Part shown: positions 1-64,000 of the stretch, one piece after another | Numbering within the stretch: position 1 is the first letter of the stretch | How the letters are laid out: each line of letters starts with the position of its first letter | Source of the DNA: Bacteroidia bacterium | Lineage (GTDB): Bacteria > Bacteroidota > Bacteroidia > 2-12-FULL-35-15 | Assembly: GCA_030654175.1 (NCBI GenBank) | Contig: JAURXZ010000008.1 | Location: 303,426 to 367,425 of the forward strand | Direction: 5' to 3' | Length of the DNA stretch: 64,000 nt | The notes under the pieces: model-generated | Databases searched by the model: none | The model's input: the letters and a program-made list of their open reading frames with translations, nothing else | Told to the model about the DNA's origin: nothing | Translations under genes and position numbers: made by a program

Positions 1-1
1 G

Positions 2-628
2 ATCTCTTCCGACTACCGTAAACGCTTTGCCATTGATGGAAATATTAGTTACAGGTATTTTGATGAAAATAACCGGTACAATGTTTCATTTGGAGTTGCT
101 CCTCGTTATCGAGTGAACAATAAATTATCATTTATTTATAATTTTCACAGAGATTATCTGAATGATAACATCGGTTTTGTAAATTTCAATGAAACAACCC
201 AATTCATTAATTTCGGACGAAGGAATGTTTTTACCACTACAAATCAATTGAATGCTACTTATATTTTTACCAATAAAATGTCGTTAACATTGCGATGCAG
301 GCATTACTGGTCACAGGCGGAATACAAGCAATATTATACGTTGAACAACAATGGCTTATTAATTGACGATGCACTCTACGCAGGTAATTCAAATGTAAAT
401 TTCAATGCATTTAATATTGACCTGGTTTATACCTGGCAATTTTCCCGTGGCAGTGAAATGAGTTTTGTCTGGAAAAATGCCATTTATACAAGCGGTGATG
501 TTATTATTAAACAATTTAGTAATGACATTGAGCAAACAATCAATTCTCCTCAAACAAATAGTTTCTCCATTAAAGTGCTGTATTACCTCGATTATTCAAT
601 GTTACAACGGAAGAAAAGTAATAAATAA
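2..628 (+). CDS. DUF5916-type outer-membrane protein, C-terminal part (5' truncated)
   Basis: The reading frame is open from the first bases of the window and ends at 628, so only the last ~208 residues are present. The visible part is a run of alternating aromatic and polar strands (for example NISYRYF, LSFIYNFHRDY, FNIDLVYTWQFSRGSEMSF) ending in LDYSMLQRKK. This is the pattern of the C-terminal beta-barrel-like region of the DUF5916 family, which in Bacteroidota normally follows an N-terminal CBM9-like domain; that N-terminal part lies outside the window. A GTG at 113 is in frame but internal, not a start. Function is unknown; outer-membrane location is inferred from strand pattern and family knowledge. 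Confidence 0.72.
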   Translation: MSSDYRKRFAIDGNISYRYFDENNRYNVSFGVAPRYRVNNKLSFIYNFHRDYLNDNIGFVNFNETTQFINFGRRNVFTTTNQLNATYIFTNKMSLTLRCRHYWSQAEYKQYYTLNNNGLLIDDALYAGNSNVNFNAFNIDLVYTWQFSRGSEMSFVWKNAIYTSGDVIIKQFSNDIEQTINSPQTNSFSIKVLYYLDYSMLQRKKSNK

Positions 629-822
629 ATTATCAACTGATTTGAAGTGAATTAATTTTAAAATGAGCTAATAAATTTCCAAATTACCACTATTTCCAAA
701 TTACCACCATTTTCAAATTTTGTTTGTTAGTGGAATATAATGGGTAACCAAATTAAGCTATCTAAAAGAAAAAAATGTTATTTAAACAAAATAAATTTAT
801 GGAAAAGTGCGTGAGGAGTGAA

Positions 823-840
823 TCCCGCAGTACTGCGGGA
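823..840. repeat. Short palindrome TCCCGCA-N4-TGCGGGA
   Basis: A perfect 18-base palindrome inside the gene-free stretch 629-1002. The same arms recur as the 26691-26726 terminator and the 63759-63780 hairpin. The surrounding bases (about 795-870) look like a decayed interspersed repeat rather than coding DNA. The rest of 629-1002 is AT-rich, with a run of T/A around 890-915, and shows no other feature. Confidence 0.6.
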
Positions 841-1002
841 CGATGCCGTGTAGCCTGTGTGGAGCAATCGTTTGTTCTTGAATTTTTGTTTTTTTTTTTA
901 AGAAAAAAGAAAAACACACAGTTTTTTGTTAATTATAATCTAACTAAAATTGGTATTGCCCACTATAAATCATAAAGAACCCGCATTTTCAAATTGATTA
1001 CT

Positions 1003-1371
1003 ATGTTTTTTAGAAAAAAAATAAACTGGCATAAGGTATTCGATTCAATTGATGCTATCAATGCGCAAGTGGCGGTTGGAAGGGTAACAACCATAAATGT
1101 TGAGAGAAAAAAAATTTGTTTGGCACGCACAGCTGATGGCTTTTTTGCGGTAAATGATAAATGTCCTCACAACGGGGCGTCCCTTGGCAATGGCTATTGC
1201 ACCGCTGAAGGCAGTGTTGTATGCCCTGTACATCGTTATCATTTTGATCTGAGAACTGGCAGGGCTAAAAGTGGATTAGGTGATTTTGTTCAGACCTACC
1301 CCATAGAAGTGCGTGATGATGGGGTTTACATCGGTTTTGAACAATTGGTGTGGAATTGGTTGAAAAAATAG
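1003..1371 (+). CDS. Rieske [2Fe-2S] domain ferredoxin
   Basis: A 122-residue soluble protein with both halves of the Rieske cluster-binding signature: CPHNGASLG near residues 47-55 and CPVHRYHFD about 20 residues later. Each supplies one Cys and one His to a [2Fe-2S] cluster. There is no signal peptide or oxygenase domain, so it is a stand-alone Rieske ferredoxin of the NirD/assimilatory or aromatic-oxygenase ferredoxin type, an electron carrier in the cytoplasm. The partner is not identifiable from neighbours. The ATG at 1003 is preferred over the in-frame TTG at 994 because it gives the usual short N-terminus. Confidence 0.88.
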   Translation: MFFRKKINWHKVFDSIDAINAQVAVGRVTTINVERKKICLARTADGFFAVNDKCPHNGASLGNGYCTAEGSVVCPVHRYHFDLRTGRAKSGLGDFVQTYPIEVRDDGVYIGFEQLVWNWLKK

Positions 1372-1441
1372 TTTCGTCTTCGTATGTATCTTACCTCATT
1401 TCCTCCGTTATAGAATAAAATTCTAAAAAAAAGGGGGCCCC

Positions 1442-2302
1442 ATGAGATCTTTTAAATCAATCAATTTAATTGTGTTGGCTTTAAGTATTACAGAAGTTCC
1501 TGTATTCGCCAATGCTGTATTCTCAATTGAAGAAGCGGCAAAAAAAGGATTAATAAAACTTTCATTTAAGGCCAAGGGGGGCCATGTTGGTGATGTTATT
1601 GAAATGAAAATAAAAAATCTGACAAACAAAAAGTTAGATCTGAAAATAGAAGCCGGTCGGATACTGGATTCAAAAAATAATAATGAACAGGATCTGTTGG
1701 TAACAAAGTCCGAACAGTTTTTTGTTGCTGCCAATCAATTAAGATCGGTAAATGTATTCGGAATGTGTTGCCAGGCGCATAACGGATCACCTCAAAATAA
1801 TTCTGATTATGAAGTTGGTAAGATGGCCGATACCAACTTAATAAAATTGGCATACTACATTGAGAAAAATAAATATTATTCAAATCACACCGCGCAACAA
1901 GCTGTTTGGACACTATCAGATAATAATTCTTTGGCAAGTATTTCAGGAGGAGAAAAAGAAGTGGTAACAGCTTTGCGAAATTTTGTTTCAAAGCTAACAG
2001 GTCGTGTAATACCACCTTACGATATTACCTACAATCGGGAAAGCGATAACCATGTTATTGGAAGAGCTACAAAAATTGAGGGCATTTTTGATTATTCTGT
2101 TCCTGTAAACGGAAAAGTAACCATTGGAATATATGATGCAAATGGTCGTTTGGTTCAATTGCTTTTTAAAGATATATCACATGAAAAAGGAGAGTGTAAA
2201 TTATATTATACTTTCCGGACAAGAGATCTGAATCCTGGAACTTATTTTGCCAGGATGAATATGGGGGAGAGCCTTCAGAAAGAAATGAAGATCGAATTTT
2301 AG
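1442..2302 (+). CDS. Secreted protein of unknown function with T9SS-like C-terminal domain
   Basis: A 286-residue protein with an N-terminal signal peptide (about residues 1-25, ending VFANA). Residues 30-100 resemble an immunoglobulin-like sandwich (SFKAKGGHVGDVIEMKIKN). A central conserved-looking block contains adjacent cysteines (FGMCCQAHNGSP, about 107-118) followed by an alpha-helical stretch with QQAVWTLSDNNS. The last ~75 residues (GKVTIGIYDANGRLVQLL to the end) match the fold of T9SS C-terminal sorting domains, although the usual YPNP motif is absent. The start follows a G/C-rich run (GGGGGCCCC) in otherwise AT-rich DNA. I do not recognise the central domain. Export is well supported, function is not. 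Confidence 0.7.
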   Translation: MRSFKSINLIVLALSITEVPVFANAVFSIEEAAKKGLIKLSFKAKGGHVGDVIEMKIKNLTNKKLDLKIEAGRILDSKNNNEQDLLVTKSEQFFVAANQLRSVNVFGMCCQAHNGSPQNNSDYEVGKMADTNLIKLAYYIEKNKYYSNHTAQQAVWTLSDNNSLASISGGEKEVVTALRNFVSKLTGRVIPPYDITYNRESDNHVIGRATKIEGIFDYSVPVNGKVTIGIYDANGRLVQLLFKDISHEKGECKLYYTFRTRDLNPGTYFARMNMGESLQKEMKIEF

Positions 2303-2450
2303 CGTGCTTTAGCTCAATAAAATTAGAAAACCTCCTTGAGCCTTAATGTTCAAAAGCCCAGTTGACGAATTTTATTGTTTTATTTTAGGTAGTTTAAAAC
2401 GATCACTTTCAGTTGAAGGGTTTTCATTAAAAGGAAATTTCAATTGTCAC

Positions 2451-2542
2451 CGTCATTGCTAGGGAGCTTTAACGACTGAAGCAATCTCATTTTTTGAAAT
2501 ATGATTGCTTCAACATGCCCCAAAGCATGATTCGCAATGACG
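2451..2542. repeat. Interspersed palindromic repeat (CGTCATTG type), imperfect
   Basis: Inverted arms CGTCATTG (2451-2458) and CAATGACG (2535-2542) enclose a second pair, GAAGCAATCTCAT and ATGATTGCTTC. A better preserved relative is at 61057-61130. It sits in the 515-base gap 2303-2817, which otherwise holds only AT-rich sequence and the promoter box of the next gene. Confidence 0.75.
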
Positions 2543-2787
2543 CTGATAATTATCATTCCGTTAAAAGAATTTATTCTTTAATTTAGCCTAAGTACATACA
2601 ATCTATTCTGGATTTCCCTTTTGCTCTGAAAGGCCAATCTTAGCCCTGTTTTTTTTGATATCCCTCCATTTTTTTGTGTTTTTTTCCTGATCTCATTTTG
2701 GTACAATGGCTAATGAATGTTTTAAAACTATCGCTGAAATAGAATAAAAACATGCCAAATTATGTTAAAAATATAATTTAATATTTA

Positions 2788-2795
2788 TACATTTG
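2788..2795 (+). promoter_or_regulatory. Candidate -7 box TACATTTG
   Basis: Matches the Bacteroidota -7 consensus TAnnTTTG, 22 bases upstream of the ATG at 2818. No clear TTTG -33 box is seen. Confidence 0.5.
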
Positions 2796-2817
2796 CCATA
2801 ATCTAATATTAGCCATT

Positions 2818-5800
2818 ATGAAAAAAACACTACTTGTTTTAATTTTTATAGCACTATTTACGCTGCATTTTAAAAATGCTTATGCGCAACCTTCTAATGA
2901 TCCCTGCGCTAGTGCTATTTCTTTAACATCTTCTACTACCTGTAATTACACCATTGTCTCAGTTTCTGCCGCCACACAGTCAATAGCTGCAATAACATGT
3001 GGGGGAACAGGAACAGCCGATGATGATGTATGGTATAAATTTACTGCGCAAGCAACGAGCCATACCATTAAGGTTCAGGGTTATGGATCCTATGATGCTG
3101 TTATTGACGTTAGATCCGGCTCTTGTATGGGAACTAATATTGCATGTATAGATGCAACTTTAGCTGCTGGGTTAGAAACATTAACAGTTCCTGGGCTAAC
3201 AATTGGGTCAACATATTTGATCAGAGTTTACCATTATGGTATAGGCGAAGGTGGCGGACAGTTTGATATTTGCGTTACACATGTTGCACCATCAGGTCCT
3301 CCTAATGATTTTTGTGATAACAGTTATATTATAAGTTTAACATCTTCTCTTTCTTGCACTTACCAAACCGGTTCTACGTTTGGTGCAACTCAAACAATGG
3401 CTGGTACCTGCGTTGGTACCGGTGATGATGATGTGTGGTACCGATTTGTTGCACAATCAAATACGCATACTGTTAAAGTACAAGGTTATGGTGGCTTCGA
3501 TCCTGTTATTGACATTAGAAATGCTCCTGCATGTACTGCAAGCAATATGCAGTGTGTGGATAACAGTGCTGCTAATGGTCTGGAAACTGCAAATCTTACC
3601 AGTTTAGTAATTGGCGCAACTTATGTGGTGCGTGTTTACCACTTCGGTACAGGTAATGGAGGCGGAGATTTTGATATTTGCGTTTCTCATACGGCCCCTT
3701 CCGGGCCTCCAAATGACATTTGTTCTGATGCTATCTCTTTATCTTCCTCACTTACATGTAGTTATGTGACAGGTTCTACTTTAAATGCCACACAGTCTAT
3801 TACCGGCACTTGTACTGGTACCGGAGATGATGATGTATGGTATAGTTTTATAGCTCAGGCAACAAGCCACACTGTTAAGGTGCAAGGCGCTGGTGCCTTT
3901 GATGCCATTATCGACATCAGATCAAATTCTTCTTGTTCAGGAACTAACATTATGTGCGTGGATGCAAGCGGGGCAGCAGGATTGGAAACAGCAAATTTAA
4001 CAAGCTTAACAATAGGTACTACTTACCTGGTAAGAGTTTACCATTATGGAGCAGGTGATGGAGGCGGTAGTTTCCAGATCTGTGTTACACATACACCACC
4101 GGCAGGTCCTCCTAACGATCTTTGTTCAAATGTTATATCTTTATCATCCGCTCTTACTTGTAATTATACTTCCGGTTCTACAACCGGTGCTACACAATCT
4201 GTAACAGGTACATGTACTGGTACCGGAGATGATGATGTATGGTATTCTTTCACCGCTGTTGCTACCTCTCATACTGTTAAGGTTCAGGGAGGTACAGGTT
4301 TTGATGCGGTTATTGATCTGAGATCGAGTTCGTCCTGTTCCGGGACCAATATCTCTTGTACAGATGCTACCGGAGCCGCGGGATTAGAAACTGCTGTTCT
4401 TACAAGTTTAACTGTTGGTTCAACCTACCTGGTAAGGGTTTATCATTTCAGTGCAGGTGCCGGAGGAGGTAATTTCCAGATATGTGTTACTCACACAGTT
4501 CCTGCTGCTCCTGCAAATGATCTTTGCTCAGCCGACATCTCTTTAACATCAGCTCTTACTTGTACTTATACAAGTGGTTCCACTACAGGAGCTACACAGT
4601 CAATTCCAGGTACATGTGTTGGTACAGGAGATGATGATGTATGGTATTCCTTTACCGCATTAGCTACAAGCCATACTGTTAAGGTTCAAAGTGGTGCAGG
4701 TTTTGATGCTGTTATCGATGTTCGTACCGGAACTTCTTGTTCTGGCGACAATATAGCTTGTTCCGACATTAGTGGAAGTGCAGGTTTAGAAACAGCAAAC
4801 TTAACGGGCTTAACCGTTGGGTCTCTTTACCTGGTTCGTGTTTATCACTTTAGTGCCGGTGCAGGAACCGGTAGTTTCCAGATCTGTGTTACTCATACAG
4901 CAACTGCTTGTACTTATGCCATCGCTCCAACCAGTCTCTCCTTTACATCTGCTGCAGGAACTGGAACTGTTAATGTGACTGCCGCAAGTGGTTGTAGCTG
5001 GACTGCAACTTCAAATGATAGTTGGATAACGGTAACATCTGGTAGTACAGGTACCGGAAACGGATCTGTAACGTATTCTGTATCAGCTAATACGGGTACA
5101 GCGCAACGTACAGGTACAATTACAATAGCTGGCGTAACATACACCGTTGCTCAAAGCGGAAATACAACCTGTACATTTACAATTGCTCCTCTTAATCAAT
5201 CATTGCCAAACACAGCTGGTACAGGAACTGTAACGGTTACTGCAGCAGCAGGATGTGGTTGGGCTGCAACTTCAAATGATGCATGGATAACTGTAACAAC
5301 AGGAAGCACAGGCTCAGGAAATGGTACAGTAACCTATTCTATCACTGCTAATACTGGTACAGCACAGAGAGTAGGAACAATAACTATTGCCGGACAAATA
5401 CATACCGTTACTCAAAGTGGTATTACACCTTGCTCGTATGCTATTTCTCCATTAACCTTATCTTACTCATCTTCTGGTGGCCTGGGATCGGTTAACGTTA
5501 CTGCTGCTGCCGGATGTACCTGGACTGCAACATCTAATAATCCTTGGATAACCATCACTTCCGGTAGTACTGGATCAGGTAATGGAACAGTAAATTATAC
5601 AGTTGCTGCCAACACCGGAACTACTCAGCTTACAGGTACAATAACTGTGGCAGGTCAAACGCATACTGTTACTGAAAGCGGTATCAATTGTACTTATTCC
5701 ATTGCTCCAACAGCGTTATCTTTCACTTCAATAGCCGGAACCGGAACAGTGAACGTTACAGCTGCAATTGGATGTGCCTGGACAGCTACCTCCAATGATG

Positions 5801-6705
5801 CGTGGATCACTGTTACATCTGGCAGTACCGGTTCAGGAAATGGTTCGGTAAGCTACTCTGTATCTGCTAATACAGGTACAACTCAGAGATTAGGTTCAAT
5901 ATCAATTGCGGGTCAGACTCATAATGTGGTTCAAAATGGGGTTTCGGCTTGTACTTATACCATTGCACCGCTTACTCAGTCATATACTTCTGCCGGTGGT
6001 ACCGGGTCCGTAACTGTTACAACAGCAAATGGGTGTAGCTGGACTGCAATATCCAATGACAGCTGGATATTTATATCTTCCGGAAATACAGGCTCAGGAA
6101 GTGGATTGGTTAATTTCACTGTATCTGTTAGTCCGAGCACAGCGCAAAGAACCGGAACAATAACAATTGCCGGTCAGATACATACAATTACTCAAACTGG
6201 GGTTATTTGTCCTGCAATACCTGTTATGCAGTCAGTTGGATGTGCACTTGCTGCAAATCAAATTTCCAATGTTTCTTATCAATGGTATATCTCAGGAACA
6301 CCAATTGTTGGAGCTACTGCTCAGTTCTATACTGCTAATCAACCTGGCTATTATTCAATATATGTAACTGATAACACCAATGGTTGTATTGTTGGTTCTC
6401 AACCGGCTTACGTTTCTTGTTCTGGTGTGGGAATTGAAGAAACAGATTTAGCGAATAGCATACAGATCTATCCAAATCCTTCTTCTGGTTATTTCAATAT
6501 ACGATCATCAACTATTTTCCCTGAAGGAAAAGTGAACATCAGCATCATTAATATGGTTGGCATGGAAATTTATTCTACTGTTGTTATACCTGTAAACGGG
6601 GAAATTAAACTTACAGTTGATAACGTTAATCCTGCTAAAGGCGTATATACTGTACTGTTTAGATCAGGTCAAACAAAAATAATCAAGAGAGTAGTGATAC
6701 AATAA
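2818..6705 (+). CDS. Giant secreted PPC/BACON repeat protein with T9SS sorting domain
   Basis: A 1295-residue surface or secreted protein. After a signal peptide (1-24, ending AYAQ) come five ~134-residue repeats of a PPC-like (bacterial pre-peptidase C-terminal) beta-sandwich, each with NDxC, DDDVWY.F, HT.KVQG and LVRVYH motifs (about 25-696). Next are five ~87-residue BACON-type repeats, each with C.W.A.S.D.WI..TSGSTG and [12 protein letters not shown] motifs (about 697-1129). An Ig-like linker with [10 protein letters not shown] follows, then a T9SS type A sorting domain ([11 protein letters not shown] to the end). BACON domains are known from carbohydrate-active and adhesive proteins of Bacteroidota, so glycan or surface binding is an inference. 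No catalytic domain is visible. The adjacent gene at 6804 is a paralogue of the PPC part. Confidence 0.88.
2890..4905 (+). repeat. Five intragenic PPC-domain repeats of ~402 bases
   Basis: Five head-to-tail coding repeats with unit starts near 2890, 3295, 3700, 4102 and 4504. Units 3-5 are closest to each other, suggesting recent unit duplication. Confidence 0.85.
4906..6205 (+). repeat. Five intragenic BACON-domain repeats of ~260 bases
   Basis: Each unit starts with a Cys codon in a C-T/S-Y/F context, at 4909, 5170, 5431, 5689 and 5950, and carries WxATSNDxWI-like and TGTITIAG-like blocks. Confidence 0.85.
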
Positions 6706-6709
6706 ATCA

Positions 6710-6764
6710 TTTTGATCGTTTGAAAAGGTTCAATTAAAAAGGAGCTTTTTTCAAACGATCAAAA
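6710..6764. terminator. Long stem-loop after the PPC/BACON gene
   Basis: Perfect 17-bp inverted arms (6710-6726 and 6748-6764) around a 21-base loop, immediately after the stop codon at 6705. The arms begin and end in T and A runs, as in Bacteroidota intergenic terminators, but no extended T-run follows. Terminator activity is therefore likely rather than certain. Confidence 0.55.
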
Positions 6765-6803
6765 ATTTCCAATTATCATATTAACAAATTATCAAATTAA
6801 CCA

Positions 6804-9269
6804 ATGATGAAGAATTACATAAAAATAGTATTGATCGGTTTCACTCTTTATTTGTTTCAAACTTCCGGGGTGATCCAGGCAAAGATCGTCCCTTTCTTTG
6901 AAGAGAATTTTAAAAACACAGTATTGTTTGCAGCTCCACCTCCTATGCCTGCTGCTCCAAGTAATGATGATTGCGCAAATGCAATTGACCTTATTGTAAA
7001 TAACACTTGTGTTTTTACTTCCGGAACAGTGGATCAATCCACAGAGTCGACCACTGCAGCTGCTTGTAACGGTCTTACAAGTTTAACTGCTTATGATGTA
7101 TGGTATAAATTTACTGCCGGAGCAAACGGTCAGATCATTACTTTAAAAGGCTCAGGCTCTTTTGATGCTGTGGTTTTATTAATGGATGGTTGCGGTGGAA
7201 CCGTTAGTGATTGTTCTGATAATACTGGTTTTGGAGGTACCGAAATATTACCTACCACTGGTTTAATTGCCGGGAACGTTTATTACATAAGAGTATATCA
7301 CTATGGTAATGCGTTACCTACAACTCCAACTTTTGATATTTGTGTGTCTCTTCCTGCTCCTCCTCCAATTAATGATGAATGTGCAAATGCCATACCTTTA
7401 AATGTGGATTCTTCTTGTGTTTTCGTTTCTGGTTCTGTTGCAGGTGCTACCCAGTCCGGAGCGCCTGATACATGCGGTACTTTTGTAAGTGCAACGGCTT
7501 TTGATGTTTGGTATAAATTTACAGCAACAGCTACTAATAATGTTATTAAGGTACAAGGAGCTTTATCTTTTGATGCAGTTGTTATTCTGAAAGACAGCTG
7601 CAGTGGTAGTGTCATTAATTGTGCTGATAACACCTTCTCTGGTGGTATTGAAATAATCAATGATACCAATTTGATCGTTGGTAACACGTATTACATTAGA
7701 GTTCATACGTATGGGGCAGCCATACCTTCAACACCTGATTTTGATATTTGTGTATCGCTTCCGGCTCCTCCTCCTCTTTACGACAATTGTAGTAATGCCA
7801 TTTTATTAAATGTAGATTCTACATGTAATTTTTCTGTGGGTACTGTTGAGGGCGCTACCATGTCAGGACCTGCTGACACTTGTAATAATTATGCCAGTGT
7901 AACGGCTTTCGATGTATGGTATAAATTTGTTGCCGGAGCTAGTGGTCAAACGATCACTGTTAAAGGTTCTGCTTCTTTTGATGCCGTAATTTCATTAAGA
8001 GATAGCTGCAGCGGTCCAAGTATCGACTGCTCTGATAATACCGGTTCAGGAGGCACTGAAAGAATTAACAACACTACGTTGATCCCGGGAAATACCTATT
8101 ACGTTAGAGTATATGCTTATGGTAGTACTTTCCCTTCAACATCTGATTTTGAGATCTGCGTTGCTCTTCCTCCTCCAATTCCAGTTAACGATAATTGCGA
8201 CAGCGCATTTACTCTTATTGCAGGTCCTGTATGTAATTTTACCCAAGGTACGGTTGCCGGAGCCACAGAGTCGGGCCCTGCAGATAGCTGTAACTACACA
8301 AGTACCAGCGCTTTTGATGTTTGGTATAAATTTGTTGCAACTACTACTACTAATACTGTTACTGTACAGGGAGGTTTATCTTTTGACGCTGTAATTATAT
8401 TAAGGGATAGCTGCACCGGCCCGCCCATAGGTTGTTCCGATGTTTCAGGCTCAGGAGGTACCGAAATAATTAATGGTAGTGGTTTGGTTGTAGGTAATAC
8501 CTATTACGTAAGAGTATATGCGTATGGATCAGCGCAACCGGAAACACCAGACTTTAATATTTGTATATCTGTTCCTCCTCCTCCTCCTGCAAATGACGAT
8601 TGTTCAAATGCAATCCTCTTAACGGCTGCCTCTACTTGCAGTTTTACTGCAGGAACTGTTACGGGCGCTACTCAATTAGGTGCTTCTGATAGTTGTGAAA
8701 CATACTTTAGCACAGCAGCTTATGATGTTTGGTACAAATTTGTGGCAATGGCAAACAATCAAACAATTACAGTAAAAGGATCAGAATCTTTTGATGCTGT
8801 GGTTTTGCTAAAAGATAGCTGCATCAGTTTGCCCCTTGATTGTGCCGATAAAACAACTACAGGTGGTACTGAAGTGATAAATGCAAACGACTTAATAATA
8901 GGCAAAACGTATTATATCAGAGTGTATGATTTTGGAGCTGCCCTTCCGGATTCTCCAGGCTTTGATATTTGTTTACTTGATTCCGGACCAGTTTCAACTG
9001 CAGGTATTGAAAAAGGAAATAACCTTGTAACTGTTTATCCAAATCCTGCTTCCAATAAGGTTACTATTGGCTTGAAACAAGCTAACAATGAGATTGTATC
9101 GTACAAAATAGTAAATGTGAACGGGCAGGTAGTTGCAGCAGGACAATTTGCCCCAAATAATTTGCAACAAGATGTTGATCTTACTGAATTAACTTCAGGT
9201 ATTTATAACATCCAGATCAGTTTATCTGATGCAATAGTTAATAAGAAAATTGTTGTAATGAATAAATAA
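6804..9269 (+). CDS. Secreted PPC-repeat protein with T9SS sorting domain
   Basis: An 821-residue paralogue of the preceding gene. An N-terminal signal segment (about 1-26) is followed by a proline-rich linker. Then come five ~138-residue PPC-like repeats (about 52-725), each with NDxC, AFDVWYKF, FDAV and YYIRVY blocks and separated by Pro-rich linkers such as LPAPPP. It ends in a T9SS type A domain (VYPNPASNKVTIGL to VVMNK). It lacks the BACON array of its neighbour. The 98-base gap contains the stem-loop at 6710-6764, so the two genes may be separately transcribed. Function is unknown; a cell-surface adhesive or scaffolding role is inferred from architecture. Confidence 0.86.
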   Translation: MMKNYIKIVLIGFTLYLFQTSGVIQAKIVPFFEENFKNTVLFAAPPPMPAAPSNDDCANAIDLIVNNTCVFTSGTVDQSTESTTAAACNGLTSLTAYDVWYKFTAGANGQIITLKGSGSFDAVVLLMDGCGGTVSDCSDNTGFGGTEILPTTGLIAGNVYYIRVYHYGNALPTTPTFDICVSLPAPPPINDECANAIPLNVDSSCVFVSGSVAGATQSGAPDTCGTFVSATAFDVWYKFTATATNNVIKVQGALSFDAVVILKDSCSGSVINCADNTFSGGIEIINDTNLIVGNTYYIRVHTYGAAIPSTPDFDICVSLPAPPPLYDNCSNAILLNVDSTCNFSVGTVEGATMSGPADTCNNYASVTAFDVWYKFVAGASGQTITVKGSASFDAVISLRDSCSGPSIDCSDNTGSGGTERINNTTLIPGNTYYVRVYAYGSTFPSTSDFEICVALPPPIPVNDNCDSAFTLIAGPVCNFTQGTVAGATESGPADSCNYTSTSAFDVWYKFVATTTTNTVTVQGGLSFDAVIILRDSCTGPPIGCSDVSGSGGTEIINGSGLVVGNTYYVRVYAYGSAQPETPDFNICISVPPPPPANDDCSNAILLTAASTCSFTAGTVTGATQLGASDSCETYFSTAAYDVWYKFVAMANNQTITVKGSESFDAVVLLKDSCISLPLDCADKTTTGGTEVINANDLIIGKTYYIRVYDFGAALPDSPGFDICLLDSGPVSTAGIEKGNNLVTVYPNPASNKVTIGLKQANNEIVSYKIVNVNGQVVAAGQFAPNNLQQDVDLTELTSGIYNIQISLSDAIVNKKIVVMNK
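6957..8985 (+). repeat. Five intragenic PPC-domain repeats of ~410 bases
   Basis: Head-to-tail coding repeats, each opening with a Pro-rich linker and an N-D-(D/E/N)-C motif. They are more divergent from one another than the units in the preceding gene. Confidence 0.82.
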
Positions 9270-9310
9270 TCTCCTACTAATTACGGATCTGTACTTTATA
9301 AATAACAAAC

Positions 9311-9378
9311 GTAGATTCGTAATTCGTTTTTTTATTCGTAATTCGTAGAAAAGTAATTCGTTGAAGAGTAATTCGTAG
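9311..9378. repeat. Short direct repeats of GTAATTCGT
   Basis: Four copies of GTAATTCGT, with nearby degenerate forms, lie in the first part of the 520-base gap between the PPC gene and the methyltransferase. They end just before the -7 box of the riboswitch leader. No function can be assigned. Confidence 0.6.
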
Positions 9379-9386
9379 TATATTTG
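9379..9386 (+). promoter_or_regulatory. Candidate -7 box TATATTTG for the riboswitch leader
   Basis: Matches TAnnTTTG. A start site about seven bases downstream would give a leader of ~80 bases before the SAM-I aptamer. The upstream TTG at 9361-9363 is closer than the usual -33 spacing. Confidence 0.5.
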
Positions 9387-9470
9387 TACTCGTTCTTTTA
9401 ATTCATCTGCGAAAGCAGAATTCTAAAACAAACTGATCTTACTGTTTTTTATGTAAAATTATTGTTTTTA

Positions 9471-9573
9471 ACTTATCAAGAAAGGTGGAGGGACTAGCCC
9501 TATGAAACCTTAGCAACCTTCCACATTGGAAAGGTGCTAAATCCTGTCCTCAGCAATGTTGGAACAGATAAGT
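9471..9573 (+). promoter_or_regulatory. SAM-I (S-box) riboswitch aptamer
   Basis: The region matches the S-box core: AAGAAAGGTGGAGGGACTAG, then CCCTATGAAACC, TTAGCAACC, and a P3 hairpin with AAGGTGCTAAATCC. The P1 stem is visible as ACTTATC (9471-9477) with GATAAGT (9567-9573). SAM-I aptamers bind S-adenosylmethionine and switch off methionine genes. Here the first downstream genes are a methyltransferase and metH, which fits. Assignment rests on the sequence core and P1 pairing. Confidence 0.93.
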
Positions 9574-9614
9574 CAGAGTAAATTTTTTGAAAAAATAAAT
9601 CAAAATAATTCTAT

Positions 9615-9651
9615 CTCCTCTGACTGTAAAAAGTTAGGGGAGTTTTTTTTT
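9615..9651 (+). terminator. Riboswitch-controlled intrinsic terminator
   Basis: CTCCTCTGACT (9615-9625) pairs with AGTTAGGGGAG (9632-9642), with G-U wobbles, and is followed by nine T (9643-9651). The 5' arm CTCTGACT (9618-9625) is an exact complement of AGTCAGAG (9571-9578), which overlaps the 3' side of aptamer stem P1. That gives a classic exclusive choice: SAM bound, P1 and terminator form; SAM absent, antiterminator forms. Confidence 0.85.
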
Positions 9652-9683
9652 GCCCTATACCAGGCGCTGTAAAAGGTTAACGG

Positions 9684-9765
9684 AGTCGAGAAAGGTGCGT
9701 TAGCTTTAATAAGAAGTGTTGTTATTCTTTTATATAAAATATTAAACAGGCTCATAATTTTAAGA
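9684..9765. repeat. Right-hand fragment of the CTCGACAAG repeat family
   Basis: Begins GTCGAGAAAGGTGCGTTAGC and continues through AATAAG, GTTATTCTTTTATATAAAAT and GG.TC. This is the same right flank as the copies at 55535-55620 and 61330-61400. The palindromic core and left flank are missing. It lies between the riboswitch terminator and the methyltransferase gene. Confidence 0.75.
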
Positions 9766-9789
9766 GTTGCAATTGCAAAGAAAATTAAA

Positions 9790-10548
9790 ATGAATACACT
9801 AAACCGTTTTAGCAGCAGAGTAGATAATTACATCAAGTATCGTCCTGATTATCCCCGTGAAGTAATTGCTTTTTTAAAACAGGAAGGAATACTTACCCCC
9901 GATAGTGTAATTGCCGATATTGGTTCCGGCACAGGTATCTCCTCTAAATTGTTTTTAAAAGAAGGAAATGTGGTGTATGGTGTTGAACCTAACAAAGAGA
10001 TGCGTGATGCAGCACAAAGAATATTAACGGAGTATACAAATTTCTGCAGCATTAATGGGACTGCCGAAATCACCATGTTGCCAACCGATGATATTGATCT
10101 TATTATTGCCGGACAAGCATTTCATTGGTTTGACAAAGAAAAAAGCAAAGCTGAATTCAAACGTATTCTGAAACTGAATGGAATTGTAGTTTTGATGTGG
10201 AACGACAGAAGAACAGATAGCACGCCATTTTTGAGAGCATACGAAGATTTTATCAAATTATTTGCTACTGATTATAATGAAGTGAATCATAAAAATATAG
10301 ATGAAAATGTATTCAATGATTTTTTTGGAGAAGCAAATTATGCATTAGAATCATTTGATAATTATCAGTATTTCGATTATGAAGGTTTAAAAGGAAGGGT
10401 GCTTTCTTCCTCTTATATGCCTGAGGAAGGCCATAAAGATTTTAATTTCATGATGTCGGTATTGAAAAAAATATTTAACCGTTTTCAGGACAGGGGAAAA
10501 GTAACATTAGAGTACGATACAAAAATATATTACGGAAAATTAAATTAA
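9790..10548 (+). CDS. Class I SAM-dependent methyltransferase
   Basis: A 252-residue cytoplasmic protein of the Methyltransf_11/25 type. The SAM-binding motif I is clear (ADIGSGTGISSKLF, about residues 42-55), followed by motif II acidic VEPNKEM and a GQAFHWFD motif near residue 110. The FHWF block is common in the trans-aconitate/UbiE-like branch, but substrate is not predictable. It is the first gene after the SAM-I riboswitch and 72 bases ahead of metH, so it is probably co-regulated by SAM level. Recycling or using SAM would be consistent with this, but that is inference. Confidence 0.85.
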   Translation: MNTLNRFSSRVDNYIKYRPDYPREVIAFLKQEGILTPDSVIADIGSGTGISSKLFLKEGNVVYGVEPNKEMRDAAQRILTEYTNFCSINGTAEITMLPTDDIDLIIAGQAFHWFDKEKSKAEFKRILKLNGIVVLMWNDRRTDSTPFLRAYEDFIKLFATDYNEVNHKNIDENVFNDFFGEANYALESFDNYQYFDYEGLKGRVLSSSYMPEEGHKDFNFMMSVLKKIFNRFQDRGKVTLEYDTKIYYGKLN

Positions 10549-10553
10549 AAAAT

Positions 10554-10610
10554 ACCTCACCCCGTCCTCTCGGACACCCCTCTCCAATTGGAGAGGGGAA
10601 GGGGTGAGGT
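10554..10610. repeat. Palindromic interspersed repeat (CCTCACCCC type) upstream of metH
   Basis: Outer arms ACCTCACCCC (10554-10563) and GGGGTGAGGT (10601-10610) enclose an inner hairpin CCCCTCTCC-AATT-GGAGAGGGG. The element fills nearly the whole 72-base gap between the methyltransferase stop and the metH start. Its 3' arm holds the only SD-like bases (TGAGGT) ahead of metH. Confidence 0.85.
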
Positions 10611-10620
10611 CAGCGAAATT

Positions 10621-13600
10621 ATGACAGACATTAGAAAAGAATTAGAAAAACGAGTTTTAGTAATTGATGGTGCAATGGGCACCATGATCCAGCAATACAA
10701 TCTTGAAGAAAAAGATTATCGCGGAAAACGCTTTGCCGATTTTCATAAAGATCTGAAAGGCAATAACGACTTGCTTTCCATCACTCAACCACATATTATA
10801 AAAGCCATCCATAAAGAATATTTGAAGGCTGGCGCTGATATAATCGAAACCAATACATTTAGCGGAACTACTATTGGTATGGCCGATTACGACATGCAGG
10901 ATCTGGCGTATGAGTTAAATTACGAATCCGCTAAAATTGCGAAAGAGGCGATACAGGAGTTCTATAAAGAGTTTCCGGAGTTTGCTTCTATTCCAAAATT
11001 TGTTGCCGGTGCGATAGGGCCCACTAACCGTACACTTTCATTATCACCAAATGTAAATGATCCCGGCTTTCGTGCTGTTACGTTTGATGAAATGGTAGTT
11101 GCCTATACCGAACAGGTAAAAGGATTGATAGATGGTGGTGCTGACCTGTTATTGATTGAAACTATTTTTGATACGCTCAATGCAAAAGCGGCCTTATTCG
11201 CCATTCAAAATTATTGCGAAAAGATAGACAGGAAAATGCCGATAATGGTTTCAGGTACTATCACTGATGCCAGTGGAAGAACATTATCAGGACAAACTAC
11301 AGAAGCATTTTTAAATTCTGTTTCGCATGTGGATCTTTTAAGTGTTGGCTTGAACTGTGCGCTGGGAGCAAAGGACATGCGTCCTTACCTGGAAGAGCTT
11401 TCTTCCAAATCATCTTTTTATGTGAGTGCTTACCCTAATGCAGGATTGCCAAATCAGTTCGGAGAATATGATGAAGATGCTCACACCATGGGACATCAGA
11501 TCGAAGATTTTTTACAGGCAGGATTTATAAATATTGTTGGTGGTTGTTGTGGAACAACTCCTGCTCACATTCAGCGTATTGCTGAATTAGCAAAGTTGGC
11601 CACACCACGTAAAAGGCCAAAAGCCGATACATTGATGCACCTGAGCGGATTAGAGCCTTTTACGCTTACTCCGGAAAGTAATTTTATAAATGTTGGCGAG
11701 CGTACAAATGTTACGGGCTCAAAAAAATTCCTTCGTTTGATCAATGAAGGAAATTACGAAGAAGCCCTTTCTATTGCAAAAGATCAGGTGGATGGTGGCG
11801 CCCAGGTGATCGATGTGAACATGGATGAAGGGATGTTGGATGGCGAAGCAGCCATGACAAAGTTCTTAAATCTGATCGCTGCAGAACCGGATATCTCCAG
11901 GGTGCCTATCATGATAGACTCGTCTAAATGGAGCGTAATTGAAGCAGGTTTAAAATGTGTACAGGGGAAAGCAATTGTAAATTCTATTTCTTTGAAAGAA
12001 GGGGAAGAAAAATTTATTGAATGTGCTCATAAAGTAAAACAATATGGTGCTGCTGTAATTGTGATGGCATTTGATGAAACAGGACAAGCGGATACCTTAC
12101 AACGAAGAAAAGATATTTGTAAACGTGCCTATGATATTTTAGTGGACAAGGTAGGTTTCCCGCCACAGGATATTATTTTCGATCCCAATATTTTTCCGGT
12201 TGCAACCGGAATGGAAGAGCATCGTTTGAATGCACTTGATTTTTTTAACTCTACAAAATGGATCAAAGAAAATTTACCGTATGCAAAAGTAAGTGGAGGC
12301 GTAAGTAATGTTTCTTTTTCTTTCCGTGGTAATGATCATGTGCGTGAAGCCATACATGGTGCATTTTTATACCATGCAGTAAAAGCAGGAATGGATATGG
12401 GCATCGTAAACCCTGCGCAATTGCAGGTGTATGACGATATCGATAAAAAATTACTGGAGCTTGTTGAAGATGTGTTATTGAACAGGAGAGACGATGCCAC
12501 CGAACGATTGGTGGATCATGCCGAATCATTAAAAGGCATTACCAAGGAAAAAACAGAGAAAGATGAAGCATGGCGTAAAGGCACTGTTGAAGAACGTTTA
12601 AGCTATGCCTTGGTAAAAGGTTTGGTTGAACATATTGATGTGGATACGGAAGAAGCACGATTAAAGCTTGGCCGTCCTTTACACGTTATTGAAGGTCCTT
12701 TGATGGATGGAATGAATGTGGTGGGTGATCTATTCGGAAGTGGAAAAATGTTTTTACCACAAGTGGTGAAAAGCGCACGTGTGATGAAAAAAGCCGTTGC
12801 ATACTTAGAACCTTATCTGCAAGCCGAAAAGGAAGCAAATAAATTAGCCGGTATTGTTGGTGATGGCCGACAAAATGCTGGAAAGATACTAATGGCAACT
12901 GTTAAGGGCGATGTGCATGATATTGGAAAAAACATTGTTGGTGTAGTATTAGCTTGTAACAATTACGAGATCATCGATTTAGGCGTAATGGTTTCTGCAG
13001 ATAAAATTTTGGAAGAAGCAAAAAAACAAAATGTAGATATCATTGGTTTAAGTGGCTTGATAACACCATCACTTGATGAGATGGTACACGTTGCAAAAGA
13101 AATGGAACGCTTAGGCTTTAAAACGCCTTTGCTGATAGGTGGTGCTACCACTTCAAAAGTACATACTGCTGTGAAGGTCGCTCAACATTATTCAGGGCCG
13201 GTGGTGCATGTGAATGATGCCAGTAAATCGGTACCTGTTGCGAGTAGTTTAATTTCAAATGAATTGCGTGATGCCTTCATGATCGAAGTGACGAAAGATT
13301 ACGACAGGGTGCGGGAACAAAATAAAAATGCACAATCACAGAATAAATTTATTTCGATTGAAGAGGCCCGTGCAAATAGATTTCCGATCGACTGGAATAA
13401 AACAGAAATTGTAAAACCAACATTTATCGGTAACAAAGTATTTGATAATTATCCATTAGCAGAGCTTGTTGAATTCATCGACTGGACACCTTTTTTCATC
13501 TCCTGGGAAATGAAAGGATCCTATCCTAAAATTTTGAAAGACCCTACCCGTGGGGAAGAAGCGAGTAAGTTATTTGCCGATGCACAAAAAATGCTTAAAA

Positions 13601-14325
13601 AGATCATTGATGAAAAATGGTTGACAGCAAATGCAGTTATTGGTATTTATCCTGCAAATGCAGTAGGGGATGATATACAACTCACAACAGAAGCAGGAAA
13701 CGTGATGTTTCATACCTTACGCCAACAAACAAAAAAACCTGCAGGGCAATACAATATAGCATTGTCGGATTTTATTTTACCAAAATCCGAAATCCAAAAT
13801 CCAAAATCTTCTTCTGATTATATTGGGCTCTTCGCACTATCAACAGGTTTCGGAATTGATGAACATGTGGCTCGTTTTGAGGCTGACCATGATGATTATT
13901 CTGCAATTATGTTAAAAGCATTAGCAGATAGGTTGGCAGAAGCATTTGCAGAAGTGATGCACAAAAAAGTGCGTAAAGAATTCTGGGGATATGCAAAAGC
14001 AGAGGATCTGAAAAATGAGGATCTGATAAAAGAAGAATATGCCGGTATTCGCCCGGCTCCCGGTTATCCTGCACAACCCGACCATACCGAAAAACCAACT
14101 ATCTGGAAATTACTGGATGTAGAAAAAAACACAGGAATGATCCTGACAGAAAGTATGGCTATGTTTCCAACTGCCGCTGTGAGTGGTTTATACTTTGCTC
14201 ATCCACAATCACATTATTTTGGAATAGGTAAAATAAAACAAGACCAGGTGGAAGAGTATGCGAAACGAAAAGGGATTACACTAGAAGAAACAGAACGCTG
14301 GCTTGGTCCTAATTTGGCTTATTGA
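10621..14325 (+). CDS. metH: Cobalamin-dependent methionine synthase
   Basis: A full-length 1235-residue MetH, close to the E. coli length, that methylates homocysteine from methyltetrahydrofolate through cobalamin. Domains in order: homocysteine-binding barrel with zinc cysteines in GLNCALGA (~245) and GGCCGTT (~308-309); pterin-binding domain ([12 protein letters not shown] to ~650); cobalamin cap and binding domain with DVHDIGKN (~763-770, the lower-axial His); and a C-terminal SAM-binding reactivation domain with [12 protein letters not shown]. An in-frame tract near residues 1053-1063 ([11 protein letters not shown]) looks derived from a short DNA repeat. The ATG at 10621 is chosen because upstream codons lie within the 10554-10610 palindrome. 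It is under the SAM-I riboswitch. Confidence 0.97.
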
Positions 14326-14368
14326 TTTATTTCTTGATAGAATATCATTAGTAATGGACAAAATATTG

Positions 14369-14458
14369 CCGCTAATTACGAGATAAACGCAATCAGTAGC
14401 TTATACAAACCACATAAGACATATAAGCGCACCTAGTTGCTCTTATGCCTGTTAGCGG
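14369..14458. repeat. Long imperfect hairpin resembling a cassette recombination site
   Basis: Outer arms CCGCTAA (14369-14375) and TTAGCGG (14452-14458). Moving inward there are matching blocks ATAA, GCAA and GCTTATA, separated by unpaired bases, around a central loop near 14405-14420. The staggered arms with bulges recall integron attC sites, but the outer heptamers do not match the attC core consensus exactly. It lies just upstream of the FG-GAP protein gene. Confidence 0.6.
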
Positions 14459-14525
14459 TCATTGTAAGACATCATCGAGGGTACTAATTGAAAGAGAAAT
14501 TAACAAAAATAAAAAATCAAAACGC

Positions 14526-16850
14526 ATGAAAAAACAACTAATAAGACTCAACATTTTTTTTCTTTTTAATTTTTTCTTTTTTGCTGTTATTGCTCAACCC
14601 ACCATCACCTCATTTTTTCCAGCCTCTGGTCCGATTGGCACTGTGGTAATCATCACAGGCGCCAACTTTAATACATCCCCTACAAATAATATTGTATTCT
14701 TTGGTGCTACCAAAGCTATTGTAAATACAGCAACAACAACAAGTTTAAACGTTACTGTTCCTATAGGTGCAAACTACAAGTATATTTCTGTAACCGATCT
14801 CACAACAGGATTAACTTCTTATTCAGCTAAACCGTTTATCGTTACATTTACATCTACTTGTGGGGGTGGTGGAATTAATACTAGTGCATTTGATTCAAAG
14901 ATTGATTTTGCAAGAGGTAATTCTTATGGAGATGCTAGTGTTGCTTTAAGTGATTTGAATGGAGATGGAAAACCAGATCTAGTAGTAATCAATCAAAATA
15001 ATAACACCTTTTCAGTATTAAAGAACACAAGTACTAGCGGAATAATTTCCTTTGCTCAGCATGTGGATTTTGCAACTGGAAATAATCCTAATAGCCTTGC
15101 TATAGGTGATTTGGATGGAGACGGAAAACCTGACTTAGTCGCAACCAATAGTGGTGATAATACATTTTCTATATTAAGAAATACAAGTACCATCGGAATA
15201 ATTTCCTTTGCTTCGAAAATAGATTATGTTAGTGGATCAAGCCCTTGGTGTGTTTCATTAGGAGATATAGATGGAGATGGAAAGACGGATTTAGCTATAG
15301 TTAATAATAGTTCCAATTCTATGGCAATAATAAGAAACACAAGTACAAGCGGAATCATTTCCTTTGACCCGAAAGTGGATTTTACAACTGGATCGGGCCC
15401 TTTGAGTCTTGCAATAGGCGATTTGGATGGAGACGGAAAACCCGATTTAGCAGTAACTAATCAAGGTTCTAATACTGTTTCAGTATTAAAAAACACAAGT
15501 GTAAGCGGAACTTTTGCTTTTGCTTCAAAAGCGGATTTTGCAACTGCAAATTCAACTGCAAGCATTGCTATAAGTGATTTGGATGGGGATGGTAAACCAG
15601 ATCTTGCAGTGGCAAATTATGACTCAGTTTTTGTATTAATAAACGCAAGTATTAGTGGAACAATTTCCTTTGCGGCAAATGTGGGTTTTGCAACAGGAAG
15701 CAATTCCGGTAGCCTTGCAATAGGCGATTTGAATGGAGACGGTAAGCCGGAAATTGCTGTGTCGGGAACTAATATTAACAATGTAGTTCATGTATTAGAA
15801 AATACAAGTGCTAACGGGGCAACTAATTTTGACTTGAATATAGATTATGCAACGGGATCTTATCCCATTGGAGTTTCAATATGCGATTTGGATGGAGATG
15901 GAAGGGCTGATCTTGAAGTAGGGAATGCTTGGGACTATACAGTATCGGTATTTCGGAATAAAGCATTTGCTGAGCCTCCTGCAATTTGCATGGTTACAGT
16001 AGATAGCGCATCCATAAATAATATTATTTATTGGGATAAAACGCTTTATAGTAATGTCGATTCATTTATTGTCTACCGCGAAACAATTTCAAATAGTTAC
16101 AAAAAAATTGGGGCAGTTCAGAGGGATTCATTGAGTATGTTGATAGATACAGTAAGACATTTGTATTTTCCATTTACCGGAGATCCTAATACCGGAACAT
16201 ACCGTTATAAATTGCAAATACGTGATACCTGTGGAAATTATAGTCTTCTGAGTTCTTATCACAATACTATTTATGTAACACAAACGGGAGGGACTTTCAA
16301 TTGGAACAATTATCAAATAGAAAGTGAAGCGAATCCAATTCCAGAACTGACTTCCTATAATTTATACCGTGATAACAATGGCAATGGTAACTGGTCACTT
16401 GTAAGTGCTGTTTCAGGTTCTCAATTAACTATCAACGACCCTGATTATACCTCTTATCCAAATGCAAGATGGCGTATTGAAACAGTTTGGAGCATCAGTT
16501 GCACACCAACCCGTGCTCTCAACAATTCCCGTTCGAATATTAAAGGGAACATGATAACAAATGGTATACCATCTTCAAATGAACTTTCAATTTTAGTCTC
16601 TATTTATCCAAACCCTTTTTTAGCAAACACAACCATAGGGTATAGGTTAAATAAAAAATCAGATGTAAGTTTGGAAATATATAACGCGCTTGGACAAAAG
16701 GTTGAAACACTTGTAAAAGCAGACCAAACAGTTGGAGAATATAAATACAATTTCAGTGCAAAAGAAAAAGGCTATGGTACGGGAGTGTATTTTTTGAAAA
16801 TCAGTTTAGATGGAAAAGTTTCGGTTAAAAGAATTGTGGAGCTACAATGA
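14526..16850 (+). CDS. Secreted IPT/FG-GAP repeat protein with T9SS sorting domain
   Basis: A 774-residue exported protein. A signal peptide (about 1-23, ending VIAQ) is followed by an IPT/TIG Ig-like domain (PTITSFFPASGPIGTVVIIT, ~24-110). Then come seven FG-GAP/VCBS-type repeats with calcium-binding GDLDGDGKPDL loops (~120-480), two fibronectin-like regions, and a T9SS type A domain (IYPNPFLANTTIGYRL to the end). Such repeats form integrin-like beta-propellers and are usual in surface or secreted proteins; ligand and role are unknown. The in-frame ATG at 14445 is rejected as start because the signal peptide begins at 14526 and the earlier codons overlap the hairpin at 14369-14458. The gene is bracketed by two unusual hairpins. 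Confidence 0.88.
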   Translation: MKKQLIRLNIFFLFNFFFFAVIAQPTITSFFPASGPIGTVVIITGANFNTSPTNNIVFFGATKAIVNTATTTSLNVTVPIGANYKYISVTDLTTGLTSYSAKPFIVTFTSTCGGGGINTSAFDSKIDFARGNSYGDASVALSDLNGDGKPDLVVINQNNNTFSVLKNTSTSGIISFAQHVDFATGNNPNSLAIGDLDGDGKPDLVATNSGDNTFSILRNTSTIGIISFASKIDYVSGSSPWCVSLGDIDGDGKTDLAIVNNSSNSMAIIRNTSTSGIISFDPKVDFTTGSGPLSLAIGDLDGDGKPDLAVTNQGSNTVSVLKNTSVSGTFAFASKADFATANSTASIAISDLDGDGKPDLAVANYDSVFVLINASISGTISFAANVGFATGSNSGSLAIGDLNGDGKPEIAVSGTNINNVVHVLENTSANGATNFDLNIDYATGSYPIGVSICDLDGDGRADLEVGNAWDYTVSVFRNKAFAEPPAICMVTVDSASINNIIYWDKTLYSNVDSFIVYRETISNSYKKIGAVQRDSLSMLIDTVRHLYFPFTGDPNTGTYRYKLQIRDTCGNYSLLSSYHNTIYVTQTGGTFNWNNYQIESEANPIPELTSYNLYRDNNGNGNWSLVSAVSGSQLTINDPDYTSYPNARWRIETVWSISCTPTRALNNSRSNIKGNMITNGIPSSNELSILVSIYPNPFLANTTIGYRLNKKSDVSLEIYNALGQKVETLVKADQTVGEYKYNFSAKEKGYGTGVYFLKISLDGKVSVKRIVELQ

Positions 16851-16995
16851 AGTACTATATCATGTGTTAACGAAATGTGTTTATAGACTTTTAGACTACG
16901 GTGTTTTGAATTTAAAATAAATAAGTTTTCATTTACGACTGTGTTTTTTTACAAACTATGTATTGCGATCGCTATTTAAAGGAAATAAGAAACAA

Positions 16996-17126
16996 CCAAC
17001 CGCTAACATTGGTTATGCAATAAGCTGGCATTTTAGTACATTTAGTGTGCGTCTTTTTAAGTAAGCATTTGTCTCTGCGGACAAATACTTCTTCGTAAAT
17101 CCTCTAATCGCATAGCCGCTGGTTGG
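16996..17126. repeat. Second long hairpin flanking the FG-GAP gene
   Basis: Arms CCAACC...TATGCAATAAG (16996-17023) and CTAATCGCATA...GGTTGG (17104-17126) are inverted relatives of each other. The left arm contains ACCGCTAAC, the same motif that forms the outer arm of the 14369-14458 hairpin. The interior holds a smaller hairpin, TTGTC-TCTGCG-GACAA. It fills most of the 314-base gap before the ion-channel gene. Confidence 0.55.
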
Positions 17127-17164
17127 AACATCACTTAGCTAATAAAAAAAACAAAAACAAAAAA

Positions 17165-18121
17165 ATGAAAAAAATATTTGCTTTTTTTTTCTTAATTATT
17201 TTCTATTCTTCCTTCGCGAAAGCATCCGAGACTCCGGATACCGTTTCTGTAGGGGTTTATATTAACAGCATACATGATATTGATTTCGCGGATAAGCAAT
17301 ATACAATTAACCTTTGGTTATGGTTAAAATATAAAAACCCGGATTTTGATTTCTCTAAGTACCTGGAAGTACCAATGGCAAAAACTGTTGATAAATCGTT
17401 CTATACGGTAGATACATTAGATGATGGCAGAATATACATGTTGATGAAATTGCAATGTGTAATGAAGGATTCATGGAAAATACAAAACTTTCCTTTTGAC
17501 CGTCAGAAATTAAGATTTACAATAGAAAATTCACAATATGATAAAGATGATCTGCTTTTTGCGGAAGATACTGTTGGTAACCATTATTCGAAGTGGACCA
17601 CTTCAGGTTGGAAAGTAATTGCTGATAGCTTTAGAATTAGCACAGGCATAAAGAAATATGAGACCGCTTTTGGTGAGCCTGTTTTAACGAAACCAATTTC
17701 TGAATTCAGCAATTTTAAAGTTCAAATAGTGATAGAGCGGGATTCCTGGTGGTTGTTCATGAAGTTATTTATTGGAATGTATATTTCTTTCTTGTTGGCT
17801 TTTCTTTGCTTTTTTATCCATAGAGATAGTATCGACTCACGTTTTAGCTTAAGTGTAGGTGCCTTATTTGCTGCCATTGGAAATAAATATGTTGTGGATT
17901 CTTCGCTACCTGAATCCACCTCTTTTACTTTAGTGGATACACTGCATGGCCTTACCTTGTGTTTTATTTTTGTATCCGTTGCATGTTCTGCCTTTACATT
18001 GAGGCTTGTTAAAACAAACCGCATTGAGCAATCACAGCGATTTGATAAAAGGGCGTCCTATATTATGCTGGCGATCTATCTTATTTTAAATGGCTGGTTT
18101 ATTTATAAAGCGAATTATTAG
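17165..18121 (+). CDS. Pentameric ligand-gated ion channel (Cys-loop superfamily) homologue
   Basis: A 318-residue protein with the layout of bacterial pLGICs such as GLIC. It has a signal peptide (~1-20), then an extracellular beta-sandwich with the Pro-loop hallmark (W104 and FPFDRQ at 109-114; the loop cysteines are absent, as in bacterial members), then four membrane helices: M1 ~194-217, M2 ~226-246, M3 ~255-281, M4 ~299-315. Gapless comparison from memory with GLIC M2 places Asp224 at -2', Ser at 2', Phe at 9' and Asp at 19', ending in the shared LP turn. An acidic -2' ring suggests cation selectivity (inference). Ligand unknown. The start is the ATG opening MKKIFAFFF; the in-frame ATG at 17123 would place a basic stretch before the signal peptide. 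A YceI gene follows after 68 bases. Confidence 0.87.
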   Translation: MKKIFAFFFLIIFYSSFAKASETPDTVSVGVYINSIHDIDFADKQYTINLWLWLKYKNPDFDFSKYLEVPMAKTVDKSFYTVDTLDDGRIYMLMKLQCVMKDSWKIQNFPFDRQKLRFTIENSQYDKDDLLFAEDTVGNHYSKWTTSGWKVIADSFRISTGIKKYETAFGEPVLTKPISEFSNFKVQIVIERDSWWLFMKLFIGMYISFLLAFLCFFIHRDSIDSRFSLSVGALFAAIGNKYVVDSSLPESTSFTLVDTLHGLTLCFIFVSVACSAFTLRLVKTNRIEQSQRFDKRASYIMLAIYLILNGWFIYKANY

Positions 18122-18189
18122 TCCGGGCTTGGACCTTAATAACCTATTGATTTATTTATTATATTTGATAGTATATCTTTTGAAAAATA

Positions 18190-18753
18190 ATGAAAAAAAT
18201 TGTATTGGTTTTATTAGTATCGGTTTGCCTTTTGGTGCAATCATTCACTTTTTTGAAAAAAGGCGAACTGTTTGTTTCTAATGATGGTATTGTGAGATTT
18301 ACCACAAAGGGGCCTTTTGGGACCATTGTAGCTCAATCAAAGAAATTGACCGGTACTTTTGATGCTTCAAAAAAAATATTTGCCTTTTCAATTCCTATTT
18401 CTTCTTTCCAGGGTTTCGCCAATCCATTGCAGAAAACACATTTTAATGAAAAGTATATGGAATCAGATAAAATTCCGATGGCTACTTTTAAGGGAAAGGT
18501 AATAGAAGAGCTTGATTTTGCTACCTCGGGTGTTTACCCTATTCGTGCAAAAGGTTCCATGACCATACATGGTGTGGAAAAAGAAATAATTGTAAAATCG
18601 AGAATGACCATTAAAGCCGGTCAAATTACAGTTGAGTCTGTTTTTAATGTTCTTTTGGCGGACTATAACATAAAAATTCCAACCATTGTTAATCAGAAAG
18701 TAAAAGATGATATAGCCATTGAAGTAAAGCTGGAAATGTCTCCCGAAAAATAA
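18190..18753 (+). CDS. YceI-family periplasmic protein
   Basis: A 187-residue protein with an N-terminal signal peptide (MKKIVLVLLVSVCLLVQS). It shows YceI/lipocalin-like beta-barrel features: KLTGTFDASKKIFAFSIPISSF, MESDKIPMATFKGKV and a GSMTIHGVEKEI strand, where the family usually has LTIHGVTK. YceI proteins bind isoprenoid-like lipids in the periplasm; the ligand here is unknown. It probably shares a transcript with the ion-channel gene upstream. A second, cytoplasmic-looking YceI paralogue is at 57943. Confidence 0.88.
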   Translation: MKKIVLVLLVSVCLLVQSFTFLKKGELFVSNDGIVRFTTKGPFGTIVAQSKKLTGTFDASKKIFAFSIPISSFQGFANPLQKTHFNEKYMESDKIPMATFKGKVIEELDFATSGVYPIRAKGSMTIHGVEKEIIVKSRMTIKAGQITVESVFNVLLADYNIKIPTIVNQKVKDDIAIEVKLEMSPEK

Positions 18754-18788
18754 TTCCATTATTATTTTTATTGATTTTTAAGATCCAA

Positions 18789-18935
18789 AGCGAAAGCGCG
18801 TATTTAACTGTAATGCCGCGTTAGGGATTGCAACGTAAATCCTTCCTTGCCGCCAATAGGCGGTAAGGAAGATTGAAGTGTAAAGCCCGCCAATTCCTTT
18901 TAGAATTGGAACGCCCAAATGAACATCCTCTCCAA
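18789..18935. repeat. Probable interspersed repeat with two small hairpins
   Basis: Contains CTTCCTTGCCGCC (18842-18854) opposite GGCGGTAAGGAAG (18859-18871) with one mismatch, then a CCAATTC/GAATTGG hairpin near 18890-18910. G/C content is well above its surroundings. It lies between the YceI gene and the sensor gene and may also act as a terminator, though there is no T-run. Confidence 0.5.
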
Positions 18936-19014
18936 TATTTTATTACTCTAGCTCAGGTTATTGCATATTGATTTAAAGACCGAATTTAACCTCAAAAAAT
19001 AGTATATTAGCATC

Positions 19015-22000
19015 ATGCTTTTGAACTATAAGATCAAAATAAATTTCTTCTTTCTTTTATCTGTTTTATTATTCTGGCTCACACCTTTGTGTTCACAGAC
19101 TTTTCGGAATTTCCCTTCACTAAGCAGTAAAAAAGATGTATCTATAACCTGCATGCTGCAATCCCCGGATGCAGAATTATGGATAGGAACCTCATCAGGA
19201 CTGGTTTTATTTGATGGTGTTAATGTTAAACGTTTTTCTGATAAAGACGGGTTGATCGATAATGCGATCACCGCACTTTATATGCAAAGCGACAATACCT
19301 TATGGATAGGACATAAGAATGGAAAAATATCCTGGTACAAAAATAAAAAATTCATACCCTTTCCTTTCAACGAAAAACTTTCTGACGATAAAGTGTCTGC
19401 ATTTACTGAAACACATGGAATGTGGATCGCTTCCTATGGTTCCGGGCTTTCGTTTTATGGTAAGGATGAGCAGTTCAAGCAATTTAATTCAGAAAACGGA
19501 CTTAGTGATGATTTTGTTTACACCTTAACGAAGGATAGTAAAAACGATGTATGGGCAGGTACAGATGCAGGGATAACGCATGTTGAAACAAAAAATCCGA
19601 CAGCCCCTGTTTTTACAATTATCTCAATGAAAAAGGGCTTACCTGATAATATTGTTTTGAATTTAGTATGCGACAAAAATGATGATATATGGGTTGCCAT
19701 GCCTGATTCCGGGGTATGCAGGTATGATGTGACCGAAAGTAAATTTAAACGTTTCAAAAACACTTCGGGGTGGAAGTATGGTACCGTTACCTCTCTTTAT
19801 TTCAATAGTACAGGGGCATTGTATATTGGTACAAAAGACAATGGAGTGATCACTTATTCTATAAATAAAGAAGGAAAAGAATTGTTAAGAGTGATCGATG
19901 TAAAAAACGGTTTACTCAATAATGAAGTTAATTCCGTTTTTGTAGATCGTGAAGATAACCTTTGGGTAGGAACAGCGAAAGGCCTTTCAGAAATGTGCCA
20001 GGGGCGCGTCAGTTATCTTACTTCTAAAAATGGTTTACTTTCTGATAAAACATTTACTTTTTATGCCGATAAAAAAGATAATTACTGGATAGGAACGGAT
20101 AAGGGGCTGGTAAAATATTCTTTGCTGCCTGATGGGGGAACTGTTATTAAAAATTATTTTCCGACAGAAGATAATTTGGGAAAACAAATTACTTGCATCC
20201 ATGAAGATAATAAGGGCAAAATATGGCTTGGAACTTATGGAAATGGCTTGAATTGTTTTGATCCCATAACAGAAAGGAACGAAAATATTTCACAAAAGCA
20301 AGGCCTTGCAAATGATAATGTTTCATCTATTACTGCCGATAAAAAAGGAAATATTTGGATCTCGACACTTGGCGGAGGAATTAGCAAGATCAGTTTTGAT
20401 AATAATATCAGGACAATAAAAAATTATTCTTCCGAGAATGGTTTGCCGGGAGATTATATCTATTGTGTTTTCTCGGATTCAGAGAACAGGTTGTGGATCG
20501 GTACGGATGGAGAAGGTTTGGTAATGTTCAACGGGGATTCGTTTACTAAGGTGAGTGAAAAAAATAAACTCAAAGGCAAAACCGTTTATTCTATTACTCA
20601 GGATAAGTTAGGGAAACTTTGGTTCAGCACCGGTGAGGACGGTATTTATAAATATGATCCTGCTGAAGGTACTAAAGCAGGGGCAGCTGTAAATTACTCT
20701 CTTACTGATGGTTTGCGTGATAACAACTCTCAGATAATTGCAACTTCAGGAAATAAAGTAATTACTGCCCATTCCAGGGGGATAGACCAATTGGATATAA
20801 ATTCAGGCAAAGCAAATTATTTTTCCGTTTCTGATAATGAGGTAGAACCCAATCTCAATGCCGGTTTTGTAGATAAAGAAGGGAATATTTGGATAGGAAC
20901 AAATTCAGGAGTTTTAAAATTTCGGACTTCAGAAATGCCTTCCGATACTGTAAGTCCAAAGATCCATCTCAACAGTATTACGGTACAATACCAGTCTTTT
21001 CCATTGGATTCAACCAAAAATTTTTCGTACCGGCAGAATAATTTTGTTTTTAATTTTTCAACCATTTGGTTACGTTCCACTGAAAATGTAAAAGTTCGTT
21101 ATAGATTGGAGGGGAATGATGAAGATTATTTAGAAACAGAGAATAAATTTGTTTCCTATTCCAATCTTCCGTCAGGTAATTATACTTTTTCTATTTCAGC
21201 ATCCAATGGCCAGGGCAAATGGAGTGAGCCTCTGCTGTATTCATTTGCAATTGCTACACCTATCTGGCAGCGCTGGTGGTTCTGGGTATTGGTGATCGGT
21301 TCAGGCGCATCCATCATTTATTTTTTCATTCAATATCGATTGAAGGCTTTACAAAGAGAGAAAAGTATCCTCGAAGAAAAGGTTACTTTACGCACTCAGG
21401 AAATTAGTAAACAAAGCAAGATCATTGAAACGAAGAACCTTGAGCTGGAGCGCTTATCAATTGTTGCAAGGGAAACCGGCAATGCCATTATCATTATGGA
21501 TGCACAGGGGCGATTGGAATGGGTGAATTATAGTTTTGAAAAACTCAACGGTATGACCCTTGATGAATTAAAAAAACTCAAAGGCGAAAGCATCTATGAA
21601 GTGAGTAATCACCCCGATATTAAAACGATCATTGATAAATGTATTTCTGAAAAACGTTCAGTAGTATACGAATCAAAAAACCTTAATAAGAAAGGCCCTG
21701 TAACATGGGAATCATCTACACTTACACCTATTTATGGTGAAACGGGTAATCTTCAGAAATTGATCATTATCGATACGGATGTTACCGAAAGAAAAATGAA
21801 TGAAGTAATTATCCGCCAGAAGAATAAAGATATTACCGACAGTATTGAATACGCAAAAAGAATACAAACCTCTATTCTTCCCAGTCTGGAGAACATCCGA
21901 CAATCGTTACCGAAAAGTTTTATTTTCTTTTTGCAAAAAGATATTGTAAGTGGTGATTTTTATTGGTTCGCTCTTAAAGACGATTGTGTAATTATCGCTT

Positions 22001-22590
22001 GTGTGGATTGTACCGGCCACGGTGTTCCCGGAGCATTCATGTCGCTCATTGGATATAATATTCTTAACAACATTGTAAATGATAATGATATTGTAGAACC
22101 CGGAAAAATATTGGATGAGCTTAATAAAGGCGTTATCAAGGCACTTTATCAAAACAATCCAAACAATAGTTCTAAGGACGGGATGGATATTGCCATTTGC
22201 AATATAAATTTAAAAACGAATGAGATCCAATTTGCCGGAGCGATGCGCCCTCTGTATATATTCAGGAAGGGTGAATTTGAAGAAGTAAAAGGCGATAAGA
22301 TGTCGATAGGTACAAAAGAAAGTGACAGAGATCATGAAATAAAATTTACGAATAAAATTATTAAAGCTGATAAGGGAGATGTATTCTATATCAGTTCCGA
22401 TGGTTATGCCGACCAGTTTGGCGGAGATAATGGTAAAAAAATGATGACCAAAAATTTTAAAGAAATATTAAATACAATTAAAGAAAAACCTTTTGAAGAA
22501 CAGCATAAACTGATGATGAAGCACCACCAGCAGTGGAAAGGTGACTTTGAGCAGGTTGATGATATTCTTGTAATAGGTTTTGAAATATAA
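19015..22590 (+). CDS. Propeller sensor with PAS and SpoIIE-type phosphatase output
   Basis: A 1191-residue membrane sensor. Order: signal peptide (1-28); two-component-regulator propeller repeats (Reg_prop, W-I-G-T blocks such as ELWIGTSSGLVLF, ~40-650) forming a periplasmic double propeller; Y_Y_Y domain (~670-745); one membrane helix (~754-776, WWFWVLVIGSGASIIYFF); coiled coil; PAS domain (~808-920); PP2C/SpoIIE Ser/Thr phosphatase (~943-1191) with metal-binding VSGDFYW, CVDCTGHGVPGAFMS and ISSDGYADQFG. Most Reg_prop sensors end in a histidine kinase and AraC regulator (hybrid systems). Here the output is a phosphatase, implying partner-switching control through an anti-sigma-antagonist or similar target, none of which is in this window. 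The ATG at 19015 follows a TATATTAG box. Confidence 0.92.
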   Translation: MLLNYKIKINFFFLLSVLLFWLTPLCSQTFRNFPSLSSKKDVSITCMLQSPDAELWIGTSSGLVLFDGVNVKRFSDKDGLIDNAITALYMQSDNTLWIGHKNGKISWYKNKKFIPFPFNEKLSDDKVSAFTETHGMWIASYGSGLSFYGKDEQFKQFNSENGLSDDFVYTLTKDSKNDVWAGTDAGITHVETKNPTAPVFTIISMKKGLPDNIVLNLVCDKNDDIWVAMPDSGVCRYDVTESKFKRFKNTSGWKYGTVTSLYFNSTGALYIGTKDNGVITYSINKEGKELLRVIDVKNGLLNNEVNSVFVDREDNLWVGTAKGLSEMCQGRVSYLTSKNGLLSDKTFTFYADKKDNYWIGTDKGLVKYSLLPDGGTVIKNYFPTEDNLGKQITCIHEDNKGKIWLGTYGNGLNCFDPITERNENISQKQGLANDNVSSITADKKGNIWISTLGGGISKISFDNNIRTIKNYSSENGLPGDYIYCVFSDSENRLWIGTDGEGLVMFNGDSFTKVSEKNKLKGKTVYSITQDKLGKLWFSTGEDGIYKYDPAEGTKAGAAVNYSLTDGLRDNNSQIIATSGNKVITAHSRGIDQLDINSGKANYFSVSDNEVEPNLNAGFVDKEGNIWIGTNSGVLKFRTSEMPSDTVSPKIHLNSITVQYQSFPLDSTKNFSYRQNNFVFNFSTIWLRSTENVKVRYRLEGNDEDYLETENKFVSYSNLPSGNYTFSISASNGQGKWSEPLLYSFAIATPIWQRWWFWVLVIGSGASIIYFFIQYRLKALQREKSILEEKVTLRTQEISKQSKIIETKNLELERLSIVARETGNAIIIMDAQGRLEWVNYSFEKLNGMTLDELKKLKGESIYEVSNHPDIKTIIDKCISEKRSVVYESKNLNKKGPVTWESSTLTPIYGETGNLQKLIIIDTDVTERKMNEVIIRQKNKDITDSIEYAKRIQTSILPSLENIRQSLPKSFIFFLQKDIVSGDFYWFALKDDCVIIACVDCTGHGVPGAFMSLIGYNILNNIVNDNDIVEPGKILDELNKGVIKALYQNNPNNSSKDGMDIAICNINLKTNEIQFAGAMRPLYIFRKGEFEEVKGDKMSIGTKESDRDHEIKFTNKIIKADKGDVFYISSDGYADQFGGDNGKKMMTKNFKEILNTIKEKPFEEQHKLMMKHHQQWKGDFEQVDDILVIGFEI

Positions 22591-22668
22591 GGTTACTAAA
22601 AACGAATTTTTACGAATTTACAAATTGTCCACAGGTGATTTGCAATGAAAGCCAAGAGAATTAATATG

Positions 22669-23469
22669 AAAAAAACAACAGAATCCGATTCAAAATACAA
22701 TACACTCGAAAAAATGAGTACGAAGGAATTGCTCACTAATATTAATAATGAAGATAAAACGGTTCCACTTGCTGTTGAAAAAGTAATTCCTAAAATTGAA
22801 AAATTAGTGAATGTCATCGTAAAACAAATGAAGCAGGGCGGACGTTTGTTCTACATGGGCGCAGGTACAAGTGGCCGGTTGGGGGTATTAGATGCATCTG
22901 AATGCCCTCCAACATATGGTGTTCCACAAGGATTGGTTATAGGTCTTATTGCAGGGGGAGATAAAGCCATCCGTAAAGCGGTTGAATTTGCCGAAGATGA
23001 TACAGAACAAGGCTGGAAGGACCTTCTGCAACACAAAATAACAAAAAATGATGTAGTGATCGGAATAGCGGCATCCGGTTCAACCCCTTATGTAATTGGT
23101 GCTTTGAAAGCCTGTAATAAAAATGAAATTATTACCGCTTGTATTGTTTGCAATAAGTCGAGTAATGTTGCAAAGGAATCAATCCATAAAATTGAAGTAA
23201 TTGTAGGTCCCGAATTTGTTACCGGTAGCACACGTATGAAGTCCGGAACAGCTCAGAAATTGGTATTGAATATGATCTCTACTGCTGTGATGATAAAAAT
23301 GGGTAGGGTAGAAGGCAATAAAATGGTGGATATGCAATTAAGCAACAATAAGCTGGTTGATAGAGGAACCTTGATGATCGCTGAGAAATTGAAAGTGTCT
23401 TACAAAAAAGCAAACGAACTGTTGTTGAAATATGGAAACGTTCGGAGTGCAATAAACAGCAAGCAATAA
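22669..23469 (+). CDS. murQ: N-acetylmuramic acid 6-phosphate etherase
   Basis: A 266-residue cytoplasmic SIS-domain enzyme that cleaves the lactyl ether of MurNAc 6-phosphate to GlcNAc 6-phosphate in cell-wall recycling. Signature blocks: ESDSKYNTLEKMS at the N-terminus, GAGTSGRLGVLDASECPPT, IAASGSTPYVIGAL, and EFVTGSTRMKSGTAQKLVLN. Length is slightly short of the ~300-residue family because the C-terminal tail ends soon after GNVRSAI. The ATG at 22669 matches the family N-terminus; the in-frame ATG at 22645 would add eight residues. With pgeF nearby it points to peptidoglycan turnover. Confidence 0.95.
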   Translation, partial: KKTTESDSKYNTLEKMSTKELLTNINNEDKTVPLAVEKVIPKIEKLVNVIVKQMKQGGRLFYMGAGTSGRLGVLDASECPPTYGVPQGLVIGLIAGGDKAIRKAVEFAEDDTEQGWKDLLQHKITKNDVVIGIAASGSTPYVIGALKACNKNEIITACIVCNKSSNVAKESIHKIEVIVGPEFVTGSTRMKSGTAQKLVLNMISTAVMIKMGRVEGNKMVDMQLSNNKLVDRGTLMIAEKLKVSYKKANELLLKYGNVRSAINSKQ

Positions 23470-23595
23470 GGTTTTAATTGAAAAATAATTTTTTCTGTAA
23501 AAATACAAGCGACTTCGTCATTGTATTTTTATTATTCATTGGTAGTTTTGTTTCATTATTTGTAAATTCGTATAAATAGAAACATACTTTGTAAC

Positions 23596-24162
23596 ATGCA
23601 TGATATAGAACCATTTTACAATTGGCGTGCCCTCTACATCGCTTCGGAAGATGAGCGATCACCTTTTTATGAGCGGGAGTATAGCGAATTCGAATATACC
23701 AATGCTATTTATAATTACCTCATTCATCCACAATGGGATGATATCGATTCTCCTACTCTTTACATAAAAATTTTGTTTGTTGATTATGATCAAAAGTATG
23801 CGATCATAGAAATGATAGGGGAGTGGAATGATGCCATCAACAATGATATTATGTTATTGAAGCGTAATGTTATTGAAAAAATAATGGAAGAAGGAGTAAA
23901 TAAATTTATTCTGATCGGAGAAAATATATTGAATTTTCATGCTTCTGACGATTGTTACTATCAGGAATGGTTTGAAGAAGTGGAAGATGGATGGATCGCA
24001 TTTTTAAATTTCAGAAAACATGTGTTGGATGAATTTCAACATGCCAATATTGACTATTATATCTTATCAGGAGGGAAATTAAATGATGTTGCCTGGCGGA
24101 CTTCTTCCCCGAATGAATTATATGAGAAGATCGAACATTATGTTCAGAAAAGGATCGGGTAA
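23596..24162 (+). CDS. Conserved hypothetical protein upstream of pgeF
   Basis: A 188-residue acidic soluble protein with no signal peptide or membrane helix. It is rich in Asp, Glu, Tyr and Trp (YNWRALYIASEDERSPFY, WDDIDSPTLYIKIL, EWFEEVEDGWIAFL). An alternating beta/alpha pattern (KFILIGENIL, IDYYILSGG) hints at a Rossmann-like alpha/beta fold. I do not recognise the family. It ends 32 bases before pgeF in the same direction, so co-transcription is likely; the link to cell-wall editing is only positional. Confidence 0.75.
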   Translation: MHDIEPFYNWRALYIASEDERSPFYEREYSEFEYTNAIYNYLIHPQWDDIDSPTLYIKILFVDYDQKYAIIEMIGEWNDAINNDIMLLKRNVIEKIMEEGVNKFILIGENILNFHASDDCYYQEWFEEVEDGWIAFLNFRKHVLDEFQHANIDYYILSGGKLNDVAWRTSSPNELYEKIEHYVQKRIG

Positions 24163-24182
24163 TCATACCCCATAAGAAAAAT

Positions 24183-24190
24183 TACATTTG
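24183..24190 (+). promoter_or_regulatory. Candidate -7 box TACATTTG at the pgeF start
   Basis: Matches TAnnTTTG but lies only 4 bases before the pgeF ATG. If used, transcription would start at or next to the start codon and give a leaderless mRNA. Confidence 0.35.
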
Positions 24191-24194
24191 TTAT

Positions 24195-24932
24195 ATGATC
24201 ATTTCCCCTTCTATCTTTAAAGACCAACCAATCATAGCCGCACAAAGCACCCGCTTGGGTGGAGTCAGTCTTCCTCCTTATGATTCAATGAATTTAGGAA
24301 TGTCTGTTAATGATCTGAAAGAAAACGTAATTAAGAACCGTGAACTTTTTTTTGGAGAATCAGGAGTTGGTCTTCAACATTTGGTTATCAGTAAACAAAT
24401 ACATGATAATAAAGTATATGTAGCAAATGCACCTATTATCACCGAAGGTTATGACGCTCTGATAACCAATAAACCCAATGTGTTTTTAGCCATTTCTATT
24501 GCTGATTGCACTCCCATTTTAATTTACGATACGAAGAATAAGGCAGTTGCTGCTATTCACGCAGGATGGAAAGGCACTGTTGCGGCTATTGTAACTAACA
24601 CTTTGCAAAAAATGCAGGAAACCTATGGCACAATTGGTGCCAATTGCAAAGCATACATTGGAGCCTGCATTGGTTACGCTAATTTTGAAGTAGGAGAAGA
24701 AGTTGCACAGCATTTTGATGTTGCTTTTAAAAAATTTGATGAGCAAAAACAAAAATGGTTTGTGGATCTTAAATCTACAAATAAAAAACAGTTGTTGGAC
24801 TTCGGACTAATTGATGAAAATATTGAAGTATCGCCTTATTGCACCGTTAAAGATGAAAATCTTTTTTTTTCTCACCGGAGAGATAAAGGCTTAAGTGGAA
24901 GGATGATGGTGACGATCGGATTTTTTGAATAA
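24195..24932 (+). CDS. pgeF: Peptidoglycan editing factor PgeF (laccase-domain, YfiH family)
   Basis: A 245-residue cytoplasmic protein of the multicopper-polyphenol-oxidase/DUF152 family. It has the expected metal-binding and fold motifs: STRLGGVS at the N-terminus, ADCTPILIYD, AIHAGWKGT (metal His), GACIGYANFEVG and SPYCT plus FSHRRDKGLSGRM at the C-terminus. In E. coli PgeF removes mis-inserted L-Ser from peptidoglycan precursors; other members show purine nucleosidase activity, so the exact role is open. It follows murQ and an unknown gene. Confidence 0.93.
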   Translation: MIISPSIFKDQPIIAAQSTRLGGVSLPPYDSMNLGMSVNDLKENVIKNRELFFGESGVGLQHLVISKQIHDNKVYVANAPIITEGYDALITNKPNVFLAISIADCTPILIYDTKNKAVAAIHAGWKGTVAAIVTNTLQKMQETYGTIGANCKAYIGACIGYANFEVGEEVAQHFDVAFKKFDEQKQKWFVDLKSTNKKQLLDFGLIDENIEVSPYCTVKDENLFFSHRRDKGLSGRMMVTIGFFE

Positions 24933-24983
24933 ATGCATTTTTCAACTTTGATGAGCGAAAGTCCGGTCTTTTTATTTATTTCT

Positions 24984-24991
24984 TACCTTTG
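24984..24991 (+). promoter_or_regulatory. Candidate -7 box TACCTTTG for pruA
   Basis: Matches TAnnTTTG, 56 bases ahead of the pruA ATG at 25048. Confidence 0.5.
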
Positions 24992-25047
24992 TAGCACTTA
25001 AATTTACAATTCAGAATTCAACATTTATAATTTATAATTTCTATACT

Positions 25048-26688
25048 ATGCCAAAAGGATTTTATACTGTACCAGTTCCTGTTAACGAACCTGTAAAAAG
25101 CTACGCCCCGGGCAGCGCTGAACGAATTGCAATAAAAGCAATGCTTATTGAATTACGTTCAAAAGAAGTGGATATCCCAATGTATATTGGAGGTAAAGAA
25201 GTACGGGGTACTGATAAAGTTCGTCTTTCTCCCCCACACGATCATAAACATACATTAGGTCATTTCCATAAAAGCAATAAAGATCACGTAAAACAGGCCA
25301 TTGATGCAGCTTTGGCTGCTAAACCAAAATGGGAAGCATTGGCCTGGGAACACCGCGCAAGTATCTTTTTAAAAGCTGCTGAATTGATTGCCGGACCATA
25401 CCGCGCAAAATTGAATGCTGCTACCATGTTGGGCCAATCAAAAAATGCTTTCCAGGCAGAGATCGATGCAGCATGTGAGCTTATTGATTTTTTGCGTTTC
25501 AATGTGCTTTACATGACTGAAATTTACAAACAACAACCTCCTGTTGCAGGTACAGGATTTGGTGTTTGGAACCGTTTGGAACAGCGTCCGCTTGAAGGTT
25601 TTATTTACGCCTTAACACCTTTTAATTTTACTGCTATTGCAGGTAATTTACCTACAGCATGTGCAATGATGGGCAATGTGGTAGTTTGGAAACCATCCAA
25701 CACACAAGTTTATGCTGCCAATGTATTGATGGAGATATTTATGAAAGCTGGTCTTCCCGATGGTGTTATTAATTTAATTTATCCTTCCGGACCCGATGCT
25801 GCTGATGTTGTTTTCTCACACCCTGATTTTGCAGGTATCCATTTTACAGGCTCTACGGAAGTATTTCAAAATATCTGGAAAACAATAGGTAACAACATTC
25901 ATAAGTTTAAAACCTATCCTCGTATTGTAGGTGAAACAGGTGGAAAGGATTTTATTATGGCGCATAAATCCGCTGACCCTAAAATTGTTGCTACCGCTAT
26001 AAGCCGCGGTGCATTTGAATACCAGGGACAAAAATGTTCTGCCGCTTCACGTGCTTATGTTCCAAGTAATATTTGGGATGAAGTAAAACATCAGATTCTT
26101 GCCGATTTAAAATCCTTTAAAATGGGCCCAACCGAAGATTTTACCAACTTTATTAATGCGGTAATTGACGAAAAATCTTTTGATAAATTGGCGAAATTTA
26201 TTGATGCTGCTAATAATGATAAAGATGTAGAGATCATAGCAGGTGGTAATTATGATAAATCAAAAGGCTATTTTATTGAACCTACCATTATTGTTGCGAA
26301 AGATCCTAAATATGTAACCATGTGCGAAGAATTATTCGGGCCGGTATTAACACTTCATGTTTATGATGCAGAGAAATTTGAAGAAACATTAAAAATTGTA
26401 GATACTACATCTATATACGCTTTAACAGGCGCGATCATTGCACAGGATCGTTATGCTATTGAACAAGCTACAATTGCTTTGCGTAATGCGGCAGGCAATT
26501 TTTATATTAATGATAAATGTACCGGTGCAGTTGTTGGACAGCAACCATTTGGTGGTGCACGTGGTTCCGGAACCAATGATAAAGCAGGTGCAATGGTAAA
26601 TTTATTACGTTGGGTTTCACCTCGTACTATTAAAGAAACATTTGTACCGCCTACCGATTATAGATATGCGTTTTTATTAGCAGATTAA
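25048..26688 (+). CDS. pruA: L-glutamate gamma-semialdehyde (P5C) dehydrogenase
   Basis: A 546-residue NAD(P)-dependent aldehyde dehydrogenase that oxidises glutamate semialdehyde to glutamate in proline and arginine breakdown. Diagnostic blocks: LTPFNFTAIAGNLPTACAMM, GNVVVWKPSNTQVYAANV, FTGSTEVFQNIWKTIGNNI, GETGGKDFIMAHKSAD (general base Glu), EYQGQKCSAASRAYVP (catalytic Cys), and FGPVLTLHVYD. Length and the start PKGFYTVPVPVNEPVKSYAPGS-like region match the stand-alone eukaryote-like P5CDH type, without a proline dehydrogenase domain. No putA-type partner is seen here. It ends in a strong terminator shared with the convergent gene. Confidence 0.95.
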   Translation: MPKGFYTVPVPVNEPVKSYAPGSAERIAIKAMLIELRSKEVDIPMYIGGKEVRGTDKVRLSPPHDHKHTLGHFHKSNKDHVKQAIDAALAAKPKWEALAWEHRASIFLKAAELIAGPYRAKLNAATMLGQSKNAFQAEIDAACELIDFLRFNVLYMTEIYKQQPPVAGTGFGVWNRLEQRPLEGFIYALTPFNFTAIAGNLPTACAMMGNVVVWKPSNTQVYAANVLMEIFMKAGLPDGVINLIYPSGPDAADVVFSHPDFAGIHFTGSTEVFQNIWKTIGNNIHKFKTYPRIVGETGGKDFIMAHKSADPKIVATAISRGAFEYQGQKCSAASRAYVPSNIWDEVKHQILADLKSFKMGPTEDFTNFINAVIDEKSFDKLAKFIDAANNDKDVEIIAGGNYDKSKGYFIEPTIIVAKDPKYVTMCEELFGPVLTLHVYDAEKFEETLKIVDTTSIYALTGAIIAQDRYAIEQATIALRNAAGNFYINDKCTGAVVGQQPFGGARGSGTNDKAGAMVNLLRWVSPRTIKETFVPPTDYRYAFLLAD

Positions 26689-26690
26689 AA

Positions 26691-26726
26691 AACAAAACGT
26701 CCCGCAGTATTGCGGGACGTTTTGTT
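26691..26726. terminator. Bidirectional intrinsic terminator after pruA
   Basis: A perfect 16-bp stem (26691-26706 with 26711-26726) around GTAT, flanked by A and T runs on each side. It sits between the convergent pruA and 26746-27558 genes and can serve both strands. Its core is GTCCCGCA/TGCGGGAC. Confidence 0.88.
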
Positions 26727-26745
26727 ATAATGATTTTAAAGTTCT

Positions 26746-27558
26746 TTATTGAACAATAAATTTTCCCTGGCCAACAATTCCTTTTTCATTGGTCACGCCA
26801 TAAAAGTAAATTCCTTTAGCTTCGTTCCTTAGATCAATTTCTACTTTATTGGAGTTCGGTTGAATAGAATAAATTCTTTCTCCGATGGTATTATAAATCG
26901 ATACTTCAACTTTCTGAACATTATTTAGAGAAACAGAGAATAAGCCTGTCCCCGGATTAGGGTAAATTGTTGAGTTTTCCAAGGATAATTCATTTATACC
27001 TGTTGCTATTTGAGTCAGAACAAAGTTGTCGAGGTCTACCTGACTATTATTCAGGCTGGTTTGAAGGTTTACGGTTAAGAACCTGGCTGCTGTTGAAGCA
27101 GTAAAAACAAAAGTTTCAGAAACCCATGTGCCTAAGGTGGGGGCAGAAAATGTATTTATAATAGTTCCCATTAATGTGCTATCGTTTGAGAGTCCAATAT
27201 CAATAGCTGCTGAATTGACCGAACAAACCTTCTTATCAAAACTGAGCGTATATTGATTTCCAATTGTAAGAGGAACACTTAATCCTAAGCTGAAAGCTGT
27301 ATAATAATCCGTAAAATTATGTGAAGTTTCAACAAACCAATTTCCATTTGATGCTCCTCCGCAGGAGTTAGATGTAAGTAGATCCATTGCCCCTCCATCC
27401 ACTTCCCATGCATTCGAAACTAAAGCACTCCAATCATGCAGGTCAAGTGTATTGCCGGTAGCTGTATTGTTTTCTAAACTGCCATTAACAATAAGATTCT
27501 GTGCGAATGTTTTACTAAAAACAGCGGCTAAAATAATCAAAAGTAGTTTTGCTTTCAT
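26746..27558 (-). CDS. Secreted lectin-like protein with T9SS sorting domain
   Basis: A 270-residue exported protein. After a signal peptide (1-19, ending TFAQ), residues 20-190 start NLIVNGSLENN and include WEVDGG, GNWFVETSH and QVDLDNFVLTQ. This pattern matches carbohydrate-binding-module (CBM4/9 or DUF642-like) jelly rolls in which NGSFE-type N-termini and D.V.LT C-termini are typical. A T9SS type A domain follows (IYPNPGTGLFSVSL to FIVQ). No enzyme domain is present, so it may act as a secreted binding protein; the ligand is unknown. Confidence 0.82.
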   Translation of the reverse strand: MKAKLLLIILAAVFSKTFAQNLIVNGSLENNTATGNTLDLHDWSALVSNAWEVDGGAMDLLTSNSCGGASNGNWFVETSHNFTDYYTAFSLGLSVPLTIGNQYTLSFDKKVCSVNSAAIDIGLSNDSTLMGTIINTFSAPTLGTWVSETFVFTASTAARFLTVNLQTSLNNSQVDLDNFVLTQIATGINELSLENSTIYPNPGTGLFSVSLNNVQKVEVSIYNTIGERIYSIQPNSNKVEIDLRNEAKGIYFYGVTNEKGIVGQGKFIVQ

Positions 27559-27804
27559 ATTTGGTGGTTTTAGTTTAATTAATGATGAATGTGTTTTATA
27601 TCCTAATGACTCATTTCAATAATAGATGGTTGCATTAAAAAAAAGAAAAGTAGAAATTCTGATGTTAGCGAAAATGAATATGTAAATTTTCAGACGGAAA
27701 ATGTATAATTGAACAGGATAGAAACATTTGTTTTAATCCTGTTCAATTTCGCTAAAAGTAGATTTGAAGAGTAAGCTGGGGGGGAAATGTGAAAGATTTT
27801 AAAA

Positions 27805-30222
27805 TTATTTCATCTTTACAACTTTAACAGGTTCAACTACTTCATTGTCATTTATTACTCTTACAAAATAAATTCCTGCACTCAAAGTTGAATTGAGTAC
27901 CACTGTTCCATTTGTTTGTGTTAAGTTAAAAACAGTAACAGTTCTGCCAGTAATATCAGTAACTACAATTGATGCACCTGCAACCAATTTATTTTTTAAT
28001 TGGTATGCAATAGTGGTTTCTTCTGCAAATGGATTTGGGTAAACATTTATTGAAGCAGTGTTTTTAGAGTTATTTTCTGAGATCTCTGTTGGACCTTCGT
28101 TGATCAGAAATTTATCAAAGCCTGCTTCAACAATATGTCCGGGATTGTTATCTGCTGTGCGCACTTTTAATTGCATGGTAGCTGTGGGAGTTATATAATC
28201 AGATATTTTAAATGACCGATGAACCCATGATGAATTTCCTGGAGTTGTTGTTAAAACAAATTCCATTAAAAAGGTAGTTGAACCATTACTTAAATAAATG
28301 CTCAATGAGTCATTTGGTAAACCAGAGCCACCGCTATTATAGAACCAGCGGGAATAATCCAGATAGGGATTTGAATAATTGGTCAGATCAAATAATGGGG
28401 ATATTAAGGTGGTAGCACCATTATCTACATCCTGATCGGAGGAAGTAACTCCTGTATTACCTGTTATATACGCCATGTTTGAACAGTCGGTGCTATCGTC
28501 AATACCCGGATTTGCAGGAATAGAATTAAAGTCGGTTCCCAGCGGAATACCACGCTGCCAAAACCCTGTGGATGCGTTGGAGCTCACGGTCCAGCCGAAG
28601 TCTAATGAAAAGTCATCGTAATAGCCTTTAGTCAGGGGATATGACAAATTAAAATTTGACGAATTTATTGTTTGATTAGAAGCACAATATGTATCAAACC
28701 CCCATTTACCAACAATTACATCATAATCCGTTGCACCAAGTACTGTGCAACTTGAAAAAGTTCCTGTTCCACTGGTCGTAAAGTTGTAGGAATTAGCAGG
28801 GTCGGTGATACTCACTTCTGCGCTTGAAACAGGGTTGGTAGTCGAAGCATCAGTAGTAAGACCATTAACACTAAAAGAAGTGCTTACCGGCAATAGTTGA
28901 ACATTTAATACTGTAACAACACCAGCTGATAATATCACACCTGAAATAGTTTGACTAACATATCCTGCTTTTGAAAATGTTACATTATAAGTACCGGGCA
29001 AATGCGTCCCTGTTCTGTATTGCCCTACAATATCCGTATTCTCGTTAATATTAACAGCAGTAATTGTTATTTGCGCATTCGTTATTTGTTCACCGCAGGC
29101 ACTGCTTACAATGCCTTCAAGGTAGCACGCACGAACATAATTAGGAGAAAAAACAAATAATCCTTCATCAATATTTGAAACTACAATGGTTCCGGATGGC
29201 AAATACGGATAAACTCCCCAATCCCCTTCGGAACCACCACCACTTCCTAAAAAGGTATCATAATTTCCTACCTGGATTAAATTCTGTGGTCGCCCGGCAT
29301 CCACAATAGTGAAGCCGTCTTTATACCATGATGTTACCGCATAATCATTACCCTGCACTTTAATAATGTGTGTATTATGAACCATAGAGCCTGATCCGGC
29401 ATTCGATTGTATCCTGTCAACTTCAGTGATGTTTGCGAGATTAGAAATATCATATGCTGTTAAAAATGTGTTGTCCACTTCATCGGTTGTAAATAATGTT
29501 TTACTATCTGTGGACAACCATGTATTGTGAGTGAAATTATTGGGAGTGAATTGATTTACCAATTCAACAGGATTAGCTTTATTTGTAAAATCAACTACCG
29601 AAAAATAACCCGAATAAATGTGTCCCGCATATAAGGTGTCATTTCGGACATACCCATCGTGTACATACGCTGCATTACCGGAACCTACTTCGTATTTACC
29701 AAGGTAAGATGGGTTCCAGGGATCAGTAAGATCAATAGCAATTGCTCCGCCATTAAATAAATTACTGCCATATAAATACCCGAAATTACCGTCAATGTGT
29801 AAGGCATGGATGGTGTTCAACGTTCCGGAAATAGCACCATTACCGGTCCAGCTATGATAAGTGATGCCAGCTGTATTTGGTAGGCTGGTAAGGTTTACGA
29901 TCTGTAGGCCACCACCACCTTCTGAAGTAACATAGGCATAGTTTCCTCTAACTTTTATTTCTTTCCACAAATTATTAGGTCCCGGTATCTGGATCACTTC
30001 AACCGGACTTATAGGGTTGGTTACATCTACAATTGATAACCCTGAAGATGCTCCAACCAAAGCATATTCATTCCCTGATAAATCAACATAACCGCAAATG
30101 TTAGCGCAGGTTTGAGTTGGATAGGTCAATTGAGACTTGAACGTTACATTTAAGTTTTGAGCCACCAAACCAAGGCACAACAAAATTGCAAAATTTGTTA
30201 AAAGTAATTTATTTAATTTCAT
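27805..30222 (-). CDS. Choice-of-anchor B / LVIVD-repeat secreted protein with T9SS domain
   Basis: An 805-residue exported protein. After a signal peptide (1-21, ending GLVAQ), residues ~22-390 carry LVIVD-type beta-propeller repeats (GLSIVDVTNPISPVEVI, LQIVNLTSL, DLTDPWNPSYLGKYE, FTIVDAGRPQNLIQVGNYD) of the choice-of-anchor B family. Next is a carboxypeptidase-regulatory-like Ig domain (LEGIVSSACGEQITNAQITI, ~392-470), a second similar unit, and a jelly-roll region (~560-720) like those in secreted peptidases. A T9SS type A domain ends the protein (VYPNPFAEETTIAYQL). Function is unknown; surface display is likely. It lies in the same direction as the smaller T9SS gene downstream, with a 246-base gap. 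Confidence 0.87.
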   Translation of the reverse strand: MKLNKLLLTNFAILLCLGLVAQNLNVTFKSQLTYPTQTCANICGYVDLSGNEYALVGASSGLSIVDVTNPISPVEVIQIPGPNNLWKEIKVRGNYAYVTSEGGGGLQIVNLTSLPNTAGITYHSWTGNGAISGTLNTIHALHIDGNFGYLYGSNLFNGGAIAIDLTDPWNPSYLGKYEVGSGNAAYVHDGYVRNDTLYAGHIYSGYFSVVDFTNKANPVELVNQFTPNNFTHNTWLSTDSKTLFTTDEVDNTFLTAYDISNLANITEVDRIQSNAGSGSMVHNTHIIKVQGNDYAVTSWYKDGFTIVDAGRPQNLIQVGNYDTFLGSGGGSEGDWGVYPYLPSGTIVVSNIDEGLFVFSPNYVRACYLEGIVSSACGEQITNAQITITAVNINENTDIVGQYRTGTHLPGTYNVTFSKAGYVSQTISGVILSAGVVTVLNVQLLPVSTSFSVNGLTTDASTTNPVSSAEVSITDPANSYNFTTSGTGTFSSCTVLGATDYDVIVGKWGFDTYCASNQTINSSNFNLSYPLTKGYYDDFSLDFGWTVSSNASTGFWQRGIPLGTDFNSIPANPGIDDSTDCSNMAYITGNTGVTSSDQDVDNGATTLISPLFDLTNYSNPYLDYSRWFYNSGGSGLPNDSLSIYLSNGSTTFLMEFVLTTTPGNSSWVHRSFKISDYITPTATMQLKVRTADNNPGHIVEAGFDKFLINEGPTEISENNSKNTASINVYPNPFAEETTIAYQLKNKLVAGASIVVTDITGRTVTVFNLTQTNGTVVLNSTLSAGIYFVRVINDNEVVEPVKVVKMK

Positions 30223-30540
30223 AATGTAATAGGTTAGATTCTATTTATTTTAGGATATTATACTATACCAAGTTCGATATTTTATTTTGGATAAGCAAAT
30301 AGATTTGAAATATACCATGGAAGCGGATGATAAGGAACAAAATAAAGCGGATTTTGTTTAAATAAAAGTCATTTAAAATAAATAGAATTTTAATTTTTAT
30401 AAGTACATTTATATGATTGGTACCGTTAAAAAAAATTAAAACGGATGTGTGCATTTAAGTAAAAGAAATTATTCATCAGTTATACAAAATACAATGCAAA
30501 CAGTGGCGTTGTTGATAGTATTGAACGATCTTGAATTCAA
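30223..30540. other. Intergenic region between divergent genes
   Basis: An AT-rich 318-base divergent spacer between the choice-of-anchor B gene and the TPR gene. No repeat, hairpin or clear TAnnTTTG box is visible; promoters for both genes must lie here. Confidence 0.6.
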
Positions 30541-31863
30541 ATGAGAAAACTTTTTATATTAATATTTTTTTTTAATTCGATTATTTTTTTGAATGCACAA
30601 AGCAATGTTGATGCATTATTGCGCGAAGGAATTACATCTCTCACTAACAGACAATATGATAAAGCAATTCTGAATTTCAAACAAGTCACCAGTTTACAAC
30701 CTACCAATGCTGATGCTTATTATAATATGGGTGTAGCCTATGCCAATTTGGGAAATGTTAATTCTGCAATTGAAAACTATTCAAAAACAATAAAATATAA
30801 CCCTAAAAAAACAGAAGCGTATATCAACAGGGGCTCTGCTTATAGTGAGTTGAAACAATTTAAGGAAGCCTTGGCGGATTATAATAAAGCCATTGAATTA
30901 AATTCAAAAATGTCGGAAACCTATAATAACCGCGGGTATTTATTTAGCTTACAAAATATGCATTTGGAAGCCATCAAGGATTTCGATAAAGCGATCGCTC
31001 TAAATCCAAAGTACAGTAAAGCCTATATAAATAAAGCCTTTTCCAGCAGTTCTATTGGGGAGCATCAATTAGCAATAGAAATTCTTAGTAAGCTGATCAG
31101 CATTGATCCCGGTTATTCTCCTGCATATTTTAACCGTGCTCTTGAATATAAGGAGTTGGATGATATAAAAAATGCGATTAAAGATTATGATAAGGCTTTG
31201 GAATTGGAGCCTAATGATGAGAATTTACTTGTTTTAAGAGCGGAGGTTCGTGATGAATTGGCTGATGATAAAGGTGCTATTGAAGATTGCACCACTCTTA
31301 TCAAATTAAATCCTGCTAATGCTAAGGCCTATTACATTCGTGCCCGTGCCCAATATGATATACCCAATTACCAAGCTGTTGTTGATGATTGCAGCCAGGC
31401 AATAAAAATTAAATCTGATTATTGGGAAGCATTCATCATTCGTGGAAACGCTTTTGATTTTCTTGGTAAATATGAAGAGGCTTTGAAAGATTATAATAAA
31501 GCCATCGAGCTGAACCCAAAGGTTACTGATGCTTATGAACAAAGGGCAATAGCCCGACTTGCCAAAAGTGATATTGCCGGAGCCCTATCCGATTTAAGCA
31601 GGGCAATTTTAATTGCTCCTAAGGATGTAAAATTAATTGAAAAAAGAGCCATATTAAGATCCGCTACTAAAGACCATAAAGGGGCTATTGATGATTATTC
31701 AAAAATTATAGAGTTGGAAGCCACATCTGCAAAAATATTTATGGCGCGCGCTGAATTATATATATTGCAAGGGAGCAATGAAAAAGCCTGTGATGATTAT
31801 AAAAAAGCGGAAGCATTAGGAAATGGTGCAGCAATGAGTAAACGGATTTTTAATTGTAAATAA
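30541..31863 (+). CDS. Exported tetratricopeptide-repeat protein
   Basis: A 440-residue protein with a signal peptide (1-20, ending LNAQ) and about twelve TPR units covering residues 25-430 (for example AYYNMGVAYANLGNVNSAIENY, AYINRGSAYSELKQFKEALADY, with the usual DYNKAIELNP ends). The units form a right-handed superhelix for protein binding in the periplasm. The partner is unknown. It opens a same-strand run of four genes with small gaps, followed by an M1 peptidase 38 bases later. Confidence 0.9.
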   Translation: MRKLFILIFFFNSIIFLNAQSNVDALLREGITSLTNRQYDKAILNFKQVTSLQPTNADAYYNMGVAYANLGNVNSAIENYSKTIKYNPKKTEAYINRGSAYSELKQFKEALADYNKAIELNSKMSETYNNRGYLFSLQNMHLEAIKDFDKAIALNPKYSKAYINKAFSSSSIGEHQLAIEILSKLISIDPGYSPAYFNRALEYKELDDIKNAIKDYDKALELEPNDENLLVLRAEVRDELADDKGAIEDCTTLIKLNPANAKAYYIRARAQYDIPNYQAVVDDCSQAIKIKSDYWEAFIIRGNAFDFLGKYEEALKDYNKAIELNPKVTDAYEQRAIARLAKSDIAGALSDLSRAILIAPKDVKLIEKRAILRSATKDHKGAIDDYSKIIELEATSAKIFMARAELYILQGSNEKACDDYKKAEALGNGAAMSKRIFNCK

Positions 31864-31900
31864 AAAAACGCTATTTCGGAAAAGAATAAAAAGGATGGGT

Positions 31901-33631
31901 ATGAATCTAAAATTTATAATATTACTTCTTTTGCTTGTTCAGTGCAGCTTTGCGCAACTGGATTTTGGAAGAAAAAAGTTTACCAAAGCAGATACATTGC
32001 GGGGTAAGCTGTCTCCGCTACGTTCTTGTTACGATGTTTTGTTTTATGATTTAGATATAAGAGTTGATATCGATAAAAAATTTATTTCAGGAAGTAATAC
32101 CATTAAATTTCTTGCAAAAAATAATTTTCAAAAACTTCAGATCGATCTGTTTGAAAATATGAAAATAGAAAAAATTGAATTGAATAATTCTGCAAACGAG
32201 GAACATGGTAAGGAGTTAAAATACACTCGTCAGTTTAATGCCGTATTTGTTGAGTTTCCGGACACGATAAAAAAAGAAAGCGTACGTTTTTTTAAAATTT
32301 ATTATTCGGGGAATCCTCAATCGGCAAAACATGCACCCTGGGATGGAGGATTTTCCTGGGATAAAGATAAAGATGGTAATCCATGGGTAGGTGTATCTTG
32401 TCAGGGAACAGGTGCGAGCCTTTGGTGGCCTTGTAAGGATCACCAAAGCGATGAACCGAAGGAAATGCTTATCCGTGTGACGATACCGCCCGGCTTAACT
32501 GATGTTTCCAATGGACGGTTAAAACAGAAAACAACTTTGCCTGATGGTTGGACAAAGTTTGAATGGTTTGTTTCCTATCCAATTAACAACTACGATGTAA
32601 CAATTAACATAGCCAATTACAGATCTTTTAGCGATACCTATTTTAATCCTGCTTTTAAAGATACCCTCACATTGGATTATTTTGTATTGCCTGCAAATTA
32701 TGAAAAAGCTATAGTTCAATTTGAACAGGTTAAGCCAATGCTCGATTGTTATTATAAACTTTTTGGAGAGTATCCTTTTGTTCGTGATGGTTATAAATTG
32801 GTTGAAGCTCCCTATCTGGGAATGGAACACCAAAGTTGTGTAGCCTACGGTAATAAATATAAAAACGGATATCTTGGTTCGGATATGTCGGGGACAGGCT
32901 ATAAATTTGATTATATTATTATTCACGAGTCAGCACACGAATGGTGGGGCAATAGCATAACAACCAATGATATTGCCGATATGTGGATCCATGAAGGATT
33001 TGCAACCTATTCAGAAGCATTGTATATCGAATGTTTGTATGGGCATGACGCCTATCTGGAATATATTAATTCCGAAAAAAGAAAGGTGGGAAACGATGAG
33101 CCGTTAATAGGCATATATGATGTGAATAGCGAAGGCTCCGGTGATATGTATCCAAAAGGAGCATTGCTTATCCATACCATACGAAGTATAATAAATGATG
33201 ATAAAAAATTTTTCGAGATCATTAAAGGAATTCAGACCACTTTTCAATATCAAACCATTAATTCAAATGATATTGAAAAATACATCAGTGTCAGATCAGG
33301 TATTGATTTTTCAATTATTTTCCAATTATATTTACGTAACACAACCATTCCCAGATTGAGTGTAAAAATTGAAGAAGATCCCTGGGATTTGAAAGTAACA
33401 TACCGTTATAACTTACTGGGTGTAAGCGAAAGTGAAGGATATCAGGGAGATCAACCGTTTTATACTGCCCCTGTAAAAGCAACTTTGAAAAAAGATGAGT
33501 TTGATTTTATTTTCCCTACCACCGAATGGCAAACAATGATTGTTAGAGATATGAAAGTGGTTGATTTTAAAATAGCTACTGATTTATTTTACATTGATAA
33601 AGAGATTATCTTCGTATATGGAAATGATTAA
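31901..33631 (+). CDS. M1-family zinc metallopeptidase (aminopeptidase N-like), exported
   Basis: A ~576-residue exported peptidase. After a signal peptide (ending CSFAQ) comes the M1 N-terminal beta-saddle (YDVLFYDLDIRVDIDKKFISG). The catalytic domain carries YLGMEHQSCVAYGN (substrate-recognition motif, GxMEN-like but with Gln), HESAHEWWGNS (zinc HExxH, ~340) and HEGFATYSEALY (third zinc ligand Glu). The catalytic Tyr is probably in the region of MYPKGALLIHTIR. It lacks the long C-terminal helical domain of aminopeptidase N, as many Bacteroidota M1 enzymes do. The ATG at 31901 is preferred over the one two codons earlier because it leaves the purine run AAAAAGG at better spacing. Confidence 0.93.
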   Translation: MNLKFIILLLLLVQCSFAQLDFGRKKFTKADTLRGKLSPLRSCYDVLFYDLDIRVDIDKKFISGSNTIKFLAKNNFQKLQIDLFENMKIEKIELNNSANEEHGKELKYTRQFNAVFVEFPDTIKKESVRFFKIYYSGNPQSAKHAPWDGGFSWDKDKDGNPWVGVSCQGTGASLWWPCKDHQSDEPKEMLIRVTIPPGLTDVSNGRLKQKTTLPDGWTKFEWFVSYPINNYDVTINIANYRSFSDTYFNPAFKDTLTLDYFVLPANYEKAIVQFEQVKPMLDCYYKLFGEYPFVRDGYKLVEAPYLGMEHQSCVAYGNKYKNGYLGSDMSGTGYKFDYIIIHESAHEWWGNSITTNDIADMWIHEGFATYSEALYIECLYGHDAYLEYINSEKRKVGNDEPLIGIYDVNSEGSGDMYPKGALLIHTIRSIINDDKKFFEIIKGIQTTFQYQTINSNDIEKYISVRSGIDFSIIFQLYLRNTTIPRLSVKIEEDPWDLKVTYRYNLLGVSESEGYQGDQPFYTAPVKATLKKDEFDFIFPTTEWQTMIVRDMKVVDFKIATDLFYIDKEIIFVYGND

Positions 33632-33649
33632 TCGATTTCTTCCTGAAAA

Positions 33650-34048
33650 ATGATATTAAAGAAAAATATAATAATAGCAATTCTTTCAATGTTTTCAGCT
33701 ACAGGTTTTGCCCAGGAAACCAAAACTGATAAACAGAACAAGCAGGTGGTGACGGATGCTGAGCCTTCTTTTCCAAAGGGAGATAATGAACTCTACCAGT
33801 ATGTATTATATAATTTAAATTACTCCGAAGAGTCAAAAAAGAAATACATTGAGGGTGAAGTGACTCTTAGTTTTGATGTTAAAGCCGACAGCAGTGTAAG
33901 TAATGTGATGCTGATAAGTGGTGTGGGGTATGGCATTGATGATGAAGTAAAGAGCTTGATCGGGAAATTAAAATTCATACCAGGTGTTCAAAATGGTTTT
34001 CCAATAAAAATGAATACCATGTATTCGTTTCCTATAAAAGCACATTAG
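33650..34048 (+). CDS. Small exported TonB C-terminal-like protein
   Basis: A 132-residue protein with a signal peptide (ending TGFAQ). Residues ~45-130 have the TonB C-terminal layout: GDNELYQYVLYNLNYSEESK, then YIEGEVTLSFDVKADSSVSNVMLISGVG, DEVKSLIGKLKFIPGVQNGFP and a final strand. There is no N-terminal membrane anchor or Pro-rich spacer, so it is not a classical energy transducer. Stand-alone secreted TonB-C domains are common in Bacteroidota; their role is unclear. It sits 18 bases after the M1 gene and 4 bases before the DUF4421 gene. Confidence 0.82.
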   Translation: MILKKNIIIAILSMFSATGFAQETKTDKQNKQVVTDAEPSFPKGDNELYQYVLYNLNYSEESKKKYIEGEVTLSFDVKADSSVSNVMLISGVGYGIDDEVKSLIGKLKFIPGVQNGFPIKMNTMYSFPIKAH

Positions 34049-34052
34049 TATC

Positions 34053-35096
34053 ATGAGAAATATTATTATACTATTACTTTTTATTTCAGAAGGATCATTT
34101 GCTATGAAATATACTGCAAACAACGATTCTACACTTTGTAACGGTATTGATACCACTTGTATTGAAAGTTGCCGCAAATTACTAATGGCGAAATTAGTGT
34201 TGGAAGGACGCTATAATAAATTTAGCGTTACAGATAATTCTTTCGGAAAAAAGTTGGAGTATAGTATTAATTCAAATACTAATTTGGGCTTTGGATTAAC
34301 TTATAAAGGAATAGGATTTGAATTTCAATTTGCTCCAAAATCATTAAATAATGATAATGCATTATATGGGAAGTCAAAACAATTTTCGATTTCTTCCAGC
34401 GCCAATGGCAGACGTTTTATCTATGATGTATACTTACGATCCAGTCAGGGCTTTCATACCACAACAGGATCAAAGATAGCAGGTGATACAACTGGAGCTT
34501 TGGCCTATTATTACAGACCTGATATCAAAAACATAAATTTAGGAATGGAATGCGTGTACCTTTTCAATAATAAACATTTTTCAAGTTCGGCACCTTACAA
34601 TTTCACGCAACGTCAGAAAAAAGGTGCAGGTACAATGCTATTGGGGTCTTTCTTTTCGTTGTATTCTATTAACGCAGATTCCGTCATTTTTCCCGATTCA
34701 TTAAGAGATCGCTTTAAACCTGAAGTTCAGTTTAAAGATGCCGGGAACCTTGTTTGGGGAGTATCATTCGGATATACTTATACATTTGTATTTGGTAAGT
34801 ATTGGTTTTTTAATTTATATACTCTTCCCGGATTATCCATTCAACAATACTTTTCTACGAATGCATACAGCGAACAAACAAAGTCTAAAGTATCGTTGGG
34901 GTTTGCATTTCAATCACGGGCTTCTTTTGGTTTTAACAAGCCAAGATATTTTTTGGGCTTGTCTTTCTTAGGAAATAACTATACTATTAATAATGATAAG
35001 AGTTCTTCTCTTAATTACAAGTATGGCTCTATTCGTTTATACTATGGCTACCGTTTTAATTTGCGTAAAGATTATTTAACGAGGATAGCTAAATAG
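34053..35096 (+). CDS. DUF4421-like outer-membrane beta-barrel protein
   Basis: A 347-residue protein with a short signal peptide (ending GSFA). The body alternates aromatic and polar residues as a beta-barrel does: KLEYSINSNTNLGFGLTYKG, FEFQFAPKSL, RFIYDVYLRSSQGFHT, INLGMECVYLFNNKHFSS, a VSFGYTYTFVFGKYWFFN hairpin and a terminal GSIRLYYGYRFN strand. The YYRPDIK and FSSSAPYNFTQRQKKGAG blocks are those of the DUF4421 family. Function unknown. It is the last gene of the 30541-35096 run. Confidence 0.8.
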   Translation: MRNIIILLLFISEGSFAMKYTANNDSTLCNGIDTTCIESCRKLLMAKLVLEGRYNKFSVTDNSFGKKLEYSINSNTNLGFGLTYKGIGFEFQFAPKSLNNDNALYGKSKQFSISSSANGRRFIYDVYLRSSQGFHTTTGSKIAGDTTGALAYYYRPDIKNINLGMECVYLFNNKHFSSSAPYNFTQRQKKGAGTMLLGSFFSLYSINADSVIFPDSLRDRFKPEVQFKDAGNLVWGVSFGYTYTFVFGKYWFFNLYTLPGLSIQQYFSTNAYSEQTKSKVSLGFAFQSRASFGFNKPRYFLGLSFLGNNYTINNDKSSSLNYKYGSIRLYYGYRFNLRKDYLTRIAK

Positions 35097-35368
35097 TTGA
35101 ATTATTATTAATTTCCATTCAGTAGAAAAACAATAAGCGAAATTCTCGTTTAAATTTTTTTCAATTTTAATAAGACAGTTCCCACACTCTCCATTTTTAT
35201 TGTCTTTTCTTGTTGTAGATGAAAGGCATTACATTATTCTATTGTTGTTATAAATATATCATTTTAATGGTTTTATAATTGGAAAACCTAATAATAAGTA
35301 CCGATACAGGCATATTTATTAACAAAAGGCTCATTTATCAACAATTTAGCATTTTTTTTTCTTTAAAC

Positions 35369-35400
35369 TTGCGTTGTATATGGAATCTATCATAGATTTG
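35369..35400 (+). promoter_or_regulatory. Promoter of the HU gene
   Basis: A TTG (35369-35371) and a TAGATTTG -7 box (35393-35400) separated by 21 bases match the Bacteroidota promoter layout, giving a leader of about 30 bases before the ATG at 35438. The preceding gap from 35097 is AT-rich and shows nothing else. Confidence 0.62.
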
Positions 35401-35437
35401 CTTCATAAATAAATGTTTAACCCTTAAAAATAAAAAA

Positions 35438-35713
35438 ATGAACAAAGCAGAATTAGTTGATGCAATCGCATCTGAAACAAAATTGACAAAAGCAGATGCA
35501 ACAAGAGCATTAGAGGCATTCGTTAACGCTACAACAAAAGCACTTAAAAAAGGTGATAGAGTTGCATTAGTAGGTTTTGGTTCTTTCTCTGTTGCTAAAA
35601 GAGCAGCAAGAATCGGCCGTAATCCTCAAACAGGAAAAGCTATTAAAATTGCTGCTAAAAAAGTAGCTAAATTTAAAGCTGGTACTGAATTAGGAAAAGC
35701 AGTTAACAAATAG
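35438..35713 (+). CDS. HU-family DNA-binding protein
   Basis: A 91-residue nucleoid protein. It has the complete HU/IHF fold: MNKAELVDAIASETKLTKADATRALEAF helices, then GDRVALVGFGSFSVAKRAARIGRNPQTG (the HU signature and the DNA-minor-groove arm with Arg-Asn-Pro-Gln-Thr-Gly), and the C-terminal helix AGTELGKAVNK. It bends DNA as a dimer. It is a single-gene transcript with its own promoter and a strong terminator, as expected for a highly expressed protein. Confidence 0.96.
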   Translation: MNKAELVDAIASETKLTKADATRALEAFVNATTKALKKGDRVALVGFGSFSVAKRAARIGRNPQTGKAIKIAAKKVAKFKAGTELGKAVNK

Positions 35714-35732
35714 TCTTTGTCAACTAAAAGAT

Positions 35733-35768
35733 AAAAAGCCCTCTTCCAAATTTGGAAGAGGGCTTTTT
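35733..35768. terminator. Intrinsic terminator after the HU gene
   Basis: A perfect 18-bp inverted repeat (35733-35750 with 35751-35768) reading AAAAAGCCCTCTTCCAAA then its complement, followed by more T. It also lies downstream of the convergent gene at 35815-36501 and can act on both strands. Confidence 0.93.
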
Positions 35769-35814
35769 TTTATGCCAACCCATAAAATATTTTTGGCATA
35801 TTCACATTGATATT

Positions 35815-36501
35815 TTATTTAAACAAATATCTTAGTCCTACAGTTACACCGGCAGTCGCATTATTGGTTATTGCTCTTGATGTTGTAACCGCACCATTTG
35901 GATGATTAATGTTTTTCTTATAATCCTTATTCTCTGCATCAGTGAAAGCATAGTCCCCTCTCAAAGCCGCATCTATTGATAACATTTCGGTTAATTTATA
36001 TCCAAAACCTAAGGATAATGCTCCACCAAAATCGAAATCTTCATAAGCGTTTTTATGATCCTTGATGATATTATCTCCATCCTTGTCAGTAAGTCTGGCA
36101 TTCATTAATAAACCAAGTTGAGGACCAATTTTTCCAATGAACATCCAATCTGTTCCAATTTCATTACAAAAAATAAGTTGAAGTGGGATTTTCAGATATT
36201 CTGTTTTTCTGATCTGTTCCACGCCTTCAAATTTGTATCTCTGACCTTGGAATGAATACAATACATTTAATCCCACAGCCATGGTTGGACTATAACCATA
36301 TTGTGCTGAAATACCAAATGAACTGTTTAAAGTATTTAAATATTCAAATTTGTTGTTGTCCATATCATCCTTATTTATGAGCCAACTCATTTGAGGTGTT
36401 CCCTCAATACCCGCTTGAAATCCTTCTTGTGCTTTTGCACTATCAGGGCGGACAATCATGTTTGTTGCAATAAGAGCAACAGTTACTGCTATCTTTTTCA
36501 T
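35815..36501 (-). CDS. Outer-membrane beta-barrel (PorT-like) protein
   Basis: A 228-residue protein with a signal peptide (~1-25, ending SAKAQ). The mature part looks like the outer-membrane beta-barrel family common in Bacteroidota (Pfam OMP_b-brl_2 type): FGISAQYGYSPTMAVGLNVLYSFQG, TEYLKIPLQLIFC, IGKIGPQLGLLMNAR, GGALSLGFGYKLTEMLSIDAALRGDYAF and a final VTVGLRYLFK strand ending in Phe-Lys. The YLKIPL block before the second half is typical. The specific role is unknown. Confidence 0.85.
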   Translation of the reverse strand: MKKIAVTVALIATNMIVRPDSAKAQEGFQAGIEGTPQMSWLINKDDMDNNKFEYLNTLNSSFGISAQYGYSPTMAVGLNVLYSFQGQRYKFEGVEQIRKTEYLKIPLQLIFCNEIGTDWMFIGKIGPQLGLLMNARLTDKDGDNIIKDHKNAYEDFDFGGALSLGFGYKLTEMLSIDAALRGDYAFTDAENKDYKKNINHPNGAVTTSRAITNNATAGVTVGLRYLFK

Positions 36502-36746
36502 TTTGTTATATTATTAGTTGTTGCCATTTTGTCTTTTTTCGCATGCCTGATAATGGCATTATTCAGCAATTGAAATCAATCATATAAATTGATATAACAA
36601 AGGTATATTAGCGGAAGAGCAAAAGAAATAAGGTTCATCAGCGGTAATAATGAAGTTCATCACCGGGTTTTGGATGTTTCAATTTAGGGTATGTGAGCAC
36701 ATTGCAGATGCACAGTTCTCTATTGAAAAAAATAGTTGGATGTAAT

Positions 36747-36930
36747 TATTTGACTGTCTATAAGTTAAAGAAAATTGTAATGTTTAAATCGAAATTGAGA
36801 GTAAAAATGCATGTATATAAATTTTCGGGCAAGCTCGAAAAGGCCCTGAGCACCCCGATTTTTCATCGGTGTGCTTGTCGAGAAAGTGTAGCCGTTTACC
36901 TTACGAATTAACTTGTCTAAACTATATTAA
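36747..36930. repeat. Degenerate copy of the CTCGACAAG repeat family
   Basis: The left flank (ATTTGACTGTCTATAAGTTAA, then ATTGAGAGTAAAAATGC) aligns with 55186-55260. The right flank (CTTGTCGAGAAAGTG, then CCTTACGAATTAAC and TCTAAA) aligns with 55304-55350. The palindromic core is broken: GCAAGCTCGAAAAGG on the left and CTTGTCGAG on the right enclose a different hairpin, CCGAT-TTTTC-ATCGG. It lies in the 463-base gap between the porin-like gene and pepT. Confidence 0.72.
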
Positions 36931-36964
36931 CGGGAAATGAGAAGTATAATACAGGCTCTTGATC

Positions 36965-38206
36965 TTATGCTTTTTCTTCCCAAATGATACAAAGATTCAC
37001 AATTGTTTCAACGGCTTTTTGCATATCCTGTATGGAAACCCATTCATGTTTAGAATGAAATGCATGTTCGCCTGCAAAAATATTAGGACAAGGTAACCCC
37101 ATATAGGAAAGACGAGAGCCATCTGTACCTCCTCTGATACTTGATAATACAGGCTCAATTCCGGATCTGCGAATTGCTTCCAATGCATTATTTACTATTT
37201 CAGGCTTTTTATCCAACACTTGTTTCATGTTACGATATTGTTCTTTCACAACAATATCATATCTTGAATTAGGATATTTTTTGATAACAGTTTCCGTTAA
37301 ATTTTTCAGAAAATCTTCTTGCGTTTTGAGACCTTCCTCGTCAAATGCACGAATAATAAATTGAAGCGTTGATTCTTCAATTGCTCCGGAAATACTTACA
37401 GGGTGAACAAATCCTTCCATTTTTTCGGTGCTTTCAGGACTCATTCTGTCTTTTGGTAATGCAGCAACAATTTCGCTTGCAATTTTTATTGCACTTTCCA
37501 TTTTGTTTTTTGCAAAACCTGGGTGTGTGCTTACTCCATGAATATGTATAGTAAGACCATCTGCCGAAAATGTTTCATTCTCAATATGTCCGAGTTCTTC
37601 GCCATCAATGGTGTAAGCATAGTCCGCACCTAATTTTTCAACGTTCACTTTGTCTGCTCCTCGTCCGATTTCTTCATCAGGAGTAAATAAAATTTTTATT
37701 GTCCCATGTTTTATTTCAGGATGTTTCATTAAATGGTGCGCTGCGTCCATGATCTCAGCCAGACCGGCTTTGTTATCAGCACCAAGTAAAGTAGTGCCGT
37801 CAGTGGTAATAATGTCATTACCTATTTGTTTTAATAAGGACGGATGATCAGCTACCTTAATGATTTGCGTTTTATCATTCAGTAAGATTATATCTTTCCC
37901 ATCATAATTTTTATTCACCTGTGCATTCACTCCTTTACCGGAACAATCCGGAGAAGTATCCATGTGTGAACAAAAACAGATCACTGGGACTTTTTTAGTG
38001 GTATTGCCCGGGATAGTTGCATATATATATCCACATTCATCCATATGTGCATCACTGATACCCATCTCCAATAGCTCCTGAACCAATACACGACCCAGGT
38101 CTTTTTGTTTTTCTGTTGATGGGCAGGTAGGAGATGTTGGATCGCTTTGCGTATCAATTTTTGTATATTTTAAAAAACGATCAGTTACTGTGTGATTGAT
38201 GTTCAT
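36965..38206 (-). CDS. pepT: Peptidase T (tripeptide aminopeptidase, M20B)
   Basis: A 413-residue cytoplasmic zinc peptidase that releases N-terminal residues from tripeptides. All family metal and catalytic motifs are visible: CFCSHMDTSPD (zinc His, catalytic Asp), TLLGADNKAGLAEIMDA (bridging Asp), FTPDEEIGRGAD (catalytic Glu and zinc Glu), YTIDGEELGHIE, SIRGGTDGSRLSYMGLPCPN and GEHAFHSKHEWVS (zinc His). Length and N-terminus (DRFLKYTKIDTQSD) match PepT. There is no signal peptide. It stands alone on the minus strand. Confidence 0.96.
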   Translation of the reverse strand: MNINHTVTDRFLKYTKIDTQSDPTSPTCPSTEKQKDLGRVLVQELLEMGISDAHMDECGYIYATIPGNTTKKVPVICFCSHMDTSPDCSGKGVNAQVNKNYDGKDIILLNDKTQIIKVADHPSLLKQIGNDIITTDGTTLLGADNKAGLAEIMDAAHHLMKHPEIKHGTIKILFTPDEEIGRGADKVNVEKLGADYAYTIDGEELGHIENETFSADGLTIHIHGVSTHPGFAKNKMESAIKIASEIVAALPKDRMSPESTEKMEGFVHPVSISGAIEESTLQFIIRAFDEEGLKTQEDFLKNLTETVIKKYPNSRYDIVVKEQYRNMKQVLDKKPEIVNNALEAIRRSGIEPVLSSIRGGTDGSRLSYMGLPCPNIFAGEHAFHSKHEWVSIQDMQKAVETIVNLCIIWEEKA

Positions 38207-38283
38207 GAGAGCCTCCTTATTTTCTTCCGGATGAAGGAAAGAATTTTTAGTTTTAAATAATTAATTCCTACTGCGAATTACAG

Positions 38284-38291
38284 TATTTTTG
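38284..38291 (+). promoter_or_regulatory. Candidate -7 box TATTTTTG
   Basis: Matches TAnnTTTG, 60 bases upstream of the ATG at 38352, in the divergent gap after pepT. Confidence 0.4.
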
Positions 38292-38351
38292 TTGAATAAA
38301 CAAAGTATGTTTATGGATAATAGTAATTACGTTACGTAAAATAACTACCCA

Positions 38352-38837
38352 ATGGAAAGTTTGAAAGGATCTAAATATAAACGACTTAGCAATGAAGAAT
38401 TACTGGCATTAGAAAAAGAGTTCATCAACTTTTTATCTTCCATGCAAATAACAGGACCGGATTGGGAAAAAATGAAATTGAATGAAGCGCAAAAATCGGA
38501 AGAATTAATTACTGTATTCAGTGATGTGGTATATGATAAAGTTCTGACAAAAATTAAATTTCTTGAATATCGGGATGAAAAAACCTTGAATATTTTTAAA
38601 TGCATGGACGATAAAATTGCACTGGTTGGTTTACGCGTGAAAGAACACAGTTCTTTAGATCTAACGGCTCCCGATATATTCAGTCAATGGACCAACAACA
38701 ATACAAGTGCTATAAACGTAATTAAAACTGAGAAAAATTATGCTAAGGAAAGAGGGGTTGAAATATTTGAATTGCTGCAAACCGGCTGTTTGATCACGGA
38801 TGATAAGTTGTTTAATTTACTGATGGGGATGGTGTAA
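38352..38837 (+). CDS. Conserved hypothetical protein (DUF6495-like)
   Basis: A 161-residue soluble protein without signal peptide or membrane helix. It begins YKRLSNEELLALEKEFINFLSS and holds WEKMKLNEAQKSEELI, VVYDKVLTKIKFLEYRD and TGCLITDDKLFNLLM. The pattern fits a small family found in Bacteroidota that I recall as DUF6495, but I cannot verify this. Predicted mixed alpha/beta. It has its own -7 box and a 300-base gap behind it; function unknown. Confidence 0.72.
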   Translation: MESLKGSKYKRLSNEELLALEKEFINFLSSMQITGPDWEKMKLNEAQKSEELITVFSDVVYDKVLTKIKFLEYRDEKTLNIFKCMDDKIALVGLRVKEHSSLDLTAPDIFSQWTNNNTSAINVIKTEKNYAKERGVEIFELLQTGCLITDDKLFNLLMGMV

Positions 38838-39137
38838 TAATGCATACCGGCCCATTTTTTGATGTTGAATAAATATTATTAAAGAATAATATTGGCCAGT
38901 AAATTTTTTTAACTCCTTCCCAATTTACCTCTTTTTGCATTCTGTTTTTTTTACGAATGATCTTGTTTTTTTACTAATATTTTTAGTTGATTTACCTGAT
39001 TCTCGTCCCACATGTCCTGCTAAGGATAACATTCTGGTCCTAAAATCATTTTAAACAATAATTATCAACAATTAACTGTGAACGTATTTAGGGATTTCTT
39101 CAATTTCTGCTGACTAATATTGAGTATTTTTGTTATA
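38838..39137. other. Intergenic region before surE
   Basis: About 300 AT-rich bases with long T runs near 38940-38985. Apart from the TATTTTTG box at its end I see no hairpin, repeat or small gene. Confidence 0.55.
39125..39132 (+). promoter_or_regulatory. Candidate -7 box TATTTTTG at the surE start
   Basis: Matches TAnnTTTG and ends 5 bases before the surE ATG at 39138. Used as such it would give a leaderless or nearly leaderless transcript. Confidence 0.4.
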
Positions 39138-39911
39138 ATGAAAAATCGTAAACCGCTCATATTAGTGACCAATGACGATGGAGTTACCGCTCCAGGAATT
39201 GCTGCGTTAATAGAAGTAATGAAAACGTTAGGTGATGTGGTAATTGTTGCTCCGGATAAGGCTCAATCCGGAATGGGACATGCTATTACTATTAATTCGA
39301 CATTACGCATTAATAAAATTAAAATATATAACGTAAAAGCAGAGTATAGTTGTACCGGTACACCCGTTGATTGCGTTAAATTTGCTGTTAATAAAATAAT
39401 GCACCGCAAACCGGATCTATGTGTTTCAGGTATTAATCATGGTACCAACATGTCAATCAATGTAATATATTCGGGTACCATGTCAGCCGCAGTGGAAGGC
39501 GCAATTGAGGGCATTCCTTCCATTGGTTTTTCTCTTTCTGATAATTCAATTGATGCAGACTTCACTGCTTGCAAAAAAATAATAAAATCAATTGCATTAA
39601 AAGTCTTGAAAAACGGATTGCCTGAAGGTGTTTGTTTAAATGTGAATATTCCAAAATTGAAATCTGAATTAATAAAAGGTGTAAAAGTTTGTCGTCAGGC
39701 AAAAGCTGTATGGATAGAGAAATTCGATGAGCGGCACGATCCAAATGGTCAGCCTTATTATTGGCTCACCGGCAAATTTGAGAATTTTGATTCCAAAGAA
39801 AAAGATACTGACATTTGGGCGCTGGAGAATGGCTATGTATCAGTTGTTCCAACTCAATTTGATATGACAGCACACAAAGCTATTTCAGAAATTAGTAAAT
39901 GGAAATTGTAA
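39138..39911 (+). CDS. surE: 5'/3'-nucleotidase SurE
   Basis: A 257-residue metal-dependent nucleotidase for nucleoside 5'- and 3'-monophosphates. The family N-terminal motif ILVTNDDGVTAPGI carries the metal-binding Asp pair. VVIVAPDKAQSGMGHAIT, CTGTPVDCVKFAVN and VSGINHGTNMSINVIYSGTM follow, all catalytic-site blocks. The C-terminal region ends with VSVVPTQFDMTAH. The TTG in frame at 39120 is rejected as it overlaps the promoter box and adds a non-family extension. It heads a same-strand cluster with a small membrane protein, lpxB and a SpoIID-like gene. Confidence 0.95.
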   Translation: MKNRKPLILVTNDDGVTAPGIAALIEVMKTLGDVVIVAPDKAQSGMGHAITINSTLRINKIKIYNVKAEYSCTGTPVDCVKFAVNKIMHRKPDLCVSGINHGTNMSINVIYSGTMSAAVEGAIEGIPSIGFSLSDNSIDADFTACKKIIKSIALKVLKNGLPEGVCLNVNIPKLKSELIKGVKVCRQAKAVWIEKFDERHDPNGQPYYWLTGKFENFDSKEKDTDIWALENGYVSVVPTQFDMTAHKAISEISKWKL

Positions 39912-39964
39912 GGGAAATTAGTTCCAACTTTAATTTTTAAACTTTCAAACTTTAAACTAATCAC

Positions 39965-40261
39965 ATGAAAAATTTTGATTTTGATAAGACATGGATTGGT
40001 CTGATACTGGGATTGATAACACCTTTTATTGCATTTATGCTTTATTATTTTATCAACTATCATTATATGACCTTTAGGAATTTCATGAATCATATGAAGT
40101 TGGGAAATACCTATACGCCAATAATTTCTTTATGTGTTTTAGCCAATTTAATTGTTTTTTATTTATTTATTTATAAAAACAAATACATGGGAACGCGTGG
40201 CGTATTGGCTTCTACATTTATCTGGGCCGCCTTTATTCTTTATTTAAAATTCTTTACGTAA
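39965..40261 (+). CDS. Small membrane protein between surE and lpxB
   Basis: A 98-residue hydrophobic protein with three predicted membrane helices: IGLILGLITPFIAFMLYYFI (~11-30), TPIISLCVLANLIVFYLFIY (~51-70) and VLASTFIWAAFILYLKFF (~80-97). Between the first two is a short basic, His-rich loop (YHYMTFRNFMNHMK). It has no recognised domain. The stop is 7 bases before lpxB, so it is almost surely co-transcribed and may work in the envelope or with LpxB; that is inference from position. Confidence 0.78.
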   Translation: MKNFDFDKTWIGLILGLITPFIAFMLYYFINYHYMTFRNFMNHMKLGNTYTPIISLCVLANLIVFYLFIYKNKYMGTRGVLASTFIWAAFILYLKFFT

Positions 40262-40268
40262 CCAACTG

Positions 40269-41366
40269 ATGAACTATTATATTATTGCAGGCGAAGCATC
40301 AGGTGATTTACATGCATCTAACTTAATAAAAGAGTTGAAGGTTTTAGATGTGAATGCTAAATTTCGATGCTGGGGTGGGGATTTAATGAAAGAACAGGGT
40401 GCTCATCTGGTAAAACATTACCGTGAACTGGCATTTATGGGATTCACCGAAGTGTTGATGAATTTACGGACCATCCTTTCAAATATTGATTTTTGCAAAA
40501 AAGATATTTTACAGCACAAACCGGATGTATTGATCTTGGTGGATTACCCGGGCTTTAATTTACGCATTGCCGAATTTGCAAAATCTATCGGTATAAAAGT
40601 ATTTTATTATATCTCCCCGCAAATATGGGCATGGAAACAATCCCGTGTTCATAAAATAAAACGGGTGGTAGATAAAATGTTCGTGATACTTCCTTTTGAA
40701 AAAGAATTTTATCAACGCTTTGATTGTAAAGTAGATTTTGTTGGGCATCCATTGCTGGATGCTGTTGCAAATTATTCAAAACAAGCAAGCACATTATCAA
40801 TACAAACAGATAAGAAAATTATTGCGTTACTTCCCGGCAGCAGAAAGCAGGAGATCGCAACAATGCTACCTATAATGCTTTCAATGCAAAAGTATTATGA
40901 TAATTATTTATTTGTAATTGCCGGTGCCCCTTCTCAAAGCAAAGAATTTTATCAAACATTTATATCCAAATCTAACGTTGAGATTGTTTATAATCAAACC
41001 TACCAGTTATTGCAAAAAGCCGAAGTAGCATTAGTTACTTCCGGAACCGCTACTCTTGAAACAGCATTGTTTGGCGTACCGGAAGTGGTTTGTTACAAAG
41101 GTGGGGCTATTTCTTATGCAATTGCTAAACAATTAGTAAAAGTAAAATATATATCTCTTGTAAACCTGATAATGGATAAGGAAATTGTGAAGGAATTGAT
41201 TCAAAGTGAATTAAATGAAACCAATCTCAAAATTGAGCTGGATAAATTATTAAATCCCGGAACAAGAAATGAATTATTAGCCGATTATGCCGGACTTGTT
41301 GAAAAACTTGGTGGTTCAGGGGCGTCAAAAAAAACTGCAACTTTAATGATTAATTATTTAAGATGA
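40269..41366 (+). CDS. lpxB: Lipid-A-disaccharide synthase
   Basis: A 365-residue glycosyltransferase (GT19) that joins UDP-diacylglucosamine and lipid X to form the lipid A disaccharide at the inner face of the cytoplasmic membrane. Motifs: AGEASGDLHASNLIKEL at the N-terminus, VLILVDYPGFNLRIAEFA, YYISPQIWAWKQSRVHKIK, FVGHPLLDAV, ALLPGSRKQEIATMLP and LVTSGTATLETALFGVPEVV. It overlaps the next gene by 4 bases (ATGA), which indicates translational coupling. Confidence 0.96.
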   Translation: MNYYIIAGEASGDLHASNLIKELKVLDVNAKFRCWGGDLMKEQGAHLVKHYRELAFMGFTEVLMNLRTILSNIDFCKKDILQHKPDVLILVDYPGFNLRIAEFAKSIGIKVFYYISPQIWAWKQSRVHKIKRVVDKMFVILPFEKEFYQRFDCKVDFVGHPLLDAVANYSKQASTLSIQTDKKIIALLPGSRKQEIATMLPIMLSMQKYYDNYLFVIAGAPSQSKEFYQTFISKSNVEIVYNQTYQLLQKAEVALVTSGTATLETALFGVPEVVCYKGGAISYAIAKQLVKVKYISLVNLIMDKEIVKELIQSELNETNLKIELDKLLNPGTRNELLADYAGLVEKLGGSGASKKTATLMINYLR

Positions 41367-42535
41367 GAAAAAATAGTTTATTGTTAGTGTTATTACTATT
41401 GTTTTTTGTGTTTCAATCGAACGCTAATATTGTTAGTGTTCGTATTTTGACTACCAAAATTATAAACACATTAATCTTTTCACCAATCGGCAGTAGTTAT
41501 TCTGTTTATGGTGATGGTGTGTTGCTGGAAAATTGTGACCCAACGGGTATTTTTCAAATGAGCATTGAGGGAGATTTCATTCGTTTAAAAACATTTGAAA
41601 AGGAGATAGGCAAATTTAATATCATTAAAATGATTGCAAAGGAACCTGTGGCAGCATTTAAAGTAAAATCCGTAATTCCTCAGGGCAAAGTTCGTACTTA
41701 CGATGATAACCTTGAGATCATGTTAACACAGGATAAATCCCAACTTTTACTTATCAATAAAGTTGATCTGGAACATTATATTGCAGGAGTAGTTGAGTCA
41801 GAAGGAGGGAGAGGTAGTAATTTGGAATATTACAAAATTCAGGCTATTTTATGTCGTACTTATTTATTAGCTCATCTCAATCGCCACATTTTAGAGGGAT
41901 TTGAGGTTTGTGATGATGTTCATTGTCAGGCGTATTCCAATAAAGCTAGTGATAATAATATTGTAAAAGCTGTATCGGCTTCAAAAGGAATAGTGGTGGT
42001 GGATAATAATTTGAATTTGATCACAGCGGCATTTCATTCCAATTGCGGTGGCGAAACCTGCAATTCTCAGGATGTATGGGCAATGTCGACTACTTATCTT
42101 AAATCGGTCAGGGACACTTTTTGTCTTTCTCAATCTCAGGCCCACTGGCAGCGTATAATTCCTTTGGAGGACTGGCAGGCATACATACAATTAAAGCATA
42201 AGTATCCTGTTGATGATAGTTTGAATTTTATTCGTGGAACATCATTTTCACAGGCCGCGGGTAGAGAAATTTATTTTAAGGATAAAGATCTGAAAATTCC
42301 GCTAAAAAATATCCGTTCCGATTTCAAATTAAAATCAACTTATTTTTCTATTGAACAAGTTGGAAATTCCATAAAATTTAAAGGTCGTGGATATGGCCAT
42401 GGTGTAGGTCTTTGTCAGGAAGGAGCTATGCGCATGGCGAAGTTGAAATATTCATACGAATACATTCTTCATTACTATTATAAAGATGTGAATTTGGTGG
42501 ATGTTTCAGCACTAAATTATTTCAGACAAGAGTAA
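41363..42535 (+). CDS. SpoIID/LytB-domain protein, exported
   Basis: A 390-residue protein with a signal peptide (~1-21, ending SNA). The SpoIID/LytB domain covers ~100-380: LEHYIAGVVESEGG, YYKIQAILCRTYLLAHLNRH, CDDVHCQAYSNKASDNN, AAFHSNCGGETCNSQDVW and GRGYGHGVGLCQEGAMRMA. SpoIID is a lytic transglycosylase acting on denuded glycan strands; LytB is an amidase enhancer. In non-sporulating Bacteroidota a role in peptidoglycan remodelling is inferred. It overlaps lpxB by 4 bases and ends 8 bases from the convergent M14 gene. Confidence 0.92.
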   Translation: MRKNSLLLVLLLLFFVFQSNANIVSVRILTTKIINTLIFSPIGSSYSVYGDGVLLENCDPTGIFQMSIEGDFIRLKTFEKEIGKFNIIKMIAKEPVAAFKVKSVIPQGKVRTYDDNLEIMLTQDKSQLLLINKVDLEHYIAGVVESEGGRGSNLEYYKIQAILCRTYLLAHLNRHILEGFEVCDDVHCQAYSNKASDNNIVKAVSASKGIVVVDNNLNLITAAFHSNCGGETCNSQDVWAMSTTYLKSVRDTFCLSQSQAHWQRIIPLEDWQAYIQLKHKYPVDDSLNFIRGTSFSQAAGREIYFKDKDLKIPLKNIRSDFKLKSTYFSIEQVGNSIKFKGRGYGHGVGLCQEGAMRMAKLKYSYEYILHYYYKDVNLVDVSALNYFRQE

Positions 42536-42543
42536 AAGGGGCT

Positions 42544-44976
42544 TCACTTCAAAACAACCATCTTCATCATTTTAGAATGGAAATTTTCGTTTCCTACCCG
42601 ATAAAAATAGGTTCCATTTGATAAAGGCCTAACGTCTATTGATATTGAAGTTTGTTTGTCAGAAATTTTTTCTTGTCTCACAAGTTCGCCTATTGCATTG
42701 TATATATTTAACATCAGGTTGCTTTTATTATTTAGCGCAATGTTAACATGAGTAATTGTATTTGCGGGATTTGGAATGTTTTGTGAGATCAGATATTCTT
42801 TGGAACTTACTTCTTCTATTTGGGTTGTTGATGATATTATGTTAACCGAAAGATCATCAAAATAAAATCCATCATATGTAAGACCCTGATCACTTACCAT
42901 TTTAAAACGAATTTTTATGATTTGACCTACATAATTATTCAAACTCATTTCTTCCCATACCCATGTTGCCTGGAAACCATCATACAATGGGTTCCCAAGA
43001 TCCTGACTGTTGTTTCCGGGTTTTGTGAATTTTCCGCATAATGGTACCCAGCTGATTCCATTATCATCAGAAGCTTCCACTTCCACATAATCATAAGCGG
43101 CTTCAATTTCCCATTTTGCCCAAAAATTTAATGAAGCTGATAATGCCGAAGTCAGATCTATAGTACTATTTAATGTAAGTTTTTTGTTGCTGTTATCATT
43201 ATAATTGCCGGTAGGGCTGTCAGTTATGGAGCTTGCTGGGGAAACAAATTCGGTGTTTGATATTCCCCAGCTGCCACCTGTAGATGTGAAACCGGAAACA
43301 GATGATCCATTATTAGTAAGCAATACTGTTGATGATCCATAAATTTTTGTGATGGTATCATTGTTGTCGTAAAATCCATTATTAACGCGGAGTATGTAGC
43401 TAAATGTTTGTCCGGAGGTGATGGATGAATTAAGGGTATAAGAAATTGAATCCTGGCTTATTTGTAATAAACTCATCGTTGGAAATGTTTTTGGTGAGCC
43501 AACTGATGTTATCCAACTATCTAAAGGTATTATAGAAACGGTGTAAACAGCAGGATTGTCTAATCCAAGACGTTGAATATTAAAATTAAAATAACCGTTT
43601 TGCTGATTGATAACTGAAGGAGAAGCATCTTCAGCAATTGCATATTTTCCTGCAAGGTGAGCCATATAAAGGTTTTGGCTGATATTAACTTTGCAAATAG
43701 GAATGATATTGCTTTGGGCAGGCCAGAATCCATCTGAAGCATCTCCCGCTTCAGGAGTCATGGATAAAATTTTCGGTTTTGAGGTTTGCTCGCCATACAT
43801 CCAATCGTCTGAATCTCCATTGGTAACATAACCTACCGTTTGATCTCCTGTTCCAAAAGCATAACTGTTATCAGTGGTGAGTAGCTGCGCATAGTTCACG
43901 TATGTGGCTGAGTCAGGAGTATAAATAGATAACTCATAACCCCAGGGATATATCAGCAAATTACCATAAGTATGATAGTTCAGGGCAATTTTAAACTGGT
44001 GGTTGTCACAGAAATATTTTAGAGCTTGTGTTTCCGGTTCTGAAAATGGAGAAGGTCCACGATACGTCTCATCAGTTGTACTTGGAGATGACCCTGTATC
44101 ATCATAACCCCAATTAAATCCATAATTTCTATTCAGATCAATACCATAGGTGCCATCATTATTATTTCTTCTGTTTTTTCTCCACATGCCACCTCCATTA
44201 GGGTCTGTGGTTTGGTTATAAACATAACCATCGGGGTTAACACAAGGCACAAAATACATTTCCGTATTATTAATAAGGTTTTGAATTTCGGTATTTGTTG
44301 AGTAATTTTCTAATAAATACCACATGTAATAGATCAATTGAGAAAGTGAAGCAGCTTCTCTGGCGTGGTGTAAAGAATTATAAAATACTTCAGGTTCAGT
44401 TTCATCCACATTAGGATTGTCAGAAATTTTCACCCAATAGATCGGTCTGCCTTCAACGCTGGTAAAGGAGCCAATTGCATCTTTAATGGTAATTAAGTTA
44501 GGGTAGAGAGCAGCCATATTATTAAGCTGGGTGAGCATCTCTGCATAAGTAAAAAAGCCGCCCATGGAGCCCAATTGAAAGTTAGAAGGTGTAACGATGT
44601 TGTTGCCGGAGGAAGAATTACAATCAGAATTTCTATTTATGTTTTTTTCGTCTCCAACATAGCCGGCATTTTCTTTTTTTTTTAATGATGTTTCTTTATT
44701 TTGCTCTACATAGAATTTAGCTACATCGTCAATAATAATTTCAACCGTAAAACCGTTTTCTTTTGCAATATTAATTTCGCGTTCCGAAAAATCAGAAATA
44801 AAATAAATATTTTTTTTACTTTCTCCATGGTCCACTGCTAAACCAAGTTTAGAAAGGTTTTTTAAGGTTTTTTCTTTAGTATCCAGGTATATTTTAGCCC
44901 TTGAATATTTAGGCTGTTGGGCGTAAGTAATAAATGGGAAAATAATTACGAGTAAGAAGAATAGTAATTTTTTCAT
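42544..44976 (-). CDS. Secreted M14 zinc carboxypeptidase with T9SS sorting domain
   Basis: An 810-residue exported protein. Signal peptide 1-19 (ending TYAQ), then a propeptide-like region (~20-130), then an M14 carboxypeptidase domain (~135-450). Zinc ligands are in SLHHAREAAS (HxxE) and the His of ALNYHTYGNLLIYPWG. The substrate-binding residues are in GIDLNRNYGFNWG, and the catalytic Glu in MTPEAGDASDGFW. A beta-sandwich region follows, then an MAM/jelly-roll-like domain (~560-720, FDDLSVN), and a T9SS type A domain (SQNIPNPANTITHVNIAL to VVLK; the Y of YPNP is replaced). It would digest peptides outside the cell. Confidence 0.93.
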   Translation of the reverse strand: MKKLLFFLLVIIFPFITYAQQPKYSRAKIYLDTKEKTLKNLSKLGLAVDHGESKKNIYFISDFSEREINIAKENGFTVEIIIDDVAKFYVEQNKETSLKKKENAGYVGDEKNINRNSDCNSSSGNNIVTPSNFQLGSMGGFFTYAEMLTQLNNMAALYPNLITIKDAIGSFTSVEGRPIYWVKISDNPNVDETEPEVFYNSLHHAREAASLSQLIYYMWYLLENYSTNTEIQNLINNTEMYFVPCVNPDGYVYNQTTDPNGGGMWRKNRRNNNDGTYGIDLNRNYGFNWGYDDTGSSPSTTDETYRGPSPFSEPETQALKYFCDNHQFKIALNYHTYGNLLIYPWGYELSIYTPDSATYVNYAQLLTTDNSYAFGTGDQTVGYVTNGDSDDWMYGEQTSKPKILSMTPEAGDASDGFWPAQSNIIPICKVNISQNLYMAHLAGKYAIAEDASPSVINQQNGYFNFNIQRLGLDNPAVYTVSIIPLDSWITSVGSPKTFPTMSLLQISQDSISYTLNSSITSGQTFSYILRVNNGFYDNNDTITKIYGSSTVLLTNNGSSVSGFTSTGGSWGISNTEFVSPASSITDSPTGNYNDNSNKKLTLNSTIDLTSALSASLNFWAKWEIEAAYDYVEVEASDDNGISWVPLCGKFTKPGNNSQDLGNPLYDGFQATWVWEEMSLNNYVGQIIKIRFKMVSDQGLTYDGFYFDDLSVNIISSTTQIEEVSSKEYLISQNIPNPANTITHVNIALNNKSNLMLNIYNAIGELVRQEKISDKQTSISIDVRPLSNGTYFYRVGNENFHSKMMKMVVLK

Positions 44977-45112
44977 ATCATTGTATTTTTAGTAAATATA
45001 AAATATATTTCTCAAAAAAGCAATGATTAAGGGTATAACTGCATTTATGTCTATTAATAAATAGCAGCATAAAAGAGCGGGAATAGTTATCAACTAACAA
45101 GCAATAGACAGC

Positions 45113-46150
45113 TTAATTATATTTTTCTTTTAAAAAAGAAAAGTAATTACGAAGGTTTGATCTGTGAACTTCCTGATATTCTTTATCAAAAATTTCGTAT
45201 TGAGAGTCGTAACGGGTAAAGGCCATAAAAAAGGCATTTTTCTCAGTAAAGGCCTGTAATGAATAGTTGAAATAATTTTTTCTTTTATATAGTGGCAAAC
45301 GATTAACACCAAGCACTATTTCTTTAATTAATTTATTTTTCTTTTGTTTTTTAATTTTCTCCGTATCCTTTACAGATAGGGTAGAGTAGAGGCTGTCCAG
45401 TCGTTCTGAACTTTTTAATATATATTCTTTAAAACAGGTTTCATCTTTTTTACTCTTTTCATAATCGATGTATTGTTTGGAGTTAATGCCATATTTTAAA
45501 ATTAAAAAATTTTCTGCGCCTTTATCGCCAATAAAATTGGCTACGTTTTCATTAAAAGTGACATCATTTTTTACATATATTGTTCCATGAGTTAGTTCAT
45601 GAATGATAAGATTGGCAAGCTGTCCTTCACTTTTATAAAGCATATTGGAAAGAATAGGATCTTTGAACCATCCTAATGTTGACCAACCTGATGGACTATA
45701 AACATCAACATCATACCCTTTCCCTTTTAATGATAAAATTTCTTTTTCCGCTTCCTTCTTATTAAAAAATCCTTTGTAAGAAACAGCTCCTAAAAATGGA
45801 AACGTCCATTCTTTGGCTTTGAACGAATAAGGCTCACATGCTGATACCGTCAGTAAAATAGGTTTGTTATGTTGATTATAAACAGTTGAATAATTCTGGC
45901 TTTCATTGATACCAATACTGTCAAATGCATATTGTTTTATTTCAACGATCAATTTTAATTTTTGTTTTAATGAATCGGGGAAAGAAGCATCTTGTAAAAT
46001 TTCCGTAAGGGGTTGCGAGTTCCAAACAATTGTTAACTGCCCTTTCCCTTGTGAAACTCCATAGATCACCAAATCATTCCATATCAAACAAGCTAGCATG
46101 ATAAGCAGGAACACTATTTCAAAAGATAATTTGATGATTTTTTTAAACAT
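45113..46150 (-). CDS. Putative membrane-anchored aminopeptidase (PF10023-like)
   Basis: A 345-residue protein with an N-terminal membrane anchor (IIKLSFEIVFLLIMLACLIW, ~4-23). The YGVSQGKGQLTIVWNSQPL opening, the DVDVYSPSGWSTLGWFKDPILSNM block and the zinc-type LIIHELTHGTIYVKN followed by FNENVANFIGDKGA are those of the family annotated in Pfam as putative aminopeptidase (PF10023, from memory). HELTH gives the HExxH pair, and E in NENVAN is the likely third ligand. Substrate is unproven. It is monocistronic on the minus strand. Confidence 0.85.
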   Translation of the reverse strand: MFKKIIKLSFEIVFLLIMLACLIWNDLVIYGVSQGKGQLTIVWNSQPLTEILQDASFPDSLKQKLKLIVEIKQYAFDSIGINESQNYSTVYNQHNKPILLTVSACEPYSFKAKEWTFPFLGAVSYKGFFNKKEAEKEILSLKGKGYDVDVYSPSGWSTLGWFKDPILSNMLYKSEGQLANLIIHELTHGTIYVKNDVTFNENVANFIGDKGAENFLILKYGINSKQYIDYEKSKKDETCFKEYILKSSERLDSLYSTLSVKDTEKIKKQKKNKLIKEIVLGVNRLPLYKRKNYFNYSLQAFTEKNAFFMAFTRYDSQYEIFDKEYQEVHRSNLRNYFSFLKEKYN

Positions 46151-46271
46151 TTAACAAAGGTATTAAAAAGCAAGCATTATCATCAAAGCTTTGCTAGGAA
46201 CGTATTTTTTTGTTTTTTTGAACACCTCCTTTTGAGAGTAACGAACGGACTGAATTTTCAATTTTATTTTC

Positions 46272-46279
46272 TACATTTG
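46272..46279 (+). promoter_or_regulatory. Candidate -7 box TACATTTG
   Basis: Matches TAnnTTTG and lies 15 bases upstream of the ATG at 46295. Confidence 0.45.
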
Positions 46280-46294
46280 AATTAAAAATTAATT

Positions 46295-47056
46295 ATGTTT
46301 TTTATATTCTCTAAACTTCTTGTATTTCTGCTATCTCCATTGGTTTGGATAGTTATTTTATTGTTTTTTTCAGTTTTATCAAGATATCCTGATCGAAAAA
46401 GGAAGAGTTTGCGATGGGCCCTGGGCTTAACGCTGTTTTTTTCAAATCCATTTGTATTTGATGAGTTCTCGCGCTTATGGGAAATGCCGGCAACACGTTC
46501 TGAAAAGGTTAAATTGTATGATGTAGGAATTGTTTTGGGCGGAATGAGTGTATATGATGAGGAATTAAATAGAGCACAATTTTTTCGAGGTGTAGATCGT
46601 CTGATTCAAACAGTGGAATTGTATAAACAAGGGAAAATAAAAAAAATTATTTTTACCGGGGGATCTGGCCGATTGCTGCATCCTGAAATGAAAGAAGGGA
46701 ATTACATCAACCGGTATTTACTTATGATGGGAATTCCGGAAAAAGATTTTTATATTGAAAGTGAATCAAAGAACACGCGCGAGAATGCGGTGTTGACAAA
46801 AGTACTATTGGAGAAAAATAATATAAATGGAGATTTTTTACTGATCACTTCCGCATTTCACATGCGCAGAAGCTTAGGTTGTTTCAATAAAGCCGGCATT
46901 GTTGCGGATCCTTATAGTACTGATCGTTATGCAGGGCCACGTAAATATGAATTTAACCATTTGTTTATTCCTGAACCTTCTATCATCTATAGTTGGGATA
47001 CATTAATTCATGAAATAGCAGGATTTATTACGTATAAAATAGTTGGGTATAGCTGA
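46295..47056 (+). CDS. YdcF-family (DUF218) membrane protein
   Basis: A 253-residue protein with two N-terminal membrane helices (~4-25 and ~37-52) followed by a DUF218 domain. Motifs: YDVGIVLGGMS, KIKKIIFTGGSGRLL, GIPEKDFYIESESKNTRENAV and LLITSAFHMRRSLGCF. This family includes the E. coli SanA/ElyC-like proteins tied to envelope and undecaprenyl metabolism; the exact role here is unknown. Confidence 0.9.
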   Translation: MFFIFSKLLVFLLSPLVWIVILLFFSVLSRYPDRKRKSLRWALGLTLFFSNPFVFDEFSRLWEMPATRSEKVKLYDVGIVLGGMSVYDEELNRAQFFRGVDRLIQTVELYKQGKIKKIIFTGGSGRLLHPEMKEGNYINRYLLMMGIPEKDFYIESESKNTRENAVLTKVLLEKNNINGDFLLITSAFHMRRSLGCFNKAGIVADPYSTDRYAGPRKYEFNHLFIPEPSIIYSWDTLIHEIAGFITYKIVGYS

Positions 47057-47152
47057 TTTTAACTATTTGGCTTATCAATATTGGATTTGTAGCTAAACTC
47101 TATATATAATTAATTTTTAAGTCAATATATTCATTCAATAATGTAATGAAAA

Positions 47153-48931
47153 TTACTGAACTATCAATTTTACAGGTGGAAAGTTTTTCTTTTTAGTTAC
47201 GGCCTTTATAATATATATTCCTTTTGTATAGGATGATAAATCAATAGGTTGGGATGGTGAAGTTAAACAATACTTTCCGGTAACAGAACCAACACAATTA
47301 TAGACAGTCAAATAAATAGGGTCGTTTATATTCCAGATAGTATTGATATAAAGCCGGTCCTGAGAAGGGTTTGGGAATATACTTAGAATCCCTGAAGAGC
47401 CTGCATCTTTATTTACACCCGTAGGGAAAGTTGAACTGCAAGTTGTATAATAAGCATCTGAAAATCGATCTTTTGCAGGCACTGTACCTGAATTAATTGT
47501 ATTTGGAACGCCCACTGATGGCCAATTGGGATTACTTTGCAAAAAAGACGGAACAGAAGAATAGTAATATGAAGTATCGGTTAATACATTGGTACCTGTT
47601 GAATAAATAGTTCCCTTCACATTATTTCCATGTTGAAAATGCCCAATTCCACTGATGAAATAAAAGCCCAATGAAATTCCGGTGTTTGTAACCTCGTTGC
47701 CTATAAAATTTTGATTGTCGGACGCTGGATTGTTATTCATAAAAATACCATATAGCTCACCTCTGTTTCTTAGAAATGTATTATATGGGCCGTTTTTACC
47801 ATGTGAATCGTCAATCACAATATTCTGTCCTATATTGCCTTCAAATAAATTCGAATAAGGATAATTGCCATGCAGCACCATATCTCCCGCTGAGTTTGCA
47901 GGTAAACTTGGCTCGGTCCAGAAAGGATCAATAGAATAGTTGTACCCAAAAACATTTCCGTTAGCACCCGATTGCAATAGCATTGAATGGCGTAGGTGCT
48001 TGAATATATTATTTTCTATTAAACATTCACCACTTGTTGTTTGACAAGTTATGCCATATCCTTGCCCATCCCCACCATAAGCAAAAGCATCATGAAAATA
48101 GGAGCCTTTAATGCTCAAATTTGTTGTTCTGTTAATTTCTATATGTGAAAAATTACATTGAAAGCTCTCGATACCGGAAATCCAGCATTGTGCCGCATAA
48201 TCAAAATTAATATTACTTGTTTGACCTGTTGTTTGATCTGCACGATGAATTTTAAGACATTCAATTCCTGTCCCGGTGATCATATTTAATTTAGTTACTT
48301 TCGGATTCTTCACTATAGTATAGCTGAGACGTAAAGGACTTTCAAAAAATATTTTATTTGAAGCAATAGATTCTATTTTAACAATTTGTCCAACCGTTCC
48401 ATAAGCCCATCCAGAAAATAAAATACTGCTGTCGTTAAAGGATAACCTTAAATAGTCTCCAGCTGCGAATCCCGAAGCATCATCAACATTGATAAATGAA
48501 CTGTCCTTATCTGCATTGCTGGTGAGCAGGGCAGTTATGTTTGATGCAGTTCCTGTAATGTTGATCGCATCCGAAGAGTTCCCAATGGCTAGATCGAATT
48601 TCAAGGTAGTACTATCCGAAGATGCGCCCCTTAATATTAATCCCGATCTCAAATTGATGGGTGAATTAAATATAAAAGTTCCTGAAGGAAAATGAATGAC
48701 CCCGTTTGCGCCCGAAAGTGAATTTACAGCATTCATAAAAGCTGTATCATTAGATCCCACGCCATCACCTGATCCACCGTAATTGCTAATGTCCACAACA
48801 GCAGCATAATTAGGGATTATCCCCTTAAATCCAGCGATGCTCCAATCAACAGAACGATTCAAAGGTAAAACCTGAGCATATGAAAATGAAGTAACGAAGA
48901 GAAAAGAATAGAATAAATTTTTTAAATTCAT
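47153..48931 (-). CDS. Secreted right-handed beta-helix protein with T9SS sorting domain
   Basis: A 592-residue exported protein. Signal peptide 1-19 (ending SYAQ). Residues ~40-110 have the pectate_lyase_3 opening (VDISNYGGSGDGVGSNDTAFMNAV, then GVIHFPSGTFIF and LRSGLILRGASS), as in GH28/GH55-like beta-helices. The helix continues with repeated short strands (IKGSYFHDAFAYGGDGQGYG, ECLIENNIFKHLRHSMLLQS) to ~470. A T9SS type A domain closes it (IFPNPSQDRLYINT to LIVQ). No catalytic residues can be named, so substrate cleavage is uncertain; a polysaccharide-active or binding role is likely from family. Confidence 0.88.
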   Translation of the reverse strand: MNLKNLFYSFLFVTSFSYAQVLPLNRSVDWSIAGFKGIIPNYAAVVDISNYGGSGDGVGSNDTAFMNAVNSLSGANGVIHFPSGTFIFNSPINLRSGLILRGASSDSTTLKFDLAIGNSSDAINITGTASNITALLTSNADKDSSFINVDDASGFAAGDYLRLSFNDSSILFSGWAYGTVGQIVKIESIASNKIFFESPLRLSYTIVKNPKVTKLNMITGTGIECLKIHRADQTTGQTSNINFDYAAQCWISGIESFQCNFSHIEINRTTNLSIKGSYFHDAFAYGGDGQGYGITCQTTSGECLIENNIFKHLRHSMLLQSGANGNVFGYNYSIDPFWTEPSLPANSAGDMVLHGNYPYSNLFEGNIGQNIVIDDSHGKNGPYNTFLRNRGELYGIFMNNNPASDNQNFIGNEVTNTGISLGFYFISGIGHFQHGNNVKGTIYSTGTNVLTDTSYYYSSVPSFLQSNPNWPSVGVPNTINSGTVPAKDRFSDAYYTTCSSTFPTGVNKDAGSSGILSIFPNPSQDRLYINTIWNINDPIYLTVYNCVGSVTGKYCLTSPSQPIDLSSYTKGIYIIKAVTKKKNFPPVKLIVQ

Positions 48932-48990
48932 ATTTTAAGAACGGTTTAAGTTTTATATAATGAATATTAAAAATAATAAATATATGCTTA

Positions 48991-49023
48991 AAAAAAAAGT
49001 TCTCTGATTTGACTCAGAGAACT
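48991..49023 (-). terminator. Intrinsic terminator after the 93-residue gene
   Basis: AGTTCTCTGA (48999-49008) pairs with TCAGAGAACT (49014-49023). On the minus strand the stem is followed by eight T. It ends the gene at 49050-49331. Confidence 0.85.
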
Positions 49024-49049
49024 CTTTAAATTGAAATGATAATTTCAGT

Positions 49050-49331
49050 TTAAGAAAGTGCATTTAATTTTTCAATAAAGCCAATTGCTTTATCTTCCAG
49101 ATCTTCTGAAATTTTGTTAAAGTGTGTTTTCACTCCTTTGCCTTTTGTAATATCCTGAGCATTATTCACCCGGAACATTAAATCATCAGCCAAATCAACT
49201 GCTTCATCAATAATAGCATTGATCGCCTTGTCATTTTTAGCAGGGTTGTTTAACATTTCGGAATAACATTCTTCTAACACATCACCAAGTACATTGTTAA
49301 TGTCTTTTTTAATATCTCTGCGATTAGCCAT
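49050..49331 (-). CDS. Small conserved hypothetical protein, helical
   Basis: A 93-residue soluble, all-helical-looking protein: MANRRDIKKDINNVLGDVLEEC, then AINAIIDEAVDLADDLMFRVNNAQ and a final amphipathic helix. It has no signal peptide and no recognised domain. Its own strong terminator and AT-rich upstream gap suggest a single-gene transcript. Function unknown. Confidence 0.75.
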   Translation of the reverse strand: MANRRDIKKDINNVLGDVLEECYSEMLNNPAKNDKAINAIIDEAVDLADDLMFRVNNAQDITKGKGVKTHFNKISEDLEDKAIGFIEKLNALS

Positions 49332-49485
49332 TTTTTTTATGTTTAGATTTATTTTTCTACAAAGTTAGCAGAAAAAAAATGGGTATTTCTTATTTATTTA
49401 TTATAATCAAGGTTTTTCGAATTATAAGCGAATTGTTTTGAGAAAACTCTATAAATACAAGGATCTGAAATACATATAAATAAAA

Positions 49486-49524
49486 TATGTCCGAACAAAA
49501 GACATCATCTTAGGTTCGGACATA
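49486..49524 (-). terminator. Probable terminator after the 49549-50211 gene
   Basis: A perfect 11-bp stem, TATGTCCGAAC (49486-49496) with GTTCGGACATA (49514-49524), followed on the minus strand by a T-rich stretch. The rest of the 217-base gap 49332-49548 is featureless. Confidence 0.7.
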
Positions 49525-49548
49525 CACTCTTGTATATTATTTGTTAAA

Positions 49549-50211
49549 TTATTTTGTTCCCATTGTTGTTGGTCTTTTAAATTTTTCCGGAAATTGTTTC
49601 ATAATACCCATTGAAAGCATATCCGACATTTCAAGAATTTCATCATGCACTTTGTCGTAAGCTACAACATCAGCATCATAATTTTTGTCTTTTCTTGCCA
49701 TCGCTTCTTCAGTAGTTAACTTCAGGTGATCGTGCATCATCATTTTCATATCTGTCAGTTTCCAGTTTGGGTTTGCTTTACTTAAAAATGCTGAAATTTC
49801 ATCAGCATTTGTATACCACATGTCATTTGCTTCTTTAAAAGCTTTATCATTATTATTTTTTTTCGCAGTTAATAAATTCGCTGCTGTTGTAATATGAACA
49901 TATAACAAATCTGTTAATTTCTGGCCAGCCTCATTTCCATAATAAGGTTTTATAGCATTTCCAATATCATCCTGATTTTTAAGTAATCTGTTTACCGCCT
50001 GATCTTTTCCCGGCAGATCATCCATAATGTTGAAAATTACATTCCGTGTCCACATTACATGGTCTTCCCATAATTTATTCATACTTGTTTTTAATTCAAT
50101 TTCTGTTGTTGAATTTTCATTTAAATTAGTTGGTTTGTCTGATGCAATGATACTGTAGCTCAAGGCTGTTATTCCTATGCCAACAATAGATAGAATTAGG
50201 ATTTTTTTCAT
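49549..50211 (-). CDS. Exported helical-bundle protein of unknown function
   Basis: A 220-residue protein with an N-terminal membrane-targeting segment (ILILSIVGIGITALSYSII, ~4-22). The mature part is predicted all-helical with conserved-looking aromatic/His positions: LWEDHVMWTRNVIFNIMDDL, RLLKNQDDIGNAIKPYYGNE, LLYVHITTAANLL and a MMMHDHLKLTTEE helix. This layout, W..H..WTR and D.G..I..YYG, is a known unassigned family in bacteria. His-rich helices may bind metal, but that is inference. Confidence 0.74.
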   Translation of the reverse strand: MKKILILSIVGIGITALSYSIIASDKPTNLNENSTTEIELKTSMNKLWEDHVMWTRNVIFNIMDDLPGKDQAVNRLLKNQDDIGNAIKPYYGNEAGQKLTDLLYVHITTAANLLTAKKNNNDKAFKEANDMWYTNADEISAFLSKANPNWKLTDMKMMMHDHLKLTTEEAMARKDKNYDADVVAYDKVHDEILEMSDMLSMGIMKQFPEKFKRPTTMGTK

Positions 50212-50449
50212 TTTTTTTATTTTTTTGGTTAGTTAAATACGGTTATAAAAAAACAGACCCTCCAATATTTTTTCTAAATCAACAGGAAATATTGAAAAGA
50301 AGGAATAAATTTTCTCAGTATGTGGAATTCTCTCTCCCAAAAAATGTGAATACGGTTTTAAATTAAATATTTTTCTTTTTTTGTTTGAGGATACTAGCTT
50401 TTATCAATTACTTTTATGTTCTGGTTTGCTTAATATTTTATTTAAAAAA

Positions 50450-50962
50450 ATGGAAACGAAAAATGTAATATTGGTTGATGAAAACGATGTGCCAAGAGGC
50501 ATCATGGAAAAAATGGAGGCACATCGAAAGGGCGAACTTCATCGTGCGTTTTCAATATTTGTTTTTAATTCTAACAATGAATTATTGCTCCAAAGAAGAG
50601 CATTGAATAAATATCATTCAGGTGGCCTATGGACCAACACCTGTTGCAGCCACCCGTTGCCGGATGAAAATATAAAAGAATCGGCTCATAAACGTTTACA
50701 GGAAGAGATGGGCTTTGATTGCATTCTTAATAATTCGTTTCATTTTATTTATAAAACCGAATTAGATAATGGATTGATTGAGCATGAATTAGATCATGTA
50801 TTTATAGGGCATTATGATAATAATCCCATTATTAACTTTGAGGAAGCAATGGATTGGAAATATAACTCTATTGATGAAATTAAACAAAATTTGAAAATCA
50901 ATCCTGAGCAGTATACTGTTTGGTTTAAAATTATTTTTGAAAAGGTTTTAGAAAATATTTAA
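50450..50962 (+). CDS. idi: Isopentenyl-diphosphate delta-isomerase, type I
   Basis: A 170-residue Nudix-fold enzyme interconverting isopentenyl and dimethylallyl diphosphate. Family residues are visible: LVDENDVPRGIMEKMEAH, RKGELHRAFSIF (metal His), GGLWTNTCCSHPLPDE (catalytic Cys and metal His), the Nudix box KESAHKRLQEEMGFD and IEHELDHVFIG (catalytic Glu and metal). The ATG at 50450 is chosen because the family starts here; the in-frame ATG at 50381 adds 23 non-family residues. It feeds isoprenoid synthesis; no partner genes are adjacent. Confidence 0.96.
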   Translation: METKNVILVDENDVPRGIMEKMEAHRKGELHRAFSIFVFNSNNELLLQRRALNKYHSGGLWTNTCCSHPLPDENIKESAHKRLQEEMGFDCILNNSFHFIYKTELDNGLIEHELDHVFIGHYDNNPIINFEEAMDWKYNSIDEIKQNLKINPEQYTVWFKIIFEKVLENI

Positions 50963-50983
50963 TCTAATACTATGTTTATATTT

Positions 50984-52732
50984 TCACTCTAATTTTAATA
51001 CCAATCCACCATAACTATCCAGCTTATTGATATTACTACTATTTAGTAACAGCAACGTTTCAGCTTTCGGTAGTTCAAGTTTTATACTTTGCGTTGACAT
51101 ATTCAATACCACGAGATATTTATCCCTTTCAAGTATGCGGTAAAAAGCAAAAATTTTGGATGTGCAATATTCCTCTGCAATTTTTAATTCCCCTGAATAC
51201 AATGCCGGTATTGATTTTCGGAGTGCCAGTAATTTTTTGTAAAAAGTAAGAAGGGATGTACTATCCGAATTTTGTTTTTCTGCATTTAGTTTTTCATACT
51301 GCTCAGTAACAGGTAACCATGGATCATTCCCCTTCGTAAAGCCCGCATTTTTTTCATTGTTCCATAGCATAGGCGTGCGGCAACCATCGCGGTTTATTGC
51401 TTCCTTGCTCATGTTTGCCAGGAATTGAGGTAACCGCTTGTACCGTTTCGCCATTGGGTCTTTCCCTTTTTTTAAAGCAATATTTGTTTGAGGAATTCCG
51501 AGTTCTTCTCCGTAATAGGTAAAAGGTATACCTCTTACCGTGAACTGAAACAGGGCTAATAATTTGGCTTTATTTATATCATTTTTTAATCTCGATATGC
51601 TCCGTTTCCTGTCATGATTGCTGAATACATAAGTGGGTATAAATGGAGCCTCGAAATTTTTTTCAAACAAAGAAACTAATTTGCGGTATTCCCTGGCTTT
51701 AAAAGTAGTACCCAATGTTTTAAAGAGGAACACGCTGTTCAGGCCGGGCTTACCATTGTAGTTGCAGTATTTTTTCAATATGTTGGCATCTCCAAAAACT
51801 TCACCTATTAAATACTTGTTACCTGTTTGATCTATATTTTTTCTCAGTTCAGTGGCAAATTCAAAACTCTGTATATTGTTAATGTTATACTTTGCCTTCT
51901 GAAAAAAGCCATCCGGATTTTCTTCGTCTGGTATAATTTTAAAACTAAAAGGGTTGTTGCTGAAAGTTGAATCTTCATAAATGGCATTAAAAATATCAAG
52001 CCGAAATCCATCAACTCCCTTTTCTGCCCAGTATCGCGTAACATCAAGCATTGCTTTTTTAACGTCTTTGTTTCGGTAATTCAAGTCGGGCTGAAACGAT
52101 AGAAACGAGGCCCAGTAAAATTGTTTCCGTTCCTTATTGTAATGCCATCCGCTGCCACCAACCATCGATTTCCAGTTGTTTGGTGGACGTGTTCCCTTTT
52201 TCCCTTTGCCATCTTTCCAAACATACCAATCTGATTTATTGTTTTTATTTGAGAGCGTTGATTCTTTGAACCAGGGATGCTCATCAGAAGTATGGTTCAT
52301 CACCAGATCGAAAATGATTTTCATTTTACGCAAGTGTATTTCCCTTATCAACTGATCGCAGATAGCAGAATCGCCATACACTGGTGCTACTAAATAGTAA
52401 TCGCTTATGTCATAACCAAAATCCCTTTGGGGACTCATAAAGAAAGGAGAGATCCAGATCGTTTCATATCCCAATTCCTTGATGTAATCTAATTTTTGAA
52501 TGATACCTCTTAGATCACCGATCCCATCTCCATTGCTATCATAAAATGAACGGGGATAAATTTGGTAAACTGTAGTTCTTTTCCACCAGTCGTTTGTTGA
52601 TTCCTGAGCTATAGCAGGTAATAGAGAAGAAAGAAGGGATAGACAGATAATAAGACATTGTAACTGTATAGTTTTTTTATTTCGAAATGCCATACGGTTA
52701 CTTTGTTCTGTGTTTTTTGAGCTTAAATTCAT
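50984..52732 (-). CDS. GH13 alpha-glucosidase / alpha-amylase family enzyme, exported
   Basis: A 582-residue (or 569) glycoside hydrolase with an N-terminal export signal. The start may be the ATG at 52693, which gives a cleaner signal peptide (LLSSLLPAIAQ); the upstream ATG adds 13 residues. GH13 conserved regions are all present: DLVMNHTSDEHPWF (I), GVDGFRLDIFNAI (II, nucleophile Asp), LIGEVFGD (III, acid/base Glu) and YVFSNHDRKRS (IV). WWKRTTVYQIYPRSFYDSNGDGIGD near the N-terminus matches oligo-1,6-glucosidase/alpha-glucosidase (subfamily 31-like) members. It would hydrolyse malto- or isomalto-oligosaccharides in the periplasm. It converges on idi. Confidence 0.94.
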   Translation of the reverse strand: MNLSSKNTEQSNRMAFRNKKTIQLQCLIICLSLLSSLLPAIAQESTNDWWKRTTVYQIYPRSFYDSNGDGIGDLRGIIQKLDYIKELGYETIWISPFFMSPQRDFGYDISDYYLVAPVYGDSAICDQLIREIHLRKMKIIFDLVMNHTSDEHPWFKESTLSNKNNKSDWYVWKDGKGKKGTRPPNNWKSMVGGSGWHYNKERKQFYWASFLSFQPDLNYRNKDVKKAMLDVTRYWAEKGVDGFRLDIFNAIYEDSTFSNNPFSFKIIPDEENPDGFFQKAKYNINNIQSFEFATELRKNIDQTGNKYLIGEVFGDANILKKYCNYNGKPGLNSVFLFKTLGTTFKAREYRKLVSLFEKNFEAPFIPTYVFSNHDRKRSISRLKNDINKAKLLALFQFTVRGIPFTYYGEELGIPQTNIALKKGKDPMAKRYKRLPQFLANMSKEAINRDGCRTPMLWNNEKNAGFTKGNDPWLPVTEQYEKLNAEKQNSDSTSLLTFYKKLLALRKSIPALYSGELKIAEEYCTSKIFAFYRILERDKYLVVLNMSTQSIKLELPKAETLLLLNSSNINKLDSYGGLVLKLE

Positions 52733-53025
52733 TTTTAATTAACAAGTTTAAAATTAGTAATTAAATACTTGAATCTCAAAATTTAAAAATTAAAAACAAC
52801 AGCTTTAATGTCTTGAAAAAGAATGAATTATTTTGATTTTTAAGGTCTGAAAAAAGCCCATAAAATCACATTTTTTTAGATTTAGAATTAACCATCTATT
52901 TGAAGTGAATTTTCCCGAATTGCAATTTTCCGGCTTTGGCGATTGTAAATGCCTCCTTAACGAATTTGATAAATGAAAGACCTGATCAGGGAATAAACTT
53001 GTGTTAGAATTAAAATCAGGAAATC

Positions 53026-54285
53026 ATGAAAATTCTAATTAAATATTTTTCAATATTATTATTGTTAAATATATGCGGCATTGTTACGCCCGAAAAGAGT
53101 ACTGCTCAGGGTGTTAGTTTTCAAATATTTTACGACAATTTAAGTCCTTATGGGCATTGGGTAGATTATCCTAACTATGGTTTTGTTTGGATCCCTATGG
53201 TTGATGCCGATTTCTTTCCTTATGGAAGTAACGGGCATTGGGTATTCACCAATTATGGTTGGACCTGGGTATCGCATTATAGTTGGGGATGGGCCCCTTT
53301 CCATTACGGACGATGGACCTATGATGATTATTATGGTTGGTTTTGGATCCCTGATAACATGTGGGGACCAGCATGGGTAGCATGGAGATCGAGCCCTGGC
53401 TATTATGGCTGGGCACCTATGGGGCCAAACATTTCTATTAATGTAGTTATAATAGGAGGATATAATCCCCCACCGGATCATTGGGTTTTTGTACCAAATA
53501 ATTATATGGGTCAGGATGACATCAACCATTATTATGGGCCTCGGAAAAATAATCAGGTGTATATTGATAATTCTACAGTTATTAATAACACTTACGTTGA
53601 TAACAGTACCCGTAACACTTATATTTCCGGACCAGGAAAAGAAGATGTACAAAAGGTTACCGGTGGCCGCGTAAAAGCGGTGGAGATAGTTGAAAATTCC
53701 AAACCTGGTCAGTCTTTAGAAAATGACAAATTTAAGATCTATCGTCCGGTAATAACAAAAAGCGATAATAAAGAAGAAAGGCCTTCAAAGATCACTGACA
53801 GAAAAGATATAAAACCAATGTCAGAAAGAAAGTCAATGGATCCAAAAGTTGGTGAAGAGCCGCGCAAGGAGCCGGCAATTGACAAACCAGCTCAAAAGGA
53901 TATTCGGCAAAAACAAAATGTGCCAAATGATTTGGAAAGAAAAGAACCTATCCAGCGGAAGGAGGAAATTAAAATTAAGCCCGAGAAGAGAGCGGTAGAA
54001 CCAAAGCCAACTCAAAAAGAGAAAGAGTTGAAACAAAATGTTCCAATGGATAACAGGGAAAAGGAACAACCCATTCAACCAAAAAGAGAAGTGGCTCCTC
54101 AGCCTGTTCCAATTCAAAGAGAACAACCTGAAAAAAGGCAGGAGCCGAAACAACAAAATGTTCAACCAAAAGCTAACCCCACTGTTGCTCCAAGAGTTGC
54201 TGAGCCTAAAACGAATGTAAATCAGCCAGCACCATCGGTTCCAAGGACTGAACAAAAAACAAAACAAAAACCAAGAGATAAATAA
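53026..54285 (+). CDS. DUF6600-like Trp/Tyr-rich exported protein with charged tail
   Basis: A 419-residue protein with a signal peptide (~1-28, ending STAQ). Residues ~30-170 are packed with W, Y and G in the YxWGxW/DUF6600 style (FYDNLSPYGHWVDYP, HYSWGWAPFHYGRWTYDD, WFWIPDNMWGPAWVAWR). The rest (~220-419) is a low-complexity tail rich in K, E, P and Q, including several KQNVP-like units. Function unknown; envelope or surface location inferred. A universal stress protein follows 35 bases later. Confidence 0.83.
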   Translation: MKILIKYFSILLLLNICGIVTPEKSTAQGVSFQIFYDNLSPYGHWVDYPNYGFVWIPMVDADFFPYGSNGHWVFTNYGWTWVSHYSWGWAPFHYGRWTYDDYYGWFWIPDNMWGPAWVAWRSSPGYYGWAPMGPNISINVVIIGGYNPPPDHWVFVPNNYMGQDDINHYYGPRKNNQVYIDNSTVINNTYVDNSTRNTYISGPGKEDVQKVTGGRVKAVEIVENSKPGQSLENDKFKIYRPVITKSDNKEERPSKITDRKDIKPMSERKSMDPKVGEEPRKEPAIDKPAQKDIRQKQNVPNDLERKEPIQRKEEIKIKPEKRAVEPKPTQKEKELKQNVPMDNREKEQPIQPKREVAPQPVPIQREQPEKRQEPKQQNVQPKANPTVAPRVAEPKTNVNQPAPSVPRTEQKTKQKPRDK

Positions 54286-54320
54286 AGAAAATAATTTTAT
54301 AATTAGTTTTAATATAACAA

Positions 54321-55151
54321 ATGAACATGGAAACAATTTTAATCCCAATCGATTTTTCTGAAGTATCAAAAAATACTGCTGAATACGGTATTCAATTTGC
54401 CAAAGAAAGAAATGCAAAACTTATTCTTTTGCATGTTTTTCATATTCCCGTATATGCCGGTGATGATGTAGCTTTTATGCCTCCTTATGATGAATTAGAA
54501 AAAAGCAATATGATTGGTATGAAAAAATTTGAAAAGGAATTACGGGAAAAATACTCGTTCACAAATCCAATTGAAAATGTTCTCAAATCGGGATTCTTAA
54601 TTGATGAAATTGCCGACCTGGTTGAAGTTAAAGCGATCGGTTTAATTATTATGGGAATTTCAGATGCCGGCAAATTATCAGAAATATTAATAGGCAGCAA
54701 TAGTGTTGGCGTTGTTAAAAATACAAACTGTCCAACTTTAATTGTGCCTGAAGGAGTAAAGTACCGACCAATAAATACAATAGTATTTGCTTGCGATGAT
54801 ATTGAAAAAATAGCAGAAACCAATGCTGCTAAACAAATAGCTGAATTTGTTGAATTATTCAGCTCAAAATTAATAGTACTTACTGTTGTTGAATCATTCG
54901 AAACTCTTGACCAGGAAGTTTTACTGGAGGCAAAAAAGGAGATCCTTTTTGAAGGTTTAAGTTATTCAGTGCATTTTATTGAAGGAGATAATTTAGTAAA
55001 AAACATCAATAATTTTATTGAAAAACATAATGTAGATCTGTTAATTATGATCCCGAGAAAACACACCATTTTTTCGAAACTATTTCATGAAAGCAATACA
55101 AAAAAGATGGCGTTTAATTCTCCAATTCCTTTGTTGGCAATTCATGAATAA
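54321..55151 (+). CDS. Universal stress protein, two-domain
   Basis: A 276-residue cytoplasmic protein with two tandem Usp domains: ~1-140 (ETILIPIDFSEVSKNTAEYGIQFAKE; ATP-type loop MGISDAGKLSEILIGSNSVGVV, then CPTLIVPEG) and ~147-276 (NTIVFACDDIEKIAET; DLLIMIPRKHTIFSKLFHES). The second domain lacks a clear GxxGS ATP motif. A Met three codons after the ATG could be an alternative start. Probably stress-responsive, judging from family; target unknown. Confidence 0.92.
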   Translation: MNMETILIPIDFSEVSKNTAEYGIQFAKERNAKLILLHVFHIPVYAGDDVAFMPPYDELEKSNMIGMKKFEKELREKYSFTNPIENVLKSGFLIDEIADLVEVKAIGLIIMGISDAGKLSEILIGSNSVGVVKNTNCPTLIVPEGVKYRPINTIVFACDDIEKIAETNAAKQIAEFVELFSSKLIVLTVVESFETLDQEVLLEAKKEILFEGLSYSVHFIEGDNLVKNINNFIEKHNVDLLIMIPRKHTIFSKLFHESNTKKMAFNSPIPLLAIHE

Positions 55152-55185
55152 AATTTAACAAATTGTAATTTATGCTATAGTTTGC

Positions 55186-55360
55186 ATTTGACTTTATATA
55201 AGTTAAAATATATTATTGTTTTTACAACGAGATTGAGTGAAAAATGCTAACACACCATTTTCTCGACAAGCTCGAAATGACCGTGCGCGAGGTCATTTCG
55301 AGCTTGTCGAGAAAGTGCGGCTGGTTGCCTTACCGAATTAACATATCTAAAGTTTATTAT
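55186..55360. repeat. CTCGACAAG repeat family, full copy
   Basis: A perfect 21-bp inverted repeat (55262-55282 with 55291-55311) around GTGCGCGA, with left flank from ATTTGACTTTATATAAGTTAA and right flank CCTTACCGAATTAAC...TCTAAAG. The flanks match the degenerate copy at 36747-36930. Confidence 0.88.
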
Positions 55361-55496
55361 TATTAACTTTAAATTTATTATTTCTGATTTTTCCAGGCGA
55401 AAGCGCTTTTTGTTTGCTATATTTATTGGGAAATTGTGATCGAATTCTGTTTATTGTTTATTCAAAACAGTTTCCAGCCTTCCCATGATTTACCTG

Positions 55497-55620
55497 CTCC
55501 ACTCGAAATGACCATGCGCGCTGTCATTTCGAGCGGAGTCGAGAAAGAGGGCAAGCTTCAATAAGCAATATTGTTATTCTTGTATATAAAATTTAAATGG
55601 GTTCTCAATATTTTAATAAT
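55497..55620. repeat. CTCGACAAG repeat family, variant copy abutting a gene
   Basis: Arms CTCCACTCGAAATGAC (55497-55512) and GTCATTTCGAGCGGAG (55523-55538) have one mismatch. The right flank GTCGAGAAAG, CTTCAATAAGCAATATTG, TTATTCTTGTATATAAAATT matches 61330-61400 and 9684-9765. It ends directly at the start region of the 55626 gene. The left part of the gap, 55361-55496, is plain AT-rich sequence. Confidence 0.85.
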
Positions 55621-55625
55621 TTAAC

Positions 55626-57488
55626 TTGAATTCCGCTAGCCCTTTATTTTCAAATAGTGTCAGGTTGTTTTTACGAAGATCAATAGTATTAGCCTGTATA
55701 TTGTTATTGACAAATTTCCTTTCCGCACAAACAAAGGACACCCTTGTTATTTATAAAAAAATACAAAAATTTGCTTATCGCCATAAAGCTACTACCTTGT
55801 TGTATAAAGCTATTTTTGTTGAACCTGTCCCCAAAAAATACGAAAAAAAATCCCTGTCTGACGATCAAAAAAAAACAGATCCTAATTTAAAGTTTGAAGG
55901 TCGGATCATAAGGAATGTGGATATTATAGTTTATGATCCTTTTGGATACTCAGTAAATGACACCACCAGGAAAGAAATAAATCCATTCCAAAAGGTTGGT
56001 AATAAATATCATATTGCTACCCGTCATAAGATCATTCGGAATTTATTGTTGTTCAAAAAAAATGACAAAGTTGAACTGCTTGTTATCAATGAGTCCGAAA
56101 GGTTAGTTAGGGATGCAAGTTATATCAATGATTCACGGATCTATATTACTGCGGTTCGTGGTAGCAAGGATAGTGTGGATATATTGGTGGTGGCGAATGA
56201 TAAATGGACCTTGGATGCTCCTATTTCCGGTGGTACTTCCGGTGGACATGTTAGGTTCAGGGAACGAAACATATTGGGTTCAGGCCAGCAATACTCACAA
56301 TACATTGGCTATGATTTTGGTACCGGGGCCTATGATTATCGCGGTGATTATTCAGTAGGGAATATTAAAAATACTTTTATTTCTTCCTCCCTGTTTTATA
56401 CTACCGACAAAAATATTACATCTACTGGCTTTTCTCTAAGCCGTCCTTTTTATTCTGCTTTGGCCCAATGGGCCGGAGGGATTGCCAGTACTAAAGCCTG
56501 GGGCACTTACACTCAAGTGGATACAATTGCGCATGTCGAAAATAAATACCGGCTCGATTATATTTCTTCTGATGTTTGGGTTGCGAAAAATTTTAATCCG
56601 GGAACAGGTAAAACGATCAATAAAAAAAATATAAATATTGTAATTGCAGCGCGTTATGCCGATACGCGTTTTCAAAGTAAACCTTCCTATTCAATTGATA
56701 CTGCTAAAACCAACTTCAACTCTACGTTATACCTCAGCAGCTTGGGATTTTCACTTCGGAAGTATTATAAAGATCAATTCATTTACCGTTTTGGTGCCAA
56801 TGAGGATGTTCCGGAAGGGCTGGTTGTTCAGGTTTTGTATGGGTTATTATATAAAGAGGATAATATTTTTAAATATTACACCGGATTTGAAGTATCACGG
56901 GGAAAGCATTTTGAGAGATTCGGATATCTATCCGGCAACTTTGTTTATGGTACATTTTACAATAAATCAATTTATAAAGATGGTACAGTAAATGCCGGAA
57001 TATATTATTTCAGTAATCTGTTTGAAAACAGCAAATGGTATTTTCGCCAGTTTGTAAACTATAAGTTTGTATATGGTTTTAATAAAGGCCCAACCCAAAA
57101 AATCACGCTTCGGCCCGATGAAATGTATGGCTTTAACAATGGTACTTTGTTAGGCAGAACCAAAATGGTTTTAAACCTGGAAGCTGTTGCCTATGCTCCT
57201 TACAATATCATTGGTTTTAGATTTGCCTCGCTTTTATTAGTTGGCTGCGGCATCCTGGAAACCGATAAAGTTAAATTGTTTGAAAGTATTGTTTATCAGG
57301 CTTATTCGGTTGGTTTACTCATTAGGAATGAAAATTTGCTAAATGCAAGTTTCGAAATCACTTATGGTATTTACCCTAATTTACCCGATTCGAATCCTCG
57401 TTTTTATAAGTTTAATCCTGTTACCAGCTTTACTCTTAAAGTGAGGAGTTTTGCTATTTCGAAACCAACCATTGTTGACTATTATTAA
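55626..57488 (+). CDS. Outer-membrane beta-barrel protein with POTRA-like N-terminus
   Basis: A ~620-residue exported protein. There is no ATG upstream: the frame opens right after a TAA at 55617 and offers TTG at 55626 or TTG at 55665, the latter giving a neat signal peptide (FLRRSIVLACILLLTNFLSAQ). Residues ~80-200 contain POTRA-like strands (FEGRIIRNVDIIVYDPFG; VELLVINESERLVRDASYIND; KDSVDILVVANDKW). The remainder alternates like a 16-strand-type barrel (YDYRGDYSVGNIKNTFISSSLFYTTD, NWYFRQFVNYKFVYGF-like, FKLFESIVYQAYSVGLLIRN-like). It resembles the Omp85/BamA-related proteins of Bacteroidota; a passenger or substrate is not evident. Confidence 0.8.
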   Translation: MNSASPLFSNSVRLFLRRSIVLACILLLTNFLSAQTKDTLVIYKKIQKFAYRHKATTLLYKAIFVEPVPKKYEKKSLSDDQKKTDPNLKFEGRIIRNVDIIVYDPFGYSVNDTTRKEINPFQKVGNKYHIATRHKIIRNLLLFKKNDKVELLVINESERLVRDASYINDSRIYITAVRGSKDSVDILVVANDKWTLDAPISGGTSGGHVRFRERNILGSGQQYSQYIGYDFGTGAYDYRGDYSVGNIKNTFISSSLFYTTDKNITSTGFSLSRPFYSALAQWAGGIASTKAWGTYTQVDTIAHVENKYRLDYISSDVWVAKNFNPGTGKTINKKNINIVIAARYADTRFQSKPSYSIDTAKTNFNSTLYLSSLGFSLRKYYKDQFIYRFGANEDVPEGLVVQVLYGLLYKEDNIFKYYTGFEVSRGKHFERFGYLSGNFVYGTFYNKSIYKDGTVNAGIYYFSNLFENSKWYFRQFVNYKFVYGFNKGPTQKITLRPDEMYGFNNGTLLGRTKMVLNLEAVAYAPYNIIGFRFASLLLVGCGILETDKVKLFESIVYQAYSVGLLIRNENLLNASFEITYGIYPNLPDSNPRFYKFNPVTSFTLKVRSFAISKPTIVDYY

Positions 57489-57546
57489 TTTTTTTGCTGA
57501 GGTTATAATTTTCAAAAATTTACATACCCTACCACATTTATATATT

Positions 57547-57644
57547 TTCTCTGTGGTTCTCTGTGTCTTCTCCTTTTTCTCTGTGTAATAAAAAAATAGT
57601 TTGTTACACAGAGCTTCACAGAGAAACACAGAGAGGCACAGAGG
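57547..57644. repeat. CTCTGTG interspersed palindrome
   Basis: Left arm TTCTCTGTGGTTCTCTGTGT onward and right arm ACACAGAGCTTCACAGAG onward, each with three to four CTCTGTG/CACAGAG heptamers, around AAAAAAATAGTTTG. It lies in the 454-base gap 57489-57942, which is otherwise without visible features. Confidence 0.85.
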
Positions 57645-57942
57645 CTTTTAATCAGTACTTTACAAATAATTTCATTCTTTTTTTATACCGCCATATGAAA
57701 TACAGTGCATAGTAGTTGAGTTTGGCAAATGCTTTATTCTGTTGGTTATTCCAGCCTTAGGAATGGGTTTTAAATAAATATCAAACCTTGATTTTTTCAT
57801 TCAGGCTATTCAAAACTCAGTTTCAGCGAATATCACCAGTGATAGTAGGAGAGGAGAAATACATTTGTATTCCAAAGCCTTTAGAGTTCAAAACATCATT
57901 TTCGCTAAATGCTTTCATCTTTTAAAACTAAACCCCAAAACA

Positions 57943-58554
57943 ATGTTAGCAAAAACAAAATGGGTAATTGATTCAGCAAAAAGCCGAATTAATTTTGAGA
58001 TAGAACATTTTATAGTTCCCAATATTAAAGGGACATTCAAAACATTTGATGCAACGGTATACAGCATAAACAAAGATTTTACAACAGATGAAATAATTTT
58101 TTCGATATCTGCTAAATCATTATGTACCAATGATTCTTATTGCGATGAGCATTTAAAAAGCATGAATGTATTCGATGTCGAAAAACATAAACAGATATAT
58201 TTTAAAGGGCGAATCATTGATAAATTGAATAACAAAGGGTGCTACGTACTTTTAGGCGAACTCACTATTAAAGGCATCAGTAAACCAATTGAATTTGCTG
58301 TAGAATTTATAGGTCTGACCAAGAGTGTTTTTGGTAATGAAAAAATAAATTTTAACGTTACCGGAATAATTAACCGTAATGATTGGGAACTTAATTCCAT
58401 TGTTGATCTGGAAGCATGGCAAATTCTGGTGAGCGATAAAATAAAGATCAATTGCGAAGTGCAACTTAAAAGATCAACTATACAGGATATAGTAGTGCCT
58501 TTTGAAACAATAATGGAACAAAAAATAGTAGAAAAACAAGTTTTACCCGTCTAA
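57943..58554 (+). CDS. YceI-family protein without signal peptide
   Basis: A 203-residue YceI-like lipocalin-type protein: KWVIDSAKSRINFEIEHFIVPNIKGTFKTFDATV at the N-terminus, then CDEHLKSMNVFDVEKHKQIYFKG, LLGELTIKGISKPIEFAVEF and FNVTGIINRNDWELNS. All are family blocks, including DWELN. No signal peptide is seen, unlike the 18190 paralogue, so it is probably cytoplasmic. The ATG at 57943 is the family start; the 26 extra codons back to 57865 are non-family. Confidence 0.92.
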   Translation: MLAKTKWVIDSAKSRINFEIEHFIVPNIKGTFKTFDATVYSINKDFTTDEIIFSISAKSLCTNDSYCDEHLKSMNVFDVEKHKQIYFKGRIIDKLNNKGCYVLLGELTIKGISKPIEFAVEFIGLTKSVFGNEKINFNVTGIINRNDWELNSIVDLEAWQILVSDKIKINCEVQLKRSTIQDIVVPFETIMEQKIVEKQVLPV

Positions 58555-58648
58555 CTTCCTTTGTTTCATGCCTATACACCAATCATTTCTTATAAAATTA
58601 TAACCTAAAGATTTTATTATAATATGATACTTATATAATTAAAAAAAC

Positions 58649-58656
58649 TATCTTTG
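58649..58656 (+). promoter_or_regulatory. -7 box TATCTTTG of the tRNA-Leu gene
   Basis: Matches TAnnTTTG, 22 bases upstream of the mature tRNA 5' end. Confidence 0.55.
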
Positions 58657-58678
58657 CATCCCTATTTAGGAATTAAAT

Positions 58679-58759
58679 GCGGATGTGGCGTAATGGCAGC
58701 CGCGCCAGACTTAGGATCTGGTGCCGTAAGGCGTGGGGGTTCGAGTCCCTTCATCCGCA
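58679..58759 (+). tRNA. tRNA-Leu (anticodon TAG)
   Basis: A class II tRNA: acceptor stem GCGGATG/CATCCGC (58679-58685 with 58752-58758), anticodon stem CCAGA/TCTGG around CTTAGGA giving anticodon TAG (reads CUA/CUN Leu codons), a long variable arm GCCGTAAGGC, and T-loop TTCGAGT. The discriminator base is A; CCA is not encoded. It is a solitary tRNA with its own -7 box and terminator. Confidence 0.96.
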
Positions 58760-58762
58760 CAG

Positions 58763-58805
58763 AAAAAACCGTAAGAAGCTTTATTAGAGCAACTTACGGT
58801 TTTTT
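58763..58805 (+). terminator. Terminator after tRNA-Leu
   Basis: AAAAAACCGTAAG (58763-58775) pairs with CTTACGGTTTTTT (58793-58805): a 13-bp stem ending in T. The remainder of the gap, to the small lipoprotein gene at 59128, is AT-rich with no visible feature. Confidence 0.88.
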
Positions 58806-59127
58806 TATTCTTCATTGTCCCGTGATACGAATTTACCTGCCGTGTATTAGTAATATTCCTTTCAGAAAAAACAGGGCTAATAATGAGAGTTTATAACTTT
58901 TTAATTATTTTGATTATAAATTTAGCCGGAGCGCTAGGTATCACAACGCATGATTAGTTTGACCATTTGAGATTTACGTAACTTTTCTAAAGTCTTTTGC
59001 GTTAAATCAGTCAAAATTTGTTTTTGGCGCATTGAGGAAAGTTTTATGTGCAAACAATTTTTTTTGTGCTTTTTTATACAAGATTGAAACCCAATAAATA
59101 GTAAGCAATATATAAATACTTAAAAAA

Positions 59128-59355
59128 ATGAGAACGATTAAGAAAATCTCTATTCTAACAACGCTATTTGTTTTCAACGGATTATTTTTTACTTCTTGTA
59201 AAAAATGCTCTCACTGTACGGTAACAAATTCAAGCGGAACTGTTATAAAGGATTACGGAGAAAAATGTGGAACTTCATCGGATGTTAAAAACTATGAAAA
59301 CAGTTCCAAAAATGATGCTGTTCAATACAGTGGAACTTTTAATTGCGGAAATTAA
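59128..59355 (+). CDS. Small putative lipoprotein with cysteine cluster
   Basis: A 75-residue protein with a lipoprotein-like signal (LTTLFVFNGLFFTSC; lipobox-like FTSC, Cys at ~24). The mature part is KKCSHCTVTNSSGTVIKDYGEKCGTSS...FNCGN: five cysteines, including a KCSHC pair. No recognised domain; metal binding or disulfides are possible. Solitary gene in a long AT-rich region. Coding status is supported by the signal and the start with its downstream AT-rich gap, but it is short. Confidence 0.65.
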   Translation: MRTIKKISILTTLFVFNGLFFTSCKKCSHCTVTNSSGTVIKDYGEKCGTSSDVKNYENSSKNDAVQYSGTFNCGN

Positions 59356-59726
59356 AAACTAGTCAAATTGTAAATTTCGGCAGTTTTGTTCGCTGAATTT
59401 AATTTGTTCTTTGGGTTAGTTTTAATATTTTTAAAAAATTACAGCCTGATGCTTTTGAGGACAGTTTTCTTAGATTTTTTTGAAACAAACTTTATTCGGA
59501 ATGAAGAAACTTACAAAGCCCCTAACATCAGTTGCTCCTGTAAATGTGAATAGTACTAATTTACAGGCGTATGATTCCCCCCTTGGCCCGATAAAAAACG
59601 TTCATTCATCCATTTACATGATATCTTTTGCAGCATCCACAAATTGATGGACTCTTTTTTGTTCTATATTGTGGTGGGGATTTTTTTTAACCACTACTTA
59701 GTAAAACTGAAGAACCTCAATACCCA
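59356..59726. other. Intergenic region before the MFS gene
   Basis: A 371-base AT-rich gap. The only structure seen is a 9-bp hairpin, CCTGTAAAT (59537-59545) with ATTTACAGG (59559-59567). Confidence 0.5.
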
Positions 59727-60965
59727 ATGCTCTCTAAAATTAAGGAATATACCCACCTTGATAGGTCGATGCTCAACCTTGTTACTGTTGAGTTTTTTAT
59801 ACAGTTAATAAACGTTACGTTTATTGCTTTTCTTCCATTGTATATGAAAGCGGAACATTTCAGTGATGCTGAATATGCTCATTTTACCTCTTATAGATAT
59901 TTAGGAACGCTTGTATTGGCCTTATTTTTAGGTATGTATATCAAAGGAAGAAAAATAATACCGATGCTTTACATTGCCGCCATAGGTTCTCCATTGTTTG
60001 GACTATTGATATTAACAGGTGTATATTTCCATAATAACAGTTTAATTCTCATTGCCCATTTATTATGGGGTTTGGCTTATACCTTTATTCAAATACCCAT
60101 TTTACCTTTTATAATGCGTAATGCTTCTGCTGAGCAACAGACACGTGTTATTACCTTAAATTTCGCCACCTGGAGTATTGCAACTATAATCGGAAGTTTG
60201 CTTGTTGGTGTTTTAAATAGTGTAGATACTGTTTTATTCAGCGAGCGTAATTTGTTGTTTGCCATAGTCGTCTTTAGTTTTCTGGGTGTTTTTTTTGTAT
60301 CACGTATTAACAAAACCGAACATATTCCGGTGATCACAGAAAAGCGTAGCAACTTAAAAAAATACGATTGGAAGATAATAATGAAGGCTCTTATTCCTAC
60401 CGCTATTATTGCCATCGGTGCAGGTTTTACCATTCCATTTATGAGCTTGTTCTTTTCCAATGTGCATAATATGAGTACTTCAGCATTTTCATTTCTCAAT
60501 TTTGGTACCGCTATATTGGTGGTTATTATTGCAATATACATTCCTCATTTTAAAGAACGGTTCGGTTATCAAAAAGCTGTTGCCACCACACAATCATTGG
60601 CCATACTTGCTTTAATAATAATGGCCACCACCCAGTATTACAGTTATTGGAATTATGCAGTTTGTATAGCGGCTCTTTTTTATCTCGTGCGTCAGCCATT
60701 AATGAGTATGGCGGTGCCCATAACATCCGAAATTACAATGAAGTATGTAGGAGAACGAAACAGGGAAATGGTGAGCGGTTTAACATCCGCAATTTGGTCG
60801 GGAACGGCTTATTTTAGTGCCATTGGTTTTGGAATACTCCGGCATTTGGAGGTTGAATATGTAAATATATTTTGGATCACTGCCGGAATGTATATAATTG
60901 GCGTGTTTCTGTATTCTTTACTGATACGTGATTACAACAACAGGGAGAAAGCCGGATTGATTTAA
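59727..60965 (+). CDS. Major facilitator superfamily transporter
   Basis: A 412-residue polytopic membrane protein with about 12 predicted helices (for example FFIQLINVTFIAFLPLYM, YLGTLVLALFLGMYI, ITLNFATWSIATIIGSLLVGVL, ALIPTAIIAIGAGFTIPFMSLFF, ATTQSLAILALIIMATTQYY). A loop between the halves, RINKTEHIPVITEKRSNLKK, fits an MFS layout. Loop MFS signatures are weak. The substrate is unknown; its neighbours give no clue. The ATG at 59727 gives a short polar N-terminus before helix 1. Confidence 0.88.
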   Translation: MLSKIKEYTHLDRSMLNLVTVEFFIQLINVTFIAFLPLYMKAEHFSDAEYAHFTSYRYLGTLVLALFLGMYIKGRKIIPMLYIAAIGSPLFGLLILTGVYFHNNSLILIAHLLWGLAYTFIQIPILPFIMRNASAEQQTRVITLNFATWSIATIIGSLLVGVLNSVDTVLFSERNLLFAIVVFSFLGVFFVSRINKTEHIPVITEKRSNLKKYDWKIIMKALIPTAIIAIGAGFTIPFMSLFFSNVHNMSTSAFSFLNFGTAILVVIIAIYIPHFKERFGYQKAVATTQSLAILALIIMATTQYYSYWNYAVCIAALFYLVRQPLMSMAVPITSEITMKYVGERNREMVSGLTSAIWSGTAYFSAIGFGILRHLEVEYVNIFWITAGMYIIGVFLYSLLIRDYNNREKAGLI

Positions 60966-61056
60966 CATCAGTAATTTTTATTGTTTCGGTTCGTTAATTC
61001 AAAACTATGCACTTTCAGTGCAAGACTTTCAGTTTCTACAAAATTTCACTTGTTGG

Positions 61057-61130
61057 CGTCATTGCGGGCGCAGCGAAGCAATCTCAACCAAAGGATAGTG
61101 TGAGATTGCTTCGCTGCGCTCGCAATGACG
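61057..61130. repeat. CGTCATTGCG-type palindrome, well preserved
   Basis: Left arm 61057-61086 and right arm 61101-61130 form a 30-bp stem with one mismatch. The 14-base loop reads ACCAAAGGATAGTG. A degenerate relative is at 2451-2542. Confidence 0.88.
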
Positions 61131-61209
61131 TTCTCGATTTTAAATATGCAAAAAAATAATTTTATTATTTTATTCTTTAACCTCTGCACTTTTAGTGCAG
61201 AGGGGGTCA

Positions 61210-61400
61210 GTTTAGATTTTATATATTTTAAAATGCATTATATTTTACAATGAAATTGAGGCTTAAAATGCTTACACATAATTTTCTCGACAAGCTCGAA
61301 ATGACCGGGCGCATGGTCATTTCGAGCTTGTCGAGAAAGGTGCGTTAGCTTCAATAAGCAATATTGTTATTCTTTTATATAAAATTTAACCGGCTCTTAT
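61210..61400. repeat. CTCGACAAG repeat family, full copy
   Basis: A perfect 21-bp inverted repeat (61286-61306 with 61315-61335) around GGGCGCAT. The left flank (ATATATTTTAAAAT, ATTGAGGCTTAAAATGCTTACACA) matches 55195-55255. The right flank is the AAGGTGCGTTAGCTTCAATAAG type, also present at 9684 and 55535. Confidence 0.9.
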
Positions 61401-61597
61401 CTTGTTCAGCTTATTTCTATGTAATTTTTTTAAAATAATTTTCTCCGGGGATACATTTATCATGCTTATTTTTCAGGAAAAAATAAAGTAAAAAGGACAG
61501 GCATTTTTTTCATTCCTGCCCAACAAAAAAAACTTTAGGTTGGGCTATTGAAATTATCTGATTAACGAAAATACAATTATCTCTTTCTTATTCATGA

Positions 61598-61605
61598 TAC
61601 TTTTG
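61598..61605 (+). promoter_or_regulatory. Candidate -7 box TACTTTTG before possible structured RNA
   Basis: Matches TAnnTTTG in the 938-base gap 60966-61903. A transcript from here would run to the terminator at 61785-61825. Confidence 0.35.
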
Positions 61606-61611
61606 CAATGA

Positions 61612-61825
61612 AGATTAACAATGGATGAGAGCCAAACTTGATTGGTAGGAGTTATTGTAAAATCACTGAGCTATTAGTATAGATGTCGTATTGAACTTGA
61701 ATGTATTTAAGTTCAACATGTTAGCTAACCCCGTAAGGTTAGGCATTAGCTTTATAAGGCTGGACAATTACACTATAGCAATAAATCAAAAAGCCAACCC
61801 CGTAAGGTTGGCTTTTTGATTTTAA
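61612..61825 (+). ncRNA. Possible small structured RNA
   Basis: About 200 bases between a -7 box and an intrinsic terminator, with no ORF. Internal hairpins are visible: TTGAACTT-N10-AAGTTCAA, then GCTAACC-CCGTAA-GGTTAGGC (near 61723-61743), then the terminator AAGCCAACC-CCGTAA-GGTTGGCTT. Two of the hairpins share the same CCGTAA loop. I cannot assign it to a known RNA family. Confidence 0.3.
61785..61820. terminator. Intrinsic terminator, bidirectional
   Basis: A perfect 15-bp stem, ATCAAAAAGCCAACC (61785-61799) with GGTTGGCTTTTTGAT (61806-61820), with T-rich sequence on the plus strand. On the minus strand it lies 84 bases beyond the end of the deaminase gene and could also stop that transcript. 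Confidence 0.85.
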
Positions 61826-61903
61826 TACTTTGGCAGAATAGAAAAAAGTATCCTGTTAATTTTAAATTTAAGTATGTAGTAAAAAAAGAATATCTCCTCT
61901 TTT

Positions 61904-62344
61904 TTACAATTCGCCAATATCTTCATTCCACAGTTTTGGGTTATTATTAATAAATTCTTTCATCATATTTTTACATTCTTCAATATTCAAATCGATAACC
62001 TCAACTCCATGTGATTGCATGAATTCTTTAGCTCCCGAAAATGTTTCTGATTCACCTGCATACACTTTTTTAATTCCAAATTGTACAACTGCTCCGGCAC
62101 ATAAATAACAAGGCATAAGGGTTGAATACAAAACAGTATTTTTATAGCTGCCTACACGGCCAGCATTTCGTAAACAGTCAATTTCGGCATGAGTAACCGG
62201 GTCATTATCCTGCACTCGTTTATTATGGCCATACCCAACAATTTTCCCATCCTTCACCAATACACTCCCAATCGGGATCCCCTTTTCACTGCGGCCGATC
62301 TTTGCCTGATCAATGGCCGCTTTCATAAATTCATCCATAAACAT
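61904..62344 (-). CDS. Yeast-type cytosine deaminase
   Basis: A 146-residue zinc-dependent deaminase of the CDA fold: HAEID (His52 ligand, Glu54 proton shuttle) and PCYLC (Cys79, Cys82 ligands). The C-terminal block ECKNMMKEFINNNPKLWNED, followed by IGEL, closely follows what I recall of yeast Fcy1 (CKKIMKQFIDERPQDWFEDI). That points to cytosine-to-uracil deamination (pyrimidine salvage) rather than a tRNA-adenosine (TadA) or guanine deaminase. Length matches Fcy1 (about 158). The start may be the ATG at 62344 or the next one two codons on. No transporter or upp partner adjoins it. Confidence 0.85.
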   Translation of the reverse strand: MFMDEFMKAAIDQAKIGRSEKGIPIGSVLVKDGKIVGYGHNKRVQDNDPVTHAEIDCLRNAGRVGSYKNTVLYSTLMPCYLCAGAVVQFGIKKVYAGESETFSGAKEFMQSHGVEVIDLNIEECKNMMKEFINNNPKLWNEDIGEL

Positions 62345-62472
62345 ACCTTTTAGCGTGTTTTACATTTTTTATTATAACTAAACCTTCGAACAAATAAATA
62401 AAATCCAGGAAATAGATAAAATGCTGATAATTATGAAGAATAGTAATAAAAAAGAACATATTTAATTAACTA

Positions 62473-63114
62473 TTAATCTAAAATGCAACGAACCGACAAC
62501 CCACTTCCAAGACTTCCATCATCTCTTCCCACATCGCTATAGCTATGACTTAACGTACGGCCCCATGCCTTTTCTTTTAAGGATTCAGTGGAACTCCAGA
62601 AGCAGCCATTGTTTCCTATATATAAAAATGCACCAACATTGTATCTGTAACCACCCGGAAGACCTGAAAATCCGGATTCATTAGTAGAATTTTCGTTTTG
62701 TTTCCATCCTCTTCTTGCTTTTATTTTCGCACCTGCATCAGTCTGACCAAGATTCACAATTAATTGTTCCCACTCTTCATCCGATGGTATGTGAAAACCT
62801 TTTGGAGCTAATCCACGAGGGTCATTAACGGCATACCAGTTGTATAATTTGCCGTACTTACTGCCATTTTCTGATTTGTTTTCATAATAACACCAGGCGC
62901 CTGTTTTTAGTTTCGACCATATTGCAGGGTCTTTTACCTCGGGTATTGAATCTCCATTGCGGTAAGTGCTTACATTCAGGTTTTCAGCCATCCATTTTTG
63001 GCTGCTGATCTTAATTACTTTAAAGATCCGTTTATCCTGATCTGTTATTTCTTCAGTAGAAGTAAATACTATTAATGCAATTAATGCAGTAATAAAAGTG
63101 ATTCCCTTTTTCAT
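62473..63114 (-). CDS. FISUMP-domain exported protein
   Basis: A 213-residue protein with a signal peptide (~1-20). The FISUMP (Fibrobacter succinogenes major paralogous) domain fills the rest: QKWMAENLNVSTYRNGDSI, GAWCYYENKSENGSKYGKLYNWYAVNDPRGLAPKGFHIPSDEEWEQL-like order, and SGLPGGYR...FWSSTES ending SVRCILD. FISUMP proteins are secreted C-type-lectin-like-fold proteins of unknown role in Bacteroidota. Monocistronic on the minus strand. Confidence 0.9.
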   Translation of the reverse strand: MKKGITFITALIALIVFTSTEEITDQDKRIFKVIKISSQKWMAENLNVSTYRNGDSIPEVKDPAIWSKLKTGAWCYYENKSENGSKYGKLYNWYAVNDPRGLAPKGFHIPSDEEWEQLIVNLGQTDAGAKIKARRGWKQNENSTNESGFSGLPGGYRYNVGAFLYIGNNGCFWSSTESLKEKAWGRTLSHSYSDVGRDDGSLGSGLSVRCILD

Positions 63115-63750
63115 TGTAAAAAAAAATTAATATTTATTTTTTGTTTTTAATTCAATAGCATTCCATCAGAAATATAAATTTCGATAGGGGGTAAGTACTG
63201 TTGATACAAAAGTGAAATATTTTTTTTGTGAGAATACCTGTTTCTCAATATGTTATAAACATTGAAAAGTTAATAGCGGATTAAACAGGGGGGCGTTTCT
63301 TTAGGATTGATATAGTGGAAAGCCGCGCACGGTCTTCGATAAGCTCTGATTGTCCTATCCCGCGATTGTTCATCTGATACCAAATCGCAAACTAGACGAA
63401 TATTTAAAAATCTTGTCATGCTGTTTCAGCAGCTGTTGGATTTCCAGAAATGCTTTAAGGGTAGGGAAGTCTGGAGTTATACCATTACTTAATATAAATC
63501 CATCCAAATATTACCACATTGGATCATAGAAAAAAAAGGTGTTATAGAAAATTTATTTTTTCACATAGTCTATGTTAAAGCTAAGCCTATGTATTTTCAT
63601 TGCATTTAAAAACTATGTATCTATGCGGTTAAATGGCTTAACACTATTAATTTCCCCTACGAACTAAAACATATTAAGTCTTGGTATTACTTTTTTTTCA
63701 TGACTTATCAAGCGGTTTGTTATGAGAACATTTATTCTCAACGTTTACAA
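63115..63750. other. Gene-free region after the FISUMP gene
   Basis: About 640 bases with no gene in either strand. I see only scattered CTATGT-containing segments near 63558-63630 and no strong hairpin. Confidence 0.45.
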
Positions 63751-63752
63751 AT

Positions 63753-63780
63753 AAAAAAAGTCCCGCATTTCTGCGGGACT
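63753..63780 (-). terminator. Terminator of the minus-strand partial gene
   Basis: AGTCCCGCA-TTTC-TGCGGGACT (63759-63780). On the minus strand it is followed by seven T. It lies 76 bases beyond the stop of the 63857-64000 gene. Another palindrome, TCCCGAT-AAATT-ATCGGGA (63819-63837), sits in between. Confidence 0.82.
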
Positions 63781-63856
63781 TCCCTAAAAACCATGGCGTG
63801 ATTTTTAGATTTATTCAATCCCGATAAATTATCGGGACGAAATAAAAGACTTAAAA

Positions 63857-64000
63857 TTATTCAGACGCTTTTGACTTATTTTCTGTTTTTTCCATATCTG
63901 CTTTCAAATTGGAAAGAACATCCATATCGCCAAGAGTTGTTTTTTCAATACTGTCTTTAACTTTTTTAGCAGATTTTTTAGCATCATCTCCTGAAGATTT
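63857..64000 (-). CDS. C-terminal end of an unidentified protein (3' partial at window edge)
   Basis: An open frame runs in from the window edge and stops at 63857, giving the last 47 residues: a Lys/Asp/Ser-rich stretch KSSGDDAKKSAKKVKDSIEK, then TTLGDMDVLSNLKADMEKTE and a NKSKASE tail. It looks like a charged, probably disordered or helical tail. I do not recognise the protein. The terminator behind it supports it being a real gene end. Confidence 0.6.
   Translation of the reverse strand, partial: KSSGDDAKKSAKKVKDSIEKTTLGDMDVLSNLKADMEKTENKSKASE

Follow-up and report, generated by a model that had tools for sequence, protein, structure and literature searches.

Results

The pLGIC gene and its surroundings

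At positions 17165..18121 on the forward strand of the window (the whole stretch of DNA analysed, 64,000 nucleotides) lies a gene for a pentameric ligand-gated ion channel (pLGIC) subunit, recognised from its open reading frame, Pfam, PDB alignment, an AlphaFold model and Foldseek. It starts with ATG at 17165, ends with TAG at 18119-18121 and has a product of 318 aa. On inspection alone the N-terminus resembles a signal peptide, probably residues 1-22 (17165..17230), where the model has a helix at 2-16, and the ligand-binding domain that follows (residues 23-192, mainly β strands in the model and matched by Pfam; 17231..17740) would thus be periplasmic. This domain holds the Pro-loop motif F109-P110-F111-D112 (17489..17500), whose P and D are present in 123 of 123 aligned rows, the loop B glutamate E121 (17525..17527), which aligns with the glutamate of LESF in the glycine receptor (GlyR), and at its end the pre-M1 arginine R192 (17738..17740), likewise present in 123/123 rows. 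Model and alignment then give the M1 helix (195-217; 17747..17815), with G204 in place of Pro at the usual kink, and the M2 pore helix (223-246; 17831..17902); M3 (256-283, with D258 and H261; 17930..18013) and M4 (287-317; 18023..18115) are taken from the model. M2 carries D224 at -2' (17834..17836), R0', F235 at 9', N240-K241-Y242 at 14'-16' (17882..17890) and D245 at 19' (17897..17899), with Gly at 6' and 13'.

The upstream neighbour encodes an FG-GAP protein with a T9SS sorting domain; downstream lie genes for YceI, a Reg_prop/SpoIIE protein and a MurNAc-6-P etherase. The downstream order recurs only in one close relative (92%; L002/L040), and an operon with YceI was rejected, since in the loci then compared YceI matches outside the own genome were confined to that relative. 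Across 80 loci (flanks of at most 5 kb, some loci shorter) no neighbouring ORF family of at least 120 aa occurs in more than 7, antisense ORFs aside; antisense ORFs, most of which lie over the channel gene itself, recur in 19 and 8 loci. With no widely recurrent neighbour, the channel probably acts alone. Two RNA elements were also recognised in the window, a Flavo-1 RNA (RF01705, 53 bits) at 18802-18896, 0.7 kb downstream of the channel gene, and a SAM riboswitch (RF00162, 87.8 bits) at 9470-9574, upstream of ORF 10588-14325, which we take from its sequence to encode a methionine synthase-like protein.

An imperfect inverted repeat (16993..17125) precedes the gene, with hairpin arms at 16993-17005/17113-17125 and 17063-17073/17080-17090, and the fold of 16985-17135 is modestly more stable than that of shuffled sequences (z -1.83; 9 of 200 shuffles as good). 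The own genome contains one further long copy of the 171-bp repeat stretch (127 nt, 76%) besides a single 24-nt match; of the other loci fetched from beyond that genome, L046 was the only one to match (61 nt). The original prediction had placed possible recombination hairpins beside the gene; the hairpins exist, but the low copy number and the single match elsewhere lend no support to a role in recombination. We found no evidence that the repeat mobilises the channel gene, to which it is probably unrelated.

Assignment to the pLGIC superfamily

The product had been proposed to be a Cys-loop-superfamily homologue on the strength of W104, the FPFD motif at 109-112 and four membrane helices; all of these are present, the helices as predictions of the model, and the Pfam, NCBIfam, Foldseek and modelling results agree with the assignment. 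The Pfam model Neur_chan_LBD was matched at 9e-9, with 35.5 bits against a cut-off of 26, and also in 25 of the 32 members of A2, a set of rows gathered by whole-protein similarity (E at most 1e-30; L009, which ends before M2, was dropped); the Pfam transmembrane model PF02932 was listed for 0 of these 32 at E 0.001. The NCBIfam models TIGR00860 (8.8e-19) and NF033918 (4.9e-14) gave matches under their curated cut-offs (LIC and LGIC_1, 67.6 of 280.2 bits and 52.4 of 500 bits). In a single-sequence search of the PDB, glycine receptors led (2.1e-8) and GLIC followed at about 1e-3 among the 60 of 164 matches listed, with M2 aligned to GlyR without gaps. When the 32-row profile was used instead, GLIC was matched over residues 24-311 at about 1e-18; among the 60 of 216 matches listed, the top one was a GLIC-GLRA1 chimera (3.1e-21), and the best prokaryotic relatives were GLIC entries. 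The gapless correspondence of M2 with GLIC, earlier drawn by eye, is reproduced in the profile alignment, and D224 at -2', Phe at 9' and the unusual Asn/Lys/Tyr at 14'-16', where GLIC has F-N-I, were all found as predicted.

The AlphaFold monomer (mean pLDDT 85.1, pTM 0.70) consists of a β-sandwich followed by helices at 195-217, 223-246, 256-283 and 287-317, the fold expected of the family. Its top Foldseek match was GlyR alpha2 (2.3e-21), and the top VIA-align match was GluCl (Z 25.1, rmsd 2.1 over 284 residues), with many rows tied within 1 Z. In the excerpted account of PMC4795631 the superfamily Pro-loop is [F/Y]PxD with an invariant Pro, a form taken here by F109-P110-F111-D112, and the pre-M1 arginine that partners the Pro-loop Asp is R192. 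An acid at the intracellular mouth of the pore (-2'/-1'), characteristic of cation-selective pLGICs, is provided by D224. The kink proline of M1, found in 77% of the superfamily (Gly in 5%) and so frequent rather than universal, is absent. Also absent are both cysteines of the Cys-loop, D102 and L116 standing opposite those of GlyR, which sets the protein apart from Cys-loop receptors proper. Sequence and model together identify the product of 17165..18121 as a pLGIC subunit, with its Pro-loop, pre-M1 Arg, β-sandwich and four helices, acidic -2', F9' and Y16'; the intact ORF and the strong family evidence rule out chance resemblance or a pseudogene.

An N-K-Y motif in M2 marks a subfamily

N240, K241 and Y242 are invariant in the A2 set (32/32 rows). 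In a wider alignment of 128 rows, obtained from 170 hits by merging duplicates and removing rows of <240 aa, the query included, N-K-Y occurs in 108 rows and is lacking in 20, 12 of which have Gln at 15'; the 108 are defined by the motif, so that K in 108/108 holds by construction. Since 70 of the 128 rows, and many of the 123 rows mentioned above, come from loci L040-L119, which were found by the patterns GNKY[IV][IV]DS and K[LMI]Fx[GC][MV]Y[VI][AS]F, positions 13'-20' and residues 200-209 are biased, and the counts given here compare the 38 NKY rows obtained independently of any pattern with the 20 others.

Several residues accompany the motif on this basis. The 19' acid is present in 38/38 pattern-free NKY rows and in 1/20 others, the latter count being alignment-dependent because some of those rows have an acid at 20'. 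Gly13' (37/38 against 1/20), M3 His261 (37/38 against 4/20), a Gly in place of the M1 kink Pro (33/38, the rest being C in 4 and V in 1, against 2/20) and a Trp in place of Tyr at residue 51 (36/38 against 2/20) are distributed similarly. R0', F9' and D258 are each found in 38/38 of the pattern-free NKY rows. Residue 121 is E in 36 of them and D in 2, and E in 20/20 of the others; residue 181, in loop C by the GlyR alignment, is aromatic in 36/38. The -2' position is D/E in 101 of the 108 NKY rows overall and in 33 of the 38 pattern-free ones, which would favour cations; the remaining five of the 38 have Gly (3) or a gap (2), so cation selectivity may not be universal in the group.

A tree of 58 rows was computed with the 70 pattern-found rows and columns 239-242 left out. 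N-K-Y, carried by 38 of the 58, requires 2 changes on this tree, against 16.9 for shuffled labels. Thirty-five NKY rows form one group (support 82/86), while two NKY rows and the Azospirillum B510 row are unplaced near the base; a single change of the trait is obtained in 6% of 200 bootstrap trees, and one origin of N-K-Y is possible. With so few changes of the trait, the linked residues, K15' and the 19' acid included, could reflect common descent. The search of relatives called for by the original prediction thus shows the M2 lysine to be conserved, and the idea that K15' is a private oddity of this protein was rejected on the A2 and tree results. Judged from these alignments, N-K-Y is a fixed mark of a Bacteroidota-centred pLGIC subfamily with G-N-K-Y at 13'-16' of M2.

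The superfamily itself has been known in Bacteroidota since Tasneem et al., whose excerpted text includes a simple-architecture version from Cytophaga hutchinsonii (PMC549065); what appears to be new is the subfamily with an invariant N-K-Y and a 19' acid. The passages available from Jaiteh et al. (PMC4795631) name M2 positions 0' and 9' and the Pro of the M2-M3 loop as conserved and do not, in those passages, mention a conserved 15'. Our literature search, which covered few subscription journals and was loose in part, returned no description of an invariant N-K-Y with a 19' acid.

Relatives and distribution

The gene is single-copy in its own genome. Matches were found in 9/59 genomes of relatives and in 35/395 genomes of the class, the own genome being counted in both and weak and non-NKY matches being among the 35, in line with the sporadic occurrence in bacteria that had been predicted. 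The profile matched 33/395 class genomes at 1e-6 and 24/395 phylum genomes at 0.001, some of these groups lacking N-K-Y. Scanning representative genomes of prokaryotes turned up 341 relatives, and the top 80 of these comprise 79 from Bacteroidota and 1 unplaced; 26 of these 80 are from Mucilaginibacter, and Mucilaginibacter, Chitinophaga and Niastella strains among them are cultured members. The scan used the GNKY pattern and is thus no test of motif conservation. Carriage by phage was rejected, with 0 matches in 50,697 phage records and no relative found in a single-protein scan of viral contigs.

Other architectures and groups were also encountered. One locus (L026:1411-2400 and 2487-3449) holds a tandem pair of GNKY pLGIC genes, and its genome (G342) has four matches in all, so that heteropentamers are possible there. 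In class relatives, two ORFs of ~750-790 aa (L034:1438-3810 and L035:1495-3750) have a C-terminal pLGIC without N-K-Y after a long N-terminal part. A second Bacteroidota pLGIC group (L134-L141) has mostly T at 6', L at 9' and L-Q-K or L-Q-Q at 14'-16', with Gln 15' in 7/8 rows. A PDB search with a non-NKY relative returned GLIC chimeras and animal receptors.

Ten plasmid records were matched (eight Azospirillum, two Streptomyces), all at <60% identity; M2 was read in 4 of the 10, and among those four only Azospirillum B510 has N-K-Y. On plasmid pAB510b of Azospirillum sp. B510 (L147:1779-4861) the gene for the GNKY-type pLGIC bears the annotation hypothetical and is followed immediately by genes annotated CheW and MCP four-helix bundle. 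This neighbourhood is in keeping with a chemotactic role, which was proposed earlier (PMC549065). It also speaks for the idea that the protein is a ligand sensor whose pLGIC fold binds or signals without ion flux, as does the unusual pore, with Gly at 6' and 13' and aromatic rings at 9' and 16'. Yet R0', F9', Y16' and, for the most part, D/E-2' have been kept across deep divergence, and no signalling partner is widely recurrent near the gene; we judge a non-conducting sensor highly improbable.

Orientation of K15'

Pore-facing positions of M2 were taken to be 2', 6', 9', 13', 16' and 20'. On a 100-degree helical wheel 15' lies at -140, 19' at -100, 14' at +120, 16' at -40 and 9' at -20 degrees. 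In the GLIC profile alignment K241 and D245 stand opposite Asn and Glu, which are N239 and E243 when counted from GLIC P247. These two GLIC residues are listed among those lining the inter-subunit cavity, which is described as partly exposed to membrane and pore, in the part of PMC3464191 available. According to passages in PMC4210246, M2-15' of the GABA-A beta subunit adjoins the inter-subunit anaesthetic site, ivermectin contacts 15' of GluCl, and ethanol and bromoform touch 15' in GLIC mutants; the same passages report that etomidate failed to protect a Cys at 15' and that anaesthetic photolabels were not detected at this position. Going by the wheel and these channels, K15' most likely faces away from the pore and lies in the inter-subunit cavity, with an acid one turn away. 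The original prediction had regarded a lysine facing or near the pore of a putatively cation-selective channel as odd. That orientation is probably wrong, given a 15' position about 140 degrees off the pore axis that borders or contacts the inter-subunit site in GABA-A, GluCl and GLIC, and a lysine in a cation pore largely ceases to be a puzzle. Through the part of the cavity that is open to the pore, K15' could still affect permeation; and GLIC, with Asn at 15', shows that a 19' acid exists without the lysine.

If K15' did line or influence the pore, the channel might pass anions or be non-selective, the -2' acid being overridden. The closest single-sequence PDB matches listed are anion-selective GlyRs, with M2 gapless; R0' is invariant in the pattern-free NKY rows; and M3 D258 aligns with a GlyR Asp that is called a feature of metazoan anionic channels in an excerpt of PMC4795631. 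Set against these are the acid at -2' in 33 of 38 pattern-free NKY rows, as in GLIC, the position of 15' on the wheel and the absence of the Pro-Ala-Arg found at the GlyR pore mouth, and we regard an anion-passing or non-selective channel as improbable.

Proposed mechanism

We consider it probable, with moderate confidence, that the protein forms a homopentameric inner-membrane cation channel with ELIC-like aromatic gates at 9' and 16', a glutamate-bearing binding site and a charged K15'/19' pair in the cavity. The ligand would be a small periplasmic molecule, in all likelihood an amine or amino acid, that binds between subunits at a site made up of the loop B Glu E121, the aromatic loop C residue F/Y181 and W51, which we infer to be the loop D Trp. 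Excerpts from the ELIC literature place the Glu131 of loop B next to the amine of the bound agonist (PMC3119659) and the gates at L9' and F16' (PMC12637682). E121 is presumably the counterpart of that glutamate. Binding of the ligand is proposed to shift M2 and open the aromatic rings F9' and Y16', which occupy the positions of the ELIC gates, so that cations could pass, selected by the D/E-2' ring.

As the ligand we would first guess an amine or amino acid, with protons or Ca2+ as the principal alternative. The pocket is not quite that of GlyR, whose Phe is replaced by Ser at residue 123, and the ligand may differ too. Gating by protons or by relief of Ca2+ block, as in GLIC or DeCLIC, is suggested by the GLIC entries that are the best prokaryotic PDB relatives of the profile (60 of 216 listed), by the conserved carboxylates and H261, and by the description of Ca2+ inhibition as common in the family in part of PMC9897478. 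The conserved loop B Glu and the aromatic loop C residue, as in amine and amino-acid receptors, argue weakly the other way; we hold gating by protons or Ca2+ to be rather unlikely, though of appreciable weight beside the amine-gated reading.

In the proposed amine-gated channel, K15' in the inter-subunit cavity would form a pair with the acid a turn higher at 19', and perhaps also with D258 and H261 of M3, which we infer to face upper M2. Such a charged latch would fill the cavity that anaesthetics use in animal channels and may couple gating to the subunit interface. In animal receptors this cavity is the pocket for anaesthetics, alcohols and ivermectin. We put forward more tentatively, as possible rather than probable, that GNKY-type channels are an ancient pLGIC subfamily in which the cavity is permanently filled by a Lys15'-Asp/Glu19' charge network, with the M3 Asp, acting as an internal modulator. 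Were this so, one would expect ELIC-like gating, natural insensitivity to drugs that bind in the cavity, and sensitivity once K15' is removed. GLIC and ELIC serve as structural models of the human receptors for anaesthetics and neurotransmitters, and a large group with cultured members and an invariant charge at the anaesthetic-binding place would offer a natural test of the cavity's part in gating, as well as a clue to the function of pLGICs in bacteria.

Comparison with known channels

The proton-gated GLIC of Gloeobacter shares with the 17165..18121 protein the fold, a similar length, a short M3-M4 link, the lack of Cys-loop cysteines and the acids at -2' and 19', and the two align along M2 without gaps in a profile match over residues 24-311. 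The proteins differ at 9' (Ile in GLIC, Phe here), at 14'-16' (F-N-I against N-K-Y) and at 24' (Lys against Glu), in the M1 kink, where the Pro of GLIC is replaced by Gly, and in the loop B Glu present here. ELIC, the amine/GABA-gated channel of Erwinia, shares the aromatic 16' gate, a bulky 9' gate and the loop B Glu, as judged from PMC12637682 and PMC3119659 and from positions deduced from them. On the same footing, its acid ring lies at -1' whereas that of the present protein is at -2', and the lysine at 15' is found here; Ser also stands here where ELIC has Phe133, the two being paired by spacing. The animal GlyRs, the closest single-sequence PDB matches listed (2.1e-8), align at the loop B Glu and loop C Phe positions and differ in having Pro at -2', Ala at -1', a disulphide-bonded Cys-loop, Ser at 15' and Arg at 19'. 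In simple architecture and occurrence in Bacteroidota, the protein resembles the prokaryotic ART-LGICs described in the excerpted text of Tasneem et al. (PMC549065), among them that of Cytophaga hutchinsonii.
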